Positions 1 through 47,205 of a stretch of 47,205 nt of DNA are shown in pieces (position 1 is the stretch's first letter; the number at the start of each line of letters is the position of its first letter). The DNA is from Candidatus Thioglobus sp. GTDB lineage: Bacteria; Pseudomonadota; Gammaproteobacteria; PS1; Pseudothioglobaceae. The notes beneath the pieces are model-generated. The model was not told the DNA's origin. It worked only from the letters and a program-made list of their open reading frames with translations, and made no database searches. The position numbers and the translations under genes are program-made. Where the stretch lies: assembly GCA_012959965.1 (NCBI GenBank), contig DUCF01000006.1, forward strand, positions 1-47,205, given 5' to 3'.

Positions 1-41
1 TTTTACGAAAAAAACGAAGCCCATTATAACAAGGATTAAGA

Positions 42-698
42 ATGACGGATTGGTTGGCACGCTGGCAAAATAATAAAATTGGATGGCATGCCGATACTGT
101 TAATCGATCGTTGGTTGATTATTTTGAGTTGCTAGAGTTAGCATCTGGGGCAAGTGTGTTTGTACCACTTTGTGGCAAAAGTATCGACATGATTTACTTG
201 TCAGAAATGGGCTTTTCAGTGATTGGTGTGGAATTGAGCTCTGTTGGTGTTGAGCAGTTTTTTGTTGGCAATGGCCTGCAGTACTCGGTTAGTGAAATTG
301 ACGAATTTGTGCTTTATCGATCCGATCGTATTAAGATTTACTGCGGTGATTATTTTAAATTGACCGCCAAGCACTTGTTGAGCGTGTCCGCTGTTTATGA
401 TCGAGCGTCATTGATAGCGTTAGACCTGAAGTTAAGAGAAAAATACGCACAGCATTTAGCTGCTATAATACCGCGTGATGTGCGAATTCTGTTGTTAACA
501 CTTATTTATCCGCAGCATCAAATGAGCGGCCCACCTTTTTCCGTTAGCAATTCGGAGGTTGAGTCGCTTTTTAGTTCGGCTTTCAAGTATCGACAATTGC
601 ACTGTTTTAACGATATTGATAATGAGCCTAAATTTCTGCGCGCTGGCGTAGATTGTGTTGAGAATGCAGCTTATTTGCTGCAAAAAGGAAGAGAGTAA
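42..698 (+). CDS. tpm: Thiopurine S-methyltransferase family protein
   Basis: SAM-dependent methyltransferase of the bacterial TPMT family, 218 residues, the usual length. The SAM-binding segment VPLCGKS lies at residues 41-47, followed by an acidic residue closing the next strand (GVE, 62-64), YDRAS at 119-123 and SGPPFSV at 162-168, all family hallmarks. Known members methylate thiopurines and, in bacteria, selenium or tellurium compounds; the natural substrate here cannot be read from sequence. The ATG is preceded by AAGGA. The gene heads a co-directional operon and its TAA overlaps the next ATG by one base (TAATG), which suggests translational coupling. Confidence 0.9.
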   Translation: MTDWLARWQNNKIGWHADTVNRSLVDYFELLELASGASVFVPLCGKSIDMIYLSEMGFSVIGVELSSVGVEQFFVGNGLQYSVSEIDEFVLYRSDRIKIYCGDYFKLTAKHLLSVSAVYDRASLIALDLKLREKYAQHLAAIIPRDVRILLLTLIYPQHQMSGPPFSVSNSEVESLFSSAFKYRQLHCFNDIDNEPKFLRAGVDCVENAAYLLQKGRE

Positions 699-1003
699 TG
701 GCAAAAAAAATGACGGGCATAGTCGCTCAATTTGGTACAAAGGGATACGGCTTTATCACTGGTGATGATGGTGAGAAGTATTTTGTACATCAAAAGAACG
801 TTTACAACAAATCACGCTTAAGCGGTGATACTAGAGTTGTGTTTAAAATAGAAACTTCAGACAAGGGTCTTGTTGCTGTTGATGTCAAGCTTGAGAAAAG
901 CGCCGAGGATAAGAAGCCGCTAACCGATAGCACGATTAAGTTAATGTTCACCTTCTTGCTGGTGATGCAAATTATCACATCCTACTACGCATTTTTTAGA
1001 TGA
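698..1003 (+). CDS. Cold-shock-domain protein with C-terminal membrane segment
   Basis: 101 residues. Residues 5-65 form a cold-shock (OB-fold) domain: the RNP1-like stretch KGYGFITGDDGEKYFVH at about 16-32 carries the aromatic residues that stack on single-stranded nucleic acid. A charged linker follows, then one hydrophobic helix (about 80-98) ending at the C-terminus. Larger relatives pair the cold-shock domain with a multi-helix DUF1294 membrane domain; this one has only a single helix, so it may be a reduced version tethered to the inner membrane. It overlaps the preceding gene by 1 bp and the following lipoprotein gene by 4 bp (ATGA). Function unknown beyond likely RNA or ssDNA binding. 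Confidence 0.8.
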   Translation: MAKKMTGIVAQFGTKGYGFITGDDGEKYFVHQKNVYNKSRLSGDTRVVFKIETSDKGLVAVDVKLEKSAEDKKPLTDSTIKLMFTFLLVMQIITSYYAFFR

Positions 1004-1602
1004 AAAAACTGATCGTTTTTGCTTTGACGATCGTTTTATCGGGTTGTTTTTCAACCCCTGCAAGAGAGGTTGTTGATATTTGCCAACTCCTTGATGAAGA
1101 GGTTAGCTGGTACCAAGCCGTTAAAAAAAGCGAACAGAAATATCAAGTGCCAATGAATTTACAATTGGCTATTATTTACCAAGAATCGCATTTTGCCTCT
1201 AGAGCGCAACCAGCAAGAGCCACCTATCTTGGCTTTATACCAGGACCAAGGCCCAGTTCTTCTTACGGCTATGCGCAAGCAAAAACTGAAACTTGGGAGT
1301 GGTATCAGCTGAAAACCGGCAATAGCGATGCCAGTCGTAGTAATTTTTCCGATTCAGTCGATTTTGTTGGTTGGTATGTCAATCAATCGAAAGTCCGCTC
1401 TAAAATCTCTAAATCGGACGCTTACAACCAGTATTTAGCTTATCACGAAGGCCATAACGGCTTTAACAAAAAAAGCTATAAAGACAAGGCTTGGTTGCTA
1501 AAAGTTGCAAAGCAAGTTGAGAAAAAATCGAATGATTACAAGCGACAACTTTCCAAGTGTCGAGCGCATTTAGATAGCAATAGGTTGTGGTCGTTCTTCT
1601 AA
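1000..1602 (+). CDS. Lysozyme-like (SLT-type) lipoprotein
   Basis: 200 residues. The N-terminus is a lipoprotein signal with lipobox LSGC (residues 13-16), predicting lipidation at Cys16. The rest resembles the transglycosylase SLT/lysozyme fold: IIYQESHF at 58-65 offers the catalytic Glu62, SYGYAQ (about 88-93) corresponds to the GxxQ-type motif, and YLAYHEGHNGF (about 147-157) to the late AYN.G-type motif. It is likely an outer-membrane-anchored murein lytic enzyme of the periplasm. It overlaps the upstream gene by 4 bp, and the Rieske gene starts 3 bp after its stop, so all are probably co-transcribed. Substrate is inferred from fold only. Confidence 0.8.
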   Translation: MKKLIVFALTIVLSGCFSTPAREVVDICQLLDEEVSWYQAVKKSEQKYQVPMNLQLAIIYQESHFASRAQPARATYLGFIPGPRPSSSYGYAQAKTETWEWYQLKTGNSDASRSNFSDSVDFVGWYVNQSKVRSKISKSDAYNQYLAYHEGHNGFNKKSYKDKAWLLKVAKQVEKKSNDYKRQLSKCRAHLDSNRLWSFF

Positions 1603-1605
1603 ATA

Positions 1606-1914
1606 ATGTGGTTTAAGGTATTAGAGAAGCCACCTGAGCCGAACGCCATGGCTGAGATCTCTGTTGGCGATAATCAACTTGTTTTAACAAATTACAATGG
1701 AAAGCTTTATTGCTTTAATAACCGCTGCCCGCACGAAGATTTCCAGCTGAGCTTTGGTTGCGTTCAAAAAGGCAAAGTAAAGTGCTCTCTGCATGGATTT
1801 TCTTTTGATCTTGTCAGTGGTGAAAGCTCTGAAGAGGGTGTTGAGTCGCTAAACTTATTTCGCGTTAAAATAGAGAAAGATGTTATTTACGTTGAGATAA
1901 ACCCCGACCAATGA
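1606..1914 (+). CDS. Rieske [2Fe-2S] ferredoxin-like protein
   Basis: 102 residues, a stand-alone Rieske domain. The cluster ligands are Cys41-x-His43 and Cys60-x2-His63, with 16 residues between the pairs, matching the consensus CxH-x(15-17)-CxxH. There is no signal peptide or transmembrane helix, so it should be a soluble cytoplasmic ferredoxin of the kind that serves oxygenases or small-subunit reductases. No oxygenase is next to it; the neighbours are a lysozyme-like lipoprotein and a TrpD2-like protein, whose ATG overlaps its stop by 4 bp. Redox partner unknown. Confidence 0.9.
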   Translation: MWFKVLEKPPEPNAMAEISVGDNQLVLTNYNGKLYCFNNRCPHEDFQLSFGCVQKGKVKCSLHGFSFDLVSGESSEEGVESLNLFRVKIEKDVIYVEINPDQ

Positions 1915-2972
1915 GCGCACAAACTTTAATCCATTCTATTATTCAAAGAATCGCCACCGGCCCCGAGTTAAGTAAAAATATTGAACTTGAGGAGGCCAGT
2001 GCTGCAATGAGCGCCATTCTTGATGGTGAGATAGATGACGTTCAATCGGCTATTTTTTTGATAGCGCTACGAATGAAGCGAGAAACCGTTGAGGAGAATT
2101 TTGGAATACTGGACGCTCTATTACAAGCAACGGGCTGCCAACAAGCCGATATAGAGGATTTGGTTGACTTAGGTGACCCTTACAGTGGCTACAATCGATC
2201 GATTCCTATTTCAGCTTTTTTGCCGCCGTTATTAGCCGAACTGGGCTTGCCATGCATTATTCATGGATTGGATGGTGTTACACCCAAGTTTGGCCTTACT
2301 CACAAACACGTTAATCAGGCTTTGGGTAACAAAACTGAGTTAAGTGTTGGAGAGGCAAAGACACAACTTGAAGACAATCAAAAAGGTTGGGCCTATCTTG
2401 ATCAAAGTCGCTATTGTGCGTCACTGCATGCCCTGGTTCCTCTGAGAAATAAGATTGTCAAAAGAACGGTTGTGAATACTGTGGAGAGTCTTATTGGCCC
2501 AATCAGGGCGAAGTACACACATTCTATTTTGGGCTTTGTGCATAAGCCTTATCCGCCCATTTATGCCGCTTTAACAGCGAGAGCTGGTTTTGATACCAGT
2601 TTGGTTATTCGGGGTGTTGAAGGGGGTGTTGTGCCTTCATTGCGCCAAAAAGGTCTGATGATCTCTTATGTGGGTGAAGTGGAAAGAGCTCGAGTAGAAA
2701 TAGACCCTAAGGCTATGGGTATAGAGCAGGCGTTAAGAGCAATTGCTTTTCCTCGAAAAATGACCACGGATAGCGATAAGGTGGCCCTCGCAGAGTATAC
2801 AGTTACCCTGGGAAGGGCTGCACTTTCGGGTGAAAAGGGTATGTTTTATGATGGCTTGGTTTATACAGCGAGCCTCATCCTTTGGCATCTAGGAAAAACC
2901 ATAGATTTGACTTGTGCTGCGGACCAAGTTAGAGAGGTTCTGGATTCGGCTCGGACACTTAAAAGACTCTAA
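1911..2972 (+). CDS. ybiB: TrpD2/YbiB-like protein (glycosyltransferase family 3 fold)
   Basis: 353 residues with the two-domain architecture of anthranilate phosphoribosyltransferase: a helical N-terminal domain (about 1-75) and a catalytic-type alpha/beta domain. The PRPP-binding GTGGD loop of true TrpD is not present; the equivalent place reads LGDPYSGYNRS (87-97). VIRGVEGG (about 232-239) and the helix-rich C-terminus match the YbiB/TrpD2 branch. Members of that branch have been described as nucleic-acid binding rather than tryptophan-biosynthetic. No other trp gene is near. Start overlaps the Rieske stop by ATGA. An automatic 'anthranilate phosphoribosyltransferase' label would probably be wrong. 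Confidence 0.75.
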   Translation: MSAQTLIHSIIQRIATGPELSKNIELEEASAAMSAILDGEIDDVQSAIFLIALRMKRETVEENFGILDALLQATGCQQADIEDLVDLGDPYSGYNRSIPISAFLPPLLAELGLPCIIHGLDGVTPKFGLTHKHVNQALGNKTELSVGEAKTQLEDNQKGWAYLDQSRYCASLHALVPLRNKIVKRTVVNTVESLIGPIRAKYTHSILGFVHKPYPPIYAALTARAGFDTSLVIRGVEGGVVPSLRQKGLMISYVGEVERARVEIDPKAMGIEQALRAIAFPRKMTTDSDKVALAEYTVTLGRAALSGEKGMFYDGLVYTASLILWHLGKTIDLTCAADQVREVLDSARTLKRL

Positions 2973-2984
2973 AGGCGATAGACC

Positions 2985-4199
2985 TTAGCCAACGATACCG
3001 CCCTTGATTAATTGCTTTATTTTGTCATCACTGTAGCCCAGATCGTCAGAAAGTATGGTGGCGCCATGCTGTGATAGGTCCGGCGAGGCAGAATTGTATT
3101 GAAGTGGCGTTTCGGATAGATTAATAGGTGAGGCGATGGTTTTAATCAGTTTACCATTGCTGTCTGGAACCTCTCTAACAAGATTTCGATGTTTGATTTG
3201 GTCATGATTGAAAACTTGTTCTAACGTGTTGACACGGCCACATGGAACACCACGAGCCCTTAAGCTCTCAACCCACCAATCGGTTGTATGGCCCGCCATG
3301 CATTCAGCCACCAGTGGAATTAAAGCTGCTCGATTAAGTACGCGCTGTTCGTTAACAACATAATTTGGATTATCGGCAAGCTCTGGGCGGCCTGCAAGTT
3401 CACAAAATTTTCGGTATTGAGTGTCATTTCCAATCGCTAAAATTATGTCTCCATCAGCGGTTTTAAAGGTTTGGTAGGGCACAATATTGGGGTGGCCATT
3501 GCCACGCCTCTTGGGGTTCTCGCCAGTCGCCAAATAATTCATACCTTGGTTGGCGAGGGTTGCTGCCTGTACGTCAAGTAAGGCGATATCAATATATTGC
3601 CCTTTGTTGGTGTGGTTTCGAGCAAGTAGCGCGGCGAGTATCGCGTTACAACTGTAAAGACCTGTCATCACATCAGCAAGGGCAACGCCTACCTTCATGG
3701 GTTCGCCATTAACCTCTCCTGTAATACTCATCAGCCCACCTTCGGCTTGAATCATTGCATCATACCCCGCTCTATTAGAGGCTGGACCGGTTTGGCCAAA
3801 GCCTGTGATAGAGCAGTAGACTAAATTCGGATTAAGTTTTTTGAGTGCTGGATAATCCAGGCCGTATTTAATAAGACCGCCTACTTTGAAATTCTCAATA
3901 ACAACGTCCGCGGTACTGATCAGTTCTTGGATTATTTTTTGACCAGATTCGTGTCTTATATCAATCGCAATTGATTGTTTGTTGCGATTTACACAATGAA
4001 AATAGGCGGATTGAGGGGGCTGAGAATCGCTCTGCTCTTTTATAAAGGGCGGCCCCCAAAATCTCGTGTCATCTCCTTTAACGGGTTGCTCAACTTTGAT
4101 GACTTGAGCGCCCATATCAGCCAACATTTGTGAGGCCCAGGGTCCAGCTAAAATACGACTTAGGTCAATAACTTTAATGCCTTGAAGTGCTTCGGCCAT
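2985..4199 (-). CDS. Family III CoA-transferase (CaiB/BaiF), likely glutarate CoA-transferase
   Basis: 404 residues. Typical class III CoA-transferase: an N-terminal LAGPWASQMLADMGA (17-31), the GYDAMIQAEGG segment (145-155), and ADVMTG with Asp176 as the probable catalytic aspartate that carries the acyl/CoA intermediate. It follows glutaryl-CoA dehydrogenase with a TAATG overlap at 4199, so the pair is translationally coupled. The same pairing is known for succinyl-CoA:glutarate CoA-transferase, which makes glutaryl-CoA from glutarate. The product is inferred from the neighbour; other dicarboxylates are possible. Its stop lies 12 bp from the convergent end of the ybiB-like gene. Confidence 0.8.
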   Translation of the reverse strand: MAEALQGIKVIDLSRILAGPWASQMLADMGAQVIKVEQPVKGDDTRFWGPPFIKEQSDSQPPQSAYFHCVNRNKQSIAIDIRHESGQKIIQELISTADVVIENFKVGGLIKYGLDYPALKKLNPNLVYCSITGFGQTGPASNRAGYDAMIQAEGGLMSITGEVNGEPMKVGVALADVMTGLYSCNAILAALLARNHTNKGQYIDIALLDVQAATLANQGMNYLATGENPKRRGNGHPNIVPYQTFKTADGDIILAIGNDTQYRKFCELAGRPELADNPNYVVNEQRVLNRAALIPLVAECMAGHTTDWWVESLRARGVPCGRVNTLEQVFNHDQIKHRNLVREVPDSNGKLIKTIASPINLSETPLQYNSASPDLSQHGATILSDDLGYSDDKIKQLIKGGIVG

Positions 4200-5380
4200 T
4201 AGAAGAATGCCTGCAAGCCAGTGATGGCCTTTCCCAGAATAAGTGCATGCACATCATGTGTGCCTTCATAGGTATTAACCGCCTCGAGGTTCATCATATG
4301 ACGAATGACACCAAATTCATCATTAATGCCATAGCCGCCATGCATGTCTCTGGCATTGCGTGCAATATCTAATGCTTTTCCACAGTTGTTGCGCTTCATC
4401 ATGGAAATTAGCTCGACTGGGCATTCGCCGTTATCCATAAGTCGACCCATTTGCAGGCAGCCCTGCAGGCCAATACTAATTTCAGTTTGCATGTCAGCCA
4501 GTTTTTTTTGAATGAGCTGATTTGCTGCTAGAGGCCTATTAAATTGTATTCTGTCTAGGGTGTAATTTCGTGCTGCCTCAAAGCAGAACTCGGCGGCACC
4601 AAGAGAACCCCAAGCAATACCATAGCGCGCCTTATTTAAACAGCCAAATGGTCCGCCCAAACCACTTGTGTCAGGAAAATGATTGTCTTCTGGTACAAAG
4701 ACGTTATCCATAACAATCTCGCCAGTGATTGAGGCGCGAAGTGAGAATTTACCCTCAATTTTCGGAGCCGATAAGCCCTCCATCCCTTTTTCAAGGATGA
4801 AGCCACGAATAACACCTTCTAACTTAGCCCAAACAACAAAGACATCAGCAATCGGCGAATTGGTGATCCACATTTTGTTGCCTGTTAGTCGGTAACCGCC
4901 GTCGACTCTTACTGCACGGGAGGACATTGAGGCTGGGTCACTTCCTGAGTTCGGTTCGGTCAAGCCAAAGCAGCCAATCCAATCACCAATTAGTAGTTTT
5001 GGTAAGTATTTTTTTTTCTGCTCTTCAGTTCCATAGCTATAAATGGGATGTATAACTAGAGAGGATTGAACGCTCATTGCGCTGCGATAGCCACTATCTA
5101 CGCGTTCAACTTCACGAGCAATCAGCCCGTAGCTTACATAGTTGACTTCACTGCCACCATATTCTGCAGGCAATGTCGCCCCCAAAAGGCCTAATTGACC
5201 GAGTTCGGTCATAATATCACGATCAAAACTCTCGTTTCGATTTGCCATTAGTATGCGCGGCATAAGATTGGACTGACAATAGTCATGAGCTGTGTCTCGT
5301 ATAAGCTTTTCTTCGCCCGTTAGTTGCCCCTCTAAAAACATAGCATCTTGCCAGTTAAACGGTGTAAATGATCTTCCCAT
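4199..5380 (-). CDS. gcdH: Glutaryl-CoA dehydrogenase
   Basis: 393 residues, FAD-dependent acyl-CoA dehydrogenase that oxidises and decarboxylates glutaryl-CoA to crotonyl-CoA in lysine, tryptophan and glutarate breakdown. [16 protein letters not shown] (137-152) is the FAD/substrate signature. The C-terminal [12 protein letters not shown] contains Glu372, the position of the catalytic base in GCDH, and the sequence ends in the GCDH-like [10 protein letters not shown]. The ATG has a GGAG site 7-10 bases upstream. It is first in the operon, behind a TATAAT -10 box and a perfect TTTGTGATCACAAA palindrome, so its expression is probably controlled by a repressor sensing a pathway intermediate. 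Confidence 0.93.
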
Positions 5381-5405
5381 ATCGCACTCCTAATTATCAA
5401 TAAAA

Positions 5406-5419
5406 TTTGTGATCACAAA
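5406..5419. promoter_or_regulatory. Palindromic operator upstream of gcdH
   Basis: TTTGTGATCACAAA is a perfect 14-bp palindrome placed directly downstream of the -10 box, where a bound protein would block initiation. The core resembles two abutting CRP half-sites (TGTGA/TCACA) without the 6-bp spacer, so CRP is unlikely. A GntR- or MarR-type dimer is more plausible. No regulator gene is adjacent. Confidence 0.5.
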
Positions 5420-5422
5420 CGG

Positions 5423-5428
5423 ATTATA
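5423..5428 (-). promoter_or_regulatory. -10 box of the gcdH promoter
   Basis: On the minus strand a perfect TATAAT stands 43 bases before the gcdH ATG. A TTGCAA lies further upstream, but its spacing of 20 bp is not ideal, so the -35 element is weak or the promoter needs help. The predicted start point falls inside the palindrome at 5406-5419. Confidence 0.55.
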
Positions 5429-5490
5429 GCGAAATAAATTTGCTATGATTGCAAAAAAAATGAGAGACAAGAAAAAGTGTGTTGTTTTAT

Positions 5491-7212
5491 TCAGCTGGAG
5501 AATTGCTTGGCGTTTAAATTGGCGTATTCGCCAGATTGAGAGAGTAGCTCTTCATGAGAACCTTGCTCAATAATCTCACCTTCTTTTAAGACCACAATAC
5601 GATCTGCATTTTGAATGGTGCTAAGTCTGTGGGCAATGATGATGGTTGTGCGACCCTCTTGCATTTTGTCAATTGCCGATTGAACTAATCTTTCGGTGGC
5701 TGAATCAAGCGCCGAAGTTGCTTCGTCCAGAATTAAAATAGGACTGTCTTTGGCAATCGCTCTGGCAATGGATAATCGTTGACGCTGACCACCTGAGAGC
5801 GTGGTGCCATCTTCGCCAATTTCTGTGTCAAAGCCGTTATCCAGCTTGTTGATAAATTCCACAGAATTGGAAATATCTGCAGCCTGCTCAATGACCTCAA
5901 TCGACATCGTATCGCCTTGACCCAGTGCTATATTATTCTTAACAGTGTCGTTAAATAAACGCACGTTCTGGTCAACAAAAGAGATTTGCGAGCGCAACGC
6001 AGTGAGCTCAATATCGCTAATATTTTGTTGGTCTATTGAAATGCTTCCCGCCGTGGGGTTGTAGAAGCGCGCTATCAGGCTTACCAGTGTTGTCTTGCCA
6101 CTGCCCGTGCTACCGACAAGAGCGATAGTTTCACCTTGTTTGATATCTAGGTTGATATTATTGAGTGAAGCTCTTTCACCATCGTAGCTAAAACAGACGT
6201 TTTTAAAGCTAATTTCACCCTTAATATTGTTTAACGATGTTGTGCCTATATTGGGCTCGGATTTTTCATCAATGAGTGCAAAAACACTTTGCCCTGCGGC
6301 AACGGCCTGTTGAAAAGGTTTGTTGATATTAATCAGATTTTTAGCCGGTTTAACCAGCATACCCATGGCCATAAAAAACGCCAAGAAATCACCGGCACCC
6401 ATTTTAAAGGTGGTGGAAGAAAGGTAGACAACAGAAGCAAGAGATAGACCAATTAGCGAGTTTACAAAAGCGGTGTTGACAGCGGTTGACATGTCGACCT
6501 TAAAGCGTTGCTGGCGAATGATGTTGATGAGTGATCTAAACTTTCCACTTTCTGCTTTCTGCGCATGATAGATTTTCACTAGGTCATTGCTTGAGATATT
6601 TTCATCCAGAAGGTGTGTCATTTTCCCCATTGAGGTTTGAACCTTCTCAGAGGCCGACCTCATGCGAATACTGGAGGCTTTTACAGCAATATATACCAGG
6701 GGCATAAGCACCAATAAGATGAGACTAAGGCGATAATCTTTGTAGAATAAATAGCCGGTTAATATTAACACCATTAAAGATGATTTAATAAACTCCAGCC
6801 AAATGGTAGAAGCTGCAAGGGCAATTTGCTCGACATCGAAAGTCAGTTTTGACAGCGTGCCACCGGTGGTGTTTTTGTCAAAGTATGACTTTGGTAGTTT
6901 GAGCAGTTTGGCGAACATGTCTACTCGAAGATCCATAATAACTTTATTTGAAACCCAAGAACTTGCACCAACCGAGGTAAGAGCGAAAATCGAGCTTAAA
7001 ATGATGAGTAAGAACAGACCAACAGCGTAGGTGAGGGAAGTGGTATCAGTACGGTTGTCGACAAACAGTTTATCAACAATTTGACCGGTAATTTCTGGGA
7101 TGATAGCTTCAAGAATGGTAGCACAAACCATCATTAAAGAGATAAACACAAGCTTGCCAATATGGGCTTTAATATAGGGATAAAGCCGCTTTATAAATTG
7201 TCTATAACCCAT
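5491..7212 (-). CDS. msbA: Lipid A export ABC transporter, permease/ATPase
   Basis: 573 residues from the ATG at 7212; an in-frame TTG 13 codons upstream is less likely because homologues begin near MGYRQF. This is an ABC half-transporter: six hydrophobic helices in the first ~300 residues, then the nucleotide-binding domain with Walker A (GSTGSGKTT, about 367-375), signature LSGGQRQ (about 472-478) and Walker B ILILDE followed by ATSALD (about 492-502). MsbA homodimers flip core-lipid A across the inner membrane. No lpxK follows it, unlike in enterobacteria. It is transcribed divergently from pyrG. General multidrug export is the alternative reading. Confidence 0.85.
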   Translation of the reverse strand: MGYRQFIKRLYPYIKAHIGKLVFISLMMVCATILEAIIPEITGQIVDKLFVDNRTDTTSLTYAVGLFLLIILSSIFALTSVGASSWVSNKVIMDLRVDMFAKLLKLPKSYFDKNTTGGTLSKLTFDVEQIALAASTIWLEFIKSSLMVLILTGYLFYKDYRLSLILLVLMPLVYIAVKASSIRMRSASEKVQTSMGKMTHLLDENISSNDLVKIYHAQKAESGKFRSLINIIRQQRFKVDMSTAVNTAFVNSLIGLSLASVVYLSSTTFKMGAGDFLAFFMAMGMLVKPAKNLININKPFQQAVAAGQSVFALIDEKSEPNIGTTSLNNIKGEISFKNVCFSYDGERASLNNINLDIKQGETIALVGSTGSGKTTLVSLIARFYNPTAGSISIDQQNISDIELTALRSQISFVDQNVRLFNDTVKNNIALGQGDTMSIEVIEQAADISNSVEFINKLDNGFDTEIGEDGTTLSGGQRQRLSIARAIAKDSPILILDEATSALDSATERLVQSAIDKMQEGRTTIIIAHRLSTIQNADRIVVLKEGEIIEQGSHEELLSQSGEYANLNAKQFSS

Positions 7213-7244
7213 TGTGATTACTTTGATTTGATGTGTCCATATTC

Positions 7245-7260
7245 TACACAAATTTGTGTA
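7245..7260. promoter_or_regulatory. 16-bp perfect palindrome between msbA and pyrG
   Basis: TACACAAATTTGTGTA lies in the 78-bp region between the divergent starts of msbA (7212) and pyrG (7291). TAGAAT toward msbA and TATCAT toward pyrG overlap its two edges and could be -10 boxes, so one dimer could affect both genes. The regulator is unknown. Confidence 0.4.
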
Positions 7261-7284
7261 TCATAACTATTTCAAACTTGTTAG

Positions 7285-8925
<1,641 letters not shown>

Positions 8926-8936
8926 TAGTAGAGCTC

Positions 8937-10331
8937 TTACTTCTTTTTCTTAGTAAACTTCATCATCCTTCTTCTTTTTTGAATCTGGCGCTCGGATAAC
9001 TTGTTCTTCTTATCCTTGAACGGGTTTTCACCGCTTTTGAATTCAAATTTAATCGGTGTATTGGTAAGACCCAATGCACTGGTGAAGAAGTTTTGCAAGT
9101 AGCGACCGTAAGCGTTTGGAATGCTGTGGAGGTGGTTACCATGCACAGTGAAAGTTGGTGGAAAAAATCCAGATTGGTGGATGTATTTTAGCTTTAAGCG
9201 TCTACCCGCTACAGGAGGCGGTTGGTGTCCTTCGTTGGCCTTGGCCAAGATCTCATTTAGCATGGGAGTGCCAAATTTTGCACCGGCATTTTCATAGGCT
9301 TTATTGATGGGTCCAAACAATTTACCAACACCAGAGCCGTGCAATGCTGAGATGTAGTGAACCGAGGCGTAATTAACAAAAGACAGTTTGATGTCTAGTT
9401 TTCGCTTGACTTCACTTTTCTGATATTCGTCCAGACCATCCCATTTGTTATTGACAATCAGTAACGCTCGACCTTTGTCGGCAACCATGCCTAATAGGGT
9501 TGCGTCTTGCTCGGTAACACCTTCGCTGGCATCCAATATAAGAATGACCACGTGGCAATTTTCAATCGCTTCAATTGCTTTTAGAATACTAAATTTTTCA
9601 ATTTTATGATCCACACTGCGCTTACGTCTAATGCCTGCAGTATCTATTAAGGTGTAGAGTTGGTCGTTACGCTCAAAAGGGATGAAAATCGTATCACGCG
9701 TTGTGCCAGGTAGATCGAGAGCCAAGACACGATCTTCGCCTAAAATGCGGTTGATTAAAGTTGATTTTCCTACATTTGGGCGCCCAAGAACGGCAACCGC
9801 AATGCCTTCAATTTCTGGCTCAATATCATCCGTTGGTGCGGGCAAAAGTGGCAGTGTTAAGTCAACCAATTCTTCAATACCTTTGCCATGTTCAGCGGAA
9901 ATAGGGACAGGTTCGCCAAGACCGAGTTCGTAAAATTCAGCTAAGGAGGCAGGAGTTGAGCCTTCGGCCTTATTACAAACCAAGATCAGTGTTAGTTTCA
10001 GTCTTCTTAGTTGTCTTGCAAGCTCGTGATCAAGTGCAGTAACACCGTCTCTAGCGCTGACAATAAAGTAGACAACATCAGACTCATCTAAAGCGCTTAG
10101 AACTTGGCCATGAATGCCTGAGTCAATCATATTGTTTTCGTTGGTTAGTCCGCCGGTATCAATAATCGAACACGGAACGCCATCGTCTAAATCGATAGTT
10201 GCGTATTGTCTGTCACGCGTTAAGCCTTCAAAGTCAGAGACCAGTGCTTGACGAGATTTACTTAGGCGATTGAACAGGGTAGATTTGCCCACATTAGGGC
10301 GTCCAACGAGCGAGATAACGGGTAGGCTCAC
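8937..10331 (-). CDS. der: Ribosome biogenesis GTPase Der (EngA)
   Basis: 464 residues. Two tandem GTPase domains, each with a GRPNVGKS P-loop (10-17 and 183-190) and DTAG/DTGG switch motifs, then a KH-like C-terminal domain and a lysine-rich tail. It is needed for 50S subunit maturation. The first domain has NKAE (120-123) where NKxD is canonical, a conservative change; the second keeps NKWD. In enterobacteria the order is hisS-yfgM-bamB-der; here yfgM lies 43 bp upstream and bamB is absent from the slot. Confidence 0.96.
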   Translation of the reverse strand: MSLPVISLVGRPNVGKSTLFNRLSKSRQALVSDFEGLTRDRQYATIDLDDGVPCSIIDTGGLTNENNMIDSGIHGQVLSALDESDVVYFIVSARDGVTALDHELARQLRRLKLTLILVCNKAEGSTPASLAEFYELGLGEPVPISAEHGKGIEELVDLTLPLLPAPTDDIEPEIEGIAVAVLGRPNVGKSTLINRILGEDRVLALDLPGTTRDTIFIPFERNDQLYTLIDTAGIRRKRSVDHKIEKFSILKAIEAIENCHVVILILDASEGVTEQDATLLGMVADKGRALLIVNNKWDGLDEYQKSEVKRKLDIKLSFVNYASVHYISALHGSGVGKLFGPINKAYENAGAKFGTPMLNEILAKANEGHQPPPVAGRRLKLKYIHQSGFFPPTFTVHGNHLHSIPNAYGRYLQNFFTSALGLTNTPIKFEFKSGENPFKDKKNKLSERQIQKRRRMMKFTKKKK

Positions 10332-10374
10332 GATAAATTACCGGTTTGTTTAGAGGTTATTACAAAAATCTCTT

Positions 10375-10992
10375 TTAATTAAGATCGTCTAACTTGATTT
10401 GAATTAACTGCGACAAGGTTGAATTTGCAGTGACACTGTTAAGCGCAAGAGTGTAGTGAGTTTGAGCATTGGCGGTATTGCCAAGATCGACGTAAATATC
10501 ACCTTTCAGGTTGTTAACGAGGCCAGAAAAATTAGTGCCGCTATGTGAATCTAGGGTGGAGAGTGCACTCTCGTGTTGACCCAGTTGTAAATAAACTGAG
10601 GCTGCACGAAGCGTTGCTATTGAGCTAATTGCAATCTCATCGCTTGAGATTAAGGGCTCTATTAAGCTAAGCGCTCCATTGTAGTTTTCTGCATCAAATA
10701 ACTGTTTTGCCATCACAAGTATTGCTTGGTCAGCATACGAGCTTGAGCCATAGTCGGCCAATAATTGGTCGTAAGCGCCTGTATTGCTAGTGTCAGTCGC
10801 GTAGTTTAAGTATAGTGTCCTGGCATTTTCAGCCTCTTTATCTTGAACGTCAGCGTAATATCCCAAGCCCCAAATTGCTGAAAGACCAATGACAATACCG
10901 GCAACTATTTGCATGCCGTTGTTTTTTAGCCACTTTGAAATTTGTTCGACTTGCTCTTCTTCTGTGCCGCCGATATTGATAAAGTTTTTCAT
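10375..10992 (-). CDS. yfgM: YfgM-like periplasmic TPR protein
   Basis: 205 residues. A short cytoplasmic stretch (EEEQVEQISKWLKNNG) precedes one transmembrane helix at about 27-46, then a periplasmic domain of TPR-like helical hairpins. E. coli YfgM is an ancillary subunit of the SecYEG translocon that works with PpiD in handing secreted proteins to periplasmic chaperones; ppiD is also in this window. Its ATG overlaps the hisS stop by 4 bp. The sequence is diverged but length, topology and synteny agree. Confidence 0.85.
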   Translation of the reverse strand: MKNFINIGGTEEEQVEQISKWLKNNGMQIVAGIVIGLSAIWGLGYYADVQDKEAENARTLYLNYATDTSNTGAYDQLLADYGSSSYADQAILVMAKQLFDAENYNGALSLIEPLISSDEIAISSIATLRAASVYLQLGQHESALSTLDSHSGTNFSGLVNNLKGDIYVDLGNTANAQTHYTLALNSVTANSTLSQLIQIKLDDLN

Positions 10993-12257
10993 AAAATCTC
11001 CTGAAGATGGGCAATGATACCCTCTAGCGATATTAATTGTTGATCACCTTGGCCTTTCAGCGGCTTGATGCTAATATGATTGTTATTGATTTCTTCTTCA
11101 CCAAGAATTAAAGCAAAGTCTGAATTCGACTTATCCGCTTTTTTCATCTGCGATTTTAGGCTGCCCATACTGATGTCGTTGATCACAATCACTTCAGGTA
11201 ACTCCTGGTGAATGTCGTTACAGATTCTCATCGAGGCTTGTTGCGCCTGCTCACCTAGTGCGACGAAATACAGACTTGGCAGTTGGTGTGTCAGTGATTC
11301 GGATTGCTCGCTAATAAGCAACATTAAGCGCTCTAGACCCATCGCAAATCCAACGCCAGGTGTTGGTTTGCCGCCCATTTGCTCAACTAGGCCATCATAG
11401 CGTCCACCCGCACAAATTGTGCCTTGTGCGCCAAGGTCGTTGGAAATCCACTCAAAAACGGTTCGGTTGTAGTAGTCTAGACCCCTAACAAGTCTTGGAT
11501 TGACAGTGTAGTCAATGCCCAAACAATCAAGATAGCTCGTAAACTCTGAAAAATGTTTGGCAGAATCTTCGTCTAAGTGGTCTATCATTTTTGGCGCATT
11601 AGTAATCAGCGTCGCCATGTCGGTATTCTTAGAATCCAAAATACGCAATGGGTTGGCTTCAAGACGGTGCAAGCTGTCTTCGTCAAGGTCGTTTTTATGT
11701 TTAGAGAAGTAGTTATAAAGTAACTCTCTGTATTCTTTTCTGGTTTCGTTCGAGCCCAGGGAGTTAACCTCTAAAGTAACTTTTTCAATCCCTAGTCTTT
11801 GCCAAAGTTGCGACGTCATGGCAATCAACTCGGCATCAATTTTTGCCTCTGTTGCGCCAAATATTTCTACACCCACTTGGTGGAATTGGCGATAACGACC
11901 CTTTTGTGGACGCTCATGCCTAAACATGGGTCCTTGATAAAATACTTTTTGAATGCCTTCTCTAGGTAAGTTGTGCTCAATCATCATGCGCACACAGCCA
12001 GCAGTGCCTTCCGGACGCAAGGTCAGTGAGTCACCGCCAAGGTCTTGCCAAGTGTACATCTCTTTTTCGACAATATCGGTGACTGCGCCAATTGCCCGAG
12101 TGAATGTTTCGGTTTTTTCGACGATTGGTGTGCGGATATTTTTGTAGCCGTAAGAGATTAACAGCTTGTTAATAACCCCTTCCATGGCCAGCCAAAGATT
12201 GGAGTCTTTGGGCAGGAGGTCGTTCATTCCTCTAATCGCTTGTATTTTCTTGCTCAT
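10989..12257 (-). CDS. hisS: Histidyl-tRNA synthetase
   Basis: 422 residues, class II aminoacyl-tRNA synthetase. It begins with the HisRS-typical IQAIRGMNDLLP. Motif 2 is the FRHERPQKGRYRQFHQ segment (about 112-127), the histidine-specific loop LVRGLDYYNRTVFE lies at about 257-270, and the anticodon-binding domain occupies the last ~90 residues. It starts the hisS-yfgM-der cluster. A candidate promoter lies 28-57 bases upstream, so it can be expressed separately from the nucleotidase and Gate genes. Confidence 0.97.
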   Translation of the reverse strand: MSKKIQAIRGMNDLLPKDSNLWLAMEGVINKLLISYGYKNIRTPIVEKTETFTRAIGAVTDIVEKEMYTWQDLGGDSLTLRPEGTAGCVRMMIEHNLPREGIQKVFYQGPMFRHERPQKGRYRQFHQVGVEIFGATEAKIDAELIAMTSQLWQRLGIEKVTLEVNSLGSNETRKEYRELLYNYFSKHKNDLDEDSLHRLEANPLRILDSKNTDMATLITNAPKMIDHLDEDSAKHFSEFTSYLDCLGIDYTVNPRLVRGLDYYNRTVFEWISNDLGAQGTICAGGRYDGLVEQMGGKPTPGVGFAMGLERLMLLISEQSESLTHQLPSLYFVALGEQAQQASMRICNDIHQELPEVIVINDISMGSLKSQMKKADKSNSDFALILGEEEINNNHISIKPLKGQGDQQLISLEGIIAHLQEIL

Positions 12258-12284
12258 GTTGCTGTTTGTTTTTGTATGAAGGGT

Positions 12285-12314
12285 ATTTTACCTTTGAAAC
12301 ACTTCCTCTTGTAA
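12285..12314 (-). promoter_or_regulatory. Candidate hisS promoter
   Basis: On the minus strand TTACAA (12309-12314) and TAAAAT (12285-12290) are separated by 18 bp. The pair sits in the 88-bp gap between the Gate-domain gene and hisS. Both elements are moderate matches to the sigma-70 consensus. Confidence 0.4.
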
Positions 12315-12345
12315 GGCCAATAAACGGCAGAAATGCCAAGATTTC

Positions 12346-13248
12346 CTATTTCGAAAAACGCTTTTTAACTGGGTCGTAAAACAACAGGATAAGACTAATA
12401 ACGATTATGGCGAGAACAAGTCTAAACGTAATCAACACAGTAATATTCGCCCCAAAAAGTACAAACAACAAGGGGTCTTCAATCATTGCGTGAGCAACCA
12501 TCAAGAAACAACAAATAGACAAAATTTGTTTCCTTGATAAATTCTTGGCTTCTTTTAGCAAAATACCTGAGCCATACAGAATACCCAGCAGGGCGCCGGA
12601 TACTAGGGCAATGACTGGGCTTAAGTGCTTGTCAAAACTTTGCACAATGCGAAAGCCCTTGATGCCTTGATTGACAAGCAATACTACACTGACTAGAAAG
12701 ACAATTTCTAATGTTAATGTCAGTCCGTTGATTAGTGTTGTATAGAAAAACACAAAAACATCACTGCCTTGAGTGAGTGTGAGTGGCTGGAGAATCTGTT
12801 GTACTTTATCGGGGTCGTCAAACAACATCTCTTTAGGAATAAATTGCAAAGGCAAAAGTACAATAAAAGCCATGGAAAGGCGAAACAGGGTTGAAAACCG
12901 CCAGCCGATGCCGAGCTTTTTCAAAACAGCTGACTCAACCGGCATCGCATGTGCCACCCCTAAAAACAGACCAAGTACCGTCCATTCGTAAACACTAAGA
13001 CCAAGAGATGCGCCAAGCGCAATGGCGCCGTACAGATTAAATAACATGCCTACGGCAATTGCCAGTGCCGATTCTGGCGGGAGATTTAACGCCTGACTGA
13101 TGGGTTCAAAAATAAAAGCAAAGTACTTCAGTAGATCAAAATAGAGCAATGTTTCCGCCAAAATAAAATACGGTAGAATGGTTTTTATAATGATTTTTGA
13201 GGTGGTTGCCCACGCCTCAATATAGGCTTTGAGGTCAAAGGAAAACAT
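12346..13248 (-). CDS. Nucleoside-recognition (Gate) domain membrane protein
   Basis: 300 residues, highly hydrophobic, about 8 membrane segments. Two Gate-type halves are visible: VAHAMPVES (about 98-106) and VAHAMIEDP (about 249-257) are matching motifs, implying an internal duplication. This family (pfam Gate, related to SpmA/SpmB and the core of concentrative nucleoside transporters) is usually annotated as 'nucleoside recognition'. It starts 4 bp after the stop of the 5'-nucleotidase gene, so the two are probably one unit: the enzyme makes nucleosides and this protein may move or sense them. Substrate not provable from sequence. Confidence 0.75.
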   Translation of the reverse strand: MFSFDLKAYIEAWATTSKIIIKTILPYFILAETLLYFDLLKYFAFIFEPISQALNLPPESALAIAVGMLFNLYGAIALGASLGLSVYEWTVLGLFLGVAHAMPVESAVLKKLGIGWRFSTLFRLSMAFIVLLPLQFIPKEMLFDDPDKVQQILQPLTLTQGSDVFVFFYTTLINGLTLTLEIVFLVSVVLLVNQGIKGFRIVQSFDKHLSPVIALVSGALLGILYGSGILLKEAKNLSRKQILSICCFLMVAHAMIEDPLLFVLFGANITVLITFRLVLAIIVISLILLFYDPVKKRFSK

Positions 13249-13252
13249 AAAA

Positions 13253-14155
13253 TTATTTGTTTTTTATGCCGCTTGGGACATGGCCCGTCGGTACGTATTT
13301 CGACGCTGAATGACAGTGCTGATGCTGATCGTCAAAGAAAATATCCGCAGCAAACTCTCTTAAGAAGACGCCCTTGTCTAATCCGCCCAGAAAAAATGCC
13401 TCATCAATACGGATTCCCCATTCACGCATGGTGTGAATGACTCGCTTGTGGGATGGCGCTGAGCGTGCGGTAACCAAAGCCGTACGGATTGGGTTGTTTT
13501 CCTCGGGGAAAGTAGATTGAATTTTTTGTAGTGAAGCTAAAAATGATTTAAATGGTCCGGCCTTTAACTCGATATTGGCGGATAGCTTTTCATTCTCTTC
13601 GAAAGCTTCAAGTCCATGCTCCTGAAAGATTTTCTCAGATTCATCTGAGAAAATAACCGCATCGCCATCGAAAGCAATTCTAAGCTGAGAAGGGTGAACA
13701 TTATCCGATTTTGATTCAACAATAGAGGCTGCTGCAAAGCCAGACTCGAGAGCCTTTTGCACATCGTGATAGTTGCTTGAGAGAAATAAATCGGCTTCAA
13801 AGGCGCCGACAAAGGGGTGGGTACTTTCACCTCTAGTAAAGGCTGCCCTTGATATGTTTAAGCCGTAGTGCTCGATTGAATTAAAAATTCGCAGGCCCGT
13901 ATCAGCGCTGTTACGAGACAATAGAATAACGTCAATCGGGGTTTTGTCACTGTTGAGCGCAAGGAGTTTTTTCACTAAAGTAAAGCCAACCCCAGGCTCT
14001 AAGACAATATCCTCGTTTTCTTGTTGGTGTTTGGCGTAAGCCTCAACACCTTTGTCTTTGTAAATTTGATGGGACTCGTCAAGGTTGAGCAGCGCCCTTG
14101 AGGAAATGGCAATGACTAATTTAGTGTTATCGTTTGTTATTTGCTTCTCTGCCAT
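13253..14155 (-). CDS. Cytosolic 5'-nucleotidase (NT5C1-like family)
   Basis: 300 residues, matching the bacterial 5'-nucleotidase family related to animal cytosolic 5'-nucleotidase I. Family features include an early LVIAISSRALLNLDES, the LLSRNSADTGLRIFNSIEHYGL region (about 78-99), RIAFDGDAVIFSDESE (about 158-173), and a late FLGGLDKGVFLREFAADIFFDDQ whose acidic residues fit the HAD-type active site. It would dephosphorylate nucleoside monophosphates (AMP/IMP-like). Its start overlaps the yqiB stop by 19 bp and it is followed at 4 bp by the Gate protein. Confidence 0.8.
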   Translation of the reverse strand: MAEKQITNDNTKLVIAISSRALLNLDESHQIYKDKGVEAYAKHQQENEDIVLEPGVGFTLVKKLLALNSDKTPIDVILLSRNSADTGLRIFNSIEHYGLNISRAAFTRGESTHPFVGAFEADLFLSSNYHDVQKALESGFAAASIVESKSDNVHPSQLRIAFDGDAVIFSDESEKIFQEHGLEAFEENEKLSANIELKAGPFKSFLASLQKIQSTFPEENNPIRTALVTARSAPSHKRVIHTMREWGIRIDEAFFLGGLDKGVFLREFAADIFFDDQHQHCHSASKYVPTGHVPSGIKNK

Positions 14156-14601
14156 GTTGCGCCATTGTACCTATCAATGCAGTAGTCAAGCCACCTTAAC
14201 ATAAAGTGATTTAACTCCCACTGCAAAGCCAAATCAGAGCAATTACTTTTATTGGGATGGTCGCTATTAATCTTGGTTTCTTCACAAATAGAAATGACCT
14301 CTAATAACTTAGCATCGAAATACAGTTTAAAGCGAATATCCGGGCGATTAATACTCGCGCCATCTAATTTGTGTTTATGGGTTAGTGTGTAAGTGCCGGT
14401 ATAAGGGGATTTTTCATGGCAAATTAAATGCAGATTATTGCGTTCATCTTTAAGGGCTACGTGGTCATCTTTGATGCCGGGTAACAGTGGAATAAGGCGG
14501 CAAATTTTTTGAAAGTTACTCTCAAATAACTCGCAAATATTCGAGTAATTGACCGTTCTTTCTGCGTCATAAATAGCTTTCGTCAAGTCTTCGTCGCGCA
14601 T
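14137..14601 (-). CDS. yqiB: YqiB family protein (DUF1249)
   Basis: 154 residues from the ATG at 14601; a second in-frame ATG at 14622 would add 7. The shorter form is preferred because its ATG overlaps the cpdA TAA (TAATG) and E. coli YqiB has an even shorter N-terminus. The conserved region runs from NICELFESNFQKICRLIP through the YDAELLEV-like stretch to the LALQWELNHFMLRWLDYC C-terminus. Biochemical role unknown. The yqiB-cpdA pairing is kept in enterobacteria, though there parE and nudF flank it; here a nucleotidase gene follows. Confidence 0.8.
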   Translation of the reverse strand: MRDEDLTKAIYDAERTVNYSNICELFESNFQKICRLIPLLPGIKDDHVALKDERNNLHLICHEKSPYTGTYTLTHKHKLDGASINRPDIRFKLYFDAKLLEVISICEETKINSDHPNKSNCSDLALQWELNHFMLRWLDYCIDRYNGATWQRSK

Positions 14602-15302
14602 TATAGCCAGTGAGTTTTGCATTCAATTTTGCCATTTGAACGCAGTGTGTAATGATTGTAGCCAATATTATCTGGGCCGTTAAATTGTATTGCAGTGGAA
14701 GGGCATGAAAAAAGAGAGACGCCATTATAATCAAAGGCTTCGCTTTGGTGTGCGTGTCCCCACAATATCGCTTTAACTTGTGAATATTGCTCAACGACTT
14801 CAAATAAATCCTCTGGATTTTCAAGTGATAATTTATCATCCCAGTCACTGTTCATCGAGACAACAGGGTGATGTAGACAGACAACAGTGTATTTTGCATT
14901 TGAGTTACTGATGGCCCCATCTAGAAAGTGCAATTGATCTTTACTAAGAAGGCCGCTAACTTTGTTAATTTGCACCGAATCTAGGGTGATGATTTGCCAA
15001 TCGTCCAATTGAAAAGTCCTTTGCAGTTCGGTATTAAAAGCTGATGATAAATTGTCCTTATCATCATGATTTCCCGGCATAACGTGAATATCGGCCTCAA
15101 TAGTCGTAAGGCTTTTTTGCAATTTATTGTATGAGTTTAGCGTGCCGTTGTGGGTTAAATCACCGCTAATCAGGAGGGCGTTAAATTCTCGATTTTTTAT
15201 ATCACTAAGAATGCGTTTAAGATTTGCAGTGGAATCAACACCCATTACATTTATTTCATCATCAATATGACAATCACTGATTTGAATAAAAGAGGTATTC
15301 AT
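14601..15302 (-). CDS. cpdA: 3',5'-cyclic-AMP phosphodiesterase CpdA
   Basis: 233 residues, calcineurin-like metallophosphoesterase. The metal-binding signature is complete: D10-x-H12 (SDCH), GDLTHNG at 47-53, GNHD at 77-80, HHP at 144-146 and GHAH at 182-185. CpdA hydrolyses cAMP and so tunes CRP-dependent regulation; the synteny with yqiB supports this over other class III phosphodiesterases. It is 34 bp from the end of dnaB on the same strand and may be read through from it. Confidence 0.85.
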   Translation of the reverse strand: MNTSFIQISDCHIDDEINVMGVDSTANLKRILSDIKNREFNALLISGDLTHNGTLNSYNKLQKSLTTIEADIHVMPGNHDDKDNLSSAFNTELQRTFQLDDWQIITLDSVQINKVSGLLSKDQLHFLDGAISNSNAKYTVVCLHHPVVSMNSDWDDKLSLENPEDLFEVVEQYSQVKAILWGHAHQSEAFDYNGVSLFSCPSTAIQFNGPDNIGYNHYTLRSNGKIECKTHWL

Positions 15303-15336
15303 ATAGAGGGTAATGCGTATGCAGCGACAATAAAAC

Positions 15337-16779
15337 TTAGAAAGGTTCTTGGTCGAAGTGTGTCATATTGTTGAGATAGGCCGTGTCCATTTGGTCATCG
15401 GTGACGTTTTGGAACTGGTCTTCAAAAGCCAGGTCTTCGAATCGTGCGTACTGACCAATAAAGGCAAGTTTTATATTGCCGGTTGCACCGTTACGATGCT
15501 TGGAGATTTTAAGGTCTGCCTTGCCAATTTCTTCCGGGTTGGAATAGCTGTCGTCGTGATATTGTTCGTCACGATAGATAAAGCCGATAATGTCGGCGTC
15601 TTGCTCGATCGAGCCGGACTCTCGTAAATCGGCCATTTGTGGCATTCTGCCTTTGCCCGTTTTTGGTCGTGACTCCACGCCACGATTAAGCTGCGATAAA
15701 GCAATCACCGGCACACTGATTTCTTTTGCTAAAGCTTTTAGTGAGCGTGAAATTTCAGAAATTTCTTGTACGCGGTTTTCCGCCTTGCCGTGTACTGTCA
15801 TCAGTTGCAGATAGTCAACCATAATTAACCCCAAGTCTGGGTATTGGCGTTTTAGACGACGGCATTTGGCGCGAATTTCTGTTGGCGTGATTGAAGGTGT
15901 TTCGTCAATCAAAATGGTGTTTTCTTCAAAGGCACGCACTGCATGATTAAAGCTGTTCCAATCAACTTCGGTCATGTTTCCGTCGCGTAATTTGCTTGCG
16001 TCAATACGACCAAAAGAAGAAATCATTCGCAGTACCAATTGCTCAGTCGGCATTTCCAAGCTAAAGACAGCAACAGGAATGGAATTATGGATAGCGACGT
16101 GCTCGACGATGTTCATCGAAATTGCGGTTTTACCCATACTTGGACGACCGGCGATAATGATAAGGTCGCCGTCTTGAAAGCCCGATGTCAATTTGTCTAG
16201 CTCGCTAAAGCCTGTTTCTACGCCTTTAACACCATCAGTTTCATGCATTTCATGAACCCGATTAACAACGTCTTTAATAATGTCTTTGACGTTGACAACG
16301 TCTTGTTTGTTGCGCGAGACTTGCTCGGCGATTTCGAAAATCTTTTTCTCAGAGAGGTCAAGTAATTCGTTGACTTCAATATCTTTCGGCTGATAAGCAG
16401 TTTCAGCAATCTCACGACCTGCGGCGATCAGTTGTCTGTAAACAGAGAGCTCTCGCACGTGTTTGGCGTAAGCCTCAATATTGGAAACGCTTGGGGTGTT
16501 GTCTGCAATTTGTGCAAGATAGGCAAAACCACCAATAGAATCTTCATTCTGAGTTTTGATGACTTGCTCTTTAACCGTCAAAATGTCGGCGGGTTTGTCG
16601 TGTTCTAAAAGTCGGACAATGGCATCATAAATGATGCGGTGTGAGGCGTTGTAAAAATCGCCTGTGCTAAGGATGTCGGCAACTCTATCCCAAGCATCAT
16701 TGTGTAGCATTAATCCACCAAGTACCGATTGCTCTGAATCGATTGAGTGTGGTGGTAATTTGCTATTTTCGATATCCAT
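15337..16779 (-). CDS. dnaB: Replicative DNA helicase DnaB
   Basis: 480 residues from the ATG at 16779; an in-frame TTG at 16797 lies at the edge of the terminator upstream and has a GAGG-like site, so it cannot be excluded. N-terminal domain begins at PPHSIDSEQSVLGGLML. The RecA-like motor has Walker A AGRPSMGKTA (about 210-219) and the DnaB-typical MVDYLQLM Walker B segment, plus the ELSRGVE-like QLNRGVESR loop. Hexameric 5'-3' helicase that drives the replication fork. It follows the rpsF-rpsR-rplI operon, separated by a terminator. Confidence 0.96.
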   Translation of the reverse strand: MDIENSKLPPHSIDSEQSVLGGLMLHNDAWDRVADILSTGDFYNASHRIIYDAIVRLLEHDKPADILTVKEQVIKTQNEDSIGGFAYLAQIADNTPSVSNIEAYAKHVRELSVYRQLIAAGREIAETAYQPKDIEVNELLDLSEKKIFEIAEQVSRNKQDVVNVKDIIKDVVNRVHEMHETDGVKGVETGFSELDKLTSGFQDGDLIIIAGRPSMGKTAISMNIVEHVAIHNSIPVAVFSLEMPTEQLVLRMISSFGRIDASKLRDGNMTEVDWNSFNHAVRAFEENTILIDETPSITPTEIRAKCRRLKRQYPDLGLIMVDYLQLMTVHGKAENRVQEISEISRSLKALAKEISVPVIALSQLNRGVESRPKTGKGRMPQMADLRESGSIEQDADIIGFIYRDEQYHDDSYSNPEEIGKADLKISKHRNGATGNIKLAFIGQYARFEDLAFEDQFQNVTDDQMDTAYLNNMTHFDQEPF

Positions 16780-16797
16780 AAATTTTTGGAGAGACAA

Positions 16798-16825
16798 TAA
16801 AAAACCCTCTCTCGAGGGCTTTTTA
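16798..16825 (-). terminator. Rho-independent terminator after rplI
   Basis: On the minus strand a CCCTC-GAGA-GAGGG hairpin is followed by TTTTTT. It lies 30 bases after the rplI stop and just before dnaB, closing the ribosomal protein operon. An A-rich stretch on the other side also pairs with the U tract. Confidence 0.75.
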
Positions 16826-16854
16826 TTTTAACTCACTTTATGAATCTTTATGAG

Positions 16855-17310
16855 TTATTCACTTTCTGCAGTTGCCTCAACAATCACTTTAACGTTAACT
16901 GAAAGATCTGTGTATAAAGACACAGATACTTCGTACTCACCAACGTGGCGAATTGATTCTGGAAGGTGAATATCACGCTTCTCAACTTCAAAGCCTTGGG
17001 CAGTTAAGCTATCAAGGATGTCAGCAGCACTTACAGAGCCGAATAACTTACCTTCATCACCCGCGTTAGCAGTGATTGTGCAAGTTACGTCGTTCATTGC
17101 AGCTTCTTTCGCTTGAGCTTCCGCTAATGTGGATGCCTCTTTAGCCAGTAGATCAGCTTTAATTATTTCAAATTCAGCTAGGTTAACCTTTGTTGCTGGC
17201 TTAACCTTGCCTTGTGGGATCAAGAAATTACGTGCATAGCCTGCTTTGACATTTGCCAAATCACCAATACCACCTAATTTTTGAATTCTTTCTAATAAAA
17301 TTACTTGCAT
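16855..17310 (-). CDS. rplI: 50S ribosomal protein bL9
   Basis: 151 residues. The N-terminal rRNA-binding domain starts with MQVILLERIQKLGGIGD and the signature segment GYARNFLIPQGKV, followed by the long connecting helix (about 41-75) and the C-terminal domain containing GKLFGSV. Last gene of rpsF-rpsR-rplI, 9 bp after rpsR, with a terminator downstream. Confidence 0.97.
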   Translation of the reverse strand: MQVILLERIQKLGGIGDLANVKAGYARNFLIPQGKVKPATKVNLAEFEIIKADLLAKEASTLAEAQAKEAAMNDVTCTITANAGDEGKLFGSVSAADILDSLTAQGFEVEKRDIHLPESIRHVGEYEVSVSLYTDLSVNVKVIVEATAESE

Positions 17311-17319
17311 GTCAAACTC

Positions 17320-17577
17320 CTATTTCTTGTGTTTGTCAGTGTAAGGAATCAACGCTAAGAATCTTGCTCTTTTAATAGCAGTTGTTAGTTGACGTTGGAA
17401 TTTAGCACAAGTGCCAGTCATTCTTGATGGTGTAATTTTTCCACCTTCGTCAATGTTCTTTAATAACGTATCTACATCTTTGTAATCGACTTCAGTTACG
17501 CCTGCTTTAGTAAAGCGGCAAAAACGATTAACAGGAACCTGATGTCTGCGTTTTTTTCTTTTCATTTGCTTAGCCAT
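17320..17577 (-). CDS. rpsR: 30S ribosomal protein bS18
   Basis: 85 residues, with the CRFTKAGV core near the N-terminus and the [14 protein letters not shown] segment that contacts bS6. The N-terminal [13 protein letters not shown] extension is basic. Lies between rpsF and rplI. The priB gene that separates rpsF and rpsR in E. coli is absent here, as in many gammaproteobacteria. Confidence 0.97.
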
Positions 17578-17586
17578 ATCAATCTC

Positions 17587-17919
17587 CTATTTTTTATCTT
17601 CTGGTGTGGCCATCATGATTGATGGTTCAGTAATAGCTCCCGGCTTAGAAATAATTAGATTTCTAAGAATTGCATCGTTAAAACGGAAGTTATAGTTAAG
17701 CTTATCAAGAGTCTCTTGATCACACTCAATGTTTAGCATTAAGTAGTGTGCTTTATAGATTTTGTTGATTGGATAGGCTAGGTGTTTACGACCCCAGTCT
17801 TCTTGACGGTGAACGCTACCACCACCTGTAGTGATGATTTCTTTGTATTTGTCAATCATTGTTGACACCTGGGCACTCTGGTCCGGGTGAACAATGAGAG
17901 TTATTTCGTAATGTCTCAT
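17587..17919 (-). CDS. rpsF: 30S ribosomal protein bS6
   Basis: 110 residues from the ATG at 17919. A second ATG two codons upstream directly abuts the AGGAG Shine-Dalgarno and so cannot be the start; the chosen ATG stands 6 bases from it. [14 protein letters not shown] is the typical bS6 N-terminus, and [12 protein letters not shown] with a following YxxLMLNIE is conserved. It is first in the operon. The C-terminal tail is short, without the long acidic run of E. coli S6. Confidence 0.96.
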
Positions 17920-17982
17920 TAACATCTCCTTACGGTTTAAAAAAAGCCTGCCAGCGTGCGCTAGTCAAGCAAGGAAGTGCGT

Positions 17983-18011
17983 ATTTTATACTAGTTGCAT
18001 CTTTATCACAA
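17983..18011 (-). promoter_or_regulatory. Promoter of the rpsF-rpsR-rplI operon
   Basis: On the minus strand TTGTGA (18006-18011) and TAAAAT (17983-17988) are spaced by 17 bp, about 64 bases before the rpsF start codon. The leader in between could contain an S6:S18 autoregulatory element, but I could not fold a convincing one by eye. Confidence 0.55.
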
Positions 18012-18304
18012 TCCTTTGTATGGTTTTGTTTTTAAGGGGCTTTCAACAAAAAAATATTGAAAATTATGTAAATGAGGACTTGGTTGCAATAATTCTCAGA
18101 AAAAATGGTCTTTTGCAGCTCAAAAACTGTCAATTGATGGTGTTTTACGGTCAAAAATTACCCTACGGCTGTACTTACGGAAAATTTTCGATTTTTTCAT
18201 TTTGCAGTGCAAATCCATTTCTATATTTAATGATATTGTTATCTAATTGCAGTAAGTGTATATTTATCCGTTGCTTAATTCAATACCCATTCATTGGAGA
18301 AATC
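18012..18304. other. Intergenic region, no gene recognised
   Basis: About 290 bp of AT-rich sequence between the rpsF promoter and the exported ankyrin gene. An open frame runs through it into the ankyrin gene from 18020, but its translation has no family resemblance and the signal peptide of the ankyrin protein begins only at 18305. No hairpin with a U tract or tRNA-like fold was seen. The ankyrin promoter probably lies here. Confidence 0.5.
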
Positions 18305-18895
18305 GTGAAACTTAAAACCATATTACTAATTCTATTGTTTTCAAACACAATGGCGACAACTGCTTCAGCTGAAGAGTGTGCCAATATTTATAAAGAAAAT
18401 TTTTGGCTTGGAGTAACAATGCAAGATGTGCAGCGATGCGTATTTGATGCAGGAGTTGATGTGAATACGCCAGACAAATTTGGCATTACTCAACTCCAAT
18501 TGGCGATTAATTATGCCGCAAATTCTTCAATTGTCCAGGCTTTGGTTGATGCAGGGGCGGATGTTAATGCGGTAAATAAGTTTGGACAAACACCGTTAAG
18601 ATATACCGTTAACACCTTTTCGTATTACGGCGATATAGAGACGATTAAAATTTTATTAAATGCTGGCGCTGACCAAAATTTTCTCTTCCATAGGGGTGGA
18701 ACATATTTGCATCAATTCTTTTGGGTCTATCACTTTGACGATGCTGAAATTTTGCAAGTAATCATAGATGCTACTGAGGATATTAATGCTCTAGACGATA
18801 ATGGCAAAACAGCCTTAGACGTTGCAATTAGTCGGGGTCGCTATACTCAAATTATTTTTCTATTGGAAGAGGCTGGCGCGGTTAGGACTCATTAA
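18305..18895 (+). CDS. Exported ankyrin-repeat protein
   Basis: 196 residues from a GTG at 18305, chosen because GGAGA stands 6 bases upstream and the translation opens with a clean signal peptide: basic MKLK, a leucine-rich core and ATTASA before EECANIYK. The mature part holds about four ankyrin repeats: DKFGITQLQLAINYA, NKFGQTPLRYTVN, a weaker central one, and DDNGKTALDVAISRGR near the end. It should act in the periplasm or beyond as a protein-binding module; partner unknown. It stands alone between rpsF and ohrR, converging with ohrR. Confidence 0.75.
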   Translation: MKLKTILLILLFSNTMATTASAEECANIYKENFWLGVTMQDVQRCVFDAGVDVNTPDKFGITQLQLAINYAANSSIVQALVDAGADVNAVNKFGQTPLRYTVNTFSYYGDIETIKILLNAGADQNFLFHRGGTYLHQFFWVYHFDDAEILQVIIDATEDINALDDNGKTALDVAISRGRYTQIIFLLEEAGAVRTH

Positions 18896-18905
18896 GCATG
18901 CCTTA

Positions 18906-19343
18906 CTAAGTAAGTACTTCCAGAAGTGCCTTTAAATCATTCTTTAGGCGATCCACTCTTTCTAGCGGGAACTGACCCTTAACTCCTTCAAGTAATTCAG
19001 TGGGTATGCATAATGCTTGCTGTTTTAGTGAGCTACCTTTATCTGTTAGTTTAATGATGACTTGGCGCTCGTCTATCTTCGAGCGAGTGCGTTTAATAAT
19101 GTCCTTGATCTCCATTCTTTTGAGTAATGGCGTTAATGTGTTGGTTTCCAACATTAGCTTTTTGCCAATTTCGTTAACCGTCAGCGCGTCACTCTCCCAC
19201 AACACTACTAATATTAAGTATTGTGGATAGGTGATGTCCAGCTTTTCAAGAAGTGGTTGGTAGAGTTTGGTTACCATTCTAGAGGCAGCGTAGAGCGGAA
19301 AACAAAGCTGATTGTCGAGCTGTAAAAGAGCTTCGACCTTCAT
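18906..19343 (-). CDS. ohrR: MarR/OhrR-family organic-peroxide-sensing regulator
   Basis: 145 residues with a winged-helix MarR fold. LDNQLCFPLYAASR at the N-terminus is the OhrR signature: Cys14 matches the peroxidatic cysteine oxidised by organic hydroperoxides. TYPQYLILVVLWE (38-50) and the wing segment DERQVIIKLTDKG (91-103) are typical. A second cysteine at 112 could be the resolving cysteine of the two-cysteine subclass. Its ATG directly follows the stop of the glutathione peroxidase gene, so it is the second gene of a two-gene operon and probably autoregulates. No ohr gene is nearby; a peroxidase takes its place. Confidence 0.85.
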   Translation of the reverse strand: MKVEALLQLDNQLCFPLYAASRMVTKLYQPLLEKLDITYPQYLILVVLWESDALTVNEIGKKLMLETNTLTPLLKRMEIKDIIKRTRSKIDERQVIIKLTDKGSSLKQQALCIPTELLEGVKGQFPLERVDRLKNDLKALLEVLT

Positions 19344-19835
19344 CTAATTATCCCTGCTTAAAAGCGGCTTTATATAGGCGGCAATTTTACTCGGTTCCGT
19401 TTTTGGCCCAAAGCGTTTGATGGGCGTGCCATCCTGACCAATAAGGAATTTAGTGAAGTTCCATTTAATGTTGCTGGTTAGAAAGCCTTTAAGTTCTTTT
19501 TTTAAATACTTGTACAAAGGGTGGGCATCCGATCCATTTACTTTAATTTTTGCGGACATTGGAAAAGTAACATCGTATTTGTTTGTACAGAAAAATTGAA
19601 TGTCATCCAGTGTGCCTGGTTCTTGATTGGCAAATTGATCGCAAGGGCAGCCAAGTATCACAAGACCACTGTCCTTGTACTCCTTGTACATGCTTTCTAA
19701 GCCTTCATATTGAGGGGTTAGTCCGCATTTGCTGGCTGTATTTACGATTAACAGCGTCTTGCCTTGAAAGCTAGCCATGGGGATTTTGTCGCCGCTTATT
19801 CCATCGATTGTTAATTGGTAAAATTCTGTATTCAT
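19344..19835 (-). CDS. Glutathione peroxidase-type thiol peroxidase
   Basis: 163 residues from the ATG at 19835, with AGGA 7 bases upstream; a GTG 14 codons further up lies inside the operator. VNTASKCGLTPQY (31-43) carries the active cysteine Cys37, in place of selenocysteine. The GCPCDQFANQEPG segment (about 63-75) supplies the glutamine, and WNFTKFL (about 122-128) the tryptophan/asparagine of the GPx tetrad. Bacterial members often use thioredoxin rather than glutathione. It is the first gene before ohrR, so its expression is probably induced by peroxides. Confidence 0.88.
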   Translation of the reverse strand: MNTEFYQLTIDGISGDKIPMASFQGKTLLIVNTASKCGLTPQYEGLESMYKEYKDSGLVILGCPCDQFANQEPGTLDDIQFFCTNKYDVTFPMSAKIKVNGSDAHPLYKYLKKELKGFLTSNIKWNFTKFLIGQDGTPIKRFGPKTEPSKIAAYIKPLLSRDN

Positions 19836-19856
19836 TGGTTGTCCTATATTAAAAAT

Positions 19857-19881
19857 ATACACGATTGTATCGTGCACGATA
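19857..19881. promoter_or_regulatory. Probable OhrR operator with three CACGAT half-sites
   Basis: TATCGTGCACGATA (19868-19881) is a perfect 14-bp palindrome of ATCGTG/CACGAT. A third CACGAT lies at 19860-19865 and forms an imperfect palindrome, ATACACGATTGTAT (19857-19870), with the first. The array begins right after the -10 box of the operon, an ideal place for repression by the MarR-type product of the second gene. Confidence 0.6.
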
Positions 19882-19882
19882 T

Positions 19883-19911
19883 ATTATACGTAAGTTAATG
19901 AAATATTCCAA
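19883..19911 (-). promoter_or_regulatory. Promoter of the glutathione peroxidase-ohrR operon
   Basis: On the minus strand TTGGAA (19906-19911), a 17-bp spacer and a perfect TATAAT (19883-19888). The start point would fall inside the palindromic operator immediately downstream. This is among the best sigma-70 matches in the window. Confidence 0.7.
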
Positions 19912-20020
19912 TTCATTTGCTAGCTTTTTGAATGAATAGGTAGAGTGATGAATTTCTTACAATGCTAAGCATAATCGTAAAAAGCGTATGATTGACTCTG
20001 CACAGTCAAAGGTAAATATA

Positions 20021-20371
20021 ATGATAAAAACTGCTGGTGAATTGATAGAGGAGGCGCAGTCTCGAATTAATTGTGTGGATGTGGCCTCAGCCCAAGTATT
20101 GTATACCGCCTCAGAAAACGGCGTTATCGTTGATTTGCGAGAAGCCGATAGTGTTGAAAAATCGAAACTGTCGAGTTCCACCCACATTTCTCGTGGATTG
20201 CTTGAAATGAAAATAGCGAAACTCTGCCCTAATCCAAAGACGCTGATACTAACCCACTGCGCTGGCGGCGGTCGTGCATCACTAGGGGCTTTAACACTGC
20301 AGCAGATGGGTTACACCAATGTCCATGCGATTACCGCAACCTTTGATGAGATTAAAGAATCTTTTGGCTAG
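20021..20371 (+). CDS. Rhodanese-like domain protein
   Basis: 116 residues from the ATG at 20021, which has AAAGG upstream; an ATG at 19988 without such a site would add 11 residues. A single rhodanese domain with the active-site loop HCAGGGRAS: Cys80 as sulfur acceptor and an arginine at its end (CxxxxR). VIVDLREADSVEKSKLSSSTHISRG is the typical DxR...H-G segment. No signal peptide, so it should be cytoplasmic. It may move persulfide sulfur or act on other thiols; the acceptor is unknown. It starts a + strand run with hspQ. Confidence 0.85.
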   Translation: MIKTAGELIEEAQSRINCVDVASAQVLYTASENGVIVDLREADSVEKSKLSSSTHISRGLLEMKIAKLCPNPKTLILTHCAGGGRASLGALTLQQMGYTNVHAITATFDEIKESFG

Positions 20372-20382
20372 GCTGCCTATAA

Positions 20383-20715
20383 ATGAAACAATCAATGATG
20401 AAAATTGCTACAGCTAAATTCTCTATCGGTGATTTGATTCATCATAAATTGTTTGGCTATCGAGGTGTTATTGTCGACATTGATCCCTGTTTTCAGTTGA
20501 GCGACCAGTGGTACGATATGGTTGCGCGCAGCAGGCCACCAAAGAACGAGCCTTGGTATCATGTGCTTGTGCATCAATCGACCAATTCAACTTATGTAGC
20601 TGAACAAAACTTAGAGGCGGACTCGAGTGCAGAGAAAATCGACCACCCAATGGTGGATTTATTTTTTAGAGAGTTGCGAGGCGGCCGCTACCTTAATAAT
20701 GAAAAAGTTAACTGA
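20383..20715 (+). CDS. hspQ: Heat shock protein HspQ (YccV-like)
   Basis: 110 residues. AKFSIGDLIHHKLFGYRGVIVDIDP (about 11-35), WYDMVARSRPPKNEPWYHVLV (about 46-66) and TYVAEQNL (about 72-79) match the hemimethylated-DNA-binding/YccV domain. E. coli HspQ stimulates degradation of damaged initiator DnaA and acts as a specificity factor for Lon. It lies 12 bp after the rhodanese gene. No sigma-32 promoter was recognised in front of it. Confidence 0.88.
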   Translation: MKQSMMKIATAKFSIGDLIHHKLFGYRGVIVDIDPCFQLSDQWYDMVARSRPPKNEPWYHVLVHQSTNSTYVAEQNLEADSSAEKIDHPMVDLFFRELRGGRYLNNEKVN

Positions 20716-20743
20716 GTTTTTTGTCGTTCAATAATTTCAAAAA

Positions 20744-21400
20744 ATGAAAAAGTGGCTAAAGCGAATAACATTACTCAATCTCATTGCGGTTGTGATTTAT
20801 CTTGCGTATTTAAATCATCTTGTGCAGGGCGCATTCTCCGCTCCCGCCAAAACCACTGAGCAAATCATTCAAATAGAATACTCGCTTGATAGCTACCCAA
20901 AAGAAATGACCAACATGCTTTTATTGGTTGAGGATCAATCATTTTTTCAACACCCGGGCGTTGATGTTAAAGAAATTTCCAGGGTTTTTTCAGCATATTT
21001 ATTGGATAAAAAACCACTAAGAGGCGCCAGCACAATCAGCCAGCAATTGGTTAAAAATACCCTGCTTTCAAGAGAGCAAACACTGTCCAGAAAGATAAAA
21101 GAAGTCATGATGTCACTGTTGATGGAGCTTAATTTTGATAAAAATTTCATTCTTGAGCGTTATATGAATACGGTATATTTGGCGCAAGATGGTGCTGTGG
21201 CTATTCATGGCTTTGCTGCTGCTTCTGAGCATTATTTTGATAGATCGCCTGAGCAGTTGAATTTGGATGAAATGGCGACGTTGGTTGCCTTGTTAAAAGG
21301 ACCGTCGTATTATCATCCTGTTAGACACTCAGAACGATTGCAAAAGCGTAAAAATTTAATCCTATCCATGCATCATAAATATAAGAAAATTGTGCAATGA
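20744..21400 (+). CDS. mtgA: Monofunctional peptidoglycan glycosyltransferase
   Basis: 218 residues. An N-terminal transmembrane helix (about 8-27) anchors a GT51 domain: VEDQSFFQHPGVD (62-74) contains the catalytic Glu63, RGASTISQQLVKN (about 93-105) is motif 2, and RKIKEVMMSLLMELNFDK followed by ILERYMNTVYL are motifs 3-4. There is no transpeptidase domain. It polymerises lipid II into glycan strands. Its stop overlaps the tsaB ATG by 4 bp. Confidence 0.92.
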   Translation: MKKWLKRITLLNLIAVVIYLAYLNHLVQGAFSAPAKTTEQIIQIEYSLDSYPKEMTNMLLLVEDQSFFQHPGVDVKEISRVFSAYLLDKKPLRGASTISQQLVKNTLLSREQTLSRKIKEVMMSLLMELNFDKNFILERYMNTVYLAQDGAVAIHGFAAASEHYFDRSPEQLNLDEMATLVALLKGPSYYHPVRHSERLQKRKNLILSMHHKYKKIVQ

Positions 21401-22053
21401 ACATACTTGCGATTGACACTTGTACAGAAACCACCTCCGTCACACTCTGTGTTAACGGCGAAAAATCAACTCTCGTCTTGCGAGATGTAGCAAAAAGTTC
21501 CGGCCATATTTTAAAACTTTGTGCTGAAGTGTTTTCTGAGACAAACATTAAACTTGATGGCGTGGATGTTATCGCCTACACCAAGGGGCCAGGTGCTTTC
21601 ACTGGTGTGAGAATGTGTATTGGTGTAGTGCAAGGCTTATCACTCTCATCTGATATCCCCACCATTGGTTTTTCCACGCTTGAATTGTTAGGCTTTAGAG
21701 CGGCAAAGCATTTAAATTGCCAAGCTATTGCAGTGGCGATTGATGCAAGGATGGGTGAAGTTTATTGGGGGGTATATCAAAGCGGCACACTCAGTGATGA
21801 GAAAATTTGTGAGCCAAAGGCAGTGGACAGGCTTAATGGTGAATTTGTTGGTGTTGGTAGTGGCTGGTCAACTTATCCAGACGAGCTGAGAGCAGCGAGT
21901 GGTGTTGAGCGTATTGATAGTGAACTGTTTCCCAAATCTTCAAGCTTAATTGACTTGGCGTATGAGGCGCTTAAAAATGGAAGTGAGGCGAGCCTTGAGC
22001 TGGCTCAGCCAACGTATTTACGAAACAACGTCGCGCAGAAATCGGTAAAATAA
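21397..22053 (+). CDS. tsaB: tRNA threonylcarbamoyladenosine biosynthesis protein TsaB
   Basis: 218 residues, ASKHA-fold protein: MNILAIDTCTETTSV at the N-terminus, the GPGAFTGVRMCIGVVQGLS segment (about 64-82) and IAVAIDARMGEVYWG (about 109-123) are TsaB hallmarks. It forms a complex with TsaD and TsaE for t6A37 modification of ANN-decoding tRNAs. It overlaps mtgA by 4 bp and is followed 28 bp later by ccmC, so it probably sits in the same transcript. Confidence 0.93.
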   Translation: MNILAIDTCTETTSVTLCVNGEKSTLVLRDVAKSSGHILKLCAEVFSETNIKLDGVDVIAYTKGPGAFTGVRMCIGVVQGLSLSSDIPTIGFSTLELLGFRAAKHLNCQAIAVAIDARMGEVYWGVYQSGTLSDEKICEPKAVDRLNGEFVGVGSGWSTYPDELRAASGVERIDSELFPKSSSLIDLAYEALKNGSEASLELAQPTYLRNNVAQKSVK

Positions 22054-22081
22054 TCCCCTTTGCACTTCACTAGATTTCGCC

Positions 22082-22819
22082 ATGTGGAAATGGATTCAAA
22101 GGCAGGCTTCGCCAAAGGTTTTCTACCAAACCTGCACTAAACTAACTCCTTGGTTTTTGCTGCCATTTATCGTTCTTGGCGCAATTGGGCTTTACTGGGC
22201 TTTGGTGGTTTCACCTGCCGATTACCAGCAAGGCGATGGCTACCGAATTATATATATACACGTTCCAAGCGCAATAATGTCAATGACGGTTTATGGTGTT
22301 ATGGCCATTGCTGGTGGTATTGGCCTTATTTGGCAAATCAAAATGGCTGAAGTGGTGGCTAAAGTTTCCGCACCTATTGGCGCTGCCTTTACGATTATCG
22401 CTCTGGCAACGGGCGCTATTTGGGGTAAGCCGATGTGGGGTACTTGGTGGGTTTGGGATGCAAGATTGACTTCTGAACTTATCTTATTGTTCTTGTATTT
22501 GGCTTATATGTCGCTTAACAATGCTTTCGATAATCCTCGCACCGCGGCCAAAGCCAGCTCTATTTTGGCCATCGTTGGCTTGGTTAATTTGCCTATTATT
22601 CATTATTCGGTTAAGTGGTGGAATACACTACACCAAGGATATACGGTTGGCACTGGCGGGCTGAAAGACCCTGATATGGGTATAGCGCTTGGCATAATGT
22701 TTTTGGTCTTTGTTTTGCTATACGCTGCATTGGTGACAATTAAAGCCAAAACCGAAGTACTTACTAGAGAGCAGAATTCTCGCTGGGTAAAGGATCTCGT
22801 CACCGGAGAGCGCTCATGA
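22082..22819 (+). CDS. ccmC: Heme exporter/handling protein CcmC
   Basis: 245 residues, six transmembrane helices. The heme-handling tryptophan-rich motif WGTWWVWDARLT (about 120-131) lies in a periplasmic loop, flanked by the conserved histidines in YIHVPSA (about 58-64) and HYSVKWWNTLHQG. CcmC loads heme onto CcmE for c-type cytochrome maturation. In system I it normally follows ccmAB; here tsaB precedes it, so ccmAB are either elsewhere or lost. Stop overlaps ccmD by ATGA. Confidence 0.95.
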   Translation: MWKWIQRQASPKVFYQTCTKLTPWFLLPFIVLGAIGLYWALVVSPADYQQGDGYRIIYIHVPSAIMSMTVYGVMAIAGGIGLIWQIKMAEVVAKVSAPIGAAFTIIALATGAIWGKPMWGTWWVWDARLTSELILLFLYLAYMSLNNAFDNPRTAAKASSILAIVGLVNLPIIHYSVKWWNTLHQGYTVGTGGLKDPDMGIALGIMFLVFVLLYAALVTIKAKTEVLTREQNSRWVKDLVTGERS

Positions 22820-22989
22820 CAATCGTTGAGTATTTCTCATTCCTGCCCTACGGTAAATACGCTTTCTATGTGTGGTCCGCTTACGGCATTGCCTTTATCA
22901 CCGTGGCTACTCTTTTTATTCGTGCTAGAAGTAATCATAAGCAAACACTGATTAACCTAAACTCTAAATACAGCCGACAAGATGACTAA
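22816..22989 (+). CDS. ccmD: Heme exporter protein CcmD
   Basis: 57 residues. Starts with the ATGA overlap to ccmC and ends 8 bases inside ccmE. The short protein has one transmembrane helix (about 16-36, YAFYVWSAYGIAFITVA), a basic RARS stretch just after it and a polar tail, which is the CcmD pattern (small N-out/C-in protein that helps release holo-CcmE). Position between ccmC and ccmE settles the identity. Confidence 0.9.
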   Translation: MTIVEYFSFLPYGKYAFYVWSAYGIAFITVATLFIRARSNHKQTLINLNSKYSRQDD

Positions 22990-23404
22990 ACGACAAAACA
23001 GAATGGCGCTGGTTGCAATGCTGGTGTTGGGTATTTCTTTGGCTGGCTATTTCGCCCTTAAGGCTTTTAATGACAATTTACTGTATTTTTTCACCCCTAC
23101 GGATGTGGTCGAAGGTCGGGCGCCTATTGGTAAGAGTTTTAGAATGGGCGGCCTAGTTGAGAGTGACAGCGTTGTTCGAGATGGGATGAAGGTTAGCTTC
23201 ACCTTGACAGATACTGCGAATAGCATGCAAGTTGACTATGTTGGCATATTGCCTGATTTATTTCGTGAGGGGCAGGGCATTGTTGCTACTGGATCGTTAA
23301 GTCAAGATGTGTTTGTCGCGAGTGAAGTGCTGGCAAAGCACGATGAAAATTATATGCCACCCGAAGTTGCGGACGCGCTTGAGAAGGCCAAGCAGTCAAA
23401 ATGA
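22982..23404 (+). CDS. ccmE: Cytochrome c-type biogenesis heme chaperone CcmE
   Basis: 140 residues. N-terminal membrane anchor (about 8-27), then an OB-fold periplasmic domain. The heme-binding motif AKHDENYMPPEV gives His120, which forms the covalent bond to the heme vinyl group, and Tyr124, an axial ligand. It carries heme from CcmC to the CcmF/H lyase. Overlaps ccmD by 8 bp and dsbE by 4 bp. Confidence 0.95.
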   Translation: MTKRQNRMALVAMLVLGISLAGYFALKAFNDNLLYFFTPTDVVEGRAPIGKSFRMGGLVESDSVVRDGMKVSFTLTDTANSMQVDYVGILPDLFREGQGIVATGSLSQDVFVASEVLAKHDENYMPPEVADALEKAKQSK

Positions 23405-23925
23405 AGAAGCTTATACCGTTGATTGGTTTTATTGTTATTGCTGCCTTTCTCTACGTCTCCCTCAGTTCAAATCCTAGAGGGCTGCCTTCCCCATTTATAG
23501 GTAAAGCCTTCCCAGATATTGAAGTTGAAGATTTTTATACGGGCGAAAGTATTTCTCTTCGTGATACCTTTAAAGGTATCACCACACTTGTCAATGTGTG
23601 GGCTTCGTGGTGCGTAACTTGTCGTGCCGAGCATCAAATATTGATGAGCATTGCCAAGGATGCATCAGTACAACTTATTGGTCTTAATTATAAGGACACA
23701 CGAGCAGAAGCAAACAAGATGCTTGAGGTGATGGGAAACCCGTTTGATTTGATTGTATTTGACCCTAAGGGCAGGGCAGGCCTGGAGTTGGGTGTTTACG
23801 CAACTCCAGAAACATTCCTGGTGAGTCAACAGGGTGTCATTATTTATAAGCATATTGGTGAGATTACACAAAAGGTTTGGGCACAAGATTTTTTGCCCCA
23901 TATTCAAAAAAAGAATAAACCATAA
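23401..23925 (+). CDS. dsbE: Periplasmic thiol:disulfide reductase DsbE/CcmG
   Basis: 174 residues, thioredoxin fold with an N-terminal signal anchor (about 5-21). The active site is WCVTC with Cys71 and Cys74; E. coli CcmG has WCPTC, so the proline is replaced by valine. The family-typical RAEH follows and the cis-proline loop ATPETFL is intact. It keeps apocytochrome c haem-binding cysteines reduced. It follows ccmE directly, so ccmF, which usually lies between, is missing from the operon; ccmH is also absent downstream, where hupB begins. Confidence 0.92.
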   Translation: MKKLIPLIGFIVIAAFLYVSLSSNPRGLPSPFIGKAFPDIEVEDFYTGESISLRDTFKGITTLVNVWASWCVTCRAEHQILMSIAKDASVQLIGLNYKDTRAEANKMLEVMGNPFDLIVFDPKGRAGLELGVYATPETFLVSQQGVIIYKHIGEITQKVWAQDFLPHIQKKNKP

Positions 23926-23977
23926 TATTTCAACTTTAATTATTGCAATTTTGTGAGGTTTATTTGCCGAAAGTCGC

Positions 23978-24005
23978 TTGACAGCGGGGCTGAATAATGG
24001 ATAAT
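23978..24005 (+). promoter_or_regulatory. Promoter of hupB
   Basis: TTGACA (23978-23983, consensus -35), a 16-bp spacer and GATAAT (24000-24005). It sits in the 151-bp gap after dsbE and leaves a leader of about 65 bases ending in a strong AAGGAG site. This is the best -35 box seen in the window and fits a highly expressed gene. Confidence 0.7.
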
Positions 24006-24076
24006 CAAATGCAGGATTAGAGATGATCCGCGCATTTTGTAATAAAACTGTAAAACAAAAAAAAGGAGAATAAGGT

Positions 24077-24349
24077 ATGAACAAATCAGATCTAGTCGCG
24101 GCAATTGCCGACGGTTCAGGATTAACAAAAGCAGACGCTGCTCGCGCATTGGCTGCAACAACAGATGCCATATCAGGTGCTTTAGCAGGTGGTGACACTG
24201 TTGCTATCACAGGTTTCGGTAGTTTTTTAGTTAGACAACGTGCAGCACGCACAGGTCGTAATCCACAAACAGGTGCTACGATCCAAATCGCAGCTTCAAA
24301 AGTACCAGCATTTAAAGCAGGAAAATTATTGAAGGAATCTGTAAACTAA
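24077..24349 (+). CDS. hupB: DNA-binding protein HU
   Basis: 90 residues, the usual HU length. The N-terminal [21 protein letters not shown] helices and the DNA-binding arm [24 protein letters not shown] are diagnostic. The ITGFGSF turn is intact. HU versus IHF: the arm and context (ppiD downstream, as in E. coli hupB-ppiD) favour HU beta. It has its own promoter and a strong terminator. Confidence 0.95.
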
Positions 24350-24364
24350 TCGGATTTTTTTCAG

Positions 24365-24370
24365 TATAAT
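24365..24370 (+). promoter_or_regulatory. -10-like TATAAT before the tRNA genes
   Basis: A consensus TATAAT lies between the hupB stop and its terminator hairpin; no good -35 was found at 16-18 bp. If used, transcripts would begin inside the 5' arm of the terminator stem and so weaken it, allowing read-through into the tRNAs. Confidence 0.35.
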
Positions 24371-24372
24371 AC

Positions 24373-24407
24373 GCCCGGTTCTGGTTTTAGAACCGGGCAT
24401 TTTTTTT
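24373..24407 (+). terminator. Rho-independent terminator after hupB
   Basis: GCCCGGTTCT and AGAACCGGGC form a perfect 10-bp stem around a GGTTTT loop, followed by A and eight T. The first base of tRNA-Val comes directly after the T run. Confidence 0.9.
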
Positions 24408-24476
24408 GGGCGCTTAGCTCAGTTGGGAGAGCATCGCCCTTACAAGGCGAGGGTCACAAGTTCAAGTCTTGTAGCG
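24408..24476 (+). pseudogene. tRNA-Val (anticodon TAC), 3' acceptor strand missing
   Basis: The acceptor 5' strand GGGCGCT, D arm, anticodon arm (CTTACAA loop, TAC) and T arm (ACAAG-TTCAAGT-CTTGT) are all normal. The 3' acceptor should read AGCGCCC plus discriminator and CCA, but after AGCG the sequence becomes GTAGTTC, which is the body of tRNA-Asp. Only 4 of 7 acceptor pairs can form and there is no CCA. As drawn it cannot be a functional tRNA. A deletion or assembly collapse at the AGCG shared by both genes explains it. Confidence 0.8.
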
Positions 24477-24547
24477 GTAGTTCAGTTGGTTAGAACGCCT
24501 GCCTGTCACGCAGGAGGTCGCGGGTTCGACCCCCGTCCGCTCCGCCA
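24471..24547 (+). tRNA. tRNA-Asp (anticodon GTC), altered 5' end
   Basis: 77 nt with encoded GCCA. D arm GTTC/GAAC, anticodon arm CCTGC-CTGTCAC-GCAGG (GTC) and T arm GCGGG-TTCGACC-CCCGT are normal. The 3' acceptor CCGCTCC expects GGAGCGG, but the genome gives GTAGCGG because the first bases come from tRNA-Val. One acceptor mismatch (position 2, T against C) results. It overlaps the truncated tRNA-Val by 6 bases. Confidence 0.8.
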
Positions 24548-24551
24548 TATT

Positions 24552-24594
24552 TTTTTAGTTATATCAACGACTTAAAAATTGATATAACTAAAAA
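24552..24594. repeat. Perfect 16-bp AT-rich inverted repeat after tRNA-Asp
   Basis: TTTTTAGTTATATCAA (24552-24567) and TTGATATAACTAAAAA (24579-24594) are exact inverted copies around an 11-base loop. The stem is AT-rich and has no U tract after it in the + direction, so it is not a standard terminator. It may help 3' processing of the tRNA transcript or be a remnant of a small palindromic element. Confidence 0.7.
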
Positions 24595-24637
24595 CTCCCT
24601 TATATTCCTCTATATTTGTTGATATTGAGAAAGTATT

Positions 24638-24671
24638 AAAAAAAGGCGCTCATTAGAGCGTCTTTTTTTTT
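24638..24671 (+). terminator. Rho-independent terminator before ppiD
   Basis: GGCGCTC and GAGCGTC pair (one G-T wobble) around ATTA, followed by nine T; an A run on the other side extends the stem. It should end the tRNA transcript. A TATAAT at 24673-24678 directly follows and may be the ppiD -10 box. Confidence 0.85.
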
Positions 24672-24777
24672 GTATAATAATCGACTTTTATCAAGGAATC
24701 TGTGGCCTAGTTTGGTGCGACCTTCACGCACTCGAATGTGAAATTAGCATTTGTTTTTCGCCACTAAAAATTAAAAC

Positions 24778-26625
24778 ATGTTAGGTGCAATAAAAAATAA
24801 ATCAAAAGGCTGGGTTGCCTACTTAATCGTAGGTCTTCTTTCTGTCCCGTTTGCCTTGTTCGGCATTCAGTCATATCTTGGCGCAAGCAATAATCCCGCA
24901 GTAGCGAAAGTATATGGTGAGGAGATTGATTACTCGTCCTATGCTGTGTTGTTGGAGAGTAATCGTCGCCAGAATCAAATTGAATTTGGCTCTAATTACA
25001 CTGACGAGATTGATAATATCTTAAAACAAAAGCTTATTGACCTTATGGTTACTCAGAAATTGTTTGAGATGATGATTGATTCTCTTGGCTTGGTAACCGT
25101 TGAGCAAGAAGTGATCGAATCTATATGGGCTGATACAAAATTCCACGAAAAGGGTGCTTATTCTCAAGATCTTTATGAGAAAAGATTACGCTTAGAGGGT
25201 TATGAGTCAACTGGAATCTACTTTGATGAGCAATCTAAGCAGTTGAGAAGTGATCAGCTTACTCGTAACTTAACACAATCTGCACTGATCACCAGTGTTC
25301 AATCGGATCAGTTAAATGCATTAGCCTCACAAGAGCGAGAGGTTGCTTATATTGCATTTAATACGGCTGACTTTGTTAATAAAATTGCAATTGACGGTGT
25401 TCAAGTTTCTGAGTATTACAATAATAATCTTGCAAATTTTGTATCTTCTCCTCAAGTTAAAGTCAATTACATTGAGCTGTCACGTAAAGATGTTGCCGTA
25501 CCGGGGGATGCAGATGAAGAAACTTTATTGTCTCTATATGATGACGAACAACAGCGTTTCTCTGTCGACGAGACAAGAAAAGCACAGCACATCCTTGTTC
25601 AAACCGAAGAGGAGGCCTCTTTAATCCTTGATCAAATTAATGCCGGCGCTGACTTTTTTGACATGGCCAAGGAGCACTCTATCGACTATTCCACAAACAA
25701 TGTGGGCGGTGATTTAGGCTACTTCGAGCGTGAGCGCATGGTGCCAGAGTTTGACAAGATAGTCTTTGAGTTAAATACAGGCGAGACGAGTGGTGTGGTT
25801 AAAACGCAATTTGGTTATCACATTATTCGAGTGAATGATATTATCGAAGCTAACGTGAGATCGTTTGCCGACGTTAAGGGTGAACTGCAGGAAATATATA
25901 CAGAAAAAGCCATTACCAATGAGCTTTACAGCTTGCAAACAGAATTGGCAAGCTTGGCTTATGAAGAGCCAATTGATATTGTTGCTGATCAGTTTGGTCT
26001 TAAGCTGCAATCTTCTGAGTTTTTCTCTGCTACGAGTTCTGCTTATGATGCGGCATTTATTAAGGCTGCCTATAGTGATATAGTACTTGGGGGTGATAAT
26101 TCAGACGTGCTTGAAATAGGGACTAAGTTTGTCGTTTTAAGCTTGGCTGATCAACAGCCTGAGAGTCAAAAAGCGCTGGATGAGGTTTACGGCGAAGTAG
26201 AGGCGACCTTGAAGACGATTGAAGCGAAAGTTGTTATTGCTGACTTGGCTAAAGAAATTTCTGATGAGTTATCAAGCGGCAATCATTCAAGCGCAGATTC
26301 ATTAATTAGTGACAACGACCTTGAATGGAAAAACGAGGGCTGGATCGGTAGAAGAACTGAGATGCCATTTGGTGTCGCTGTTGCAGCTTATAAGATGCCA
26401 ACACCAACGGATTCAAAAGCATCCTATATTGCTCAAAATATGGATGGTGTGACCACTGTATTGGTCAAGGTGAGCGGCGTAAGATTGGCCGAAAATGGCG
26501 AAGCGGGATGGCCTTTGGTGCAGTCGTTTGAAATAATGAACGAATGGTCTGCCAGTTTGATCAAGAGTCTTAGAGAGTCGGCCAAGGAATCGGGCGATAT
26601 CCGCATATTCTCTGAATTTCTTTAA
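24778..26625 (+). CDS. ppiD: Periplasmic chaperone/peptidyl-prolyl isomerase PpiD
   Basis: 615 residues, normal length. Short cytoplasmic N-terminus, one transmembrane helix (about 13-32), a SurA-like N-terminal chaperone domain (about 35-190), one parvulin domain from about KAQHILVQTEEEA to GYHIIRVNDI (roughly 266-360), and a helical C-terminal domain. PpiD sits at the Sec translocon exit and works with YfgM, also encoded here. hupB-ppiD synteny matches E. coli, except that tRNA genes lie between. The 107-bp leader after the terminator contains a small GTGCG/CGCAC hairpin (24715-24731). Confidence 0.93.
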   Translation: MLGAIKNKSKGWVAYLIVGLLSVPFALFGIQSYLGASNNPAVAKVYGEEIDYSSYAVLLESNRRQNQIEFGSNYTDEIDNILKQKLIDLMVTQKLFEMMIDSLGLVTVEQEVIESIWADTKFHEKGAYSQDLYEKRLRLEGYESTGIYFDEQSKQLRSDQLTRNLTQSALITSVQSDQLNALASQEREVAYIAFNTADFVNKIAIDGVQVSEYYNNNLANFVSSPQVKVNYIELSRKDVAVPGDADEETLLSLYDDEQQRFSVDETRKAQHILVQTEEEASLILDQINAGADFFDMAKEHSIDYSTNNVGGDLGYFERERMVPEFDKIVFELNTGETSGVVKTQFGYHIIRVNDIIEANVRSFADVKGELQEIYTEKAITNELYSLQTELASLAYEEPIDIVADQFGLKLQSSEFFSATSSAYDAAFIKAAYSDIVLGGDNSDVLEIGTKFVVLSLADQQPESQKALDEVYGEVEATLKTIEAKVVIADLAKEISDELSSGNHSSADSLISDNDLEWKNEGWIGRRTEMPFGVAVAAYKMPTPTDSKASYIAQNMDGVTTVLVKVSGVRLAENGEAGWPLVQSFEIMNEWSASLIKSLRESAKESGDIRIFSEFL

Positions 26626-26651
26626 AATCTACACTCTTTGAGTGTGGTTAT

Positions 26652-26688
26652 CTAATAAAAACCCCGATTAAATCGGGGTTTTTATTTT
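26652..26688. terminator. Bidirectional terminator between ppiD and fabI
   Basis: AAAAACCCCGAT and ATCGGGGTTTTT pair around a 3-base loop, giving a U run in either direction. It serves the convergent ppiD (+) and fabI (-) genes. Confidence 0.9.
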
Positions 26689-26701
26689 GCGATTGATTGT
26701 G

Positions 26702-27487
26702 TTACAAATCTGGTCCGGCGTCATAAAAGCTGTAGCCAGCATCGATATAAGTCACTTCACCGGTAATGCCCGAGGCAAGATCAGAACATAAAAAAGCTGC
26801 CGCATTACCCACTTCTTCGATTGTTATATTGCGCTTGAGTGCGGAGCTGTGAGCGGCATAATCCAATAACTTGCCGAAGTCTTTAATACCACTTGCCGCT
26901 AAAGTTTTAATTGGGCCTGCCGAAATTGCATTAACACGGATTCCTTTTTCAGGGCCCATGGCAACAGCCATATAGCGCACATTGGCTTCAAGTGAGGCTT
27001 TGGCAACGCCCATAATATTGTAATTAGGGATGGCTCTAATGGCGCCTAAGTAGCTTAACGTTAATAAAGCGCCACCCTCATTAAGCATGGGAGAGGCCGC
27101 TTTGGCAAGGGCTGTAAAACTGTAAGAACTCACGTCATGAGCGCTGGCGAAGTTTTCTCTTGTGGTGACTTCAACGTAGTTACCATTTAAAGCTTCACGA
27201 GGGGCGAAAGCGACCGAGTGTACTAAAATATCAAAAGAATCCCAAGATTTTTTTAATTCAACGAACGTTTGCTCGATCTGCTCATCAGTCGCGACGTCAC
27301 AAGGGATAACAATGGATGAATTGCAAACAGCTGCACATTTATCAACGCGTTTTTTTAATTTCTCTGTTTGGTAAGTCAGTGCGATTTCACAGCCTTGTTT
27401 GGCCATAGCTTCGGCAATACCCCATGCAATTGATCGGTTTGAAGCAACACCAACAATTAGCGCTCTTTTGCCCGTTAAAAAACCCAT
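26702..27487 (-). CDS. fabI: Enoyl-[acyl-carrier-protein] reductase (NADH)
   Basis: 261 residues from the ATG at 27487, which has TGGAGA 5 bases upstream; the open frame extends 20 codons further up without family resemblance. The N-terminus [23 protein letters not shown] is the divergent SDR cofactor motif of FabI. SYLGA...[13 protein letters not shown] supplies the active-site tyrosines and lysine in the Y-x6-K arrangement. FabI reduces the enoyl-ACP in the last step of each fatty-acid elongation round. Confidence 0.95.
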
Positions 27488-27527
27488 ATTTTCTCCAGAA
27501 TATTTATAATTTGTATGATGTTGAATT

Positions 27528-27549
27528 ATATGCTGGGTAAACAGCATAT
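27528..27549. promoter_or_regulatory. Inverted repeat upstream of fabI
   Basis: ATATGCTG and CAGCATAT are perfect 8-bp inverted copies with a 6-base spacer, 41 bases before the fabI start codon. The place suits an operator for a dimeric regulator of fatty-acid synthesis; it is not an obvious FabR or FadR site. Confidence 0.35.
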
Positions 27550-27624
27550 GCCACGAAATTTAACCCTTTGACTGTAAACACGCTGTCTGCCTGATTTTAA
27601 GGTGATGCACTGAATGATAACAAT

Positions 27625-28101
27625 ATGAAACACAAAATTTACTACTTATCTTGCTTGGCTTTGTTGATACTCGATCAACTCTCTAAACAACTTGTTGCTT
27701 CAGGCTTCTCTTTAGGTGAGTCACTTAGTGTTACTTCATTTTTTAGTTGGACATATGTACAAAACAGCGGTGCCGCCTTTAGTCTATTGGCAGATAGTGG
27801 CAATAACCAGCGTTATCTTTTGTTAAGTATTTCACTTGTTGCCTCGCTTGCTTTGATTGTTTGGATGCACAAGACGGCACCGACTTTGCGCCAAAGACTT
27901 CTTGGTCAGTCAATTCTACTTGCGGGCGCTGCAGGCAACCTAATTGATAGGGCGTTGTATGGCGTGGTTATTGATTTTATCGATTTGCACTATGGCGGGC
28001 TCTACTGGCCAGTTTTCAATCTTGCCGATAGTTTTATTTTCATCGGTGTCGCTCTGTTGTTGTTTGAGGGTCGACAAGCAAATGACAGTATTAAGTCCTA
28101 A
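27625..28101 (+). CDS. lspA: Prolipoprotein signal peptidase
   Basis: 158 residues, four transmembrane helices. The aspartyl protease pair is Asp117 (VVIDFIDLH) and Asp135 (FNLADS); the conserved VQNSGAAFSLL (about 45-55) and AGAAGNLIDR (100-109) are present. It cleaves lipoprotein signal peptides after diacylglyceryl transfer and would process the SLT-type lipoprotein of this window. ileS, its usual neighbour, is not next to it. Confidence 0.95.
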   Translation: MKHKIYYLSCLALLILDQLSKQLVASGFSLGESLSVTSFFSWTYVQNSGAAFSLLADSGNNQRYLLLSISLVASLALIVWMHKTAPTLRQRLLGQSILLAGAAGNLIDRALYGVVIDFIDLHYGGLYWPVFNLADSFIFIGVALLLFEGRQANDSIKS

Positions 28102-28169
28102 TAGTTCAGCGCTTATGTCAAGATATTTTATAACTGGTAGAATAGTGCTTTTTCAAAACATTTCTCTTT

Positions 28170-28742
28170 ATGAATAAGATATTTTCATTCGCACTAATGT
28201 TATTAATCGGCGGCGCGGCCAGTGCTGATTTACTCAAGATCTCTAAAAAAGGTAAGACGCTTGAGTCGGATAAAACCAAGTGGGCTTGTGTTTTGGATGA
28301 GGATTCGAATCTGTATTGGGAAGTGAAAAGCGCCAAAGAGGGTTTGCAATACGCACACAACACCTACACTTGGTTTGATGGTGAAAGCGGCGAAGAAGAC
28401 GGCGAGTATTCACATCATTGTTATTGGGCGGAGGGTTGCAATACCCTAGCTTATGTTGAGGTAATTAATGAGAAGTCGCTCTGCTCGTTTACCGATTGGC
28501 GCTTGCCTACGGCTGATGAACTGAAAACACTGGTTGATTACTATGGAGACGCTGACGCGTTAATTGACGTGGCGTTTTTTCCGAACACTCAAGCGGATAC
28601 TTATTGGACATCGACCACGGTGGAGAATAATGAATTTGTTGCCTACGAAGTGCCTTTTTCCTACGGCGGTTCAGTCGCTAGAGATAAGTACTTCGACACC
28701 TACATTCGATTAGTGAGAAGCAGTGCAGAACAGGTCGATTGA
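28170..28742 (+). CDS. Exported DUF1566 (Lcl C-terminal-type) protein
   Basis: 190 residues with a signal peptide (MNKIFSFALMLLIGGAASA before DLLKI). The mature protein has the DUF1566 pattern: WACVLDEDSNLYWEVK near the start, CSFTDWRLPTADELKTLV (about 107-124), TYWTSTT (about 148-154) and a C-terminal IRLVRS. Related domains occur in the Legionella collagen-like adhesin Lcl and in many secreted proteins of aquatic bacteria, with a C-type-lectin-like fold. Cysteines are paired as expected for an exported protein. Function unknown. The recJ start overlaps its end by 20 bp. Confidence 0.75.
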   Translation: MNKIFSFALMLLIGGAASADLLKISKKGKTLESDKTKWACVLDEDSNLYWEVKSAKEGLQYAHNTYTWFDGESGEEDGEYSHHCYWAEGCNTLAYVEVINEKSLCSFTDWRLPTADELKTLVDYYGDADALIDVAFFPNTQADTYWTSTTVENNEFVAYEVPFSYGGSVARDKYFDTYIRLVRSSAEQVD

Positions 28743-30411
28743 CGAGGTCTTGTTGACGTCATACTCTGACGATATTCCTGCCTTTCTAAAAAAAATATTT
28801 GCAGCTAGATCGCTTCAAGAATCCGATTTATCATTAAATCTCTCTGGCCTGCTAAAGCCAAAGTTCTCTCAATTGGGTGTGGCGATTGAGTTGTTGGAAT
28901 CGGCGATTAAGCTTGATAAGCGCATTCTCATTGTGGGTGATTTTGATGCTGATGGCGCAACAGCCAGTGCGGTTGCTGTTAAAGCGTTACGCTTGATGGG
29001 GGCAAAAGAAGTCGACTTTCTTGTGCCTAACCGTTTTAAGCATGGTTATGGGCTGAGTCCTGAGATTGTCACCGAGGCAAAAAGAGAGAAAAACCCTGAT
29101 TTAATCATTACTGTTGATAACGGCATTTCCAGCAATGAAGGTACGCAGTTGGCGCGCTCATTTGACATTAATGTCATTATTACCGATCACCACCTACCAA
29201 GCCACGAATTGCCAATGGCAAACGCCATCATTAATCCAAATATGAAGGGTTGTGACTTTCCATCAAAAAATTTAGCCGGTGTTGGGGTTTGTTTTTATTT
29301 GTTTTCAGCGCTGAAAACCCATCTTGAAAAAACGAATTACTTTAGCGAAAGAAATATTCCCGTCCCCGATCTTCGCGAAGTGTTGGATTTGGTAGCCTTG
29401 GGAACGGTTGCAGATGTTGTGAAATTGGATAGAAATAACCGTATTTTAATTAAAGAGGGTATTGAGCGAATTCGTCAGAAAAGATGCTCTAAAGGCATTC
29501 TAGCTATTCTGGAGTTGACCAAACGACCAGTAGAAACGCTGCAAGCATCTGACTTGGGTTTTTCTGTTGCACCGAGAATTAACGCTGCGGGGCGACTGAG
29601 CGATATTTCTCAGGGTATTCGTTGTCTGCTTTCCGAAGATATTAATGATGCGAGGCGTTACGCTGCTACGCTCGAGGATTTCAACAAAAAAAGACGTCAA
29701 GAGCAAGAGAAAATGCAGACCGAAGCCAGCGCTGTCGTTACCAAGCAAAGCATTGGTGAAAAACCATTTGCCATTAGTTTGTTTGACAAAGAGTGGCACG
29801 AAGGTATTGTTGGTATTGTCGCTGGCAAGATTAAAGAGGATTATCAATGTCCTTGCGCTATTTTTGCCAAGTCTGGCGAATTGCTCAAAGGCTCTATTCG
29901 TTCCATCCCCGAAGTCCACGTGAAAGATTTGCTTGATCTAATGGACAGAGACAATCCAGGGTTGATTGAGAAATTTGGTGGACATGCGATGGCAGCTGGC
30001 CTTATTCTTAAGCCTGAAAACTTTGAAGCATTCCAGCAAGGATTCTCTGAGGCTGTTAATAGGCATTTAAACGGCGAAAAACCGAGCGTTGAATTAATGA
30101 CTGACGGTGTGTTGGATGCTGGCGAGATGACACTTGCCAATGCAAAGTTGTTGCAATCAGCCGGGCCCTGGGGGCAAGGCTTTGAAGAGCCTGTTTTTTA
30201 TGGCGATTTTGAACTTGTCGAGCAAAGAATTGTCGGTGAAAAACACCTTAAATGTACGTTAAAGCAAGTGGGTGACTCTCGAATATTTGAGGGTATTGCT
30301 TTTTTCCAAGACAAACTCAAAGACAAAAAAGCTCAAATTGCATACAGACTCAACGTCAATCATTTTCGCGGTGTTGATTCTTTGCAGTTAATGATTCAAT
30401 CTATAGAGTAG
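28723..30411 (+). CDS. recJ: Single-stranded-DNA-specific exonuclease RecJ
   Basis: 562 residues. DHH phosphoesterase with DFDADG (73-78), VDNG (131-134) and TDHH (154-157); the DHHA1 domain has the GGHAMAAG motif (about 421-428), and an OB domain ends the protein. RecJ degrades ssDNA 5'-3' in mismatch and recombinational repair. The start overlaps the DUF1566 gene, suggesting translational coupling; a downstream start is possible but would cut into conserved N-terminal sequence. dsbC/xerD, common neighbours, are absent. Confidence 0.94.
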   Translation: MQNRSIDEVLLTSYSDDIPAFLKKIFAARSLQESDLSLNLSGLLKPKFSQLGVAIELLESAIKLDKRILIVGDFDADGATASAVAVKALRLMGAKEVDFLVPNRFKHGYGLSPEIVTEAKREKNPDLIITVDNGISSNEGTQLARSFDINVIITDHHLPSHELPMANAIINPNMKGCDFPSKNLAGVGVCFYLFSALKTHLEKTNYFSERNIPVPDLREVLDLVALGTVADVVKLDRNNRILIKEGIERIRQKRCSKGILAILELTKRPVETLQASDLGFSVAPRINAAGRLSDISQGIRCLLSEDINDARRYAATLEDFNKKRRQEQEKMQTEASAVVTKQSIGEKPFAISLFDKEWHEGIVGIVAGKIKEDYQCPCAIFAKSGELLKGSIRSIPEVHVKDLLDLMDRDNPGLIEKFGGHAMAAGLILKPENFEAFQQGFSEAVNRHLNGEKPSVELMTDGVLDAGEMTLANAKLLQSAGPWGQGFEEPVFYGDFELVEQRIVGEKHLKCTLKQVGDSRIFEGIAFFQDKLKDKKAQIAYRLNVNHFRGVDSLQLMIQSIE

Positions 30412-30419
30412 CATCCCGT

Positions 30420-31601
30420 TTAATTTTTTTCGGAAACCTTGCCAAGTATTACTTCATTGCCAGCACTTGGCTTTGAAGGCACATTGAACGCTAGGGCCAA
30501 GGAAAGAATTGCCATAGCAGCGCCAGCATAAAAAACGAACTGATAAGATTGAAGCCAGATTATGCCAAAAGATACCGGTATAAATACAGCGGCAATGTGA
30601 TTGATGGTAAATGACACCCCCGCACTGGAGGCAAAATCCTTAGGGTCGGCAATTTTTTGGAAATACGTTTTTTGAGCAATGGCCATAGCGAAAAAGAAGT
30701 GATCAAGCAGATACAGAACAACGGCAATCTTTGGATCTTGGGTTATGCCGTAGCCTATAAAAACAACGATCAGGCCAAGGTACTCAATTACTAAAGCTTT
30801 GCGTTCACCAATCTTGCCAATGAATCTGCCAATTCGAGGGGCTAATGGAATTTTAATTAAGGCGTTTAATAGGAAGAGTATTGATATTTCAGCGACACTA
30901 AAACCAAACTTTTCAACCATTAAAAAACCGGCAAATACGACAAAAATTTGCCTTCTGGCGCCACCCATAAATTGCAATGCGTAATAAAGCCAATAGCGAC
31001 GTCTTAAGATGATTTTCTTGGTTTGCTCGACGTGTTGTGGCAGATCGTCAAAATAGCGCCAGCAGAATATTGCGATTAGAATTGTAATGCAGCCAGCCGC
31101 CAAATAAACCCAAAGGTAATCCAGCCCAACAAACTCAAATAATAGCCAAACCGTGCCAAAAGCAACTATCGATGCCGCTGAACGAGTGGCGATAATTTTG
31201 CCGAAAAATTCGGCACTTTTTTCTTTGTCGATCCATTGCAGTGTCAGAGAATTAGAAATGGTTTCAAGATAATGAAAGCCGATTGACATAAGAATGGTGG
31301 TGGCGTAGAAGGCTGTATTGGTTGGAAGAAAGCCGGTGAGTGCGGTTCCAATACCTAACAAAATGAGAGAAACAAAGGCCATCTTTTGCTCTTTAATGAA
31401 AAGCAATACAAAAATAATGGTGAAGGCTAGGAATCCTGGAATCTCCCTAAGACTTTGGAGAATGCCCATTTCCGAACCATCAAAGCCAACTTTTTCGATG
31501 GCAAAATTATTGAGCAGGTTAAGCCAGATGGCAAAGCTCATGGAGCAGCCAACCGTTATCAACAGTATTAATAATTCGCCAGATTTTCGGTTCATCCTCA
31601 T
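30420..31601 (-). CDS. Major facilitator superfamily transporter
   Basis: 393 residues with 12 predicted transmembrane helices in two six-helix halves joined by a basic loop (WRYFDDLPQHVEQTKKIILRRRYW, about residues 186-209, split here by its two halves). The DRxGRR-like motif between helices 2 and 3 is not clear; PRIGRFIGKIGERK (about 265-278) is the second-half counterpart. No substrate can be assigned. It converges with recJ (8 bp apart) and diverges from thrS. Stand-alone gene. Confidence 0.8.
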   Translation of the reverse strand: MRMNRKSGELLILLITVGCSMSFAIWLNLLNNFAIEKVGFDGSEMGILQSLREIPGFLAFTIIFVLLFIKEQKMAFVSLILLGIGTALTGFLPTNTAFYATTILMSIGFHYLETISNSLTLQWIDKEKSAEFFGKIIATRSAASIVAFGTVWLLFEFVGLDYLWVYLAAGCITILIAIFCWRYFDDLPQHVEQTKKIILRRRYWLYYALQFMGGARRQIFVVFAGFLMVEKFGFSVAEISILFLLNALIKIPLAPRIGRFIGKIGERKALVIEYLGLIVVFIGYGITQDPKIAVVLYLLDHFFFAMAIAQKTYFQKIADPKDFASSAGVSFTINHIAAVFIPVSFGIIWLQSYQFVFYAGAAMAILSLALAFNVPSKPSAGNEVILGKVSEKN

Positions 31602-31718
31602 CGCCCAACAATATACCTTGAAATCGCAATATGAATCATCAGCTTAAAGTCTTAATTTTGCTGAGATATTTAAGCTCTGCAAGGTAAAATAACGCTTTTG
31701 TTTTTTGATTTATTGGTT

Positions 31719-33611
31719 ATGCCAAACATTACACTGCCAGACGGTACAGTAAAAACTTTTGATCAGCCGCTAAGCGTTTTAGAGGTAGCCGCATCAATTG
31801 GTTCTGGCCTAAAAAAAGCAACACTAGCAGGCGAAGTGAATGGTGAGTTGGTTGATGCCTCACACATTATAACTCAGGACGCAAGTCTGGCCATTATTAC
31901 AGGTAAGGATGCGCAAGCGCTTGAGGTGATTCGCCACTCAACGGCACACCTCTTGGCGCAAGCTACGCAACAACTTTATCCAGACGCACAAGTAACGATT
32001 GGCCCAGTTATTGACAAGGGCTTCTATTACGATTTTGCCTATAAAGACGGTTTTTCAGAGCAAGATTTGGCAAAAATTGAGAAAAAAATGAACGCCATCG
32101 TCAAGCAAAATTTGCCGATTGAGCGAATTGAAATGTCTAGAAATGACGCGATCGCCTTATTTAAATCAAAAGGCGAAGATTATAAGGCTGAAATTATTAC
32201 TTCTATTCCAGAAGGTGAGGTACTTTCCTTATACAAGCAAGGGGATTTTATTGATCTTTGTCGTGGCCCTCATGTGCCTTCAACGAGCAAACTAAAGGCT
32301 TTCAAATTAATGAGTTTGGCCGGCGCCTATTGGCGCGGCGATTCTAACAACGAAATGCTACAGCGTGTGTATGGCACCGCTTGGGAAAACAAAGCTGATC
32401 TTGAAGACTATTTGCATAAGTTGGAAGAAGCGCAAAAAAGAGATCACCGTAAAATTGGTAAAACTCAAAACTTATTTCACACTCAGGAAGAAGCACCTGG
32501 TATGGTCTTTTGGCATCCAAAAGGTTGGACCCTGTATCAAATTATTGAGCAGCATATGCGCCAAGTCTTTACAGACAATGATTATCTTGAAGTGAATACA
32601 CCGCAAGTGATCGATCGCAAGCTTTGGGAAAAATCAGGCCATTGGGATAAATTTGGTGACGCAATGTTTACCACCAGTAGTGAGAATCGTGATTACGCGA
32701 TTAAGCCGATGAACTGTCCTGCCCATATTCAGATTTATAATCAAGGCCTCAAGTCTTACCGTGATTTACCAATGCGTTTGGCGGAATTTGGCTCGTGTCA
32801 TCGCAATGAGCCATCGGGGACATTGCACGGTATTATGCGTGTGCGTAATTTTGTTCAGGACGACGGCCATATTTTTTGTACTGCCGAGCAAATTCAAAGT
32901 GAAGTTTCTAATTTCATTGATTTAACTTTTAGTGTTTACGAGCATTTTGGTTTTGACAATGTTGATATTAAGCTGTCCACTCGCCCAGAGAATCGCGTAG
33001 GCTCCGATGCGGTTTGGGATAAGGCGGAAGCCGCACTTGCTGAAGCACTAGATGCTAAAGGTATTGACTGGGAATTGCAAGAAGGTGAGGGTGCTTTTTA
33101 CGGACCGAAAATTGAATTTGTACTGAAAGATTGCCTGGATAGAGAATGGCAGTGTGGTACATTACAGGTTGATTTCTCAATGCCAGAACGTCTCGATGCG
33201 CAATATATTGCAGAAGACGGCTCGAAACAAACACCAGTAATGTTGCATCGTGCCATTGTTGGCTCGCTGGAAAGATTTGTTGGTATTTTGATCGAACATT
33301 ACGAGGGTGCGTTTCCATCTTGGCTTGCCCCAATTCAGGCTGTTATTTTGAATATTTCGGAAAAACAGGGCGATTTTGTCGCCGATATTGAACAAAAGCT
33401 AAAAAAACAAGGACTTAGAGTCATTTCAGACTTGCGAAATGAGAAGATAGGCTTTAAAATACGCGAGCACTCAATGCAGCGCTATCCGTATATCTTGGTC
33501 GTAGGCGGTCGAGAAATGGAGAATGGCGAAGTTGCAGTGCGCAAACGTGGCGGTGAAGACTTAGGTTCGATGTCTGTCGAAGCGTTTGTAGAATTAATAA
33601 ACCAGGAGTAA
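31719..33611 (+). CDS. thrS: Threonyl-tRNA synthetase
   Basis: 630 residues from the ATG at 31719; an in-frame TTG at 31698 is less likely since homologues start with MPxITLPDG. TGS domain (1-60), editing SAD domain with [10 protein letters not shown], the class II catalytic core with MNCPAHI and [10 protein letters not shown], and an anticodon-binding C-terminus. First gene of thrS-infC-rpmI-rplT-pheS-pheT-ihfA. The infC Shine-Dalgarno overlaps its last codons. Confidence 0.97.
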
Positions 33612-33613
33612 TT

Positions 33614-34141
33614 ATTAAAAGACCACATAAGATAACCACGCGAATTAACCATCACATTAAAGTATCACAAATACGTGTAATTGGTAGCGAGGGCGAGCAG
33701 GTTGGCATTATCAGTACAAGCCAAGCGAAAGAAATGGCGAGTGATGCCGGGTTGGATTTAGTAGAAGTTTCTCCAAACGCTGAACCGCCTGTTTGTAAAA
33801 TCATGGACTTTGGTAAGTTTCAGTACGAACAAAAGAAGCAACAAAACGAAGCCAAGAAGAAACAAAAGAAGACACAACTTAAAACCATTAAGTATCGTCC
33901 CGGCACTGAAGAGGGCGATTATCAAATCAAATTTAGGAATTTGGTAAAGTTTTTAGAGAATGGCGATAAGGTTAAAGTAAGTATTTGGTTCCGTGGTCGC
34001 GAAATGCAACACCGTGAACTGGGCATGAAAATGCTCGATAGAATTGAAAAGGATTGTGAAGAATTTGCCAATGTTGAACAGAAGGCAAAAATGGAGGGTC
34101 GTCAGCTAGGCATGATGCTGGCACCCAAATCAAAGAAGTAA
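33614..34141 (+). CDS. infC: Translation initiation factor IF-3 (ATT start)
   Basis: 175 residues, starting at an ATT codon. AGGAG at 33604-33608 stands 5 bases before it, and the translation then gives the typical KRPHKITTRINHHIKVSQIRV N-terminus (split: KRPHKITTRIN, then HHIKVSQIRV). The first in-frame ATG, at 33734, lies 40 codons inside and would remove most of the N-terminal domain. AUU starts in infC let IF-3 repress its own translation, since it rejects non-canonical start codons. The C-terminal domain contains GREMQHRELG and the closing KMEGRQLGMMLAPK. Confidence 0.95.
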   Translation: MKRPHKITTRINHHIKVSQIRVIGSEGEQVGIISTSQAKEMASDAGLDLVEVSPNAEPPVCKIMDFGKFQYEQKKQQNEAKKKQKKTQLKTIKYRPGTEEGDYQIKFRNLVKFLENGDKVKVSIWFRGREMQHRELGMKMLDRIEKDCEEFANVEQKAKMEGRQLGMMLAPKSKK

Positions 34142-34153
34142 GACGATACAAAT

Positions 34154-34182
34154 TAACAATCTGCCATCGTGGCTGATTGTTA
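34154..34182 (+). promoter_or_regulatory. Hairpin in the infC-rpmI intergenic leader
   Basis: TAACAATC and GATTGTTA pair (8 bp), then a T-T mismatch, then GCCA/TGGC around a TCG loop. No U run follows, so it is not a terminator. The position, 54 bases before rpmI, is where bL20 autoregulatory sites lie in other gammaproteobacteria; correspondence to the bL20 site is not shown. Confidence 0.45.
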
Positions 34183-34235
34183 GAAAGTGTTCTTACTTGA
34201 GTAATATAAAAGCCTGATAGGGCAAGGAGTAAATT

Positions 34236-34433
34236 ATGCCGAAGTTAAAAACCAATAGAGGTGCTGCAAAGCGCTTCAAAAAAACCGCCAATGGTGGTTA
34301 TAAATGTAAACACTCGCACTTACGTCATATCTTGACTAAGAAGAGTACTTCTAGAAAGCGTTCACTTCGTGCCGCTGATACCGTTGAGAAGGCAGATGTT
34401 CCAATGGTTAGAAAAATGTTACCTTACAGCTAA
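34236..34433 (+). CDS. rpmI: 50S ribosomal protein bL35
   Basis: 65 residues. [20 protein letters not shown] at the N-terminus and [11 protein letters not shown] in the middle are diagnostic. AAGGAG stands 7 bases before the ATG. Lies between infC and rplT in the standard order. Confidence 0.97.
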
Positions 34434-34448
34434 ACTAGGAGTATACCC

Positions 34449-34811
34449 ATGGCAAGAGTTTCAAGAGGTGTGCAGGCGCACGCCAAACATAAGAAAATTT
34501 TAAAGAAAGCGAAAGGCTATTACGGCGCTCGTTCAAAAGTCTATCGCGTTGCTAAGCAAGCCGTTATTAAAGCCGGTCAATATGCTTACCGTGACCGTCG
34601 TCAAAGACGTCGTCAATTCCGTCGCTTATGGATTGTGCGTATTAACGCAGAAGCACGTAACAATGGTTTAAGCTACTCAGTGCTTATCAATGGTTTGAAT
34701 AAAGCTGGTATTGAAATTGATCGTAAAGTGTTATCTGACATTGCGATTTTCGACAAAGCTGCATTCGCAAAAATTGCTGACCAAGCCAAAGCTGCATTGG
34801 CTAATCAGTAA
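34449..34811 (+). CDS. rplT: 50S ribosomal protein bL20
   Basis: 120 residues. Basic N-terminal arm with [19 protein letters not shown], the [17 protein letters not shown] segment and the [20 protein letters not shown] core. bL20 is an assembly protein and in E. coli represses rpmI-rplT translation. It is followed by a strong hairpin before pheS. Confidence 0.97.
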
Positions 34812-34817
34812 AACCAA

Positions 34818-35879
<1,062 letters not shown>

Positions 35880-35891
35880 GTTGGTGATTAG

Positions 35892-38255
35892 ATGAATATT
35901 TCAACAACATGGCTAAGAGAGTGGGTTAATCCAGGCGTTAGTGACGAAGTCTTGGCTGAAAAACTAACCATGGCTGGTCTTGAAGTGGACGGCATTGCAC
36001 CGGTTGCACCCCCGTTCGATGGTGTTGTGGTTGGTCAAGTGGTCAGTTGTGAAAAGCACCCTGATGCTGACAAACTCAGTCTTTGCCAAGTTGATATTGG
36101 TCAGAGCGATAATCTTCAAATTATTTGTGGTGCGCCGAATGTCAGGCAAGGCCTTAAAGTTGTTGTTGCTACGGTTGGCTCAAAATTGCCGAGTGGTTTA
36201 AAAATCAAAAAAGCCAAATTACGCGGCGTTGAGTCTTTTGGCATGCTTTGCTCGGAAACAGAGCTGAGTGTCTCAGATTTGCACGACGGCATTATGGAGT
36301 TATCAGCTGACGCACCTTTGGGTGAAAGCATCAGAACGCATCTTGACTTAGATGACCAAATTATTGAATTAGACATTACCCCAAACAGAGGCGACTGCTT
36401 CAGTGTGTCGGGTGTGGCTCGTGAGGTTTGTGCCATTTATGACTTAACCATGCCTTCGCCTTTATTTAAGGCTGATGAAAAAGGCAATGTAGATTTTTCC
36501 ACAAAAGTATCGAACACTAAGGCTTGTCCTAAATATTTAACGCGCGTTATCAAAGGAATTAATAATACGGTTGAAACACCAAAGTGGATGACGCAAAAAC
36601 TTAAGCGCGCCTCACAACAAACACATTCTCCGGTAGTTGATATTACCAACTACGTTTTATTGGAACTCGGTCAACCAATGCACGCGTTTGATCTGCAAAA
36701 GATTGACGGTGGCATTAACGTTAGAATGGCGAAAAATGGCGAAGAGCTTGAGCTACTCAATGAGCAAACTGTGAGTCTTAGAGAGGACACTCTAGTGATT
36801 GCAGATGATCATTCAGCTGTTGCTATGGCAGGTGTGATGGGCGGCATGTCTACAGCCACACAAACTGAGTCTAGCGAAATACTATTTGAAAGCGCATTTT
36901 TTGAGCCGGTTTCAATGGCTGGTGTTGCGAGGTCTTACGGCCTTCACACCGAATCATCATTAAGATTTGAGCGCGGTGTTGACTTTAATTTACCACATCT
37001 CGCTTTAGAGCGAGCAACAGAGCTTGTTTTAGAGATTTGTGGCGGTGAAGCTTCAAAAATTAACGAATGTATCGATGATGCAGAGTTGCCACATATTGTG
37101 CCAATCACAATCACTCTAGAGAAGATTTCCAAGGTGCTTGGTTTTGAGTTGGAGCCTGACTGGATTGAAGCTAAGTTTACCTCTCTTGATTTTGATATCG
37201 TAGAAAAAACAGACAGCTCGTGGACAATTGTACCGCCGAGTTTTCGTTTTGATATTCGCATAGTTGCCGACCTTATTGAGGAGCTTGCAAGGCTCTATGG
37301 TTATGATCGTTTGCCGGTTAAAAGTCTCACATTGGATACCAATATTACTTCGGCCTCTCAGTCGAGCGTTGACGCTTACGATATCGCTCAAGCTTTGGTT
37401 AATAAAGGCTATCAAGAAGCGATTACTTACAGCTTTATTTCTGTCGAATATCAAGAGTTGATTGACCCTAGTGCCCAGAAAATCACACTAACTAACCCAA
37501 TCTCTGAAGACATGTCGGTGATGCGCTCAAGTCTTTGGCCTGGACTGTTGCAAACGATTGAGTCCAACCAGCGTCGTGGTCATTACAATGCTCGTTTTTT
37601 TGAATCGGGTCTGTGTTTTAGCGGTATTTCTGCCGAGGACCAAGTACAAAAAATTGCCGGCGCTATTACAGGCGATCGACACTGCGCGCAGTGGGCGAGT
37701 GAGTCGAAATCTCTGGACTTTTTCGATGCTAAAGCAGACGTAGAATCACTGCTTGCACTTGGTGGTATCGAGGTCTCTTTTGAGGTTGGTGATCACCCAG
37801 CACTGCAAAATGGACAAACAGCGAAAATTGTTAAAAATGGCAATACCATTGGTTACTTAGGGGCGTTGTCACCAATCGTTCAGAAAAAACTGTCGTTGCC
37901 AAAAGTGTATTTATTCGAGCTTATTCAAGCAGAATGTCAGCAAGGTGAGATTGCCAGCTACAAGGCTTTTTCATCGTTCCAGGCTTCACAGCGAGATATT
38001 GCTTTGATCTTGGAAAAAGAAATACAAGCGTCTGATCTTATTACGGCAATTAAAAGCCTTAAACAAGAATACTTAATCGATGTGGGTATTTTTGATGTCT
38101 ATGAAGGCGAGAATATTGAGTCTGACAAAAAGAGCATTGCCCTCAATTTGAGCTATCAGTCTAATGAGGCCACATTAACGGACGAGCAATTAAATCAAAG
38201 CGTTGATGAGATACTCAACCATTTACAAACTGAGTTTTCTGCTCACCTACGGTAA
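35892..38255 (+). CDS. pheT: Phenylalanyl-tRNA synthetase beta subunit
   Basis: 787 residues, full length. Domains in order: tRNA-binding OB domain (about 39-150, with HPDADKLSLCQVDIG), B3/B4 editing domain (about 210-385), B5 (about 400-470), catalytic-like core, and the FDX-ACB anticodon-binding domain at the C-terminus beginning near FQASQRDIALILE. Follows pheS closely; ihfA follows 11 bp later, as in E. coli. Confidence 0.97.
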   Translation: MNISTTWLREWVNPGVSDEVLAEKLTMAGLEVDGIAPVAPPFDGVVVGQVVSCEKHPDADKLSLCQVDIGQSDNLQIICGAPNVRQGLKVVVATVGSKLPSGLKIKKAKLRGVESFGMLCSETELSVSDLHDGIMELSADAPLGESIRTHLDLDDQIIELDITPNRGDCFSVSGVAREVCAIYDLTMPSPLFKADEKGNVDFSTKVSNTKACPKYLTRVIKGINNTVETPKWMTQKLKRASQQTHSPVVDITNYVLLELGQPMHAFDLQKIDGGINVRMAKNGEELELLNEQTVSLREDTLVIADDHSAVAMAGVMGGMSTATQTESSEILFESAFFEPVSMAGVARSYGLHTESSLRFERGVDFNLPHLALERATELVLEICGGEASKINECIDDAELPHIVPITITLEKISKVLGFELEPDWIEAKFTSLDFDIVEKTDSSWTIVPPSFRFDIRIVADLIEELARLYGYDRLPVKSLTLDTNITSASQSSVDAYDIAQALVNKGYQEAITYSFISVEYQELIDPSAQKITLTNPISEDMSVMRSSLWPGLLQTIESNQRRGHYNARFFESGLCFSGISAEDQVQKIAGAITGDRHCAQWASESKSLDFFDAKADVESLLALGGIEVSFEVGDHPALQNGQTAKIVKNGNTIGYLGALSPIVQKKLSLPKVYLFELIQAECQQGEIASYKAFSSFQASQRDIALILEKEIQASDLITAIKSLKQEYLIDVGIFDVYEGENIESDKKSIALNLSYQSNEATLTDEQLNQSVDEILNHLQTEFSAHLR

Positions 38256-38266
38256 ACATTCATATT

Positions 38267-38551
38267 ATGTCTCTCACAAAACAAGATATTGCTAACGCTC
38301 TCGTCAAAGAAACCCATCTGACACAAACTCAGGCATTGGTGTTGACAAATGAGTTTTTTGATCAAATTACGCAGCAGTTAAGCAAAGGTGAGAGTGTGAA
38401 ATTATCAAGCTTTGGTAATTTTGTTCTTCGTGAAAAATCTGCCCGCCCCGGAAGGAATCCAAAGACCGGCGAAGAGGTAATGATTTCAGCAAGAAAGGTG
38501 GTAACCTTTAAAGCGGGCCCTAAGCTCAAGAAAGCAACGCAAGAAGGTTAA
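38267..38551 (+). CDS. ihfA: Integration host factor alpha subunit
   Basis: 94 residues. The DNA-bending arm GRNPKTGEEVMISARKVVTFKAGPKLK and the SSFGNFVLREKSARPGRNP segment distinguish IHF-alpha from HU. Position directly after pheT confirms it. Needs IHF-beta, not in this window, to form the heterodimer. Its 94-residue tail is slightly shorter than in E. coli (99). Confidence 0.95.
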   Translation: MSLTKQDIANALVKETHLTQTQALVLTNEFFDQITQQLSKGESVKLSSFGNFVLREKSARPGRNPKTGEEVMISARKVVTFKAGPKLKKATQEG

Positions 38552-38677
38552 GCTCTACCCGCTGAATTTCAGCTGTATTCAATGAGTGCAATTTCTAAAT
38601 GGCCATATCTGCTTTCGATGTATTGTTTCAAACTATTCCGATATAGCTAAAACACCCTCATTGGTCATAAGAGGTTA

Positions 38678-39124
38678 CTATTCACTAATTGCACTCATAA
38701 AACCTCTAAGCGTCAGCATCGCTGTGTGAATTTCCCCCCACAACTGTTTTTCGTCGACTTTGTCGTCACCACTATGACTGATTAGTTTCGGTTGGTAGTC
38801 GTTATCTAGAGAAAATGAGGTGTAGGTATAGCTCATCATTTCATCATCGCTAGAATTCGAACCTTGTGCTAAATAGACGTCATAAATGGCTTCTGCATCA
38901 ACGGTGTCGCCATTAACAAAAAGCATGGTATTGGAGAAATGCAAAAGCAACCTTTTGGCTGGACACTCACTGGCTTTTCTCAACGGCACATCGCCACTGT
39001 TCATGGAGTTGACAATTTGTTGCTGGTGTTCTTCTGGTAATTGAATGTACTTGGTGTCATCATATTGACTAATGTCATTACAGGCACCGCTCTCGATGAT
39101 GTATTCGTTTAATTCTTTAAGCAT
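38678..39124 (-). CDS. Hypothetical acidic protein
   Basis: 148 residues, not recognised. The protein is acidic, without signal peptide or transmembrane helix, and is predicted to be mixed helix/strand. Features: an N-terminal helix LKELNEYIIES, CNDISQYDD, two further cysteines at about 15 and 54, and a C-terminal helix WGEIHTAMLTLRGFMSAISE. Codon use looks like its neighbours and the ATG is 28 bp after the stop of the permease gene upstream, which supports a real gene. It may be co-transcribed with the permease. No function proposed. Confidence 0.6.
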   Translation of the reverse strand: MLKELNEYIIESGACNDISQYDDTKYIQLPEEHQQQIVNSMNSGDVPLRKASECPAKRLLLHFSNTMLFVNGDTVDAEAIYDVYLAQGSNSSDDEMMSYTYTSFSLDNDYQPKLISHSGDDKVDEKQLWGEIHTAMLTLRGFMSAISE

Positions 39125-39152
39125 AGGGTTTACGGGTTTTTATAGTGTTGAC

Positions 39153-40229
39153 TTATTGGGATTTTTGGCGATATTTTATCTGATAAATATCAAACATGGT
39201 AATTGCCATTGCGGCAATAATTGGGCCGATGAATAAGCCCAGAATGCCAAATTGGATAATACCCGCAAGTGTTGATAAAACAGTAACAAAGGTGTGATTA
39301 AGTGGGCTGGTGTGATTCATCTTGCTTGCCAGTTTGTGGATAATCACCGGTCGCAGGAAGTTGTCAATCAGTGTGCCTGCAATGAACGCACCGAAAAACA
39401 GAATGATAAGCGCATTTGCACCCTCACCAATGGCAAAAAGATACAGCACAAGGGGTAGCCAAACCAAAAGCCCGCCGAGTATAGGGATAAATCCAGCCAG
39501 CGCCATGGCGACACCAAAGAATAAAGGTGGCATGCCAATCAGGCTAACGCCAATTGCAAAGACAACACCTTGCAATACTGAAACAATAAAAACACTACCA
39601 ACAAGGGTAACGGAAAGGCCAGAAAACTGTTTTAGCAAAATGTCATTCAGGTGATTATTCATCGGTGACAGAGTCTTAATTTTGCTGACTATTGAAGCGC
39701 CATCAATGTAGAAGTAGTAGAGTGAGAAAATTGCCAGAATAACAAAGAAAATGAACTGACTTGATAGGGTGACAATACTTTTAAGAACAACAACTGCAAA
39801 GTCTTTTGCAGTAACAATGACACTCTCTAAATTATTTTTAAGGGCGTCATCAATCAGTCCTTTAATCGACTCTGGTACAGCGAGACCGATGATTGTTTGA
39901 TCGACTAATTTCTGCACTTCAGACAGTTGAAAATTTTCCTGTAGTGTGCGAATCATGCCACTCATCTCTATACCACCCACCAGCATCAGGTAACTCAAAG
40001 GCAAGATGAGCAAAACCGTGACAGAAGCCGTCATCAGAAGGGCGGCACGGTGTTTTGAGTATTTGCCAGCTAAGCGAGAAAAAATATTGAAGCTGGTGAT
40101 ACTGATTAACAGGGATAAAAATAGTGCCGGCAAAAAGGGTGTAAAGAGCCAAATAAGTGCCGCCGTTGATATTCCTAATAAGGTCAAAATAAAGCCGTCT
40201 TCGTGTTTATTCATTTTGATTTCGCTCAT
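39153..40229 (-). CDS. AI-2E family transporter (PerM/YdiK-like)
   Basis: 358 residues, about eight transmembrane helices with a large periplasmic-type segment (about 88-150) after the third. The C-terminal ITNFLRP-like region reads LIDNFLRPVIIHKLASKM (about 287-304), followed by hydrophobic GIIQFGILGLFIGPIIAAM, both family features. GGAG stands 5 bases before the ATG. Family members were linked to autoinducer-2 export or act as sodium/proton antiporters; the substrate cannot be told here. Confidence 0.85.
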   Translation of the reverse strand: MSEIKMNKHEDGFILTLLGISTAALIWLFTPFLPALFLSLLISITSFNIFSRLAGKYSKHRAALLMTASVTVLLILPLSYLMLVGGIEMSGMIRTLQENFQLSEVQKLVDQTIIGLAVPESIKGLIDDALKNNLESVIVTAKDFAVVVLKSIVTLSSQFIFFVILAIFSLYYFYIDGASIVSKIKTLSPMNNHLNDILLKQFSGLSVTLVGSVFIVSVLQGVVFAIGVSLIGMPPLFFGVAMALAGFIPILGGLLVWLPLVLYLFAIGEGANALIILFFGAFIAGTLIDNFLRPVIIHKLASKMNHTSPLNHTFVTVLSTLAGIIQFGILGLFIGPIIAAMAITMFDIYQIKYRQKSQ

Positions 40230-40355
40230 TTATTCTCCAGTTTAACAATGAGATTTTTGCAACAACTATTTTAGATTTGATAGTGGGATTATATTTATTT
40301 TACAAGGCATAATTTTAGAAGTTCTACTTGTTGTATGGCGAAAAATATTAACACA

Positions 40356-40388
40356 GAAAAATAAATAAAAACCCCTATCCCAAGGGGC
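40356..40388 (-). terminator. Terminator after the COG3323-type gene
   Basis: On the minus strand CCCCT-TGGGAT-AGGGG is followed by TTTTTATTTATTTTT. It lies about 97 bases after the stop of the gene ending at 40485 and before the permease gene, so the two minus-strand units are separated. A small AATAGC/GCTATT repeat lies at 40419-40434. Confidence 0.75.
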
Positions 40389-40484
40389 TGAGGCTAAAAA
40401 CCCTAAAAAATTCCCATCAATAGCTAGTGCTATTAATCGTAAATTATTACACATTTTTTATTCGTTTTTATCATTCTGCAAATT

Positions 40485-40802
40485 TTAAAATGGTTGTTGT
40501 AAAAGTCTCACAACTGCGTAAGCCACTTCTTCGTACGGATGAGATGCCTTCATTGCACTAACGACTTGGTCAATGCGATTATCATCGCAAACCATTTCGA
40601 TTTTAAACTCTGGCAAGACCTCAAGTTGGTCTAAAACGCCAATGGCTGGTTCAGCGCCTTGTGTTGGCATAAACTGCCCAATGCCTTCGGTTTGCCAGGC
40701 GCAATGGCTGTAGTTATTAATATTGCCCGCACCCGCTGTAAACATTGCAGCTTTGACTTGTTCGGCATCGTTATTTGGCACGTAAAAACTAATTTGGTAC
40801 AT
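40485..40802 (-). CDS. COG3323/NIF3-associated (YqfO N-terminal-like) protein
   Basis: 105 residues, stand-alone version of the ferredoxin-like domain found inserted in bacterial NIF3/YqfO proteins. Start YQISFYVPNNDAEQVKAAMFTAGAG and end VVSAMKASHPYEEVAYAVVRL (HPYEE motif) are typical. Structures of relatives form trimers like CutA and PII. Biochemical role unknown. Its ATG overlaps the upstream AlkD-like gene by 14 bp, suggesting one transcript. Confidence 0.82.
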   Translation of the reverse strand: MYQISFYVPNNDAEQVKAAMFTAGAGNINNYSHCAWQTEGIGQFMPTQGAEPAIGVLDQLEVLPEFKIEMVCDDNRIDQVVSAMKASHPYEEVAYAVVRLLQQPF

Positions 40803-41505
40803 CGAAAATTCCCTTAAGACAGTCCTGTCTTTCTTGCTTGTCCATTCGTTCTATGGCATATCTTAAAGTAGTTCTTGGGAGTTGTGCGTAGTTCTGTTTT
40901 AAAAATTGCTTAACAAGCGTGGCGTCACGCTTATAAACCTCTCTTAACATCCAGCCAGTTGCTTTGTGAATCAGGTCTTGTTTATCGCCAAGCAGTGATT
41001 GACTAATTTGCAGAGTCGGCTCAAGACAGTTGTTTTTGATAAAGGTAAAAGTAGACACAATCCCAATTCGACGAGTCCAGATATCATCAGAGTGGGCGTA
41101 GTTTTGCAAAATTTCGGTCTTATTCGGTTTATCAAAAAGATAGCTGCCGACTATGTTTGGCGCGGTAGTATCGACTAAATCCCAATTATTGATAGAAGCA
41201 AAATTTGCTGAATAAAATTCATAAATTGCTCTTTGATTGCCCTTTGGGTATTGATACACCAAAATAATAAGCCCGCAAAGACGCTCCTCGTGAATAGGCG
41301 AGTTAAGCAGTGTTGAGATGCCGTCAAAAGAGATCTTCCAATGGTATTGCTTGGCAACTTTACGCAACTCTGGCATGCGCACGCCGATAAATTGATCACC
41401 ATAACCATACTGCCCTTTGCCGGTTTTGAAAAACCACTCATTGCTTTTTCGACGCTCTTCACTGGCGACAGATTTGAGTGCATTAATGACTTCATTGGCA
41501 ATCAT
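40789..41505 (-). CDS. DNA alkylation repair protein (AlkD-like glycosylase)
   Basis: 238 residues from the ATG at 41505; an upstream ATG at 41550 would overlap the first bases of the divergent msrA and leave no promoter. HEAT-like helical repeats throughout. AlkD-type functional residues are present: NNWDLVDTTAPN (Trp and Asp of the lesion-facing cleft), WTRRIGIV (Arg) and KATGWMLREV (Trp). AlkD removes bulky or cationic alkylpurines without base flipping. It is divergent from msrA, which repairs oxidised methionine, so this is a small repair cluster. Confidence 0.85.
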   Translation of the reverse strand: MIANEVINALKSVASEERRKSNEWFFKTGKGQYGYGDQFIGVRMPELRKVAKQYHWKISFDGISTLLNSPIHEERLCGLIILVYQYPKGNQRAIYEFYSANFASINNWDLVDTTAPNIVGSYLFDKPNKTEILQNYAHSDDIWTRRIGIVSTFTFIKNNCLEPTLQISQSLLGDKQDLIHKATGWMLREVYKRDATLVKQFLKQNYAQLPRTTLRYAIERMDKQERQDCLKGIFDVPN

Positions 41506-41548
41506 CGGATATACTATATTCCTTCGAACTTTACTAGGATTATCATAC

Positions 41549-42034
41549 ATGCAAACAGCATATTTTGCCGGCGGATGTTTTTGGTGTATGGAGGCGATTT
41601 TTCAGCGTATTAATGGTGTTGAGCGTCTCGCCAATGGCTATTCTAATGGCGACACTGAAAATCCCACCTACGAAGAAATATGTACAGGTCAAACTGGCCA
41701 CGCTGAGGTTTTAAAAATTGACTTTGATGAGTCCCTGATTTCTTATTTGGGCTTATTGAAGGTGTTTATTGAGGTGCACGATCCCACAAGCCTTAATCAA
41801 CAAGGTGGTGACGTTGGTGCCCAATATCGCTCAGCTGTGTTCTATACTGATGAATGTCAAAAAGAAGCAGCACAAGCCGTAATTGACGGTGTTGCCGGTG
41901 CAGTAACAGAGGTCAGCCCTTTAAAAGTGTTTTATACTGCAGAAGGGCATCACCAAAATTATTATAATGACAACCAAAGCCAGCCGTATTGTCGACTGGT
42001 GATTTTGCCCAAAATACAAAAGTACTTTAAATAA
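41549..42034 (+). CDS. msrA: Peptide methionine sulfoxide reductase A
   Basis: 161 residues from the ATG at 41549, chosen because MQTAYFAGGCFWCMEAIF is the standard N-terminus and AGGA lies 9 bases upstream; the longer frame from 41417 runs through the divergent gene. GCFWC has the catalytic first cysteine. YRSAVFY and the GHHQNYY segment are conserved. Reduces methionine-S-sulfoxide in proteins. Separated by 44 bp from the AlkD-like start. Confidence 0.95.
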   Translation: MQTAYFAGGCFWCMEAIFQRINGVERLANGYSNGDTENPTYEEICTGQTGHAEVLKIDFDESLISYLGLLKVFIEVHDPTSLNQQGGDVGAQYRSAVFYTDECQKEAAQAVIDGVAGAVTEVSPLKVFYTAEGHHQNYYNDNQSQPYCRLVILPKIQKYFK

Positions 42035-42043
42035 ATATTACAG

Positions 42044-42781
42044 ATGAAAGACGAAGAGCTGTTGCGTTATTCGCGGCAAATCATGCTGCCGCAAGTGGAC
42101 ATCGATGGTCAACAAAAACTGGTCGATTCAACAATGCTGATTGTTGGTATGGGTGGGCTTGGTTCGCCAAGCGCCTATTATCTTGCTGCCGCGGGTGTTG
42201 GCCATTTAATTATTGCTGATTTTGACAAGGTAGAGCTATCAAACTTGCAACGTCAAATAATTCACAGTACGCAGGATATTGGCAAAGACAAGGTTGACTC
42301 TGCAAAAGAAACCTTAATGGCTTTAAATCCAAAAACTAAAGTTACAACGATTAAAGAATTAACTAAGGAAAACTTGGTATCTCTTGTATCACAAGCCGAT
42401 GTTGTTCTCGATGGTACCGATAATTTTAAATCGCGTTTTGCCATCAATAAGGCTTGTGTTAAAGCTAAGACACCCTTGGTGTCAGCAGCTGTGATTCGTT
42501 TCGAAGGCCAACTGTCGGTGTTTAAGGGTTATGAGGCCGATCAACCTTGTTACCAGTGTCTTTATTCTGAAGAGGGCGATGGCGCAGAGAATTGTGTTGA
42601 AAACGGTATTTTGGCGCCAGTTGCTGGCGTACTGGGTACGATGCAAGCCTTGCAAGCTGTCAAAGTGTTGTTAAGCCTTGGCGAGCAATTGTGCGGGGAG
42701 TTGATGCTGGTTGATGCACTTGATTTAAGCTTTAGAAGGGTTAAAATTTCTAAAGACAGCCAATGCCTAATTTGCAATTAG
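42044..42781 (+). CDS. moeB: MoeB/ThiF-type sulfur-carrier adenylyltransferase
   Basis: 245 residues, E1-like fold. GMGGLGSP (35-42) binds ATP, LSNLQRQIIH (65-74) carries the adenylation arginine region, and DNFKSRF follows. Structural zinc is bound by Cys169, Cys172, Cys241 and Cys244. Cys184 in AENCVENGILAP sits where MoeB and ThiF have their conserved cysteine. It activates the C-terminal glycine of MoaD- or ThiS-like carriers; neither moa nor thi genes are adjacent, so the choice between moeB and thiF is open, with the ILAPVAG context favouring MoeB. Confidence 0.85.
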   Translation: MKDEELLRYSRQIMLPQVDIDGQQKLVDSTMLIVGMGGLGSPSAYYLAAAGVGHLIIADFDKVELSNLQRQIIHSTQDIGKDKVDSAKETLMALNPKTKVTTIKELTKENLVSLVSQADVVLDGTDNFKSRFAINKACVKAKTPLVSAAVIRFEGQLSVFKGYEADQPCYQCLYSEEGDGAENCVENGILAPVAGVLGTMQALQAVKVLLSLGEQLCGELMLVDALDLSFRRVKISKDSQCLICN

Positions 42782-42793
42782 CGCAACACTAGA

Positions 42794-43279
42794 ATGTCTG
42801 AGATTGTTCAAGTCTGTAACAGTCACGACCTAGAAATCACTAAGACGTTATTTCTTGAGTATCAACAAGAGCTTGGCGTAGATCTTTGCTTTCAAGAATT
42901 TGAAGAAGAGCTAAACACCCTGCCAGGCGAATACACCCAGCCTAACGGTCGATTATTTCTAATTAAAGAAAAGACCGAAGTGGCTGGCTGTATTGCTTTT
43001 AAACCTGTTAGTAACAATTGCTGTGAAATGAAACGTTTGTATGTCAGACGTCAATTTCGTGGTCATAATTTTGGTCGATTATTGGCCACCAAGCTGATTG
43101 ATGCAGCGCGGCAGGCAGGGTATTCGACAATGCGTCTTGACACGCTTTCTAGTTTGGTTGTTGCTATTTCCCTGTATCAAGGGCTTGGCTTTGTCGCCAG
43201 CGAGCCAACTTATCAGCACGATGAATTAGATCTTACGTTTATGACGCTTGACTTGGTTGGTGGGCCAGGCAAAAATTAG
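42794..43279 (+). CDS. GNAT family N-acetyltransferase
   Basis: 161 residues. The acetyl-CoA pyrophosphate loop RRQFRGHNFGRLL (about 91-103) matches R/Q-x-x-G-x-G/A, preceded by the strand CEMKRLYV, and a late LYQGLGFV completes the fold. Acyl acceptor unknown. It follows moeB by 12 bp and its TAG forms the first bases of a strong hairpin. Confidence 0.82.
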   Translation: MSEIVQVCNSHDLEITKTLFLEYQQELGVDLCFQEFEEELNTLPGEYTQPNGRLFLIKEKTEVAGCIAFKPVSNNCCEMKRLYVRRQFRGHNFGRLLATKLIDAARQAGYSTMRLDTLSSLVVAISLYQGLGFVASEPTYQHDELDLTFMTLDLVGGPGKN

Positions 43280-43308
43280 CCCCGTGTAGGGAAGACCTAG
43301 ACGGGGCT
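43278..43308 (+). terminator. Hairpin at the end of the GNAT gene
   Basis: AGCCCCGT and ACGGGGCT are perfect 8-bp inverted copies, with an inner AGG/CCT pairing. No run of T follows (GGTTAATTG comes next), so it may end or protect the mRNA by a Rho-assisted or exonuclease-blocking mechanism rather than by intrinsic termination. Confidence 0.5.
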
Positions 43309-43514
43309 GGTTAATTGCATACTTTCTTTTCTAAAGGAGAAGACAGGCATTAAATATAATACATCTTGCAATTAACGTATCACTCAAAAACTACAAACTT
43401 TCTCCTTGTACTATTGGGAGAGACGAAGGTAAATTATTTGTTGAAACACAGTTCTTAATTGAATGTTACATTTTTACTCTAACACAGACTTCTTTAATTT
43501 GCAACCGTTTTCTA
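43309..43514. other. Intergenic region, no gene recognised
   Basis: About 200 bp of AT-rich sequence between the GNAT gene and the end of the Sel1-repeat gene. It includes AAAGGAGAAG at 43334-43343, a Shine-Dalgarno-like string without a following reading frame of use. No tRNA or other RNA fold was recognised. Confidence 0.4.
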
Positions 43515-43553
43515 AATTTAATAGCCAAGAAGTCTTTTCTTGACTATTAAATT
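43515..43553. repeat. Long inverted repeat downstream of the Sel1 gene
   Basis: AATTTAATAG-C-CAAGAA pairs with TTCTTG-A-CTATTAAATT: 10 plus 6 bp with one mismatch and a 5-base loop. It lies 10 bases after the Sel1-repeat stop on the minus strand. No clean T run follows on either strand; it may still act as a weak terminator or mRNA stabiliser. Confidence 0.6.
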
Positions 43554-43562
43554 GCAGACCTT

Positions 43563-46500
43563 TTAGTACTGCCAAAGATCGTTGATATTCCAGAAATCTT
43601 CCGCTCGTTGGCTGATGCCAGCATCAGTATTTTCAAAGGCTTTCTGAATCCACTGTTTACACTTGGTCATGTTTTGCTCAACACCCTCGCCGTTGGCGTA
43701 CATTAGACCTAAGTTGTATTGGGCGGCTGCATGGCCATTCTCTGCGGCCATTTGATACCAAACAAAGGCGGCTTTATTGTCTTCCTCAACACCCTCACCG
43801 GCATCGAACTTGTAGCCAAGATTAAATTGGGCTTTTTGATGCCCTTGTTGTGCGGCAATCTCGTACCAGTGAATCGCTTTACTGTCATCTTTAAGCACGC
43901 CTTCGCCTAAGTCGTATTTGTGAGCCAGTTTGTATTGCGCTTCAGAATGTCCTTGGTTTGCGGCTTTTTGATACCAAGAGACAGCGGTTAGATTGTCTTC
44001 GATAACTGCCTCACCCAAATCGTATACTAGGCCTAATTGGTATTGAGAATCTGCGTGGCCTTGTGCAGCTGCTTTCTCATGCCAAGCGAGCGCCTTTTGT
44101 GAGTCTTCAAACACACCGTTGCCCTCAGCATACATTCTGCCCATGGCGGATTGAGCTAAGGCATAACCTTGGTCTGCAGCAGCACGATACCATTCAACGG
44201 CTTGCAAGTTGTCAGCTGTAACGCCCTTGCCGGATTCAAACATCAGGCCGAGATTGTACTCCGCCGTTGAGTCGTAGTTACGAGCAGCCTCGCGGAACCA
44301 TTGTAGGGCTTGCTGGTTGTCTTTTGCTACACCTTCACCATTCATAAACATTAAACCCAAGCTTGCTTGTGATTGCGTATGCCCTTGCGTAGCTGCTTGG
44401 TGATAATATTGAATTGCCAATTGATCATTCTCGGTAACATTTTCGCCATTATCATATATTTGACCTAAGTGGTATTGAGCGTCGACATGGCCTTGTTCGG
44501 CCGCATGAGAGTACCAGAAAATCGCCTTGGATGGGTCTTGTGGTATGCCTGAACCTGTACCGTACGTTTGACCCAGTTTGAATTGCGCGTGTGCATGGCC
44601 CCGTTCAGCCGCTCTACGATACCACTGCGCTGCTTTTTTATCGTTTTCAAGGACGCCATCGCCGTTGGCATACATCTCAGCAAGAGAAGTTTGTGCGTCG
44701 GTGTGGCCTTGCTCTGCAGCGGCAAGATACCAGCGCATTGCCGTCTTGCTGTCTTGCGTCAACCCATTGCCTTCAATATACAGGTTGCCTAGTGCGAATT
44801 GCGCATCTGCAAAACCTTGGTTCGCAGACTTAGCGTACCATTTAGATGCGGCTTCAATATCCGCACTAACACCGTGACCGGCTGCAAATACTTGACCTAA
44901 CATAAATTGCGCTTCGGGGTGGCCACGATTGGCAGCCTTACGGTACCATTGCAGTGCTTGTTGTGAATCGATGGCAACGCCAACACCTTGAGTATAGACC
45001 AGTCCCATATTGTATTGTGCATCTGCGTAACCTTGTTTGGCGGCATTGCGATACCACTGTAGAGCTAGCTGGGTATCTTGCGCTACGCCGTTACCGTTGG
45101 CATATATATCGCCAAGGTTTGATTGCGCTGCTGGATGCCCTTGTTCTGCTGAAAGATGAAGCCACTTTAATGCTTTTTCGAAATCGGTAGGCACGCCTTT
45201 GCCGTTGGCATACATAACACCTAAGCTTGACTGTGCTGCCGCATGATTTTGTTGTGCAGCTTTGCTGTACCAGTGAACGGAGCGCTCGAAGTCTTTGAAA
45301 ATACCTTCGCCGCTTTCGTAAATCAAGCCAAGATTAAACTGTGCATTTGCGTGACCTTGCTCAGCAGCGGCTTTGTATAAATTGTAAGCCTGCCTATCAT
45401 CCTCAGCAACACCAGTGCCTTCCGCATACATCGCTGCGAGATTTGCTTGTGCCGATGCGTTATTTTGTGCAGCAGCCATTTTCAGAAGTATTGCTGCAGT
45501 TTGGTCGTTTTCAATAACACCATTGCCGGTAGCATACATCATTGCTAGGTTTGATTGTGCTTCGGCGTGACCTTGATCGGCAGCACGTTTATACCATTGT
45601 GCCGCTTTTGATAGGTCGCCGTTTGCGCCATCATTAGTTTCAAAAGCAAGCGCAGTGTAGAATTGCGCATTAGTGTGCCCTTCAATCGCTGCTTGTTGAT
45701 ACCAAGTAAATGCTTGCTTTAAGTCTTGATTAACACCATCACCGGTGCGATATTTCTCCGCTATCATGTATTGCGCAATGATGTGACCACTTTGCGCTGC
45801 TTGTTGATACCACTGGAAGGCTTGTGCATTGTCTTCAAGCACGTATTCACCCATGTCGTATTTTTGCGCAATGGCAAATTGTGCAAGCGCGTTGCCGCTA
45901 GCTGCTGCTTTTTTGTGCCATTCGAATGCTTGTTTGTCATCCTCTTGAATGCCAATGCCACGCTCTAACATAAGGGCAACAGAATACTGCGCATCTCCAT
46001 GACCACGTTTACCCGCCATTAAGAAATAGTTAAAAGCTTTTTGATGGTCTATTGCAACACCTTCGCCATCAGAGTAGGCTAAGGCAATACTGTAATAGGC
46101 TGGCGCGTATTTTTGTTCTGCGGCTTGCAAGTATAAAGACATAGCTTTAGCGTAATCTTGCTCAACACCTTCATCCATTGCGTACATCACACCGAGATTG
46201 GCTTGCGCTACAGCAAGGCCTTGGTCGGCTGCTTTTTGGTACCAATGGATAGCCTCTTGGTTGTCTTCATAAACACCATCACCGTTGTCGTATTTTATGG
46301 CAAGATTTAGTTGCGCAATGGCATGCCCTTGCTGTGCAGCTTTTAGATAGAGTTTTAAGGCAACTTCATCATTTTCGGCAACGCCTTCACCAAGGTCATA
46401 CATTTGTGCCAAATTAGCTTGTGCAGTAACATGACCTCTGTCGGCAGCAATTAAATACCATTTAACAGCTTTACCGTTGTTTTCTGCTACACCTTCACCG

Positions 46501-47205
46501 ATGTCATATTTGTAAGCGAGGTTGTATTGTGCCCCCAAGTGCCCCGCTTCAGCTGCTTTTTGATACCAGTAGACAGCTTTTGCGTTGTCTTCTGAAACCA
46601 GTTGCCCGGCATCATAAACCTGGGCCAATTCGAATTGAGCTAATGTGTGACCACCTTCAGCTGCTTTTTGATACCACGAAAATGCAAGTCGTTGATCCGT
46701 ACCACTATGAGATTTGGCAATATTAATTTGCGCAGTTATGACACCGTCGTTGTTACCAATCTGTGCAAACCACTGGAGGGCTTTGTAATTATCCACTCCA
46801 AGTTGTGAGTTTGCGTACTCCAGGATGCCAGCATTGTCTTTTGCCTCTAAGAACCAAGCTAATGCTTGATCATCATCTGTACCAAGTAATGATTTGGCAA
46901 TATTAATTTGCGCAGTTATGACACCGTCGTTGTTGTTTGCCTGAGTAAACCATTCAATCGCTTTGTGGTCATCTTTACCAAGCAGGGCGCTACCAAGGTT
47001 GATTTGTGCAGCAGTAATTCCAGTTGGGTTGTTGGCTAAAGTATACCACGCCAACGATGCCGAATCATCATTAGCAAGATGCTTGTCACCCAGAGCATTT
47101 TGAGATGCAGTAATACCAGCTTGATTTCCTGACTTTTCATACCAAGCAATGGCATTTTCAAATTCTCCATTTGCAGAAAAGGCGTCACCTAGAGCATTTT
47201 GTGAG
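43563..47205 (-). CDS. Giant Sel1-repeat protein (5' end outside window)
   Basis: At least 1213 residues; the reading frame stays open to the window edge, so the true start and any signal peptide are missing. A TTG at 47054 is in frame but repeats continue upstream of it, so it is not the start. From about position 46680 to the C-terminus there are 28 Sel1-like repeats of 36 residues with the pattern A-x2-G-H-x2-A-Q-x-N-L-x4-Y-x2-G-x-G-V-x2-D. Upstream come at least six shorter units of about 32-33 residues (NNDGVITAQINIA type) lacking the G-x-G-V insertion. The C-terminus KQWIQKAFENTDAG closes the solenoid. Sel1 proteins scaffold protein-protein contacts, often with host or envelope partners; no enzymatic domain is seen. 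Confidence 0.9.
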   Translation of the reverse strand, partial: SQNALGDAFSANGEFENAIAWYEKSGNQAGITASQNALGDKHLANDDSASLAWYTLANNPTGITAAQINLGSALLGKDDHKAIEWFTQANNNDGVITAQINIAKSLLGTDDDQALAWFLEAKDNAGILEYANSQLGVDNYKALQWFAQIGNNDGVITAQINIAKSHSGTDQRLAFSWYQKAAEGGHTLAQFELAQVYDAGQLVSEDNAKAVYWYQKAAEAGHLGAQYNLAYKYDIGEGVAENNGKAVKWYLIAADRGHVTAQANLAQMYDLGEGVAENDEVALKLYLKAAQQGHAIAQLNLAIKYDNGDGVYEDNQEAIHWYQKAADQGLAVAQANLGVMYAMDEGVEQDYAKAMSLYLQAAEQKYAPAYYSIALAYSDGEGVAIDHQKAFNYFLMAGKRGHGDAQYSVALMLERGIGIQEDDKQAFEWHKKAAASGNALAQFAIAQKYDMGEYVLEDNAQAFQWYQQAAQSGHIIAQYMIAEKYRTGDGVNQDLKQAFTWYQQAAIEGHTNAQFYTALAFETNDGANGDLSKAAQWYKRAADQGHAEAQSNLAMMYATGNGVIENDQTAAILLKMAAAQNNASAQANLAAMYAEGTGVAEDDRQAYNLYKAAAEQGHANAQFNLGLIYESGEGIFKDFERSVHWYSKAAQQNHAAAQSSLGVMYANGKGVPTDFEKALKWLHLSAEQGHPAAQSNLGDIYANGNGVAQDTQLALQWYRNAAKQGYADAQYNMGLVYTQGVGVAIDSQQALQWYRKAANRGHPEAQFMLGQVFAAGHGVSADIEAASKWYAKSANQGFADAQFALGNLYIEGNGLTQDSKTAMRWYLAAAEQGHTDAQTSLAEMYANGDGVLENDKKAAQWYRRAAERGHAHAQFKLGQTYGTGSGIPQDPSKAIFWYSHAAEQGHVDAQYHLGQIYDNGENVTENDQLAIQYYHQAATQGHTQSQASLGLMFMNGEGVAKDNQQALQWFREAARNYDSTAEYNLGLMFESGKGVTADNLQAVEWYRAAADQGYALAQSAMGRMYAEGNGVFEDSQKALAWHEKAAAQGHADSQYQLGLVYDLGEAVIEDNLTAVSWYQKAANQGHSEAQYKLAHKYDLGEGVLKDDSKAIHWYEIAAQQGHQKAQFNLGYKFDAGEGVEEDNKAAFVWYQMAAENGHAAAQYNLGLMYANGEGVEQNMTKCKQWIQKAFENTDAGISQRAEDFWNINDLWQY
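46711..46754. repeat. Copy 1 of a 44-bp exact direct repeat inside the Sel1 gene
   Basis: Identical base for base to 46891-46934, 180 bp away. Both encode NNDGVITAQINIAKS on the minus strand. Other Sel1 units of the gene differ at many synonymous positions, so this pair was copied recently. Confidence 0.9.
46891..46934. repeat. Copy 2 of the 44-bp exact direct repeat inside the Sel1 gene
   Basis: Same sequence as 46711-46754. The two copies flank a degenerate unit (KDNAGILEYANSQLG), and recombination between them would remove 60 codons in frame. Confidence 0.9.

Follow-up and report, generated by a model that had tools for sequence, protein, structure and literature searches.

In a draft genome of Candidatus Thioglobus sp., the gene for tRNA-Val(TAC) runs into that for tRNA-Asp(GTC) with four bases held in common. 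This raises the question of whether the cell carries two fused tRNA genes, and could live with them, or whether the junction arose when the genome was put together. We analysed the whole stretch of DNA on which the pair lies, which is 47,205 nucleotides long and is called the window here. It forms contig C6 of a draft assembly with 95 contigs and 1.79 Mb, which is 99.69% complete with 2.49% contamination.

The tRNA-Val and tRNA-Asp junction

The tRNA pair and the genes on either side of it are all on the forward strand. Upstream is a gene for an HU-family DNA-binding protein (24077..24349; PF00216, 1.5e-33), and the gap between this gene and tRNA-Val contains, on direct reading of the sequence, an inverted repeat resembling a terminator (GCCCGGTTCT/AGAACCGGGC), with 8 consecutive T after it (24374..24407); similar repeats are seen in relatives. 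Downstream is a gene that we name from its domain content as a PpiD/SurA-type peptidyl-prolyl isomerase (24778..26625, an open reading frame of 615 aa; PF13616 and PF13624). In the gap between tRNA-Asp and this gene, a hairpin with a T run, which is probably a terminator, draws weak, below-threshold Rfam matches (STnc40 and Leu_leader) on the minus strand at 24639-24724.

An earlier note, made from the letters alone, had claimed that the two tRNAs are fused through AGCG at 24408-24547, and this is correct base for base. ARAGORN, which the note had proposed to run on this contig, calls both genes, as an overlapping pair (tRNA-Val(TAC) at 24407-24481 and tRNA-Asp(GTC) at 24471-24547). Rfam reports only Asp at its gathering score in the scan of the window, and in the whole-genome scan matches the Val body over model positions 4-67 of 71 with 53.2 bits. 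Together with the acceptor pairing, these searches define a tRNA-Val(TAC) at 24408..24476 that is complete over positions 1-69 and lacks the 3′ acceptor positions 70-72, the discriminator and CCA. ARAGORN and Rfam likewise define a tRNA-Asp(GTC) at 24471..24547 in which G-T replaces G-G at positions 1-2. The common AGCG (24473..24476) forms positions 66-69 of Val and positions 3-6 of Asp, so that the Val sequence passes after position 69 directly into the D arm of Asp. Our pairing analysis also agrees with the note on the state of both stems: Val keeps four Watson-Crick acceptor pairs (7:66 to 4:69), beyond which G-G, G-U and G-A are opposed, and Asp keeps six of seven, with a T-C mismatch at 2:71.

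The missing bases are defined by comparison with a relative, G019. Taking exactly 20 nt out of the G019 tandem gives window 24408-24547 base for base. This gap lies between two copies of AGCG, and it removes what the note had listed as absent, namely the Val 3′ acceptor strand with CCA, the spacer and the first bases of Asp, of which two are lost. Among the positions at which 20 nt could be deleted from the G019 tandem, 10 of 140 (7%) have a 4-bp microhomology; counted by distinct products, 2 of 96 do. Set against chance, the 4-bp microhomology at the Val-Asp junction is therefore suggestive but not decisive. Two spans of 77 nt each, 24400-24476 and 24473-24549, are bounded where relatives differ, a post hoc observation that we do not count as evidence.

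The locus in related genomes

The normal tandem that the earlier note expected, with Val, CCA, a spacer and Asp in this order, is what relatives have, and it represents the ancestral state. A search of the genus for the Val-Asp locus covered 24 other genomes and recovered it in 19; the five without it are incomplete. In each of the 19 the tandem is intact, a complete Val with CCA being separated from a complete Asp by a few bases of spacer, and the fusion occurs in none of them. The single-contig genome G005 is one of the 19, and in a second single-contig genome, G040, Val and Asp are two separate full-length matches. Named genomes were scanned for fused and unfused forms with a single pattern, which gave 23 unfused records out of 23, some of them from genomes shared with the genus set and with our own genome possibly outside the scan. 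Most of these records are labelled SUP05 cluster, Thioglobus or Ca. Pseudothioglobus, and some carry unspecific gammaproteobacterial labels, which places our genome in this marine clade. Ten loci from other families are intact tandems too.

A narrow pattern for the Val-Asp fusion, which would miss other kinds of overlap, was run on 369 genomes of the class, an even draw from a larger group, and matched two. One match is our own genome. The other, in G396, was rejected as a second case, as it arises by chance inside a tandem that is intact and has a spacer of 11 nt. Viral contigs were searched with three exact patterns (the fused junctions and the left flank of our own genome), each of which gave 0 matches.

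The genes flanking the pair are intact and collinear with relatives, and the downstream DNA continues as in G019. In one near relative (locus L108, CAJXHL010000012.1) the HU gene also lies upstream of an intact tRNA pair. Directly after its tRNA-Asp, at 634-1154, the sequence is unlike the window and includes an integrase-like frame with an N-terminal integrase domain (Arm-DNA-bind_3, PF13356), and by this sequence a mobile element appears to use tRNA-Asp as its integration site in the clade. We considered such an integration as the cause of the fusion and rejected it, as there is no foreign DNA or integrase at the 3′ end of the tRNA here, the downstream DNA is collinear with G019 and the element is found in L108 only. 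Divergence of this kind would mean that strains can part exactly at the end of tRNA-Asp, which may help to break an assembly there.

A second fused pair in the same genome

The same assembly has another fused pair, in which tRNA-Gly(GCC) runs into tRNA-Cys(GCA) on the minus strand of contig C57, at 13956-14098 (L091). The junction is 61 nt shorter than in G019, and the microhomology relative to G019 is 2 bp only (CC, as read from the strings). Gly(GCC) keeps all seven acceptor pairs, with just TCC ahead of the start of Cys, and the acceptor end of Cys has mismatches at 1:72 (C-C) and 2:71 (T-C). Relatives have Gly with CCA, then a spacer that often contains a hairpin and a T run, then Cys; the locus was recovered in 24 of 28 of them and is unfused in all 24. 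Eight pairs of neighbouring tRNAs less than 100 nt apart are called by ARAGORN in our genome, of which these two are fused and the other six are normal.

Gene copies, codon use and acceptor strands

The earlier note had raised an intact second copy of both tRNAs as a way out of the functional puzzle. We found none: a family search and ARAGORN showed no further gene for Val(TAC), Asp or Cys in the assembly, although the family search is imperfect and missed a second tRNA-Glu and the tRNA-Lys cut by the end of contig C21. The same search gave 29 tRNAs in our assembly, versus 38 and 35 in two single-contig relatives. The tRNAs listed for our assembly (G000) do not include Ile(GAT), Ala(TGC), Leu(TAA) or Thr(TGT), and include Lys as a fragment only.

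Decoding of GTA and GTG normally requires a tRNA with the TAC anticodon; a Val(GAC) gene is present in the genome. The 37 larger open reading frames of the window, with 12,596 codons, use GTA 123 times and GTG 157 times, and for the other affected tRNAs use GAT 425, GAC 279, TGT 82 and TGC 57 times.

The acceptor strands that have been orphaned, GGGCGCT at the 5′ end of Val, CCGCTCC at the 3′ end of Asp and TCCGGCC at the 3′ end of Cys, are unchanged. As they still complement the strands that were lost, there is no sign of adaptation or compensation. Finally, a search for Thg1-like proteins (PF04446) found none in our genome; the same search was positive in 1 of 14 controls, Methanosarcina acetivorans.

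Joins and breaks in the draft assembly

The assembly contains runs of 10, 10, 22, 47 and 100 Ns, some of which may be masked stretches, as the ends of contigs C1 and C2 are wholly masked. One assembler usually leaves runs of 10 Ns. The sequences on either side of the 10-N run in contig C46 share 29 nt at 93% identity, i.e. Ns stand there despite an overlap, and the 285 nt preceding the 10-N run in contig C52 do not align to G019. We also compared 104 contig ends, four of which are all N. Nine pairs match over 58-344 nt at 86-99% identity, and such divergent matches between ends indicate mixed strains. No exact dovetail of at least 12 nt, from which the word length of the assembler might be read, was found among these 104 ends; one exact match of 55 nt terminates at a contig end.

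Contig breaks at tRNA genes recur in the genus. In G019, four tRNAs have their first base no more than 5 bases from a contig end, and contig C16 of G001 begins at the last base of tRNA-Asp. Among the listed matches, several tRNAs lie within 12 bases of a contig end (for example in G001:C16, G017:C42, G011:C67 and G043:C54, C66, C83). In our own genome, contig C21 ends inside tRNA-Lys (31374-31426, L090). By eye, the frame just upstream of this tRNA-Lys ends like an HU-family protein, which resembles the arrangement of HU gene and tRNA in the window. We had also considered a single N in the spacer of L103 and L036 as a sign of an assembler break, and dropped it, since both records have many scattered single Ns.

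A comparison of insertions and deletions with G019 covered 300,941 of 441,568 of our own bases, contigs C17 and C46 contributing 0 aligned bases, as the comparison included no G019 counterpart of either. It gave 18 deletions of at least 8 nt in our genome. With open frames of at least 150 codons considered, 16 of the deletions fall outside them or at their edges, and the other two are no more than about 45 nt from where such a frame starts. Only the deletion in the window cuts an RNA gene, and no other destroys the core of a gene, so errors that do so are not widespread in the aligned part. There are also 19 insertions of at least 8 nt, four of them inside frames. One of these four, of 8 nt and thus not a multiple of three, is inside a long open frame of contig C90, near 41515.

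Probable local assembly errors and their alternatives

Both fusions are most likely not real biology, and we regard them, with good though not complete confidence, as products of local assembly errors, both at conserved tRNA junctions. In this scaffolded draft of the Thioglobus/Pseudothioglobus clade, contig ends would have been joined wrongly, or the assembly graph resolved wrongly, where tRNA sequence is conserved. Since tRNA genes may be nearly identical among co-occurring strains and species, contigs would tend to stop there, and a pipeline linking neighbouring pieces could merge them on a very short match (AGCG in one case, CC in the other) and so lose the bases in between. The cell itself would keep an ordinary tandem, in which tRNA-Val, its 3′ acceptor side and CCA included, is followed by a spacer of a few bases and tRNA-Asp.

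Several observations favour this explanation. Two unrelated tRNA junctions, on two contigs of one genome, are fused, and no recovered relative has either fusion. The damaged genes are the only ones found for Val(TAC), Asp and Cys, while the open reading frames use their codons freely, and the orphaned acceptor strands are uncompensated. The draft has doubtful joins elsewhere (its N runs, overlapping flanks and divergent contig ends), contigs of the genus tend to stop at tRNAs, and the tRNA total is low compared with the single-contig relatives. The earlier note had allowed that its junction might be an assembly collapse, and it is this possibility that the second fusion, the damage to single-copy genes, the lack of compensation and the unreliable joins now favour. 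However, some observations speak against an assembly error. Neither junction carries Ns: there is no N within 24408-24547 or at the Gly-Cys junction, and no contig end or N run at either. The flanks are clean and collinear, the six other tRNA tandems are normal, and in the part aligned to G019 no further deletion of at least 8 nt destroys a gene core. Some of the N runs may also reflect masking. Moreover, a real deletion by slippage would be expected to leave a microhomology of 4 bp as well.

The best of the alternatives, though an unlikely one, is a real and very recent deletion between short repeats (AGCG and CC) in a strain or in part of the population, with intact copies that are unassembled or are carried by other cells. 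Val, and Cys as well, would then be dead or poor when made from the fused copies. The geometry that the earlier note proposed, a deletion between 4-bp microhomologies, stands, since the product is exactly the G019 tandem less 20 nt between two 4-bp repeats, and the clean, collinear flanks fit it. That this deletion took place in a cell does not stand equally well, since the evidence points to an assembly error. Two independent events would be needed, both in tRNA acceptor stems and both sparing the aligned protein genes, and so would unassembled duplicates of both tandems. A draft that is several tRNAs short could be missing such copies, but our searches of the assembly itself gave no intact one, and there are no duplicated tandems among the matches listed in relatives.

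Far less probable is that the overlapping tRNAs work, as in mitochondria, by a cut in the shared transcript that favours one tRNA and a repair of its partner, with Val completed at its 3′ end and Asp and Cys repaired at their 5′ ends. That one small genome has two overlapping pairs, all four of whose members ARAGORN can fold, would suit such a system, and Asp, with its one mismatch, may be usable unchanged. In addition, the downstream partner of both pairs has 5′ mismatches, and according to a review on tRNA editing it is such a pattern that organelles correct by 5′ editing (PMC4284800). However, our genome has no Thg1-like protein by the search for PF04446, Val would need templated renewal of at least three acceptor bases, and the arrangement is absent from all recovered relatives and has not been compensated for. 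According to the same review, bacteria are not known to have either overlapping tRNAs or editing of tRNA ends, both being confined to organelles, and in a test in E. coli the downstream tRNA of a pair overlapping by 1 nt was degraded (PMC4284800). We consider it very doubtful, then, that these are two overlapping pairs matured by Thg1-independent end repair, which would make them the first overlapping, edited tRNAs in bacteria.

Least probable of all is a chimera made at the bench before assembly, by template switching at structured tRNA during amplification or library preparation and thus present in reads but not in cells: folded, repeat-rich tRNA DNA with short shared ends is generally suited to template switching, but at both places the chimera would have had to be more abundant than the true sequence.

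Comparison with known systems

The overlapping tRNAs of animal mitochondria that undergo 3′ editing are similar to the fused pairs in that tRNAs on the same strand share nucleotides at the border of 3′ and 5′ ends. However, the mitochondrial overlaps are of 1-6 nt, compared with 11 nt here by the ARAGORN bounds, where Val lacks its acceptor 3′ strand altogether, and ours is a free-living bacterium with the fusions in one genome only (PMC4284800). Thg1-like 5′ repair, as outlined there, is matched by the mismatches of the downstream Asp and Cys at positions 1-2, but not by any Thg1 member found here, and this pathway does not restore the missing 3′ side of Val (PMC4284800). Our literature search for overlapping tRNA genes in bacteria gave, among the papers listed, no case of two tRNA genes that overlap each other; a predicted tRNA-Sec gene nested in selB, named in the title of one paper, is an overlap with a protein gene (PMC8124441). 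If the overlaps were real, they would overturn the view, as given in the review, that overlapping tRNAs and end editing belong to organelles only (PMC4284800).

A broken essential tRNA gene also recalls tRNA-dependent lysogeny, in which prophage integration damages tRNA genes (PMC10865867), and the integrase-like frame after tRNA-Asp in L108 adds to the likeness. In contrast to that system, the window has no element, and the damage is a plain gap of 20 nt.

If the fusions are artefacts, they mean that tandem tRNA genes in draft genomes can shorten silently, without Ns. A missing or odd tRNA in a draft is therefore weak evidence for altered decoding, and tRNA tandems can serve as a simple check of an assembly. 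Both Ns inserted despite an overlap and local errors without read support are known faults of metagenome-assembled genomes, according to the part of the literature on them that we cite (PMC7111523). Loss of bases between tandem tRNAs is not among the faults described in that part, but in other respects our genome resembles the drafts affected by such local errors and misjoins: it is strain-mixed, it has N runs, one of them with overlapping flanks, and it breaks at conserved stretches (PMC7111523).
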